This document shows, one piece after another, positions 1-23,034 of a stretch of DNA of 23,034 bases. How positions within the stretch are numbered: position 1 is the stretch's first letter; each line of letters begins with the position of its first letter. Position numbers and translations under genes: made by a program. Under the pieces are notes generated by a model. The model saw nothing but the letters and a program-made list of their open reading frames with translations. It was not told the origin of the DNA and did not search any database. Source of the stretch: a virus; the IMG/VR virus record IMGVR_UViG_3300024518_003559, positions 1-23,034 of that record, one strand, 5' to 3'.

Positions 1-890
1 GACGCTGATTGGCGGCCTCTGGTCTGGGTGGTTCTGGCACCGGCAAGCTGTTGAGCACGTCGGGTTTGCAGCGGATCGTTGTCACGTTGTTCAGGGTCGG
101 GGGCGGGGCCGCCGTCAGCTTCCAAGAGGGCCTGCTTGAACCTGCCGACGAGAATCGCTGATGCCTGACCGTCCACAATCTGCTGGGCGTTATGCGCGTA
201 GGTGTCGCGCAAAGCCCTCGGCTGGTCATCAATCCAAGCATTGAAAGCCTTTCGGTTTTCGATGATCGTTTTGAAACCATCGGGGTGCTCTGTCTCAAAC
301 ACCCCGCGCTCCTCCGCCAAGAGCGCCTGTTGGCGCTCCTTCGCGGCGGTGAGCTCCGCGGCGTCGGTCTCTGACAGCTTGTCGAGGCGGCCTTCCAGCT
401 CGGTGATCGTCTCCACGAGGGGAGTGATCACATCGCCGTATTCCTCCTGGGCAGCCGCCAGACTTTCACGCCGGGCAGTATCTTGTGTCGTGTCGCCGGC
501 ATCCCGTTTCGCCTCCTCGGCGCTGGTAATGCGGGCAGTCAGGCTTTCGATCTCGCGACGGCTCCAAACAGTGCGCCCTTTTTGGCTGTCCACTTTGTGC
601 TGAAGCCGCGCAATCTGGGCGGTCAGCGCATCGGGGTCCGTACCTGCGGGTGTCTTCTGGTCAGGGTCGTCGCCACCGTCGTTATCGTCCTCGGAGGGGC
701 CTGGGCTGGAAGCATCAAGGTCAGGTTCGCCCGGATCGTCATCGGGGCGGTCCTTGGGTCCGGTATCGTCACCGGACTTCTCCTCTGATGCAATGGTTTC
801 CCAAAGCTGCTCGTCGGAAGTGTTATCTTTGGTCTCGGGGGCCGGATCAGTACCGGCGCCGTCCACCTTGATGGTGTCGTCGTCTGCCAT
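1..890 (-). CDS. Putative scaffolding protein, 3' end cut off by window edge
   Basis: The frame opens with ATG at 890 and stays free of stops for 296 codons to the window edge, so the C-terminus is missing. The first ~100 residues are extremely acidic and rich in D, E, P, G and T (start MADDDTIKVDG). The middle is predicted coiled coil, rich in A, E, Q and R (around residues 100-190), and the visible end is Q/R/T-rich. An acidic N-terminus with a helical body is usual for phage scaffolds, and in P22-like head modules the scaffold gene follows the portal, as here. The role therefore rests on composition and position, not on a sequence motif. The spacing to the 72-aa gene upstream is about 120 bases. 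A portal-associated or other virion protein is the alternative. Confidence 0.6.
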   Translation of the reverse strand, partial: MADDDTIKVDGAGTDPAPETKDNTSDEQLWETIASEEKSGDDTGPKDRPDDDPGEPDLDASSPGPSEDDNDGGDDPDQKTPAGTDPDALTAQIARLQHKVDSQKGRTVWSRREIESLTARITSAEEAKRDAGDTTQDTARRESLAAAQEEYGDVITPLVETITELEGRLDKLSETDAAELTAAKERQQALLAEERGVFETEHPDGFKTIIENRKAFNAWIDDQPRALRDTYAHNAQQIVDGQASAILVGRFKQALLEADGGPAPDPEQRDNDPLQTRRAQQLAGARTTQTRGRQSA

Positions 891-914
891 GTTTCACCTG
901 CGTTTGATTGCTTA

Positions 915-936
915 CGAACGGGCCGAGGCCGGTTCG
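915..936 (-). repeat. Imperfect hairpin before the scaffold-like gene
   Basis: The 22 bases form a dyad with arms CGAAC and GTTCG, inner GG/CC pairs and C-C mismatches, in the leader of the scaffold-like gene. No T tract follows on the transcribed strand, so it does not look like a terminator. It could be an mRNA processing or stability element between the portal and scaffold genes. This is a weak call. Confidence 0.25.
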
Positions 937-1011
937 CTCGGGGTGCCTTGGGGTCTTACCCTCGGCGGTTTGGGCGGCCTATCGGCGGCCCGGTCGCAAC
1001 TGTCCGGCTCA

Positions 1012-1230
1012 TCAGTAGAGCGGGCCAGCATCCTTTTCCGGGGCAAACGCCGCCGGTTCGTTCTTGGGCTCGACATGCGCGATCAGCGCGCGAGCCTCCT
1101 TGATCTGCCCCCGGATCATCGCCGTCTCATCGGGGGAGATCGGGTATTCATTTTGGCGCTGAAGCCCGGCGATCCTAAGATCCAGGTGCTTGCGAAGCCT
1201 GCGCCATGTGGGAGAACTGCGATCGATCAT
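1012..1230 (-). CDS. Small hypothetical protein between portal and scaffold
   Basis: This is a 72-aa protein, basic in its first half (start MIDRSSPTWRRLRKHLDLRI) and predicted mostly helical. No domain is recognised. Its ATG overlaps the portal stop codon in a TGATG arrangement, so translation is probably coupled to the portal. Small genes at this place are common in head modules of P22-like phages and have no general assigned role. A head-assembly accessory role is possible from position alone. The reading frame is short, but the coupling and the lack of any competing frame make it credible. Confidence 0.65.
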   Translation of the reverse strand: MIDRSSPTWRRLRKHLDLRIAGLQRQNEYPISPDETAMIRGQIKEARALIAHVEPKNEPAAFAPEKDAGPLY

Positions 1231-3536
1231 CAGATCGCGCCCCCAGAGCTTACGCCGGTGCGCTCCTTCATGGCGATCTCCGCCGCCATACTGCGCTCCT
1301 TGTGCGCGTTGTCATCGGCCTTGCCCGAGATCCTGGCGTCCAGCTCCTCGCGCTTCATGTTCAGGGCGGCGGCGGCCTTCTCCATCGCGGCGTCGTAGGT
1401 CCAGCCGGCAATTTCCTTGCGGGCGGCCCATTCCTGCTCGTGGAGAGCCGTCTTGTGGTCCATCTCCTCGCGGCGAAGGTCCATCTCCGCCTTCGCGAGT
1501 TCCATCTTGGCGTTCTCGATCGCGGCGGCGGGGTCTTGGCTGTCTTTCTGATCCTGCTCCCACTGCTTGTACTCGCGCTCGGTCATGGTGATCTCGTCGG
1601 TGGCGATCATGTGCGCTTTGAAGATCGCGGCCAGCAACTCCCCGTGCTTGATCCTCGGCCCATAGACAGGGTGGTCACCGAATATCTGGGCGATCATGAG
1701 GAGGTTCTGCGCCTGCATCTCACGGACCAGGAGAACGCCGGAGCCGCGCGCCTTCACCTCGTAGTCGCCCTTGATGTACTTCTTCTCGCTGAACTGCATG
1801 TTCCAGTGGTAGAACCGGCGAACCACCGGCGTGGTGATATCGTCGTCGAAGTTCTTGACGATGCGCCGGAACGTCACGTTCGCATTGTTCATCAACAGGG
1901 CCATGCCCTGAGCAGTCTTGGTGACGCCGGTGCCCTGCTCGCCCTGCGCAATCGCAGGCTGGGCGGTCACATCGTCGACCGCCTCCTCCGCCATCGCGAT
2001 AATGTTGGCGATCTCCTGCTGGTTCGAGGGGATGTTGAAGGTCTCGAACACCTTGACGCCGGGCTGGCTGGTTGTGTCGTCCCGAAGCCATACCTTGCGC
2101 GGCTGGAGCGTCCAGTTGCCGTCCTCTGGCTCGACCGCGGTCTTGTTGATGACAATCTGCGGGCCGGTGGATAGGCCGGAGTTGTCCATCATCATCCGGT
2201 AGGCGCCATTGATGATCGCCTGGGGGTGGCGCATGATCGAGGGAATACCAAAGCCGAACGGCGTCGCCTCGTCGGCCCGGATCGTGAAGACGCTGTAGAT
2301 GGTCTCCTTGCTGTCGAGCGGGTGGCGCCCAAAACTCAGCAGCTTGCCGTCGCAGAACCAGACCCGAACATGGTGCTCCTCGATCGGGTCCAAATCCTCC
2401 ATCGGCGCCGTGTCTTCAGGATCTCGCATCTCCTCAATGAGCATCTGCATGTCTTCAGTCTCGACCGGGCCGGTGTACTCCCAGACCTGGTAGGTCGCGG
2501 GGATGGTTCCGTCAGTCTGGCCGGTCAGGTCGTGCAGATCGGTGATATAGGCCGGGATAGTCCCAAGCGATGGGTCGTTCCTCAAGAGCTCGCGCACCGC
2601 GTCCTTGTCGATGTCCGGGCGCTTGGCGAGTTTGCGGAGCATGGTCTTGCTCATCAGGTGCCGCTCGAAGCATCCGCTGCCGTCCTGTACCTTCGGAACA
2701 TCCGGATCAGGGAAGAAGCTCCACGGGTCCACACGGTAGGCGCTCGGCGCCGTCTCCTTTGCGTTCCCCAGCTCGTATCCATCGCCTTCCGCGGCCTTCA
2801 CCCATACCTGCTTGCCGGCGCTGGAGCCGATCACCGGCCCCTTGATGACGCCCATGCCCAGCTTGGTCGCATCGCCGATCACGTCGCGGGCCTGGGATTG
2901 GTAGTCGCAACCCACAAATTGATCTTCGATCTCGTCTCGCATCAGGTCACTGCGGCGGGATGCCTCGCGAATCTTCTCCTGGAGGTCGTCTGCCGCCGCC
3001 TGGGCCATGTTCTGCTCGGTCTCTGCCGCCCGCATCTCCTGCTCGGATGCCTGGGCGGCGTTGGCGTCACCGGCGGCCATCTGCTCCTGGCCTTGGGCCT
3101 GGGCGGCGTTGGCGCGATCTCGCGCCTCATCCACCTGAGACAGCGCCGCCTCCGCCGCATCGGTAAGGTCTGGAACCGGCGTCGGACCAATGCTCCAGTT
3201 GCGGTCATCGGTCGGGAACTGCAAATCCCACAGCCGCGCCTCCATGGCGTCGGTCTTCGCCGCGGTCAGGTTGATGAACACCTTAGAGCCCTTGGAGAGC
3301 TTCAGGCGCTCCAGCGTCTCGCGGTCGTAGATGCCGTGGTACTGCTGCAAGTCTTCGATCCACCGCTGCTCGATGGAGTATCGCTTGCCGACGCGGCGCG
3401 TAGCCTCCGCAGCCAGACCGGCAACGAACGCGCTCATCCGCTCCTGCTTCTCCTCCTGGCGCATCTCCTCTGAGGATCTGTCATCCATTTGGTCTTGCGG
3501 ATCGCGGTCATATGCACCTGGGTCGTTTAGTGGCAT
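1230..3536 (-). CDS. Phage portal protein, P22-like type
   Basis: This 768-aa protein would form the dodecameric portal at the unique head vertex through which DNA is packaged and ejected. Length and layout fit the P22-like (podoviral) portal family. The N-terminal part (about residues 35-120) includes a tract YHGIYDRETLERL and SKVFINLTAAK, typical of the start of the portal core. An Ala/Gln/Glu-rich coiled coil at about 128-195 interrupts it, and the core continues with DPWSFFPDP and the GFGIPSIMRHPQ segment near residue 430. The last ~110 residues are a charged coiled coil, as in barrel-forming portals. It begins directly at the end of the terminase nuclease frame (shared base at 3536) and is followed by a coupled small gene. 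Identity as a portal is solid. The Ala-rich insertion is longer than I would expect, which is only a visual judgement. Confidence 0.9.
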   Translation of the reverse strand: MPLNDPGAYDRDPQDQMDDRSSEEMRQEEKQERMSAFVAGLAAEATRRVGKRYSIEQRWIEDLQQYHGIYDRETLERLKLSKGSKVFINLTAAKTDAMEARLWDLQFPTDDRNWSIGPTPVPDLTDAAEAALSQVDEARDRANAAQAQGQEQMAAGDANAAQASEQEMRAAETEQNMAQAAADDLQEKIREASRRSDLMRDEIEDQFVGCDYQSQARDVIGDATKLGMGVIKGPVIGSSAGKQVWVKAAEGDGYELGNAKETAPSAYRVDPWSFFPDPDVPKVQDGSGCFERHLMSKTMLRKLAKRPDIDKDAVRELLRNDPSLGTIPAYITDLHDLTGQTDGTIPATYQVWEYTGPVETEDMQMLIEEMRDPEDTAPMEDLDPIEEHHVRVWFCDGKLLSFGRHPLDSKETIYSVFTIRADEATPFGFGIPSIMRHPQAIINGAYRMMMDNSGLSTGPQIVINKTAVEPEDGNWTLQPRKVWLRDDTTSQPGVKVFETFNIPSNQQEIANIIAMAEEAVDDVTAQPAIAQGEQGTGVTKTAQGMALLMNNANVTFRRIVKNFDDDITTPVVRRFYHWNMQFSEKKYIKGDYEVKARGSGVLLVREMQAQNLLMIAQIFGDHPVYGPRIKHGELLAAIFKAHMIATDEITMTEREYKQWEQDQKDSQDPAAAIENAKMELAKAEMDLRREEMDHKTALHEQEWAARKEIAGWTYDAAMEKAAAALNMKREELDARISGKADDNAHKERSMAAEIAMKERTGVSSGGAI

Positions 3537-4312
3537 TAGTATCCAGCCCTTTCATCGACCACCGGCACCGCGCTGTTCGTCGGGCGGCTGGGAGGTTTGA
3601 CCTTGCCGATCTGCCCGAAGGTCATCACGGCGTAGCGGAGAGCGTCCATGAGGTGGTCGAACTTCTTGACCACCTTGCCTTTTTCGTTCCGGCGATAGAG
3701 CCGGTATTCTGACTTCGTGTTCACAAGCGTGGTGAACAGCTTCAGGCGCCCGGTCTCAAGCCTGGACCAGACCTCGTACAGACCCTCGTCCACCGCGTTG
3801 ACGGCGGGGACCAGGTGTAGACCCAGAGTGGCGTAGGTGACGAAAAGCTGCTTTCCCTCGTCCTGGCTCCGGCTCCGGCTGGCGGGGTCGATCGCCCCCC
3901 TTATCCAATCGCCCCTCGCCTTGATCGACAAGGTGTGGACAGCCGGGATCGCCTCTCCCTTGTAGTGCTCTGCGTAGGCGTAGAGGGTGCCGTCAGCCGG
4001 ATCTTCTGCAAGCCAGATCGCCGCCGTCTTGTTCCATCCGACATCAAAGCCGTAGCCTCGGCGCCAGAAGGCCGGGATCGGGAAGGGATCAACCGATACC
4101 TCCTCGATCGAGATTGGATAGATCGCGCCCGCACCCATCGACGGGATGCCCTTTGACCGGGCCTCCTTGAGGTGGGGCGGCGTTGACGAGAGCAGATCAT
4201 CCTTGGCGGCCTTGGTCAGGTGCGGGACATCATCCCAGCCCATCATGACACAATATTTGCTCGCCGATATTCTGCCCATCATCTCCCTCTGAATAGTTGC
4301 CCGCGCCAGCAT
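3536..4312 (-). CDS. Terminase large subunit, C-terminal nuclease part (separate frame)
   Basis: This 258-aa protein carries the RNase H-fold nuclease of a phage large terminase (Terminase_6C type), which cuts concatemeric DNA during headful packaging. Metal-binding candidates are D90 in YGFDVGWN, D142 in GAIDPAS and D219/D223 in FDHLMDALRY. The family segment VMMGWDDVPHL lies at residues 22-32 and ARSKGIP at 51-57. There is no Walker motif: the ATPase part is the separate frame 5061-5897, upstream in transcription. The first ~18 residues (MLARATIQREMM...) do not resemble the family and probably derive from the inserted segment. The same frame is open upstream of this ATG only to a TAA near 4401, so it cannot be joined to the ATPase part by simple read-through. 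The portal start abuts its stop. Whether the two parts act as a two-chain terminase or are joined by RNA splicing is unknown. Confidence 0.85.
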   Translation of the reverse strand: MLARATIQREMMGRISASKYCVMMGWDDVPHLTKAAKDDLLSSTPPHLKEARSKGIPSMGAGAIYPISIEEVSVDPFPIPAFWRRGYGFDVGWNKTAAIWLAEDPADGTLYAYAEHYKGEAIPAVHTLSIKARGDWIRGAIDPASRSRSQDEGKQLFVTYATLGLHLVPAVNAVDEGLYEVWSRLETGRLKLFTTLVNTKSEYRLYRRNEKGKVVKKFDHLMDALRYAVMTFGQIGKVKPPSRPTNSAVPVVDERAGY

Positions 4313-4348
4313 TCGACCGTTATGAACAAGTCTGCCGGAGGCCGTTAA

Positions 4349-4398
4349 CGCGCCCGCTGGGCGCGCATGTCCGGTGATAGAGGGGGGCGGGCGGCCCC
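4349..4398 (-). terminator. Two GC hairpins in the gap after the 208-aa gene
   Basis: Downstream of the 208-aa gene, on its strand, come GGGGC-CGCCC-GCCCC (4384-4398) and a perfect 7-bp hairpin CGCGCCC-AGC-GGGCGCG (4349-4365) followed by TTAACGG. There is no real U tract, so termination would be weak or factor-dependent. The hairpins lie between the inserted gene and the start of the terminase nuclease part and may attenuate transcription or limit translation into it. Alternatively they are the remains of the element that split the terminase gene. Confidence 0.35.
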
Positions 4399-4430
4399 TT
4401 TACGTTGAGGTCCAGCAGACGTTCGATGGC

Positions 4431-5057
4431 TTAGGCGTAGCCGACAAGCTCGATGAGGAACCGGCCAGCGGTGTAGGTGGCTGCGGTCGTGCCGCCGCCC
4501 GTCAGGTAAAGGTACTCATCGGCAGCGGGGACCGCTGCCAGCGGACCCACGAGGCCGAGGGTATGCGTGCCGCCGTTCAGCAGTAGGGTCTCATCCAGGG
4601 CGCTGATCGCAGTGTCCTCGACGCCCGTAGCCTCGACGGCGGAATACAGGTTGATATCCACGTCGCCGGTGGCCGGGGCTTCGAGGCAGGTCATGGTGCC
4701 GCCGAGGAGGGTTCCGTTGCGAGCCGCCGTGATCTGGCCGAGGTGGGCGACGCCCACGCCGTCCACGCCGATGATGTCGTCAACTCCAGCGCTGGAGTTG
4801 AGCCCGGTCAGGTCGAGCAGGATCTTGGTCGTGACCAGATCGCCGTCGCGCTTGACACTGGTCTTGACCAGCGTGCCGGTGCCTGCGGTGATGCCGACAC
4901 CAGCGGTTGTGGCGAGGGTCGCTTCGAACGCCTCCAGTGAGGCGCTGAAATCGTCGAAGTTCACAAACACGTCCTGGCCGCGGTGGGCGCCGGACACATG
5001 GTCACCATCAATGAGACGGGCGCCGGGGTTGAGGCGGGTATAGTTCTTCATGGACAT
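4431..5057 (-). CDS. Putative virion (decoration-like) protein inserted within terminase gene
   Basis: This 208-aa protein (start MSMKNYTRLNPGARLIDGDH) is rich in G, A, T, V and D, with few Lys and Cys, and predicted mainly beta. It has no nuclease, maturase or intein signature. The composition resembles phage head-decoration or other capsid-surface proteins, but no family is recognised with certainty. It starts 3 bases after the stop of the terminase ATPase part, with a good Shine-Dalgarno (AAGAGGAGA) that itself encodes the last residues of that part. It is followed by two GC hairpins and then by the terminase nuclease part. Its place between the two halves of one enzyme suggests a cargo gene gained by insertion. 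The structural role is inference from composition and module. Confidence 0.6.
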   Translation of the reverse strand: MSMKNYTRLNPGARLIDGDHVSGAHRGQDVFVNFDDFSASLEAFEATLATTAGVGITAGTGTLVKTSVKRDGDLVTTKILLDLTGLNSSAGVDDIIGVDGVGVAHLGQITAARNGTLLGGTMTCLEAPATGDVDINLYSAVEATGVEDTAISALDETLLLNGGTHTLGLVGPLAAVPAADEYLYLTGGGTTAATYTAGRFLIELVGYA

Positions 5058-5060
5058 AGG

Positions 5061-5897
5061 CTAGTCTCCTCTTGGGTCGCTGGGTTCTTCCAGCTCGTTG
5101 GGCAGGAAGCCCATGACGACCTCGCTGATGCCCTCCAGAGGGGTGAAGGTCAGCATGACGATGCCGTTGGTGGTGGCGGTGCGGATCAGGCACTCGCCAT
5201 AAACGTCTTCGGGTGGCTCCTCGTCGAGCCAGATTCCGTGCTTGGCGGTGCCCTCGAACGATCCACGCCCCTGTTGGTAGGACTTGATCCCGAGAACCGA
5301 CCAGCCGCCTGATGTGTGCTTGACCTTGATCGTATCGACCAGATCGGAAACCCCCTGCTTCCAAGTCAGGCCGCCGAGTTCCTTGCCGGGGATGATCCCG
5401 GTGCCGTCCAGGTGCTTGCGACCGCCCTCGGTTGTGATCCCGCCGAGCAGCGTCGCCTGCACGATATCGCGCGTGGTCTCGTTGGTCTTGCCCGCCGCCC
5501 ACCAGCTTACCGGGTCTTTGAATCTGCGGCCTTCCCACCAGTGTGGGTATTTGCCGGTCAGGTGCGCGGCTGTCTCAAATCCACCGGCGCCGAATGTCTT
5601 GCCGACTCGATTCGCCGCCATGACGCAGCGCTCGCGGTACTCCGCCCCGGCCTTGAAGAACTCCAGGTGCTTGGCGTACTTATGCCGAGAGTGGATTATC
5701 GTGCCGTCAAGGAGCCTGCGGTCCTCGTCCGGGTATATCATCCCGAATATGCGCTGCTTGTTGCGTCGCTCACACCGCGCCATCGCCTCGGCGAACTTGT
5801 CAACATCGGATCGGGCTGGCCCGTTACTCTGGCTCAAGAAGTCTCTCTGGGAGGATGACGCCCAAGCGGTCGGCAAGGCGGCGGGTGTGTGCCTCAA
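5061..5897 (-). CDS. Terminase large subunit, N-terminal ATPase part (separate frame)
   Basis: This frame of up to 278 aa holds the packaging-motor ATPase. Walker A is AANRVGKT (94-101), Walker B is GIWLDEE (221-227) and the coupling motif is LTFTPLEG (249-256). The WWEGRRF stretch near 120 is also typical of this family. It ends at residue 278, shortly after motif III, in EEPSDPRGD, where whole family members run on into the nuclease domain. That domain is found in the separate frame 3536-4312. The first codon of the longest version is TTG inside the small-subunit gene (74-base overlap). The only in-frame ATG near the N-terminus is at 5783 (MARCERR), and residues before it still look like coding sequence. 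The ATPase centre looks intact, so the protein could still work if the nuclease part is supplied in trans. Confidence 0.85.
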   Translation of the reverse strand: MRHTPAALPTAWASSSQRDFLSQSNGPARSDVDKFAEAMARCERRNKQRIFGMIYPDEDRRLLDGTIIHSRHKYAKHLEFFKAGAEYRERCVMAANRVGKTFGAGGFETAAHLTGKYPHWWEGRRFKDPVSWWAAGKTNETTRDIVQATLLGGITTEGGRKHLDGTGIIPGKELGGLTWKQGVSDLVDTIKVKHTSGGWSVLGIKSYQQGRGSFEGTAKHGIWLDEEPPEDVYGECLIRTATTNGIVMLTFTPLEGISEVVMGFLPNELEEPSDPRGD

Positions 5898-6396
5898 GTT
5901 CCGCGTCGGTCATGTGCTCCGTGTCGGTGGTGGTGGTAAGGTCGATCGCCGTCCGGTCGCCGTAGAAGTCAGGCCGAAGGTTTCCAGCCGCCCACTTCCG
6001 GGCGTCGATCCGAACCTTGGACCGCGCAACGAACTCTCGGTCGAGTTCTTCGTAGGTGCTGCCGTCAGGCCGGGTCTTCGTCACAGTGTCGCCGCTTGTG
6101 TCGTCGGCAATCTCGATGATCTCCTCGGCCATGAAGTCGGCTTGAGCCATCTTGGCCGCCCGATATGCGTCCGTCACCGGCCCGCTGCCGCCCTCCTGGT
6201 GCAACCAAGACAGGAACGTGCTCCGGGGTGGGGTGTCCTTGATCCCAGGCGCGCAGATGACCGCAACGCTGTCGGCGCTCGACGCGATCCGCTCGCAAAC
6301 GCGCTTGATCTTCTTCTCGCGGTCGATGGCCGCCAGAGCTGCCTTTGTTGGCCCCTTGCTTTTCGCCTTCGGCTTGGTGGTCTTCTTCTGCGCCAT
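5824..6396 (-). CDS. Terminase small subunit
   Basis: The protein is 190 aa from the chosen ATG at 6396 (MAQKKTTKPKAKSKG). An upstream frame continuation exists, but it would overlap the lipoprotein gene. The Lys-rich N-terminus is followed by a helical DNA-binding region with the stretch STFLSWLHQEG (an HTH-like helix pair typical of this small-terminase type), an AKMAQADFMAEEIIEIADD segment, and the ARKWAAGNLRP motif near the end. Those last two are characteristic of small subunits paired with this large terminase. It would recognise the packaging start site and load the large subunit. Its end overlaps the longest form of the large-subunit frame. No strong Shine-Dalgarno is visible, and it starts 4 bases after the lipoprotein stop, so coupling is likely. 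Confidence 0.8.
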   Translation of the reverse strand: MAQKKTTKPKAKSKGPTKAALAAIDREKKIKRVCERIASSADSVAVICAPGIKDTPPRSTFLSWLHQEGGSGPVTDAYRAAKMAQADFMAEEIIEIADDTSGDTVTKTRPDGSTYEELDREFVARSKVRIDARKWAAGNLRPDFYGDRTAIDLTTTTDTEHMTDAELEAHTRRLADRLGVILPERLLEPE

Positions 6397-6400
6397 CGGA

Positions 6401-6733
6401 TTAGGCCGGGCTGCCGGCTGGCTCAACCTCGTCATCCTGCCAGCCATCACCAACCGCCATGACGCAGGACACACCGTTCGGATAGGTGCTGATGATAGTC
6501 CAGCTTCCAGTCGCCTCCGAGGCCCAGACCTCAACGATCGAGGAGCCGTTCACCCCGACGCCGCGCCGAGCTTCGCCGTATTTATTTCCGAGGTTGGCGA
6601 TAACCGCATCGCGCTCCCCGCAAATCATTTGCGCCTGAGCCACGCCATCAGGCAGATGACCAGCGGTGGCAATGCCCTGACACCCGCCCACCAGCATGAC
6701 CGCGGCAAGCATGGAAATGATGTGATTTATCAT
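6401..6733 (-). CDS. Small secreted lipoprotein-like protein
   Basis: The protein is 110 aa. It begins MINHIISMLAAVMLVGGCQG, a short hydrophobic signal with a lipobox-like LVGGC, so Cys18 would be lipidated after signal peptidase II cleavage. The mature part has a second and a third Cys and the segment VEVWASEATGSWTII. This pattern is known from small proteins of unknown function in Rhodobacterales-type phages and genomes. The start at 6733 is favoured by AGGGAG eight bases upstream and by an ATGA overlap with the Cys-rich gene before it. A cell-envelope role (superinfection exclusion or lysis-related) is possible but not shown. It is not proline-rich like typical Rz1 spanins. Confidence 0.65.
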   Translation of the reverse strand: MINHIISMLAAVMLVGGCQGIATAGHLPDGVAQAQMICGERDAVIANLGNKYGEARRGVGVNGSSIVEVWASEATGSWTIISTYPNGVSCVMAVGDGWQDDEVEPAGSPA

Positions 6734-6954
6734 GATTTCGGCTCCCTGTTTACGCCAGGCATGAACTCTCCGCACGTCGCCTTGTCGTAGACCACCGGCC
6801 ACTCGCTGTAGCCACCGGTTGTGATCTGGGGGGGGAACCTGCAACACGGGGCTGACTTGGAGGCGCCCGGCTGCTTCCCCTCGGACGGCATGGCGCCGCA
6901 CGGCCAGGAGGGCCACCAGTATTTGCATCGGTCGCACGTTTTCAGCCTATCCAT
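6730..6954 (-). CDS. Cys-rich small protein
   Basis: This is a 74-aa protein with CDRCKYWW at residues 7-14, then single Cys, a CC pair near 37-38 followed by RFPP, and CGEFMPG near the end. The arrangement (C-x2-C-x-W-W ... C-R-x-P-P ... C-G-E-F) matches a widespread family of tiny phage and bacterial proteins of unknown function, probably zinc-binding. AGGGGG lies eight bases before the ATG. Its stop overlaps the start of the lipoprotein gene (ATGA). Confidence 0.6.
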   Translation of the reverse strand: MDRLKTCDRCKYWWPSWPCGAMPSEGKQPGASKSAPCCRFPPQITTGGYSEWPVVYDKATCGEFMPGVNREPKS

Positions 6955-7037
6955 TGGGCTGACCCCCTAATATTGCCGCTGTTCGCCAGCGCTCCACGGC
7001 TGGCGGGCGTTTTGCTCGCGGCGCTCCCCTCTGGCAT

Positions 7038-7113
7038 TGGTCGCAGGAGAGGGATTCGAACCCCCGATCTTCAGGCGATGAACCCAACGAGATGACCGCT
7101 TCTCCACCCTGCT
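7038..7113 (-). tRNA. tRNA with CAT anticodon, initiator-like (fMet)
   Basis: The leftward strand folds as a cloverleaf. The acceptor is AGCAGGG / TCCTGCG with an A1xG72 mismatch. The D arm is GAGA...TCTC with A11-T24. The anticodon arm is TTGGG-TTCATCG-CCTGA. The T arm is GGGGG-TTCGAAT-CCCTC. The discriminator is A, and CCA is encoded at 7038-7040. An unpaired 1-72 position, A11-T24 and a G-rich anticodon stem are hallmarks of bacterial initiator tRNA. Oddities are the pyrimidine (C) at position 37 and a G-T pair at 29-41 in place of the third G-C pair. An elongator Met or a tRNA-Ile2 (CAT modified) is the alternative. It sits between the NusG-like gene and the late leftward genes; the rest of this 270-base gap shows no gene. 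Confidence 0.8.
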
Positions 7114-7224
7114 GAATTTCGATCCGCCACGCCGCAACCATGGCCACGATTTCATCCTCGTGGCAGATTGCACTTGGGCAAGCCGCGTAGACAAGCCCCT
7201 CCGGCGGTAGTCTGAGACCGATTA

Positions 7225-7839
7225 TTACTCTGCCGCGCGCAACTTTGCAACATCTAGTGTGACAATGCGATGACCACCCAAGAAGTTGATAAGAACCTTG
7301 GCCGTTCGATCCTCCATCCCCATGACCTTGCCGCGCATGGCCTCGCCGAGCGTCACCACATCATCGCCGATCGCGAATGTCCGGTGGGTGTCCTGGTACT
7401 TCTCGTAGTCTGGGGCGTTGAACTCGCCCCCTGCCTGCCGCCAGATCAGGGATCGCAGACCTGGGCGCTCGGGGAGTCCGTTGCTCGCCGGCCTCGTATC
7501 GTGGGGGATGGGCCGAGGCTCCCCGCCCCACCCGACAACACCGATCACCAGGCGATAGGCGAAGACCCGATCCCACCCAGGCGTCCGGTCGTTCATGCCC
7601 ACAAACACCAAGCCCGGCAAAATAGGCCGCCGGATCTCGCGCTTTTTCATCCTCGCCTTGGTCGTGCCGTTGCTGAACTCCCATGATTTCCTGACCAAAA
7701 CGAATGTAGCGAACCCCTCGTCCCGTAGAACAAACTCCGCCACAGTTTCCTTCTGAGGTGTAACCCTCACGCCGAACCACGTGTAGTTTCGGCTGTCGAG
7801 GCGGCTATCCTCGACATACTCTCTGCGCTTTGCAATCAC
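7225..7839 (-). CDS. NusG-like transcription elongation/antitermination factor
   Basis: This is a 204-aa protein. Residues 20-130 fit a NusG N-terminal (NGN) domain: the opening YTWFGVRVTPQKETVAEFVL is the usual first strand and helix, and ILPGLVFVGM is the typical later strand. Residues 155-204 form a KOW domain (AIGDDVVTLGEAMRGKVMGM ... VLINFLGGHRIVTLDVAKL). NusG paralogues bind the RNA polymerase clamp helices and often act as operon-specific antiterminators (RfaH-like). It is encoded just upstream of the tRNA and the leftward head module, so a role in carrying RNA polymerase through late terminators is a sensible inference. The short hairpin after the Cro-like gene is a possible target. 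Family assignment is good; the target is not known. Confidence 0.75.
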   Translation of the reverse strand: MIAKRREYVEDSRLDSRNYTWFGVRVTPQKETVAEFVLRDEGFATFVLVRKSWEFSNGTTKARMKKREIRRPILPGLVFVGMNDRTPGWDRVFAYRLVIGVVGWGGEPRPIPHDTRPASNGLPERPGLRSLIWRQAGGEFNAPDYEKYQDTHRTFAIGDDVVTLGEAMRGKVMGMEDRTAKVLINFLGGHRIVTLDVAKLRAAE

Positions 7840-7869
7840 ACTGCTCCCACCCGATTGCCTGCCTCTACG

Positions 7870-8124
7870 TCAGTGCATCTTTTCGGTCTTGGCCCTCCGC
7901 TCTGGTGTGTCGGCATTCCCATCCGGATAAGAATCCGGCTTTGGGTCAAAAGCCTTGGTGAGACGGTCAGCGAGGCCCAAAGCCTGCGCCTTGGACATGG
8001 GGATCGTCACCACAATGCCGTACTGCACTATCGTGATAAAGGCGTGGCACCCGTCATCGCAAACATCTACCTGAGCAAGCCCCTCGCGGTCCCCGTTGTT
8101 GTCATCTTCGGTATCATCGTCCAT
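7870..8124 (-). CDS. Small acidic hypothetical protein
   Basis: The protein is 84 aa, with an acidic start (MDDDTEDDNNGDREG), a central beta-like stretch containing HAFITIVQYGIVVTIPMS, a helix with QALGLADRL, and a charged tail ending KTEKMH. The beta-hairpin-then-helix pattern is frequent in small phage proteins of unknown function. The start overlaps the end of the preceding 62-aa gene by 11 bases, and a 30-base gap follows before the NusG-like gene. I do not recognise a family. Confidence 0.6.
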   Translation of the reverse strand: MDDDTEDDNNGDREGLAQVDVCDDGCHAFITIVQYGIVVTIPMSKAQALGLADRLTKAFDPKPDSYPDGNADTPERRAKTEKMH

Positions 8125-8302
8125 TGGGTGTCCTCGCTGCCCTCATGGCGCTCCACGCCTTCAGGCTCGCGACCTGGGCAGCGTTGATCACCCGGCGCGA
8201 GTACGGGAGGCTGAAGTAGCTGCCTCGCCCGCTCACGCGCTGCTCGTGCGCCAGGGCGCGCTCATAGACCTGTCTCGCGGCTCTGTGGGCTTCATTGGCC
8301 AT
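8114..8302 (-). CDS. Small basic hypothetical protein
   Basis: This is a 62-aa, Arg/Ala-rich, helical protein (start MANEAHRAARQVYERALAHE). It overlaps the end of the sigma4-containing gene upstream and the start of the acidic 84-aa gene downstream by 11 bases each, which suggests translational coupling. No motif is recognised. Its reality rests on the frame being compactly fitted between its neighbours. Confidence 0.55.
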   Translation of the reverse strand: MANEAHRAARQVYERALAHEQRVSGRGSYFSLPYSRRVINAAQVASLKAWSAMRAARTPNGR

Positions 8303-9179
8303 TGGTGGTCCCCTCCTGATCGCGCCAGCCCGGCGCTCTCTCGTAATCGTCGCACAAAAACTCCCGGCTCACAAATCGGTCGCCGTGGGCGGAGCATCTT
8401 CCGTAGGCGCCGATCAGCAGTGTCTTTCGTTCCATGAAGTTCAGGAAGCAGTGTTTGCAGTTGCGGCAGATACACCGCTGGCGTGATTCCATGTCGGCGG
8501 CGTTCTCGACCGATCGCCGGACAGTGGCGTCATACTTTGACTGCCTGTAAATATCTTCGCGTTGGTGTCGCAGTCCATCGGACCTGTCCCTGTCGGCGCG
8601 GCTCTTTCTCACAATCGCATCGCCTGGATGGTAGTCTCGCAGGATTGGCCGGAATTTTGGGTGCTGGAGTTTTCTTATGGCTTTTGCCAGCATCTGACGG
8701 ATGCGCTCCGAAGTGACGCTGAACTCGCGCCCGACCTCATCAAGGGTGTGCTCCCCGCAGCTAAAGCCAAACACAAGGCGGGCCACCCGTTCTTCTCGCG
8801 CCGTCAACCCAGACAGCGCCACCCTCGCCGCCTGCCTGGCGCCCATGTCGTGCTCCGGGTCCGGCACATCCCCGCCGAGGCCGGCCACGGCCTCGTCCGC
8901 CCACTCGACCAGGCATGGGTCTGGATCAAGAGGCGCAACCTCCTCCGGGTCGAGCCGCAGAACGGCGCACAGCGCGTATAATGTGTCGCTGTAGTCGACC
9001 TTGGTACTTCCGCCAGGGTGCAGATCACCGATGATAAACTTGCCAGCCGATGTAAGCGCAACGCCGGCCATGTTGGCGAGCTGGGAGGTTGTGGAAATCC
9101 CGGCCCTCGCCATGCGATCCATGATGACCGGATCGCGGCGCCTCTTATTGGCTTCGATTGCGCGCTGCCTCGGGGTCAT
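8292..9179 (-). CDS. HTH + sigma-70 region 4 + Cys-cluster regulator
   Basis: The protein is 295 aa from ATG 9179; an ATG at 9206 would add nine residues. Residues about 19-81 look like an XRE-type HTH domain (ISTTSQLANMAGVALTSAGKF, then a helix with LYALCAVLRLDPEEV). Residues 122-174 are a clear sigma-70 region 4: LTAREERVARLVFGF, TLDEVGREFSVTSERIRQ and AKAIRKLQHP match the usual region 4.2 helix-turn-helix. Sigma region 2 is absent, so it cannot be a complete sigma factor by itself. The C-terminal part carries Cys at 236, 238, 241, 244, 262 and 276, a likely zinc site. Such a protein could bind a -35 element or the RNA polymerase flap and redirect transcription to phage promoters. It is preceded by a zinc-ribbon gene and followed by small genes and the NusG-like gene. 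Confidence 0.7.
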   Translation of the reverse strand: MTPRQRAIEANKRRRDPVIMDRMARAGISTTSQLANMAGVALTSAGKFIIGDLHPGGSTKVDYSDTLYALCAVLRLDPEEVAPLDPDPCLVEWADEAVAGLGGDVPDPEHDMGARQAARVALSGLTAREERVARLVFGFSCGEHTLDEVGREFSVTSERIRQMLAKAIRKLQHPKFRPILRDYHPGDAIVRKSRADRDRSDGLRHQREDIYRQSKYDATVRRSVENAADMESRQRCICRNCKHCFLNFMERKTLLIGAYGRCSAHGDRFVSREFLCDDYERAPGWRDQEGTTNGQ

Positions 9180-9183
9180 CCTC

Positions 9184-9498
9184 TCACCAGTCTTTCGAGC
9201 ACACATAGCCCCGCGTAGCGCAGGCTTTGCACAGGCGATGGCCTATACCGGAGCTCATGAACAGCGTGCTGCACCCCATGCAGCGCCGCTCTTTCTTCGG
9301 ATTCTTCGCCTTGGCGCGCAGCGCGTTCAATCGATCCTCGGCCTGGCCGCGGTCACCAATGACGCCGGAACACTTGATGTTGGTGCCGACCTGATAGACG
9401 CCGTAGGTGACTAAGCCGTTTTTGGTCAAGCACCGGACCTCGTAGTCGTGCTGACTTGTGGTGCGAATCTTCTTGTAGTGGTTGGCCCCCCTACTCAT
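9184..9498 (-). CDS. Small protein with C-terminal zinc ribbon
   Basis: This is a 104-aa protein. The first ~60 residues are predicted beta/alpha (DYEVRCLTKNGLVTYGVYQV). The C-terminus has CMGCSTLF, then CKAC, with a spacing of about 14 residues, plus a last Cys in GYVCSKDW; C-x2-C...C-x2-C would hold one zinc ion. Zinc ribbons of this sort occur in small phage transcription or nucleic acid-binding proteins. Its end runs just past the start of the sigma4-containing gene, and its start overlaps the 66-aa gene stop by ATGA in the upstream direction. A link to transcription control is inference from the neighbour. Confidence 0.6.
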   Translation of the reverse strand: MSRGANHYKKIRTTSQHDYEVRCLTKNGLVTYGVYQVGTNIKCSGVIGDRGQAEDRLNALRAKAKNPKKERRCMGCSTLFMSSGIGHRLCKACATRGYVCSKDW

Positions 9499-9695
9499 CC
9501 CTCGCCCCTCTTTTCGTTGAGCGCCACGCGCAGCGCATCATTGTCAGCGTACAGCCGCTTGCAGGCTTCGCGCATCGCCGCATATGCCCGCAGCAAGCCT
9601 CGAATCCCCTCGACCGTGTTGGAGTTGGCGCAGTTTGCCTCGATGGCGGGGATGTGGTGGTCCCGCATCTGCTTGATCCGCGTGGCGCTGTTCAT
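9495..9695 (-). CDS. Small helical hypothetical protein
   Basis: This 66-aa, all-helical, probably coiled-coil protein (start MNSATRIKQMRDHHIPAIEA) includes REACKRLYADNDALRVALNE. Leucine/alanine heptad-like spacing in residues 30-60 suggests dimerisation. Both ends overlap neighbours by four bases (ATGA), so it is an integral member of the leftward operon. Function is not recognised. Confidence 0.55.
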   Translation of the reverse strand: MNSATRIKQMRDHHIPAIEANCANSNTVEGIRGLLRAYAAMREACKRLYADNDALRVALNEKRGEG

Positions 9696-10063
9696 GCTGG
9701 GGCCCCGTCGTTCGCCGGGTCAGGCGCCGGCGCGGTCGCCGCTGCCATTGCGGCCAGGCTCTCGGTGTGCTTGATCGGAGGGTGCGGCCACGGGCACGGA
9801 TAGGCGAAATGCAGCGTCCCAATCTCGGGCGGGCTGGTGCCTCCCCACTTGCCGATGTTGTAGCTGTTGGCCAGAACCACAGCGGCAGCGTGGTCTTGGG
9901 CGGCTATGATGGAGCCCTCGTCACCAAACCCGGTGATGATGTGAACGCCCCAGAAGACCATATCAGCCGAGGTCTCGATCATCTCGTGGATGAAGTCGCT
10001 GCGCGCACGGTCCCTCCGCGCGGCCTCGGCCTTGTGCCGCTTCTTCGTCTGGGCCTTGCTCAT
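9692..10063 (-). CDS. Hypothetical protein
   Basis: The protein is 123 aa from ATG 10063, chosen because it overlaps the stop of the preceding gene (GGATGAGC, ATGA type); an in-frame upstream extension would cover most of that gene's end. The start is highly basic (MSKAQTKKRHKAEAARRDR), followed by a mixed alpha/beta part with DMVFWGVHIITGFGDEG and a Pro/Ala-rich tail. No known domain is seen. It could be a nucleic acid-binding accessory protein judged only by the basic start. Confidence 0.5.
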   Translation of the reverse strand: MSKAQTKKRHKAEAARRDRARSDFIHEMIETSADMVFWGVHIITGFGDEGSIIAAQDHAAAVVLANSYNIGKWGGTSPPEIGTLHFAYPCPWPHPPIKHTESLAAMAAATAPAPDPANDGAPA

Positions 10064-10314
10064 CCCACCTCCCCCGTCCGGCGCGACCCCTCGACGTTTG
10101 AGAGCAGGTACATGATGTTCACGGGCCCGCGCCAAAGCCTGCCATATTTGCATCCAGCGTCAATGTTGTCCGTTTCGCGGTGGAACTGCACATCCAGTGT
10201 CTCACGATCCGCAAGCCCGGCCTCGTCGGCCAGGGACCGTAGCCACTCGGTGATGTCCTCGTTGCTCACCAGAAGCCGCGTCGTCCTGCCGTCCTTGATC
10301 ACCTCAACCATCAT
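10060..10314 (-). CDS. Small hypothetical protein
   Basis: The 84-aa protein starts MMVEVIKDGRTTRLLVSNED; either of the first two Met codons could start it. A beta-hairpin is followed by a helix with ITEWLRSLADEAGL and a C-terminal stretch with Arg and Gly. It overlaps the winged-helix-like gene upstream by 11 bases and the 123-aa gene downstream by four. I do not recognise a family. Confidence 0.5.
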   Translation of the reverse strand: MMVEVIKDGRTTRLLVSNEDITEWLRSLADEAGLADRETLDVQFHRETDNIDAGCKYGRLWRGPVNIMYLLSNVEGSRRTGEVG

Positions 10315-10591
10315 TGTCCTCCGCTTGGGTCTGCGCCCTCACGATTTCATACACAGCCGCCGATCTACCACTGTGGTTCCGCCGGCGCTTGCCGGTGTCC
10401 CTGATCTTACCAGCAATCTTCAGCTCTGTGAAGCGCGGCCTGATCGCCAATGGAGAGCGATAAAGCCGGTCGGCGGCCTGGTCGGCGGTCATGGCCGACT
10501 CAGCCAGCACCATCAGAACCCGTCGTTGCAGGTTTCTCACCTCGCTCTCGCCCGGCTTGGCCGCGGCGCTGGTATCGGTGTTATTGACCAT
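10304..10591 (-). CDS. Winged-helix-like DNA-binding protein
   Basis: The protein is 95 aa from ATG 10591, chosen because AAGGAG lies nine bases upstream; another ATG two codons earlier has poor spacing. After a Thr/Ala-rich start, residues about 20-85 read as a winged helix: RRVLMVLAESAMTADQAADR for helices 1-2, then a recognition helix SPLAIRPRFTELKIAGKI and a wing with RRRNHSGRSAAVYEIV. This pattern is common in small phage regulators and in NinH/MarR-like folds that sense repeated DNA. A gap of about 125 bases before it holds no supported gene. Confidence 0.55.
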   Translation of the reverse strand: MVNNTDTSAAAKPGESEVRNLQRRVLMVLAESAMTADQAADRLYRSPLAIRPRFTELKIAGKIRDTGKRRRNHSGRSAAVYEIVRAQTQAEDNDG

Positions 10592-10717
10592 AACCATCGT
10601 CTCCTTCTCTGGGCTCGCGCGCATCTGCCCGCGCGTTGCAATCCAGCCTCGGCGCCCCCTCATTCCTCAACGCGAACCTGAACTGGACTTGCATCCACGC
10701 CCACGTAGTACCTGAAG

Positions 10718-11098
10718 CTAGACGCCAGCGCATACCTGCCGGAGTTTGCCGATCGCGTGTACGATCATCCCTGAACGCTTGAGTGGCCCACTATTAGGGG
10801 TGGTGAAGATGCGGGTGTAGCCGATCCTGCGGGGATAGCCTCGTACCTCCATGATGCCGAGAATGTCGATCTGGACCTTGCCCATATCGTGGGCGACGGG
10901 CTGGCTGTCGTCGATGTCGATGTTCCACACTCCTGGGCGCCAGTAGCTATGCGGGGGGCCTACATCGTAGTGCTGCTCCATGCGGGTGAACGGGTGTGGC
11001 CTGATGATGCGATCGCCTATCTTTGGCTCGTAGTTCATCCAGATGTATCGCGGGATGGTCCAGGAACCGGCGAAGTCCTTGGGGTCAACCAGCTTCAT
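10718..11098 (-). CDS. Hypothetical protein
   Basis: This is a 126-aa protein, predicted mostly beta with many aromatic and proline residues (MKLVDPKDFAGSWTIPRYIW; GPPHSYWRPGVWNIDIDD; RGYPRRIGYTRIFTTPNSG). No motif is recognised. The ATG overlaps the stop of the 170-aa gene (ATGA), so the two are translationally coupled. It lies in the replication part of the leftward operon. Confidence 0.55.
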   Translation of the reverse strand: MKLVDPKDFAGSWTIPRYIWMNYEPKIGDRIIRPHPFTRMEQHYDVGPPHSYWRPGVWNIDIDDSQPVAHDMGKVQIDILGIMEVRGYPRRIGYTRIFTTPNSGPLKRSGMIVHAIGKLRQVCAGV

Positions 11099-11607
11099 GT
11101 CTTGTCCTCCCTATGGTGCTTCCGGCGCGAAGGGTTCCTGCTGTAGATGCTCATCACGCGGTCGCTGATTTCCTTGCGCTGCTCTTGTGACAGCGTGGTC
11201 GGCTCCGGCAGTGGCGGCGGCTGAACTTGCTCCATCGATATCCTCTTGCGTGCGGAGGTCATGTTGGCGATCGCGCGCTCAATGATGTTCACAGGTACGG
11301 GCGGCACGTCCTTACCGTGCTTGATCCAATGGCGGAATGCCTCGCCGGTAAATGGCTGTGGGACACCTTCGAGCGCGTCCACCCACATGGAGACCGCCAG
11401 TTTCATCTCTGCGGCGGTTGGGGACTTCGCGTAAGGATATATGATCCGGCACCCGTGCAGCAACGCTGCCAACTCTGTGGCCCCCATCTCCGGCTGCCTG
11501 AGCAGTTCAGTTACCTCTTTGACGCTTTTGATCCAGAGATCTGGCGTACTCAAGAGTTTCTTTGAGCTTGGCATCTCGTTCCCGGTCGCGGGGAGATTGT
11601 CCGACAT
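11095..11607 (-). CDS. Possible helicase-loader-like protein
   Basis: This is a 170-aa helical protein. The start at 11607 is well supported by AGGAGG eight bases upstream, although it lies 101 bases inside the DUF1376 gene. The middle reads EVTELLRQPEMGATELAALL, then MKLAVSMWVDALEGVPQ and AFRHWIKHGKDVPPVPVNII. The order of helix, W-x3-L, a further helix with a K-x2-P-P turn recalls phage loaders of the G39P type that deliver the replicative helicase. That resemblance is by eye and weak. The C-terminus is Arg/His-rich. Its neighbour is a replication initiation-type protein, which fits. DnaT-like or unrelated functions are alternatives. Confidence 0.5.
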   Translation of the reverse strand: MSDNLPATGNEMPSSKKLLSTPDLWIKSVKEVTELLRQPEMGATELAALLHGCRIIYPYAKSPTAAEMKLAVSMWVDALEGVPQPFTGEAFRHWIKHGKDVPPVPVNIIERAIANMTSARKRISMEQVQPPPLPEPTTLSQEQRKEISDRVMSIYSRNPSRRKHHREDKT

Positions 11608-12442
11608 GGTTTGATCCTCCTGATGTGGTTGGCGTCAGTGCTGGTTCGAGTTTCCGGCCGGCGCGCTCTCGCATCGCTGGCGTGAAATATTCGAGGCTCT
11701 TGGGTGGGTCCGTCCTTTTCGCCATGACCTCTGTCACGGTCTCGACGATCTCGTCCTCGGTCAGGTCGAGGCCCCCCCACTGGCTGATGGTGTGTGCGGT
11801 CTCAGAACCCAGCCATCTGGTTGGCCACGATGATTTTGAGATGTCTATTCCCGCTGCTTCGAGCACACGTTCTCTGGTCTCAGATGTTTTGAAAATATTT
11901 GGTTCAATGATTGGTAATGAATCGGGCGCACGCGCATTAGGAAGAGGAGCATCTTTCTTCTCTATGGATTCTGGATTCTGGATTGCATTGCCCCGGCCAT
12001 GCTCCGGCTGTGCGTTCGCATTATCCAAGTCGTTTGTTTTCAACGGCTTATCATCAGTGTTGGTGTGTTCTGCTGGTATGTCTTGCTGGTATGTCTTACT
12101 GGTACTACCAGCAGCACCACCTTCCCAACGGGAATTTGCCGATTTTGCGGCCTTTTCAGACCTCCCGATCGCAAGCTCCCACTCCTCTGTAACCTTGTTC
12201 TGGGTGACGCGATCTCCCTCGAACGTGAGGAACGCGCAGATGACTGTGCGGGACCGCTTCCAGTGGGTGGCATGGAGCGTCGAGTATTTACGCAGCAGGC
12301 GGTCGTCGCTGGGGAGCCAGGCGCCATTCCGCCACATGGCGATGATGATCCTGAGATAGCCGCCGAACTCGGTGGCAGTCAGGTGGCCGGTGTCGCCGAG
12401 GAGCGCGTCAGTGCGTAGGGGCATGGTCGGGAAGCGCGCCAT
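11507..12442 (-). CDS. DUF1376 (YdaU-type) replication protein
   Basis: This is a 311-aa protein. Residues 1-95 (MARFPTMPLRTDALLGDTGH, FGGYLRIIIAMWRNGAWLPSDDRLLRKYS, DRVTQNKVTEEWE) are a typical DUF1376 domain, a winged-helix-like domain at the N-terminus of phage and prophage replication proteins. A hydrophilic linker follows at about 100-170. A C-terminal helical segment then includes DEIVETVTEVMAKR and a FTPAMRERAG tail typical of this group. It probably binds the phage origin or single-stranded DNA and recruits the host helicase with the next gene. The ATG overlaps the stop of the 105-aa gene (TGATG). The region 11860-12130 has lower GC than its surroundings (linker region), so it might hold the origin, as happens in lambda O; this is speculative. 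Confidence 0.75.
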   Translation of the reverse strand: MARFPTMPLRTDALLGDTGHLTATEFGGYLRIIIAMWRNGAWLPSDDRLLRKYSTLHATHWKRSRTVICAFLTFEGDRVTQNKVTEEWELAIGRSEKAAKSANSRWEGGAAGSTSKTYQQDIPAEHTNTDDKPLKTNDLDNANAQPEHGRGNAIQNPESIEKKDAPLPNARAPDSLPIIEPNIFKTSETRERVLEAAGIDISKSSWPTRWLGSETAHTISQWGGLDLTEDEIVETVTEVMAKRTDPPKSLEYFTPAMRERAGRKLEPALTPTTSGGSNHVGQSPRDRERDAKLKETLEYARSLDQKRQRGN

Positions 12443-12759
12443 CAGGAAGATGCCTTTCTGGCCTCAATTCGACGTGCGATTTCACAGTCGTAGGTGGAAT
12501 TTTTATAGACCGATAGCGTTTTGGATTTGGCCCTCGGCTCACTGAGTTTTCCAGGATCGTAAGCGCCCGATATTTCAAGCTGCCTGATCAGCGCGAGCAA
12601 GGATGGCGACATGATCCCGCGCCACGGATGATGGCCCACCGCGGCCAGCTCGGCCCGCTGAAATTCGCTCATCAGATGGTAAAATTCAGCGTGTGCCCAC
12701 TGCTCCTGTTGCCAGCAATGATGCGCGGCGGCCTTTATGATGTGTACTGAGCCACCCAT
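12442..12759 (-). CDS. Hypothetical protein
   Basis: This is a 105-aa protein. The N-terminal half is rich in His and Trp (MGGSVHIIKAAAHHCWQQEQ; GHHPWRGIM), then a helix with LLALIRQLEISGAYDPGKLS, and a basic tail. It begins one base after the stop of the HTH gene upstream and is coupled to the DUF1376 gene by TGATG. No family is recognised. The position directly before a replication protein suggests an early function. Confidence 0.55.
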   Translation of the reverse strand: MGGSVHIIKAAAHHCWQQEQWAHAEFYHLMSEFQRAELAAVGHHPWRGIMSPSLLALIRQLEISGAYDPGKLSEPRAKSKTLSVYKNSTYDCEIARRIEARKASS

Positions 12760-12760
12760 C

Positions 12761-13261
12761 CTACTTGCCCCTGGATGAGCGCCACCGCCCCGGCCAGGCG
12801 ATGCCGTTCCTGCGCGAAAAATGATAGATCGAGGGGGCCGTCATGCCAAACTTGGCCGCGATCTGGTAGACGGTCTCGCCCGCCTCGATGCCTGTGCGGA
12901 TCGCCTCTATTTTGCCTGCGCGCGAGGCCGCCTTCCGCTCCCTGTTTTTGGCCTGCATCATCTTGTTCAGGCCGAGCCTCCAGAGGAGGTTTAATGCCCC
13001 GTGATCGGTGATTCCGAACTCCGCGGCTATATCTGCGGTCGTGTAACCGTCCTCGATGAGGCCCTTTATTTTGATGAGCCGAAGATCTCGCCTCTCTCTC
13101 GGGCCAGCGTAGCCTGCCGGCTTGTCGTCGGTGGCCACATCCTCTGGCTTAATCCTGCCGAACCTAACGGCCATGTCGTACTCTGCCCGCTCCGCTTCCG
13201 CCCGGCGCCCGGCCTCGCTGAATCTGGCTTCTTCGCTCCCTTGCGCATTGAAGTCGTTCAT
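12761..13261 (-). CDS. Protein with two HTH units
   Basis: The protein is 166 aa from ATG 13261, which has GGGAGGT ten bases upstream and overlaps the DUF1064 gene stop (ATGA). The N-terminus is charged. Residues about 61-97 (LIEDGYTTADIAAEFGIT...) and about 116-155 (GIEAGETVYQIAAKFGMTAP) both read as Hin/resolvase-type helix-turn-helix units: G-x-T/S followed by IAxxFGxT. It therefore probably binds DNA through two similar half-sites. No catalytic domain is present, so it is a regulator or terminase/recombination accessory rather than a recombinase. Confidence 0.65.
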   Translation of the reverse strand: MNDFNAQGSEEARFSEAGRRAEAERAEYDMAVRFGRIKPEDVATDDKPAGYAGPRERRDLRLIKIKGLIEDGYTTADIAAEFGITDHGALNLLWRLGLNKMMQAKNRERKAASRAGKIEAIRTGIEAGETVYQIAAKFGMTAPSIYHFSRRNGIAWPGRWRSSRGK

Positions 13262-13665
13262 CTTCTGCTTACCTCCCTGATTAAGATACCATATACCGCG
13301 AGGACCAGCTTCCGCTTCAGGATGTAATCTGGGGTCGCGTATCCCTTGAAATCCTCGACCACGCGTACCGGGGTCTGATCCCGGCCCCGCTCGTCTATCT
13401 CCTCCATGTAGCAGAAATCGCCGATGTAGGTGGTGATGAGGACGCCGTTGACCACGCATGGATAGCTGGGCTGGAGGCGGAGATTGCTGATCTCGCGCCG
13501 CCTCTCGCGGATTTTGAGGGTGCAGTATCTATCCGCCTCGCCCTTGCTGTCAAAGGTGATGCCGTCCACGGTGGTTTTCACCGCGCCGTACTTGTGCCGC
13601 CTGGGCGGCGGCTTCGCCATCTCGGCCCGCGCCTGCTTGGCGCTCATTCTGATGATCTCGCCCAC
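13258..13665 (-). CDS. DUF1064 nuclease-like protein (PD-(D/E)xK type)
   Basis: This is a 135-aa protein. It reads KYGAVKTTVDGITFDSKGEA, then LRLQPSYP, YIGDFCYME, VVEDFKG and TPDYILKRKL, the ordered segments of DUF1064, a small phage family thought to be of the PD-(D/E)xK nuclease fold. Candidate catalytic residues are E43 (KGEA), D83 (GDF), D105 and K107 (EDFKG). Members occur in phage replication/recombination blocks and may process DNA ends or junctions. The start is a GTG at 13665 with GAGGG eight bases before it; an ATG at 13647 is the alternative. The activity is inferred from the fold. Confidence 0.75.
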   Translation of the reverse strand: MGEIIRMSAKQARAEMAKPPPRRHKYGAVKTTVDGITFDSKGEADRYCTLKIRERRREISNLRLQPSYPCVVNGVLITTYIGDFCYMEEIDERGRDQTPVRVVEDFKGYATPDYILKRKLVLAVYGILIREVSRR

Positions 13666-13690
13666 AGTGCCAACCCTCGCCCAACCCCAC

Positions 13691-13714
13691 CGAACAGAAC
13701 CCCCGCAGGGGGGT
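13691..13714 (-). terminator. Hairpin terminator/attenuator after the Cro-like gene
   Basis: On the leftward strand the sequence reads ACCCCC-CTGC-GGGGGT followed by TCTGTTC: a 6-bp GC stem, 4-base loop and a T-rich tail. It follows the stop of the Cro-like gene directly. It could end most leftward transcripts after that gene unless an antitermination factor acts. The tail has only a moderate number of T, so efficiency is uncertain. Confidence 0.5.
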
Positions 13715-13717
13715 GTC

Positions 13718-13975
13718 CTACGCGAGGGAGGCCGAGGCGGCGATCGGGGCTGTGGCGTCCGATTTTTGCTCGACGAACAGGTCGGCGTGCCTCGCCATGT
13801 CCACGCCCCGGTCGCGCCCGAGCTCGGCGAGCGTCAGATATCGCGCCGGCGGGATAGCCCCGTCTCTGATCCATGGCGATATGGCCTGGGTGGTGATCCC
13901 ACACACTCTGGCTACATCGAGCCGCCCGAGGATGTGGATAAGGGCTTGCACCCTCTGTTTTGGGTTTCTGCTCAT
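13718..13975 (-). CDS. Cro/YdaS-like HTH regulator
   Basis: This is an 85-aa protein. Residues about 8-50 (LIHILGRLDVARVCGITTQA, ISPWIRDGAIPPARYLTLAEL) match the Cro/YdaS type of HTH: a helix, DVARxxGIT turn, a recognition helix with SPWIRDG and an I-P-P-x-R-Y-L segment. It is the first leftward gene next to the divergent control region, the place of Cro in lambdoid switches. A promoter lies so close upstream that the transcript may start at or next to the ATG, although AGGAGAGG lies 12 bases upstream. A hairpin follows the stop. No partner CI repressor is visible in the window. Confidence 0.7.
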   Translation of the reverse strand: MSRNPKQRVQALIHILGRLDVARVCGITTQAISPWIRDGAIPPARYLTLAELGRDRGVDMARHADLFVEQKSDATAPIAASASLA

Positions 13976-13981
13976 GTTCTA

Positions 13982-14011
13982 CTTAAACCTCTCCTTTTGC
14001 TGGTAAGTCAA
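13982..14011 (-). promoter_or_regulatory. Leftward promoter candidate
   Basis: Read leftward, TTGACT (14011-14006) is followed after 18 bases by TTTAAG (13987-13982). The -35 is near consensus and the -10 matches four of six. The predicted start is about 13975, on the ATG of the Cro-like gene, so the message could be leaderless. The 18-base spacer also contains AGGAGAGG, so a start further upstream is not excluded. Confidence 0.4.
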
Positions 14012-14012
14012 G

Positions 14013-14034
14013 CCCACATATCGCCCTATGCGGG
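14013..14034. promoter_or_regulatory. Dyad operator candidate
   Basis: CCCACATA and TATGCGGG form an inverted repeat (8-base arms, one mismatch) around six bases, TCGCCC. It lies immediately upstream of the leftward -35 element and between the two divergent operons. A homodimeric HTH protein such as the Cro-like regulator could bind it and affect one or both promoters. Confidence 0.4.
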
Positions 14035-14075
14035 AATTGTTTGGAAAAAGAGTAAAGCTGGGCGCACATTTCCTA

Positions 14076-14102
14076 TTGCTTCCAAAGCTGACCTCTCATA
14101 GT
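14076..14102 (+). promoter_or_regulatory. Weak rightward promoter candidate
   Basis: TTGCTT (14076-14081) and CATAGT (14097-14102) are 15 bases apart, shorter than usual, and each matches consensus only partly. A rightward promoter must exist in 13976-14138, and this is the best I can see. The heptamer AAAGCTG occurs at 14054 and 14084, the second copy inside the spacer. Confidence 0.2.
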
Positions 14103-14138
14103 GTGGTGGCGGGCCAATCTCGGCCAGGAGGACAATCT

Positions 14139-14336
14139 ATGTCTGACACCACACCCCCGGCACCGCTCAAACCCGAGGAAGTGCTGGCGCTGCTCGCCCG
14201 TCGCCCCGACGAACCGGAGGATGACTGGATCAAGCGGTGCCGCGATCTCGGCTTCACCGTCGAGGATGCGCAGGCCCCCATGTGGCGCGCAACCATCGAC
14301 GACATGCGCGACCCGACCCTGAAGGATTACCAATGA
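14139..14336 (+). CDS. First small protein of the rightward operon
   Basis: The protein is 65 aa from ATG 14139, which has AGGAGG seven bases upstream. It starts MSDTTPPAPLKPEEVLALLA and has a repeated style of acidic helix (RRPDEPEDDWIKRCRDLGF). Acidic, helical and without a recognised domain, it is the first gene after the divergent control region, so it is probably expressed very early. The stop overlaps the next ATG (ATGA). Confidence 0.6.
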   Translation: MSDTTPPAPLKPEEVLALLARRPDEPEDDWIKRCRDLGFTVEDAQAPMWRATIDDMRDPTLKDYQ

Positions 14337-14395
14337 GCGTGATCTTCATCGTCGCCGTTACCCTCATCGCCTACGGACTAGGAGTAATCGGATGA
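14333..14395 (+). CDS. 20-residue membrane peptide
   Basis: The complete reading frame is ATG to TGA, 20 codons, peptide MSVIFIVAVTLIAYGLGVIG, which is one hydrophobic membrane helix. It overlaps the gene before and the gene after by ATGA on both sides, so it exactly fills the space between them. The second half of the frame contains CTAGGAG, which is the Shine-Dalgarno of the next gene. That double use means part of the sequence is constrained for another reason, but a hydrophobic frame bounded by two ATGA junctions is unlikely by chance. It could be a small membrane protein acting on the host envelope or respiratory complex. Confidence 0.5.
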   Translation: MSVIFIVAVTLIAYGLGVIG

Positions 14396-14634
14396 ACTAC
14401 CAGAACATTTTGCACGAAGTCGCCCCCGACGTGAACCCCGCCGGCGCCGAAGCGGTCATGCGCCTCGCCCACGGCACCCTCAACCATCTCCCGCGCGAGG
14501 TCTTCGCCGATGAAGCCGAGATGGCGCGGAGGATTGCCGCCGAGCACCCCGGCATGTTGCGCAAGGTGGCCGACACCTTCGGGATGGCGCAGGACTACGA
14601 CGACTGGTCGGCCAAGATGAGGGCGAGCCTATGA
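14392..14634 (+). CDS. Small hypothetical protein
   Basis: This 80-aa helical protein (start MNYQNILHEVAPDVNPAGAE) has a run of Ala, Glu and Met (ADEAEMARRIAAEHPGMLRK) and the ending DYDDWSAKMRASL. It has ATGA junctions at both ends. The helical segments with regular acidic/basic alternation suggest a small folded bundle. No family is recognised. Confidence 0.6.
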   Translation: MNYQNILHEVAPDVNPAGAEAVMRLAHGTLNHLPREVFADEAEMARRIAAEHPGMLRKVADTFGMAQDYDDWSAKMRASL

Positions 14635-14993
14635 CCTTCAAGTGCGGCGGCACATTCACCCGCATCAACGCCCCGCGCGTCGATGCTCTTCTCGCAAAAC
14701 TCGACCAGATCGAAAAGAGCGCGGGCAGCAACAAGCCCACCGCCGAGGAATATACCGCCCTAGTCGCTCCGGTGCTGGATCGTCTCAGCGCACTCATGCC
14801 TCCGCCCGTGATGGTGAAGTCGGGGCTGGTCCAAGGCGATATCAAGCCGGGCCGCGTCGTGATGGTAGCGCCCATCATGGAGAGTCCCAACCACCTCCAA
14901 ATGGCGCAATTCGTGGCGGACCTTCCGAGAGACAGGATCGCCGGCATGATCACCCATCTCGTTCACCGCGCTTTAGAGGAGGCGAACCTATGA
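14631..14993 (+). CDS. Hypothetical protein
   Basis: This is a 120-aa protein. The first half is helical with an acidic/basic mix (VDALLAKLDQIEKSAGSNKP), the second half contains GDIKPGRVVMVAPIMESPNH, then HLVHRALEEANL. No recognisable domain is seen. It has ATGA junctions with both neighbours. Gene order suggests an early accessory protein. Confidence 0.6.
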   Translation: MTFKCGGTFTRINAPRVDALLAKLDQIEKSAGSNKPTAEEYTALVAPVLDRLSALMPPPVMVKSGLVQGDIKPGRVVMVAPIMESPNHLQMAQFVADLPRDRIAGMITHLVHRALEEANL

Positions 14994-15385
14994 ACCGAGT
15001 CGTTCAGCTGATCCCGAGAAACCGGGCGCCGCTCCCCGCCGGATGGTGGCGGGAGCGCATCCAGGCGCTTGAGAACGCGCGGCTGACGTGCCGCGTCAAT
15101 GAGCGGTGGTTCGTCGAGGCCGACCGCCGCCTCGTCTGCTACGCGGGCTGGTTCTGGGGCCACGAGATACCGGCGTGGGTCGGCGAGGGGTGGATCAACT
15201 TCGTGCGCGGCGCGCAGGCCATGCTCGGCCCGATCGCCGAGCCCGACGCGGTTGACTGGCAAGACCTCTGGATGCTCTACGTCGAGAACGGGATGGCTCA
15301 CCAGCACGACTACCGCCAGCGGCTTCGCATGGTAATGACGGCAGATGATGCTGTGAACGCAGAGAGGGCAATCCGATGGATCTGA
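14990..15385 (+). CDS. Hypothetical Trp-rich protein
   Basis: The protein is 131 aa from ATG 14990. It is rich in Trp (GWWRERIQ, RWFVEADRR, GWFWGHEIPAWVGEGWINF, DWQDLWMLY) and in Arg. The regular aromatic pattern suggests a compact globular domain, but I do not recognise it. The stop overlaps the following ATG by ten bases, and an ATGA junction precedes it. Confidence 0.55.
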   Translation: MNRVVQLIPRNRAPLPAGWWRERIQALENARLTCRVNERWFVEADRRLVCYAGWFWGHEIPAWVGEGWINFVRGAQAMLGPIAEPDAVDWQDLWMLYVENGMAHQHDYRQRLRMVMTADDAVNAERAIRWI

Positions 15386-15840
15386 AAGCGAAAGACCACT
15401 GCTGCGAGGAGGCGTCAACCGCGTCTCGCGATTTCTACATCCCCTGCAACCGCCCTGCCACGCAGGTGGTTCGGCACCGGGACGACGCGGACTACCGCAT
15501 GTGCGATATGTGCGCCAACCACAACATCAAAAACCGGGGCGCCGTCTTTGCTGGGGTCTATGTGCGGGAGAGCGGGGGGCTGGAGGAAGCGCGCGCCACA
15601 TTCGAGATGGCGCTGCGCAACTTGCTCGTCCACATGACCCTCACCGAAGCAATGTCTATCGTCGCCGCCTATGCCGATCCAGACGAGGTGGAGGACGACG
15701 ACGCGCCGGAGCCAGCGCCGATGACCGAGGCTGATCTTTGGGGCGCGCCTGATAGCGGGCGGATCAATTTCGGCCTGCTCGCCGCGATTGCTGCAAACAT
15801 CGTGATTTGGGGGCTGGTCGCGAAGTGGGTGATCTCATGA
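15376..15840 (+). CDS. Cys-rich protein with C-terminal membrane helix
   Basis: This is a 154-aa protein. The N-terminal part has Cys at residues 9, 10, 24, 43 and 46 and His nearby (KDHCCEEAS, YIPCNRPA, RMCDMCANHNI), a likely zinc site. A helix with LVHMTLTEAMSIVAAYADP follows, then an acidic linker (DEVEDDDAPEPAPM). The last ~22 residues, FGLLAAIAANIVIWGLVAKW, form a transmembrane segment. The layout is that of a tail-anchored protein facing the cytoplasm. The next gene is a one-helix membrane protein coupled by ATGA, so the pair may work together in the inner membrane. Confidence 0.6.
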   Translation: MDLKAKDHCCEEASTASRDFYIPCNRPATQVVRHRDDADYRMCDMCANHNIKNRGAVFAGVYVRESGGLEEARATFEMALRNLLVHMTLTEAMSIVAAYADPDEVEDDDAPEPAPMTEADLWGAPDSGRINFGLLAAIAANIVIWGLVAKWVIS

Positions 15841-16013
15841 CCATCCGCCGAATCATGATCTTCGCTCTGATCTGGGGCGTGGCCACGGTTGGAATCAACT
15901 TCGCGGTCTCCGCCGTACTCCTGAGCGGGGACCGCGCACTGAACGATCGAGGGCTGGTCGCTACCACGCGGCTGGTCTACAACATCATCGAAGGAATTGG
16001 AGAGTTACCCTGA
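15837..16013 (+). CDS. Small membrane protein
   Basis: The protein is 58 aa from ATG 15837 (ATGA junction; a longer in-frame start exists inside the previous gene but adds hydrophilic residues). After MTIRR comes the hydrophobic stretch IMIFALIWGVATVGINFAVS, then a soluble tail. It is thus a single-pass inner membrane or signal-anchored protein. It follows a gene whose product also ends in a membrane helix. Confidence 0.55.
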   Translation: MTIRRIMIFALIWGVATVGINFAVSAVLLSGDRALNDRGLVATTRLVYNIIEGIGELP

Positions 16014-16546
16014 TGGCAAGACCCGACCTGATCACGCACGACGTAGCCGAGGAGGCCAAGGCCGCCGCCGCGATGCTGTCTGCCCTGGAGACACTGAACC
16101 CCAACGCCGTGGAAGACGAGGAGTTGGTCATTGATATGGTCGAGGGCGAGACCGGCTTTCTCGAAACCCTGGACAAGGCCGCCGCCGCGATCCGCGACTG
16201 CGAGGTCATCATCGATGGGGTCAAGTCCGTGGTGGACGGCCTCGCGAAGCGCAAGGCCAGGGCGACAGCGACGAAGAATGCAATCCGCTCTGCCATCGAG
16301 CAGGGCCTGGTTCTCGCCGGGTTCCGGTCGAAGATCGTGCGACCGACCGAGACGTTCAGCCTGTCCAAGCGGGCGCCCGGGCTGGTGATCGACGACGAGT
16401 CCTTGATCCCGGCGCGGTATTTCAAGCCAGCGGCGCCGTTGCTGGACAAGGTGGCGCTGAAGGCCGCCGTCGAGGAGTCGAGCGAGCCAATCCCCGGATG
16501 CCACATGAACAATGGCGGCGTCTCCCTCCTTCTGAGGAGGAGCTGA
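16013..16546 (+). CDS. Gp157-family protein
   Basis: This is a 177-aa protein. Its coiled-coil N-terminal half (about residues 10-90) with AIRDCEVIIDGVKSVVDGLA is followed by KARATATKNAIRSAIEQGL and a beta region with KIVRPTETFSLSKRAPGLVI, then DESLIPARYF. This is the pattern of siphovirus Gp157-type proteins. Members are often encoded directly before a RecT-like annealing protein, as here, and may help recombination or phage resistance; the molecular function is unclear. TGATG couples it to the membrane protein gene, and RecT starts two bases after its stop. Confidence 0.75.
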   Translation: MARPDLITHDVAEEAKAAAAMLSALETLNPNAVEDEELVIDMVEGETGFLETLDKAAAAIRDCEVIIDGVKSVVDGLAKRKARATATKNAIRSAIEQGLVLAGFRSKIVRPTETFSLSKRAPGLVIDDESLIPARYFKPAAPLLDKVALKAAVEESSEPIPGCHMNNGGVSLLLRRS

Positions 16547-16547
16547 G

Positions 16548-17663
16548 ATGGTAGAGACCGCAACGGCGCAGGATCTGAAGCCGGCAGAGTTGAGCGCCAG
16601 CCAGGTGTCCTTGGTCATGCGGACGGTGGCGTCCGACTGCGACCCGGCCAACTATCAAGACCCGGCGCTCAAGAAGATGGCGACGGGGGACTTCAACCTG
16701 TTCATGGAGGCGTGCAAGAACTACCGGCTCGACCCGTTCCGTAAGCAAATCCTCCCGCTCGTGTTCAGCAAAAACAAGGTGACGAAGCGGAAGATGTCGA
16801 TCGTCGTCACCCGCGATGGCCTGCGGGTGGTCGCACAGCGGTGCGGCGACTACCGCCCGGCCAGCCAGAAGGCCGAGATCGATTATTGCTCTGATGGGGC
16901 CGGGCCGCTCAACCCCAAGGGCATCGTCTCTATCACGGTATACCTGTGGAAGCAGGACAACCGGGGCGAGTGGTTCCCCGTCGTTGGTGAAGCGCATTGG
17001 GACGAGTTCGCGCCCATCACCGAAAAGTGGGCCGAGAACGAGCACAAGAAGTGGGCGCCAACCGGGGAGAAGGCCCTGGACAGCGGCGGCAATTGGGCGA
17101 AGATGCCAATCGTCATGTTGACCAAGTGTGCCGAGGCTCAGGCGCTGCGCGCAGGATGGCCCGACCACTTCTCCGGCCTCTATGTCGAGGAGGAGATGGA
17201 TCGCGCGTCAGCCATCGACGCAACCGAGGTGGTGGCGCAGGCGGAGGAGGCGGAGCGCTTGGCCAAGGTTGGCGGTGCCGCCGTTATTACCATCACCTTT
17301 GGCGATGGCTGGGCTCTCGAAACTATTCCCATCGGCGAGATGGCCGATCGCTGCATGGAGTTCATCGAGAAAAGCACCCCCGAGACGGTCGAGCGCTGGA
17401 TGAAGGCCAACCGGGAACCGCTGCTCCAGTTTTGGGCGCGGGCGAAGGGCGATGCTCTGGCTGTAAAGGCGGCAGTAGAGAAGAAGATGGCCGAGAAGCC
17501 GAAGCAGGTGGAAAAGCCGGTGGAGGCGTCCACCGCGCCGGATGCACAAGATGCAGCCACAAGGCCGCTGAACCAGCGCGACGATCCGACCGGTGAGTTT
17601 CGCCGTGACCTCGGTCTTGACCAGGAGCGTGACTGGAACGATTCCAGAGACGGCCAGCGCTGA
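16548..17663 (+). CDS. RecT/Bet-family single-strand annealing protein
   Basis: This is a 371-aa protein. Residues about 20-215 are a RecT/Bet domain: DFNLFMEACKNYRLDPFRKQ, ILPLVFSKN, MSIVVTRDGLRVVAQRCGDY, KGIVSITVYLW, VGEAHWDEFAPI and MPIVMLTKCAEAQALRAGWP are the ordered conserved segments. The C-terminal third is hydrophilic and ends in the acidic/basic sequence RDLGLDQERDWNDSRDG. Such proteins coat single-stranded DNA and anneal complementary strands in phage recombination. No exonuclease partner (YqaJ or lambda Exo type) is next to it. Gp157 precedes it, and a 180-aa protein follows with a TGATG junction. Confidence 0.85.
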   Translation: MVETATAQDLKPAELSASQVSLVMRTVASDCDPANYQDPALKKMATGDFNLFMEACKNYRLDPFRKQILPLVFSKNKVTKRKMSIVVTRDGLRVVAQRCGDYRPASQKAEIDYCSDGAGPLNPKGIVSITVYLWKQDNRGEWFPVVGEAHWDEFAPITEKWAENEHKKWAPTGEKALDSGGNWAKMPIVMLTKCAEAQALRAGWPDHFSGLYVEEEMDRASAIDATEVVAQAEEAERLAKVGGAAVITITFGDGWALETIPIGEMADRCMEFIEKSTPETVERWMKANREPLLQFWARAKGDALAVKAAVEKKMAEKPKQVEKPVEASTAPDAQDAATRPLNQRDDPTGEFRRDLGLDQERDWNDSRDGQR

Positions 17664-18205
17664 TGTCTGTTCTCGCCGTCTTCATGTGGACAAGTGACCT
17701 TTGCATGGTCCCGCTCGGGCGCCACCGCAAGAAGTGCGCGGAGGCGTTTGAGATCGGTGAGACCTATCGCCTGGAGGCGGTGTCGGATCGTTCATGGAAA
17801 AGCCACCGGCACTACTTCGCCTGCGTCTACGAGGGCTGGATGAATCTGGGCGAAGCCTACGGCATGGAACCGTGGGCCGCGACGAGTGAGCACCTGAGAA
17901 AGTATGCACTCATCAAGACCGGGTGGTACAACTCCCAAACCTGGACCTGCGGAAGCCGCGCCGAGGCCGGGCGAACGTCGGTGGCCATCAGATCCGCGGT
18001 GTCGGAATACAGCATCATCGTCCCCATCGGGACTACGGTGGTGCGCTACACGGCCAAGAGCCAGGCTGGGCCAGCGATGAAGGCCAAGGACTTCCAGAAG
18101 TCCAAGGACGACGTGCTCACGTTCATCGAGGGGCTGATTGGCCTGGAGGCCGGCGAGCTAGCAAGACAGGTGCCGAAGGATGCGCCAACAGGAGAAGGCA
18201 AATGA
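17663..18205 (+). CDS. Hypothetical protein (DUF1367-like, uncertain)
   Basis: This is a 180-aa protein. After MSVLAVFMWTSDLCMVPLGR, it reads FEIGETYRLEAVSDRSWKSH, then HRHYFACVYEGWMNLGEAYG, LRKYALIKTGWYN and KDFQKSKDDVLTFIEGLIGL. The order E-x2-Y/R, S/H-R-x-Y-F, L-R-K-x-A-L and a final helix resembles DUF1367-type phage proteins found in recombination/Nin-like regions. The assignment is by eye. It follows RecT with a TGATG junction and precedes a small basic protein (ATGA), so it is probably part of the recombination set. Confidence 0.6.
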   Translation: MSVLAVFMWTSDLCMVPLGRHRKKCAEAFEIGETYRLEAVSDRSWKSHRHYFACVYEGWMNLGEAYGMEPWAATSEHLRKYALIKTGWYNSQTWTCGSRAEAGRTSVAIRSAVSEYSIIVPIGTTVVRYTAKSQAGPAMKAKDFQKSKDDVLTFIEGLIGLEAGELARQVPKDAPTGEGK

Positions 18206-18426
18206 GACGACGGGCGCGGAAATCCATCCTGAAGCGGGAAATCATTTGTGCGATCTCGGATCGACTGAGACGATCATACCCGTTTTCAAAACTCAGCCAC
18301 GAGGAGCTAGAGCACGAGGCCAAACTTTTCTACAGCAGCATGCGCAAGCGCGGGTGGGCGATAGTGCCTAGCCGTCCACGATGGTGGCAGGTGCCGAAAG
18401 ACGCGCCGGCGGGGGGTGGAGAATGA
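18202..18426 (+). CDS. Small basic protein
   Basis: The protein is 74 aa from ATG 18202, with AGGAG about nine bases upstream. It is highly basic at the start (MRRRARKSILKREIICAISD) and has a helix with HEELEHEAKLFYSSMRKRGW and a Pro/Gly-rich end. The residues WWQVPKDAPAGGGE echo the end of the previous protein (VPKDAPTGEGK), which suggests that a short 3' segment was duplicated. ATGA junctions lie on both sides. No family is recognised; nucleic acid binding is possible from charge. Confidence 0.55.
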   Translation: MRRRARKSILKREIICAISDRLRRSYPFSKLSHEELEHEAKLFYSSMRKRGWAIVPSRPRWWQVPKDAPAGGGE

Positions 18427-18713
18427 CGCGGATGCGGTTGGCTATAGGCGATGTCTATAAGGTTTCGGGGAAAGAAGACCTCGGAGCCCGACTTGACTAC
18501 ACGTTCGAAATCATCGGGGAGGCATTTATCGACGGCCAGCGGTTTGTGGTCGGGGCGAAGCATAGAATGCACCCATCAGATGAAGGCGCGATCGTTGTTT
18601 TTGACGAACGCGGACGGGGCGAGACACTCGACGGCGGCTGTAGGTGGGTTGCTTGGGAGGTGTCTCGCGCCAATCCGCGATACCGAGCACCGACAGGGCG
18701 GGTGCAAAAATGA
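18423..18713 (+). CDS. Small beta-rich hypothetical protein
   Basis: The protein is 96 aa from ATG 18423, chosen for the ATGA junction with the previous stop. Sequence such as AIGDVYKVSGKEDLGARLDY, FEIIGEAFIDGQRFVVGAKH and GAIVVFDERGRGE suggests a small beta barrel. I do not recognise a family. The next gene (HNH) begins at an ATGA overlap, so it is part of the coupled series. Confidence 0.5.
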   Translation: MTRMRLAIGDVYKVSGKEDLGARLDYTFEIIGEAFIDGQRFVVGAKHRMHPSDEGAIVVFDERGRGETLDGGCRWVAWEVSRANPRYRAPTGRVQK

Positions 18714-19099
18714 CAGGCCGCAAGATCCCGGAGTGGATCGGGAAGACCGACGACAGTATGCCGCCGCCGCTGGTCCGACTCAGGATCTTCGAGCGCTACG
18801 GGGGCGTGTGCCAGCTCTCAACGCGCAAGATCGAAGTGGGCGACGAGTGGCACCTGGATCACAAGAAGCCCCTCTGGGACGGCGGAGAGAACCGGGAATC
18901 GAACCTTTGGCCGGTATTGGGGCCGCCGCACCGCGAGAAGACCGCCCTCGAAGCCAGCCAACGCGCCGAAGGAAGGCACCATCGAGCCAAGCAGGCCGGG
19001 ATCAAGACGAAGAAGTGGAGATCGTTCGAGACCAACAGAGATGGCCCGTACAAAGCGAAGGTAGGAGGCGGTGTTGTGCCGCGAAACAAGCGAGGATAG
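18710..19099 (+). CDS. HNH endonuclease
   Basis: The protein is 129 aa from ATG 18710 (ATGA junction). The HNH core is RLRIFERYGGVCQLS, then EWHLDHKKPLWDGG with D50/H51, ESNLWPV with N65, and PPHREKTALE with H74. The Cys of the usual metal-binding pair is partly replaced: CQLS instead of CxxC. In related stand-alone phage HNH proteins, the nuclease is either a packaging/recombination nuclease or a free-standing mobile element. Here it is embedded by coupling in the recombination operon and looks like a regular operon member rather than a recent insertion. The stop is followed by a small gap and GAGCCC before the next ATG. Confidence 0.7.
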   Translation: MTGRKIPEWIGKTDDSMPPPLVRLRIFERYGGVCQLSTRKIEVGDEWHLDHKKPLWDGGENRESNLWPVLGPPHREKTALEASQRAEGRHHRAKQAGIKTKKWRSFETNRDGPYKAKVGGGVVPRNKRG

Positions 19100-19108
19100 G
19101 AGCCCGCG

Positions 19109-20122
19109 ATGATCGAAAACACTGAAACCACCACCGTAGTCGTCCCTGACCAGGGCGAGGGCGCCAGCACGGCGCTGATCTTGCCCGAAGGGGTCAACCT
19201 GGCAGCGGTCTACACCAAGGAGGGCGAGGCCGAGCGGGTTATCTGCTATGTCGAGCAAACCGCGCGCACCCTGGCCTCATCTTTGGACCCGGACTCGACG
19301 AAGGGAAGGAAGGAGATTCGGTCGGTGAAGCACAAGGCCGCGCGCAGCAAGACCGCAATCCAGGATGCGGGCGTGAAGATCAAGGCTGACGCCCAGGCGA
19401 TTGTCGACGCGGTGAACGCTGTGCGAAGGACCGTCACCACGCGCATTGACAACCTTGGCGTTGAGATCATGGAGCCGGTGGTAAAATCGGAGGCGGCGGA
19501 GGCCGAGCGCGCCGAGAAGATCAAGCGCATGATCGACGTGCTGGAAGATTTGTCGAAGCCGCGCCCGAATAAGACGGCGAGCGAGATCTACGAATCTATC
19601 GCCGCCCTCAACGCTGTGGACATGGAGGGGTTTGCTGAATACATCACCATCGCCCAGCCCATATACGATCGGGCGAAGGTCGCGCTCGACGAGGCCCTAG
19701 AGGCGGCTATCGAGCGCGAGGAAGCGGCAAAGGCAGCGGATGCGGCGCGGGTGAAGATGGAGGCGGAGTTGGCCGAGCTGCGCCGGGAGAAGGCCGAGCG
19801 TGAGGCAGCGGACAAGCGGGCCGCCGCGCTGGCGGCACCCGCCCCCGAGCCGGTTCCAGAGCCGGAACCCGTGACTGATTGGGCGACGATCGCCGCCAGC
19901 GAGGAAGCCACCACCGAGCCGGAGGCAGAGCCGGAGACGCAGACCGACGATCCCAGGGCCGAGCTGCTGGCCTCGATTCGCTTCGAGGCGGCGAACGCCA
20001 TCAGCGACGCGGTAATCATCTCGCCATCACATGCCATGGGTGTGATAGATGCGATCGAGCGGGGGGATATCCCCCACGTGACCATCAGCCTCGACTTAAC
20101 CGAACAGGAAAGCCCGAAATGA
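19109..20122 (+). CDS. Long coiled-coil protein, recombination operon
   Basis: This is a 337-aa protein. It has a helical first part with VKHKAARSKTAIQDAGVKIK and DAQAIVDAVNAVRRTVTTRI, then a long Ala/Glu/Lys/Arg coiled coil (about residues 120-250), a Pro/Glu-rich low-complexity part (PAPEPVPEPEP), and a C-terminal helical domain with AISDAVIISPSHAMGVIDAI and a final acidic tail. Coiled-coil proteins of this build occur beside RecT and Gp157 in many phages. It may be a scaffold or DNA-handling partner, or a DUF1351-type relative. Genes downstream are linked by ATGA. Family assignment is uncertain. Confidence 0.6.
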   Translation: MIENTETTTVVVPDQGEGASTALILPEGVNLAAVYTKEGEAERVICYVEQTARTLASSLDPDSTKGRKEIRSVKHKAARSKTAIQDAGVKIKADAQAIVDAVNAVRRTVTTRIDNLGVEIMEPVVKSEAAEAERAEKIKRMIDVLEDLSKPRPNKTASEIYESIAALNAVDMEGFAEYITIAQPIYDRAKVALDEALEAAIEREEAAKAADAARVKMEAELAELRREKAEREAADKRAAALAAPAPEPVPEPEPVTDWATIAASEEATTEPEAEPETQTDDPRAELLASIRFEAANAISDAVIISPSHAMGVIDAIERGDIPHVTISLDLTEQESPK

Positions 20123-20283
20123 GCAATGTGCGGCCCTATGAGGTCACGGTCCAATATTTCTATGAGCGGGTAATGAGAATCACTGCCAGAGACGCGGAGG
20201 CCGCCGAGGAGAGGGCGGTTGAGATTGTCGAGGGGTGGAGCGGCGTGAAGCACGTCGAAGCCATCAGCGTCGAAGAAGAATGA
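20119..20283 (+). CDS. Small alpha/beta protein
   Basis: This is a 54-aa protein (start MSNVRPYEVTVQYFYERVMR) with a beta strand, the helix AEAAEERAVEIVEGWSGVK and a final strand, like a small ferredoxin-like or dsRBD-type fold. It begins at ATGA of the coiled-coil gene and ends at ATGA of the next one. It is too short for automatic prediction in many pipelines, but coding features are good. Confidence 0.55.
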   Translation: MSNVRPYEVTVQYFYERVMRITARDAEAAEERAVEIVEGWSGVKHVEAISVEEE

Positions 20284-20495
20284 CCGAACAGCCCAGCAGG
20301 CGGTGGCATGGTAACACCTGCGGCGCGGGCAGGGGCGGGCTGCTTTCATGCCCCCGTGCAGAGGTCTCGGCGGGCGATGTTGTGGCTGCGCACCGGAATG
20401 AGCCGGCGCAGGCTGTGACTGCCGCTACGATAGATCACCCTGAGACCGCGCACCACATTAACCAGAGGGGACGATCACATGGCCAGCACCAATGA
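20280..20495 (+). CDS. Small hypothetical protein, uncertain
   Basis: The 71-aa frame starts MTEQPSRRWHGNTCGAGRGG, with an ATGA junction to the previous gene, but the composition (Gly, Arg, His, Gln) is not clearly protein-like. It overlaps the following membrane-peptide gene by 17 bases. It could be a real basic protein or a chance frame. No other frame in this stretch looks better. Confidence 0.35.
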   Translation: MTEQPSRRWHGNTCGAGRGGLLSCPRAEVSAGDVVAAHRNEPAQAVTAATIDHPETAHHINQRGRSHGQHQ

Positions 20496-20628
20496 TCTTG
20501 ACTGCGAGGCGCGTCGGCAGAATCGCGAGCGCTGGTTGGCGTGGATCGCCTATGCGGTCGGCGGCGTGCTCGGACTGATTGCCAGCGTCTTTGGACCGCC
20601 CGCATACTTTCTCCTGGAGTGGCGCTGA
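20479..20628 (+). CDS. 49-residue membrane protein
   Basis: The 49-codon reading frame begins MASTNDLDCEARRQNRERW, then a hydrophobic helix LAWIAYAVGGVLGLIASVFG and the end AYFLLEWR. GAGGGGA lies seven bases before the ATG, a good Shine-Dalgarno. It is a single-pass membrane protein with a cytoplasmic charged start. It is the last supported gene of the rightward operon, and a hairpin begins four bases after its stop. Confidence 0.6.
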   Translation: MASTNDLDCEARRQNRERWLAWIAYAVGGVLGLIASVFGPPAYFLLEWR

Positions 20629-20631
20629 TGA

Positions 20632-20658
20632 CCCGTCGCTACGGGGCCATTATATTTT
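20632..20658. terminator. Convergent hairpin terminator
   Basis: CCCGT-CGCT-ACGGG (20632-20645) is followed rightward by GCCATTATATTTT, so it can terminate the rightward operon, which ends at 20628. The leftward gene 20650-21000 ends just before the same hairpin, but that strand lacks a T tract, so leftward termination would be weaker. The stem has five pairs, hence moderate confidence. Confidence 0.5.
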
Positions 20659-21000
20659 CGGTTGCATGTATTCAAAGTGAAGCATCGGGTCCACAGAAAA
20701 AACTTCAGACCAAACCTTCGCGCCCATGCGCTCGCCGTGTGTGATCGGCCCGACCATAGGGACATACTCCTCGCGAAAACCATCGGGCATCGGGACCGGC
20801 GTAGCGCCAAGCGCCAAGAGCGCAGCCCCATATGGTGAACCAGTGCGAAAAAATGGCGGGCGGTTAGAGCCAGGAAATTTGACACCTGCCGCTGCTGTCT
20901 TTTCATCGACGCGCGAAATCAGATCGTTCAATAGAAATGCAACGCCGCCGACAATCATGTACGGTCCACCGCGTAAAACCTCGATTCTCTCCTGTGTCAT
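20650..21000 (-). CDS. Hypothetical protein
   Basis: The 116-aa protein starts MTQERIEVLRGGPYMIVGGV, with the hydrophobic segment MIVGGVAFLLNDLISRVDEK, then SNRPPFFRTGSPYGAALLAL and ending HFEYMQPKI. AAGGGAG is nine bases before the ATG. It is the most downstream gene of the leftward methyltransferase operon and faces the rightward operon. A family is not recognised; GVAFLLNDLISRV looks like an amphipathic helix rather than a clear membrane span. Confidence 0.6.
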   Translation of the reverse strand: MTQERIEVLRGGPYMIVGGVAFLLNDLISRVDEKTAAAGVKFPGSNRPPFFRTGSPYGAALLALGATPVPMPDGFREEYVPMVGPITHGERMGAKVWSEVFSVDPMLHFEYMQPKI

Positions 21001-21014
21001 CTACCAGGCTCCCT

Positions 21015-21170
21015 TCAGATTGCTATCGCAGCGCGAGCGGCGCGAATTGCAAGGTCGTATCCGGTTTCATAGTCCGGGTCCGTTTCATCGCTGATTTCTT
21101 CCGGCAATCGCTGACTGGATATCTCAACGAGGGCCATTCGGAATTTGTCGATCACTCCTGACCACGCCAT
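21015..21170 (-). CDS. Small acidic protein
   Basis: This is a 51-aa reading frame (start MAWSGVIDKFRMALVEISSQ) with EEISDETDPDYETGYDLAIR and a helical end. AGGAG lies nine bases before the ATG. The TGA belongs to the string TGAAGGGAGC, which is also the ribosome site of the next gene (20650-21000). Codon use looks like that of real genes. No function is recognised. Confidence 0.55.
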   Translation of the reverse strand: MAWSGVIDKFRMALVEISSQRLPEEISDETDPDYETGYDLAIRAARAAIAI

Positions 21171-21200
21171 CTTAACCACTCCTCACTCGATCCTTACTCG

Positions 21201-21234
21201 GCGTCCCGGAGGTATGATGCGCCGGGGTTTTTTA
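21201..21234 (+). terminator. Rightward hairpin with T tract
   Basis: TCCCGG and CCGGGG can pair around a 12-base loop, and a run of six T follows. An alternative stem (CGGCG with CGCCG) uses the same region. The orientation would stop rightward transcripts that escape the terminator at 20632-20658, in the middle of a leftward gene cluster. Confidence 0.35.
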
Positions 21235-21319
21235 CGTTGTTCCATCGGGACCGCCCGAAGATGAGCCGTCGCCCCATGGCGATTAGCCGATGTCCGATCC
21301 AACGCCTAAGTGACAACAT
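21233..21319 (-). CDS. Possible 28-residue basic peptide
   Basis: The reading frame starts MLSLRRWIGHRLIAMGRRLI. GAAGGGGGC lies seven bases before its ATG, much like the leaders of neighbouring genes. The peptide is very basic and amphipathic. Its 3' end lies in the T tract of the terminator, so the end is uncertain. Weak call. Confidence 0.25.
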
Positions 21320-21399
21320 GATCGGCCCCCTTCATTTCGCCCGTTTCTAGACGCCTCGGCCGAGACTTCACCCGTCGCTCTATCCAAGGCCGCGCTCAT
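21283..21399 (-). CDS. Possible 38-residue protein
   Basis: The reading frame starts MSAALDRATGEVSAEASRNG. The leader TGAAGGGAGCCTAGA sits directly before its ATG, as in the neighbours. The end (GGRSCCHLGVGSDIG) is not characteristic of a fold. It is supported by the leader but not by composition. Confidence 0.35.
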   Translation of the reverse strand: MSAALDRATGEVSAEASRNGRNEGGRSCCHLGVGSDIG

Positions 21400-21411
21400 T
21401 CTAGGCTCCCT

Positions 21412-21567
21412 TCAGTCGGCGTGTTCGACTTTGTACAGCCGCCCACGCCATTCAATTCGCTGGATCTGATCAGCGTTGTCACGCCAGCGCCGCTGGGACA
21501 CCTCACAACCAGCAAGCAGTCCGACGAGAAATCCAAGCAACCCGGCTAAGATAATCCAATCAACCAT
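21412..21567 (-). CDS. Small membrane protein or lipoprotein
   Basis: The protein is 51 aa from ATG 21567, with GAAGGGAGC before it; the frame runs on upstream only because it reads through the tRNA-like segment. MVDWIILAGLLGFLVGLLAG is a hydrophobic signal or anchor. LLAGC could be a lipobox, so it may be a lipoprotein, or just a one-pass membrane protein. The charged part (SQRRWRDNADQIQRIEWRGR) ends in VEHAD. Its stop is inside the TGAAGGGAGC leader of the next gene. Confidence 0.55.
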   Translation of the reverse strand: MVDWIILAGLLGFLVGLLAGCEVSQRRWRDNADQIQRIEWRGRLYKVEHAD

Positions 21568-21588
21568 TCCAGCGCTCCCTTCAGATGT

Positions 21589-21727
21589 TGGTGGAGAAGA
21601 CGGGATTCGAACCCGCTGTCCCAAGCCTCACACACCGGCATCCCCATGCAGTGGAGATTGGGAGAGTTGAACTCCCGGAGCCTAGGCTGTTTCTGATCGC
21701 CTTTACCATTTAGCGAATCTCTTCCCC
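21589..21727 (-). tRNA. tRNA-like segment(s), structure unresolved
   Basis: Two T arms lie 60 bases apart on the leftward strand: GGGAG-TTCAACT-CTCCC (21660-21676) and GCGGG-TTCGAAT-CCCGT (21600-21616). The second is followed by CTTCTCC, A and an encoded CCA (21589-21591). A D-arm-like GCTAAATGGTAAAGGC lies near the 5' end. The CTTCTCC strand pairs best with GGGGAAG at 21721-21727, 139 bases away, whereas AATCTC after the first T arm pairs with GAGATT at 21716-21721. I cannot draw an ordinary anticodon arm for either. They may be two decayed tRNA genes, one tRNA with an insertion, or overlapping tRNAs. No amino acid is assigned. Confidence 0.4.
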
Positions 21728-21738
21728 ATAACCGCTCC

Positions 21739-21942
21739 TCACGTTTCTTCTGACAGGGCAGCGATGCTCGCCAGAAACGCCTCGACGCAATCGTTAGCGT
21801 TCCCAACATCACCCTCCATGTGCTTCTCCGCAGCAGCATCTAAGCCCTGGTCGATGACTGACACCGAAGGCGGGTCGCGAAGCTCATCCAGAAGTAGAGC
21901 GGCTGCTGCAACTAGCGCATTGTCGTGTTCTGCATCGGTCAT
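21739..21942 (-). CDS. Small acidic hypothetical protein
   Basis: The protein is 67 aa from ATG 21942 (longer frame rejected because it covers the methyltransferase end). It starts MTDAEHDNALVAAAALLLDE and has an acidic helix with EGDVGNANDCVEAFLASIAA. GAAGGGAG is five bases before the ATG. The gene is flanked by a 12-base direct repeat (21727-21738 and 21940-21951). Function is not recognised; it follows the methyltransferase by 19 bases. Confidence 0.55.
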   Translation of the reverse strand: MTDAEHDNALVAAAALLLDELRDPPSVSVIDQGLDAAAEKHMEGDVGNANDCVEAFLASIAALSEET

Positions 21943-21961
21943 AACCGCTCCCTTCTGACTC

Positions 21962-22936
21962 TCACATTTCCGCCAACAGCGGCGCATCGTCATAAATCCG
22001 TGCGTCGGCCATCTCAGCATATTCCGGATTTAGCTCGATCAGCGTGGCGTTGCGCTGCAAGCGATCAGCCACAAGGCCAGTGGTGCCAGCGCCGCCGAAC
22101 GGATCCAGCACATTGCCGCCAGCAGGACAGCCGGCGAGAATGCACGGCTCTATGAGCGCGGGCGGGAATGTTGCAAAGTGTGCTTGGGAAAAGGGTTGCG
22201 TGGCTACCGTCCAGACTGAGCGGCGGTTGCGGGTTTCCTTGCCTGCCGTCCGACTGTCCACGCCAGCCGCCTGCCACGCAACGCCGTCTTTTTCACCGAC
22301 GCCAGAGACGCCGCGCAGGATGCCCAAGTCACCGGGATACGCAGCAGGCTCCGCTATCGCCTTGGCGTCGAAATAATAGCGCTGCGATTTCGACAGCAGG
22401 AAAATATACTCATGCGCCTTGGTGCAGCGGTCGGTCACGCTTTCCGGCATCGGGTTGGGCTTGGCCCAAATGATGTCCTGGCGGAGATACCAGCCGTCGG
22501 CCTGTAGGGCGAAGGCGACGCGCCAAGGGATGCCGATCAGGTCTTTGGGCTTCACCACGCCGCCAGGTTTGATGGTGCCGCGAATTGAGCCCTTGTGTGT
22601 GGTCTGCTTTGCTCCCGCTTTGTTGCTTGGCGCATCCGGGGAAAAACCACCGCCGCCCGCGTAGCTATCCCCCAAGTTCAGCCACACCGTCCCATCATCC
22701 CGCAGCGCCCGGCGAACCTCGCGGAACACCTTGACAAGCTCGGCCACGAACTCGTCGGGGGTGGGCTCTAGGCCGATCTGTCCGTCAACGCCGTAATCCC
22801 GCAGCCCAAAGTAGGGCGGGCTGGTAACGCATGTGTGGAAGTGGCCAGCCGGAAGCGTCGGCAGCACGTCGCGGCAGTCGCCTATGATGATGTTGCGTGA
22901 GATTTTAACGCTCCGTTCAGGTTGAATAAATTGCAT
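21962..22936 (-). CDS. DNA methyltransferase, b-class (N6-adenine or N4-cytosine)
   Basis: This is a 324-aa protein. Motif IV is TSPPYFGLRDYG (38-49) and comes before motif I, NVLDPFGGAGTTGLVADRL (275-293), the beta-class order. Further typical segments are IGDCRDVLPTLPAG (18-31), LNLGDSYAGGG (87-97) and KPNPMPESVTDRCTKAHEYI (159-178). SPPY is compatible with m4C or m6A. Such solitary phage methyltransferases protect the phage genome from host restriction or modify regulation. No restriction endonuclease gene is visible in the window. The ATG has no strong ribosome site, so it may be translated by coupling to a gene beyond the edge. Downstream are the small-gene cluster and its leaders. Confidence 0.8.
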   Translation of the reverse strand: MQFIQPERSVKISRNIIIGDCRDVLPTLPAGHFHTCVTSPPYFGLRDYGVDGQIGLEPTPDEFVAELVKVFREVRRALRDDGTVWLNLGDSYAGGGGFSPDAPSNKAGAKQTTHKGSIRGTIKPGGVVKPKDLIGIPWRVAFALQADGWYLRQDIIWAKPNPMPESVTDRCTKAHEYIFLLSKSQRYYFDAKAIAEPAAYPGDLGILRGVSGVGEKDGVAWQAAGVDSRTAGKETRNRRSVWTVATQPFSQAHFATFPPALIEPCILAGCPAGGNVLDPFGGAGTTGLVADRLQRNATLIELNPEYAEMADARIYDDAPLLAEM

Positions 22937-23034
22937 CGGTCAGGCACCACCAAGCCAGCGGGTCTAGATCGGCGTGCCACGCTGGAGGATGGCCTCGCGC
23001 ACCGCCGCTCTTGCCCATAGCCAAGCGGGCTAGG
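22937..23034. other. Right edge, no gene supported
   Basis: The last 98 bases hold no frame I trust. A 33-codon leftward frame (22917-23018) overlaps the methyltransferase start but lacks a Shine-Dalgarno. No hairpin or repeat is seen. Confidence 0.3.

Follow-up and report, generated by a model that had tools for sequence, protein, structure and literature searches.

The window, by which we mean the whole stretch of DNA analysed here, is a 23,034-bp virus fragment whose minus strand carries, in order, a small terminase gene (TerS), the ATPase part of a large terminase (TerL), a 208-aa ORF, a TerL nuclease ORF and a portal-like gene. TerS is of the Sf6 type (PF20901, E=4e-23; maximal ORF 5824..6534) and lies directly upstream of the first TerL chain, which occupies 5061..5897 (PF03237, E=1e-15) and contains Walker A, Walker B and the coupling motif. 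This chain ends with a TAG at 5063-5061, about 12 residues past the conserved FLP motif; its ORF overlaps the 3' end of TerS, so its precise start is uncertain. The 208-aa gene (4431..5057) begins with an ATG 3 nt past the ATPase stop codon, with AGGAG 8 nt before it, and the context of its homologs and a structure model point to a probable capsid cement or decoration-type protein, cargo rather than a part of the motor. A non-coding stretch follows (4280..4430, without significant structure or an intron), and then the second TerL chain (3536..4279; phrog_5653, E=2e-20; PF17289, E=6e-4), made up of about 45 ATPase-domain residues, corresponding to the last strand and helices of that domain, and a complete RNase H-like nuclease domain. 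Its ORF is open from ATG 4312. Translation probably starts at ATG 4279 instead, because GAGG lies 6 nt upstream of this codon and the resulting N-terminus, MGRISASKYCVMMGWDD, matches the MPAVSASKYLVQAGWDD-type starts of relatives. The portal-like gene, a putative head-tail connector (1230..3536; phrog_332, E=7e-35), lies directly downstream and is joined to the nuclease chain by a stop/start overlap. Upstream of TerS there is a tRNA gene at window positions 7041-7113 (from L003:3945-4017), and one lies in a similar place in L017 (3500-3573).

Both catalytic parts of a P22/Sf6-type TerL are present. In a profile search the nuclease part matched 4DKW, the structure of the nuclease domain of P22 TerL (E=2e-32). 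The two Walker motifs, the TFTP coupling motif and the acidic residues of the nuclease are all intact and vary little or not at all among relatives: the ASCE ATPase of this terminase type is recognised by PF03237 and by invariant NRxGK, DEE and TFTP columns, and the RNase H-like nuclease by invariant D79, D131, D208 and D212 (A1 numbering). The original prediction had read the frame 5061-5897 as holding the two Walker motifs and the coupling motif and then stopping, and the frame 3536-4312 as holding the nuclease aspartates; both readings stand, with the first stop falling soon after FLP and the second start likely at 4279. The two domains do not share one polypeptide, however, but lie in separate ORFs with their own stop and start. 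Judged by dN/dS values well below 1, purifying selection acts on both TerL halves.

The same arrangement was found, with very few mismatches, in two further contigs from other metagenomes. Two stretches were compared with the first contig (6,000 and 4,312 bases), and each had one mismatch; the two further contigs differ from each other at 5 of 10,303 bases. An assembly error is thus very unlikely, and the split is real and not peculiar to the window contig. A sequencing or assembly artefact, which had been named as one way in which the prediction could fail, is contradicted by the agreement of three contigs and by the split throughout the clade. That the terminase is broken or decaying, in a defective phage or through such an error, is extremely improbable: frameshifts do occur beside HNH insertions in a few other loci (L078, L208), but the three contigs agree on the split arrangement, catalytic residues are intact and both halves are under purifying selection across a clade that conserves the split, and isolate prophages carry it too.

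Relatives were collected by scanning viral contigs and species genomes with the two TerL halves, giving at least about 190 usable loci; having been gathered with split-protein queries, the counts apply to the matches listed and are not population frequencies. A search for the same split in related phages had been proposed, and among the matches listed all 38 members of the clade of P22/Sf6-type large terminases closest to the window have it, isolate prophages included, with -8 to 6,138 bp between ATPase stop and nuclease start. The split clade includes prophages in the genomes of Aminobacter aganoensis DSM 7051 (interval of 1,798 bp), Fulvimarina endophytica (8 bp), Metarhizobium album (304 bp), Novosphingobium sp. 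(1,333 bp), Azospirillum agricola, A. cavernae and Sphingopyxis flava. With a profile of one-ORF relatives, each of eight isolate bacterial genomes gave exactly one ATPase piece, which reaches profile position 227-235, and exactly one nuclease piece, which begins at 232-233. A joined gene of this TerL family was found in none of the eight; in one, the ATPase match has an internal TAA. In a quick maximum-likelihood tree the window falls within a supported group of 28 loci, all of them split (SH-aLRT 97); two of the 35 clade members tested fall elsewhere. Other split lineages are scattered among one-ORF relatives, with at least 17 state changes in both quick trees (Fitch and tree counts), 6 of them forced by well-supported branches, a number that does not separate fission from re-fusion.

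To place the break, the structure of a one-ORF relative was modelled (mean pLDDT 89) and this model was aligned to terminases of known structure, with TFTP (window residues 250-253) at model residues 209-212 and the conserved Trp at 243 as anchors. Chain 1 of the window aligns to about model residue 225, plus a short tail, and chain 2 from about 229, so that the break falls in the loop after the coupling motif, at residues ~226-235 of the one-ORF relative. Residues 23-278 of the model correspond to the crystallised ATPase domain of P74-26, and the match to the nuclease crystals of P22, SPP1 and G20c starts at 276-279; on this model, therefore, the break is inside the ATPase domain, about 45-50 residues upstream of the ATPase/nuclease boundary. 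Aligning the protein parts to whole terminases, as had been recommended, did map the junction, but not to the domain linker at which the original prediction had put it. The ATPase-domain segment left on the nuclease chain, about 45-50 residues long, comprises a strand (236-241) and two helices (251-260 and 263-271). Among split phages, the ATPase-derived first ~40 residues of chain 2 have a mean pairwise identity of 64%, against 61% for its nuclease, as expected if this segment docks on chain 1. The isolated P22 nuclease domain folds by itself (4DKW). As the break lies inside the ATPase domain, chain 2 would complete the ATPase fold of chain 1, and we infer that the nuclease stays attached to the motor in this way.

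The second chain begins at a fixed place. Counting from the conserved Trp, that of the WDDVPHL motif, a start codon lies exactly at -14 or -9 codons in 37 of the 38 clade members and in 42 of 46 other split loci, and at these positions in only 2 of 85 one-ORF relatives (all among the matches listed). The -14 position predominates in the window clade and -9 in the other split loci, which suggests separate events. This fixed start-codon position is the main evidence and is far stronger than a weak Shine-Dalgarno test, in which a good ribosome site preceded 14 of 38 clade nuclease starts compared with 15 of 92 one-ORF controls.

In principle, one chain could be made from two coding parts. In herpesviruses, the coding parts of the UL15 terminase gene are separated by other genes and rejoined by nuclear mRNA splicing. 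Jug phages provide a documented phage precedent, their terL being cut by group I introns and rejoined by RNA splicing (PMC12363816). RNA splicing that restores one chain had been offered as an alternative for the window, along with a search for intron folds across 4270-5070; the intron, of group I or II, would carry the 208-aa gene. Even with E values up to 1 allowed, positions 3300-6200 of the window had no Rfam intron match, and none was found in 14 loci at the gathering threshold. Only about 150 nt of the interval are non-coding; hairpins had been ascribed to the 208-aa gene along with its own ribosome site, and the site (the AGGAG) is there, but within 4275-4432 the stability of the hairpins does not exceed chance (z -0.57). 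The first half ends at a stop of its own and the second begins at its own start, at a conserved position, and the intervals hold unrelated contents and vary in size from an overlap of the ORFs to 6 kb. With these observations against it, splicing has only the slightest probability. An intein-split TerL was rejected, as neither chain matched an intein or Hint domain in Pfam; the chains end and start within a few residues of conserved motifs. With a clade-wide split, a fixed start of the second chain and no intron or intein detected, two separate polypeptides are by far the likeliest products of the locus. The two-chain packaging motor of the original prediction is thus strongly supported, by purifying selection on both halves and the lack of an intact copy of this TerL family in the eight isolate genomes as well as by the split and its conserved second start.

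The terL interval is a variable accessory-gene locus. It holds tail-fibre and beta-helix spike genes in L219, L222 and L229, Tad2-like anti-Thoeris genes in L064, L091 and L137 (PF11195, E 2e-21 to 2e-24) and HNH endonucleases in L078, L208, L219, L249 and L261, and in some split relatives it is without any gene. Tad2-like homologs were also seen outside the terL interval in other phages. In another split lineage a conserved 64-95-aa protein (..ARGIQSGTLALRIARQVDPHIRPGQRMVIAGAEFTV) is encoded between the TerL halves (L101:5789-5998, L117:5714-6001), its gene having overlapping stop/start codons on both sides; a similar ORF occurs in the interval of L261. This small protein is a candidate linker or regulator.

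The occupant in the window, the 208-aa protein, had no match in PHROGs, Pfam, PDB sequences or the isolate-phage collection. In other contigs (L011, L034) homologs of its gene come right after the major capsid gene, whereas in the window it sits in the terL interval and not beside a major capsid gene. The protein was modelled with a pLDDT of 83.5, and the top structural neighbours of the model are capsid/cement chains of Pam1, GP4 and KHP40 (Z 7.2, 7.0 and 6.6, middling values below a clear threshold). A cement-like capsid protein is the probable identity. In L018 (5737-7338) the cement-like gene is present in tandem copies, and its C-terminal domain recurs in over 40 contigs with very variable N-termini. 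Among close relatives of the window phage, L017 has a homolog of the gene in the same interval, and L136 and L218 have none and yet are split, with 197 and 8 bp between the halves. The gene was therefore rejected as the cause of the split. It had been supposed that this cargo gene interrupted the terminase; the comparison goes against this, and the split is older than, and independent of, what is one of many interchangeable occupants. It is also very unlikely that the 208-aa protein joins the two terminase chains, as a linker or a third subunit. Its gene does lie between the halves, co-oriented and starting 3 nt past the ATPase stop, and L017 has a homolog there, but nearly all split relatives, close ones included, lack it, and the homologs that follow major capsid genes belong to phages unrelated at terL.

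The related HNH genes of the five lineages named above raise the question of how the split arose. In L078 and L219, duplicated copies of the nuclease start peptide, MPxITxSxYLVxAG, stand on either side of the HNH ORF, so the gene inserts right at the break site. An HNH gene may have invaded terL at the conserved AGWDD site, with the endonuclease later lost or replaced, an origin that is compatible with two chains and has precedents in mobE in nrdA of Aeh1 and mobA in gene 60 of T4 (PMC2988022). No homing endonuclease gene lies between the TerL halves in the window, however, and most split loci are likewise without one; in L219 the HNH gene clearly entered an already split gene, so these genes may exploit splits rather than make them. 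HNH invasion is a plausible origin, to which we give somewhat less than an even chance. In two loci (L078:301-1080 and L208:1914-2630) the nuclease gene has a frameshift right after MAGW beside the HNH gene, as if mis-repaired at an endonuclease target.

Whatever its trigger, the locus very probably encodes a naturally two-chain P22/Sf6-type large terminase that stems from an old fission and has a permissive accessory interval. The fission would have cut terL after the coupling motif, some 45-50 residues before the true ATPase/nuclease boundary, leaving most of the ATPase as chain 1. Chain 2, with its own conserved start codon, would carry the last ATPase strand and the lid-side helices fused to the nuclease. 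Association of the chains would complete the ATPase fold in trans and tether the nuclease to a working motor, and the interval would then have become a permissive landing site for accessory genes, the cement-like gene in the window phage being one.

The single-chain TerL proteins of P22, Sf6, LUZ24 and the EBPR podovirus are homologous over both halves, with the same motifs and the same TerS-TerL-portal neighbourhood, but each is one ORF, whereas the window has two genes with the break inside the ATPase domain. A terL in two ORFs is known from Arthrobacter cluster AY phages, Microbacterium phage vB_MoxS-R1 and Gordonia phage Nyceirae (PMC11920828, PMC9030533). As in the window, ATPase and nuclease parts are divided between the ORFs there; these cases were described as genes in succession or as a putative frameshift, with no cargo interval and no clade-wide analysis. 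The cluster AY TerL was not recognisably found with the queries used here. Closer is podovirus ct2G2228 (MW202785.1, Manatee Spring), a complete circular genome in GenBank from another split lineage of the same TerL family, in which two CDS 133 bp apart are both called large terminase protein; it has no cargo gene, and the split was annotated without remark. In T4-like phages, genes in pieces (Aeh1 nrdA/mobE, T4 gene 60/mobA, Aeromonas phage 25 gene 43) give enzymes that stay active (PMC2988022). There, too, an essential enzyme is cut into two chains; those chains assemble into a working enzyme, as the TerL chains would here, judging by the conserved interface-side segment and the purifying selection. 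Some relatives of the window phage also have an HNH gene at the break, but the enzyme is a different one and the interval here mostly holds virion or anti-defence genes, the endonuclease usually being absent. Literature searches returned only brief mentions of split TerL, and no publication was found that describes a TerL cut inside the ATPase domain as a stable trait of a whole clade, with exchangeable accessory genes in the interval.

TerL, a marker gene by which tailed phages are recognised and classified, is usually taken to be one chain. The split explains fragmentary terminase calls, such as PHROG families with only one half, and searches for variable receptor-binding, capsid and anti-defence genes can be directed predictably to the interval. 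A stable fission that recurs at one position within the ATPase domain is also a natural experiment on the contacts that the motor needs, and it gives separately expressible ATPase and nuclease chains. We see about an even chance that the pentameric packaging motor consists of five heterodimers with a two-polypeptide ATPase domain, and that the interval serves as a protected docking site for adhesins, cement and anti-Thoeris Tad2. Bolder still, and speculative, is the idea that immune systems which sense TerL, such as Avs proteins, recognise the split form differently. Elsewhere in the window, judged by eye only, the ORF at 16548-17663 reads like a RecT/Bet-type annealing protein and that at 21962-22936 like a DNA methyltransferase (TSPPYFGLRDYG motif).

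Follow-up and report, generated by a model that had tools for sequence, protein, structure and literature searches.

The only tRNA gene in the window, i.e. the whole 23,034-nt stretch of the IMG/VR virus record IMGVR_UViG_3300024518_003559, encodes a tRNA with a CAU anticodon that, as judged from its sequence, is an initiator-type tRNA and neither an elongator tRNA-Met nor a tRNA-Ile2. It is quite probable that this initiator-type tRNA is functional. The 3′ side of its anticodon loop is rewritten, and altered loops look like a recurring theme in phage start-tRNAs. The best explanation as a whole would be a functional phage start-tRNA that has partly been selected to survive VapC-like cleavage; from sequence comparisons, we regard this as a serious candidate that falls somewhat short of an even chance.

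The tRNA gene and its class

ARAGORN identified a single tRNA gene in the window, an intact tRNA-Met(CAT) at 7038-7113 on the minus strand, and the Rfam search agreed (RF00005 at 7041-7113, minus strand, 40.8 bits with a gathering threshold of 29, E 1.2e-5). From position 7113, the tRNA reads 5′ to 3′ AGCAGGG TG GAGA AGCGGTCA TCTC G TTGGG TTCATCG CCTGA AGATC GGGGG TTCGAAT CCCTC TCCTGCG A CCA. The original prediction had named the CAT anticodon, an unpaired A1×G72, A11-U24, an encoded CCA, and C37, and all of these features are present in the sequence. It did not include G38 and the anticodon stem with G29·U41, G30-C40, and G31-C39. The identical tRNA occurs in two more IMG/VR contigs of the same virus (3300024517_000196 and 3300024520_000942), which rules out an assembly error of one contig. 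The features of the tRNA gene and of two genes on the same strand are as follows.

7038-7113, minus strand: initiator-type tRNA(CAU) gene of 76 nt with encoded CCA (ARAGORN, RF00005, position scores, identity)
7113, minus strand: A1, unpaired with G72 in an initiator-type mismatch (sequence; A1×G72 also in the orthologue of the related virus L004)
7042, minus strand: G72, the other half of the A1×G72 mismatch (sequence)
7101-7104, minus strand: 5′ side of the D stem (positions 10-13), A11 opposite U24 (C11-G24 in L004)
7083-7087, minus strand: 5′ strand of the anticodon stem, UUGGG (27-31), with the partner CCUGA (39-43; position alignment)
7078-7080, minus strand: anticodon CAU (34-36; ARAGORN)
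7076-7077, minus strand: C37 and G38 on the altered 3′ side of the loop, where cellular initiators have AA (sequence comparison)
7038-7040, minus strand: encoded 3′ CCA (sequence)
7225-7839, minus strand: NusG-like/antiterminator gene just upstream of the tRNA (PF02357, E 6.8e-9; phrog_6386)
5824-6534, minus strand: terminase small subunit gene downstream of the tRNA (phrog_1482, E 1.3e-23)

The tRNA was scored at each position against three sets, 126 cellular initiators (obtained by scanning genomes, among the matches listed), 25 elongator tRNAs-Met, and 5 tRNAs-Ile2, the latter two sets originating from alphaproteobacterial genomes. Over the full length, the scores were 20.0 bits for the initiator class, −20.2 bits for elongator Met, and −20.5 bits for Ile2, with an initiator training set that was gathered with a pattern derived from the window tRNA and fixing U24 and parts of the anticodon arm. 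The initiator score is below the lowest score of a cellular initiator (31.0; 126 among the matches listed). When positions 23-48 were omitted, the values were 19.1, 16.9, and 5.4, respectively, so that the initiator and elongator-Met scores are almost equal; the classes are better resolved for the L004 orthologue (30.2, 15.2, and 12.1). The best identity, 78.1%, was found to a cellular initiator (99 distinct cellular initiators), while the identity to any other of 38 classes was at most 67.6% (266 distinct cellular tRNAs in all).

The positions that differ between the classes were also compared individually. Position 1:72 is unpaired in 124 of the 126 cellular initiators (among the matches listed) versus 0 of the 30 elongator-Met/Ile2 controls, and 11:24 is C-G in all 30 controls and A11-U24 in the window tRNA. 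An elongator tRNA-Met or tRNA-Ile2, with a paired 1:72 and C11-G24, was rejected on this basis. The formylation elements given in the cited part of PMC9976931 are G2-C71, C3-G70, G4-C69, and A73; three of the four (G2-C71, C3-G70, and A73) are present, and the fourth is replaced by A4-U69. The initiator-defining set given in the cited parts of PMC7949028 and PMC9976931 comprises the unpaired 1:72, G2-C71, C3-G70, A11-U24, and three G-C pairs. At the last-mentioned positions, the window tRNA has the already mentioned G29·U41, G30-C40, and G31-C39, and A29-U41 occurs in 23 of the 126 cellular initiators (among the matches listed). The anticodon loop is UUCAUCG, versus CUCAUAA in 125 of the 126 cellular initiators (among the matches listed), a sequence that we took as typical of cellular initiators, not as defining them. 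The initiator type is supported, and the tRNA retains most of the formylation elements given in reviews, including the unpaired 1:72 and R11-Y24. Assignment to elongator Met or Ile2 with a high score had been named as evidence against the initiator type; no such score was obtained over the full tRNA, but elongator Met follows closely once the anticodon region is omitted.

When the unmodified 76-mer is folded, the structure of minimum free energy differs from the cloverleaf (−26.2 versus −20.7 kcal/mol), and the folding energy is no better than that of shuffled sequences (z −0.26). The folding energy is therefore uninformative, and the cloverleaf is supported by the covariance model and by the conservation in a relative.

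Orthologue, gene neighbourhood, and host

The related virus L004, the terminase of which is 74% identical in its N-terminal part, has a syntenic tRNA at its positions 3500-3576. The gene order common to the window and L004 is NusG-like gene, tRNA, terminase large-subunit part, a protein of 208-211 aa, second terminase part, and portal. All 20 stem pairs are standard in both tRNAs, which differ by four two-sided and four one-sided changes of stem pairs; pair changes as high as the observed ones were reached in 37 of 500 shuffles. Control pairs that were slid by 1-3 columns pair in 50-57.5% of the cells, versus 100% for the true stems. A1×G72 is identical in L004, and the CCA is also kept. L004 has C11-G24 instead of A11-U24, showing that the formylation helper at 11:24 is not constant, and the two tRNAs differ at positions 37-38 (the loop in L004 is UUCAUAU). 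The retention of the stem pairs and of A1×G72 in the syntenic orthologue suggests that the gene is probably functional, and the evidence for selection on the tRNA structure, derived from two sequences, appears to be good but not strong. A1×G72 is also found in viral tRNAs of L125 and L411.

The NusG-like gene is syntenic in L004, where the homologue is 42% identical, and the search with the NusG-like protein yielded matches only in two contigs of the same virus. Near this antiterminator gene, a protein encoded at 8292-9206 (minus strand) has sigma-70 region 4 (PF04545) as its sole Pfam match, and the two proteins could possibly constitute a phage late-gene switch. The terminase large subunit is split (3536-5897, minus strand) into ORFs at 5897-5061 and 4312-3536, with an ORF of 208 aa (5057-4431) without a family match in between. 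L004 has the same layout, and elsewhere among the terminase relatives the parts either adjoin or lie at a greater distance. In addition, a tRNA-like element of 139 nt is located at 21589-21727 (minus strand). Its match to the Rfam tmRNA model (E 3.7e-8, 28.6 bits) is below the gathering threshold of 47. It has an 8-bp acceptor-like pairing of its ends, a T arm, a CCA, and a second T-arm-like hairpin inside, and it folds better than most shuffled sequences (z −1.86). BLAST against deposited phages retrieved short pieces, mainly of the 3′ tRNA-like end, that cover at most 26% of its length among the matches listed. Possible interpretations of the element are a mini tmRNA and a fusion or remnant of two tRNAs.

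A near-DNA search of deposited phages with the whole window gave no match. Portal relatives were present in 36 records of deposited phages (Roseobacter 11, Rhizobium 7, Pelagibacter 4, Puniceispirillum 2, and others), and the terminase part occurs in 15 of 289 genomes from the class to which a Mesorhizobium genome belongs, versus 0 of 274 from that of a Pseudomonas genome. The host is probably a member of the Alphaproteobacteria. The tRNA gene is sporadic in this group. Excluding the same virus, there are 102 terminase relatives, of which 85 have 1300 nt or more of upstream sequence, and a tRNA is present at that site in 1 of the 85 (L004). One alphaproteobacterial prophage region with a terminase segment of 73% identity contains no tRNA within 14 kb. 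L513 and L518 carry an initiator-type tRNA at another site, with the loop UUCAUAC. Position 38 is thus altered in all three kinds of initiator-type tRNAs of this terminase clade (UUCAUCG, UUCAUAU, and UUCAUAC).

Anticodon loops of phage initiator-type tRNAs

The premise that phage tRNAs are mostly elongators overlooks the initiator-type tRNAs, which are already known, are common in viral contigs, and are easily found there as well as in deposited phages. Scanned with a pattern of the initiator core, viral contigs yielded at least 120 stretches, and ARAGORN confirmed 112 of them as tRNAs; prior to counting, loci in which ARAGORN called no tRNA that matched the core were excluded (8 of 120 in viruses and 6 of 119 in genomes, among the matches listed). 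Fifteen of the 112 viral tRNAs (among the matches listed) equal a sampled cellular initiator over the first 70 nt, and some of the initiator tRNAs near the ends of viral contigs may be host sequence. BLAST with the window tRNA matched 278 records of deposited phages, not all of which need be initiators. The tRNA of the Caulobacter phage CcrBL10 is annotated as “tRNA-fMet”, and tRNA-fMet(CAU) genes of Sinorhizobium meliloti prophages are described in the cited parts of PMC11476347 and PMC12429752. The 1:72 mismatch has been lost in many viral initiator-type tRNAs (L036-L155), often as a U1-A72 pair; it is unpaired in 68 of 91 distinct viral tRNAs versus 124 of 126 cellular initiators (both among the matches listed).

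Positions 37-38 differ from AA in 13 of the 112 viral versus 1 of the 126 cellular initiators that were found with the same pattern (among the matches listed; Fisher p 4e-4, kinship ignored). For distinct sequences, the fractions are 11 of 91 and 1 of 100, respectively (among the matches listed; p 0.0018, kinship ignored), and for viral tRNAs located over 300 nt away from either end of the fetched piece the fraction is 12 of 85 (among the matches listed). Position 38 is an A in 125 of the 126 cellular initiators (among the matches listed) and a G in the window tRNA. In the 91 distinct viral tRNAs (among the matches listed), deviations are seen 11 times at position 38 and 5 times at position 37, but never at 33, 43, 44, 53, or 58; of the 5 deviations at position 55, some may represent the parsing of unusual T loops. 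The initiator-type tRNAs of Pseudomonas phage D3 (L156:3000-3075) and BUCT566 (L485:300-375) have a C at the nearly universal U33, which gives a further unusual anticodon loop, CCCAUAA. AA is kept at 37-38 in 99 of the 112 viral initiator-type tRNAs (among the matches listed), and nuclease evasion is therefore not a general explanation for the whole class.

A viral scan for tRNAs lacking A37 was run to completion and yielded 60 stretches, of which 43 are ARAGORN tRNAs; the other 17 were dropped, including L443, which reads as a tRNA. In the 43 tRNAs, positions 37-38 are GC (12), UA (8), GU (7), UC (6), UG (4), GA (3), CG (2), and GG (1). Both CG cases belong to this virus, i.e. C37-G38 is exclusive to it in the completed scan. 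A looser scan for C37-G38 in any tRNA retrieved at least 119 stretches; among the matches listed, ARAGORN called two CAT tRNAs, neither of which has CG. Positions 32 and 38 change together. Of the 123 distinct viral tRNAs that were obtained in total from two scans (among the matches listed), 86 have C32-A38, 23 have U32 and no A38, and 14 are of the mixed kinds (4 with U32-A38 and 10 with C32 and no A38; kinship ignored). The association is also found within the set lacking A37 alone (p 0.001, kinship ignored). When only the arms were compared, the nearest neighbour had an AA loop for 32 of 44 altered tRNAs. The comparisons suggest that altered loops may have originated repeatedly, though short tRNAs give poor trees. 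We found no description of recurrent 37-38 changes in phage initiator tRNAs in the open-access literature.

Possible roles and comparison with known systems

The tRNA descends from, or strongly resembles, tRNA-fMet and would be a phage copy of the bacterial initiator. As nearly all initiator elements are kept, charging, formylation, and use in the P site appear likely: the host MetRS would charge the tRNA via the CAU anticodon, Fmt would formylate it owing to the unpaired 1:72, and the G30-C40 and G31-C39 pairs would let IF2 and the 30S P site accept it. Two features speak against this reading: the three-GC stem is weakened by G29·U41, and codon pairing is expected to suffer from C37. As it carries C37-G38 where cellular initiators have A37-A38, the phage tRNA would be cut poorly by such nucleases, and initiation could go on. 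Bosea and Rickettsia are alphaproteobacteria. Cleavage of tRNA-fMet by VapC of Bosea and of Rickettsia is described in the cited parts of PMC8522696 and PMC12321070, and enteric VapC of Shigella and Salmonella cuts the initiator tRNA between A38 and C39, according to the cited part of PMC4105405. The window tRNA thus has a feature of nuclease-evading tRNAs, a change at or beside the cleavage site, its positions 37-38 being altered next to this reported 38/39 cut. PIN-domain genes are present in 7 of the 15 alphaproteobacterial genomes that hold terminase relatives, with no sign of any of them targeting initiator tRNA, and they represent a possibility only. It is plausible, though on balance doubtful, that the tRNA is kept chiefly as a nuclease-resistant backup. 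More tentatively, the phage initiators that are rewritten at 37-38, with the matching change at 32, might form a recurrent, polyphyletic class that is resistant to tRNA-fMet-cutting host nucleases.

Retention of the initiator identity is also expected if an extra initiator tRNA raises the supply of start-tRNA in the phage translation burst and the loop changes are drift that is tolerated in P-site reading. The sister tRNA in L004 differs again at 37-38, and for the 99 of 112 viral initiator-type tRNAs with a normal AA (among the matches listed) supply alone may explain the carriage. However, supply and drift predict neither the deviation of viral tRNAs at 37-38, while most other sampled loop and T-arm sites are fixed, nor the co-variation of positions 32 and 38, and we consider this explanation rather unlikely. 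It is improbable that the tRNA is degenerating, or was captured, and has no function in initiation: its 20 stem pairs hold through eight changed pairs in the syntenic orthologue, 1:72 is still unpaired, and the CCA is kept. Degeneration would be compatible with the very rare C37, with a score below those of all sampled cellular initiators (among the matches listed), with a minimum free energy fold other than the cloverleaf, with the sporadic occurrence of the gene among relatives, and with the tRNA-like/tmRNA-like remnant at 21589-21727.

In tRNA-dependent lysogeny, integration would break the host initiator tRNA gene and the virus copy would replace it. Phage tRNAs can fill such a role (cited part of PMC10865867), and the terminase relatives in 15 of 289 alphaproteobacterial genomes indicate that the phage group probably includes prophages. 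Nevertheless, this is very improbable, as no integrase was found among the window proteins tested against PHROGs and Pfam (a subset of the ORFs of a 23-kb fragment record), and the Sinorhizobium tRNA-fMet prophages, in the cited part of PMC12429752, integrate at other tRNA genes, and the authors noted no signs of tRNA-dependent lysogeny. An elongator tRNA-Met, or a tRNA-Ile2 that reads AUA after lysidine modification, would be in line with the close scores of 16.9 and 19.1 without positions 23-48, but it is highly improbable in view of the negative full-length scores and of the unpaired 1:72 and A11-U24, which occur in none of the 30 controls; moreover, of the 311 Ile codons counted in 30 genes of the list, only 28 are AUA. 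The original prediction had further proposed that the tRNA could bias initiation to phage messages, which it described as often starting at tightly coupled ATG codons or possibly being leaderless. A modified version, in which the altered loop shifts start-codon choice in favour of phage messages with certain start contexts, can draw on the general statement in the cited part of PMC11231383 that position 37 affects pairing at first codon positions. We found that most candidate phage genes begin with ATG and that 21 of 37 examined ORFs, from a list that includes doubtful ORFs, have a Shine-Dalgarno match of at least 4 nt at the listed start, and no special class of starts was marked out. Leaderless or specially coupled starts are thus not indicated and were rejected, the bias is unsupported, and the modified version is hardly credible.

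It has long been asked why phages carry tRNAs. Since compensating for rare codons within genes cannot account for an initiator tRNA, such a tRNA offers a clean case for the ideas of supply, defence evasion, and lysogeny, and the altered loops yield sequence-defined, testable predictions. If the resistant class exists, phages would counter an attack on translation initiation with their own uncuttable initiator, at odds with the published opinion that tRNA-fMet is generally avoided by phages.

The window tRNA resembles bacterial tRNA-fMet in the CAU anticodon, the unpaired 1:72, G2-C71, C3-G70, A11-U24, A73, G30-C40, and G31-C39, and in its initiator-like positions 26-27 and 43-45. It differs in A1×G72 (usually C1×A72), A4-U69, G29·U41, U32, C37, and G38. 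Like CcrBL10, the Sinorhizobium meliloti prophages, and Pseudomonas phage D3 (tRNA-Met), this virus carries an initiator-type tRNA, which is sometimes the lone tRNA gene. In contrast, the examined examples from deposited phages keep A37, D3 and CcrBL10 keep AA at 37-38, and C37-G38 is found in none of them. The alphaproteobacterial phages DSS3_MAL1 and MD18 have an initiator-like tRNA-Met with the same altered loop as L004, UUCAUAU, but, unlike this virus, they have genomes of about 149 kb and further tRNAs, and they keep A37. Anticodon-loop changes of phage tRNAs have been predicted to evade VapC, PrrC, and colicin nucleases (cited part of PMC10264068), and the window tRNA shares with these tRNAs substitutions on the 3′ side of the loop that adjoin a reported nuclease cleavage site. 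The cited part of the same paper remarks, on the VapC case of S. flexneri, that phages generally avoid encoding tRNA-fMet, and tRNA-fMet is absent from Shigella phage Sf14 according to the cited part of PMC12482277. In the cases examined there, phages thus generally avoid tRNA-fMet, whereas the altered tRNA of this virus is itself of the initiator type.
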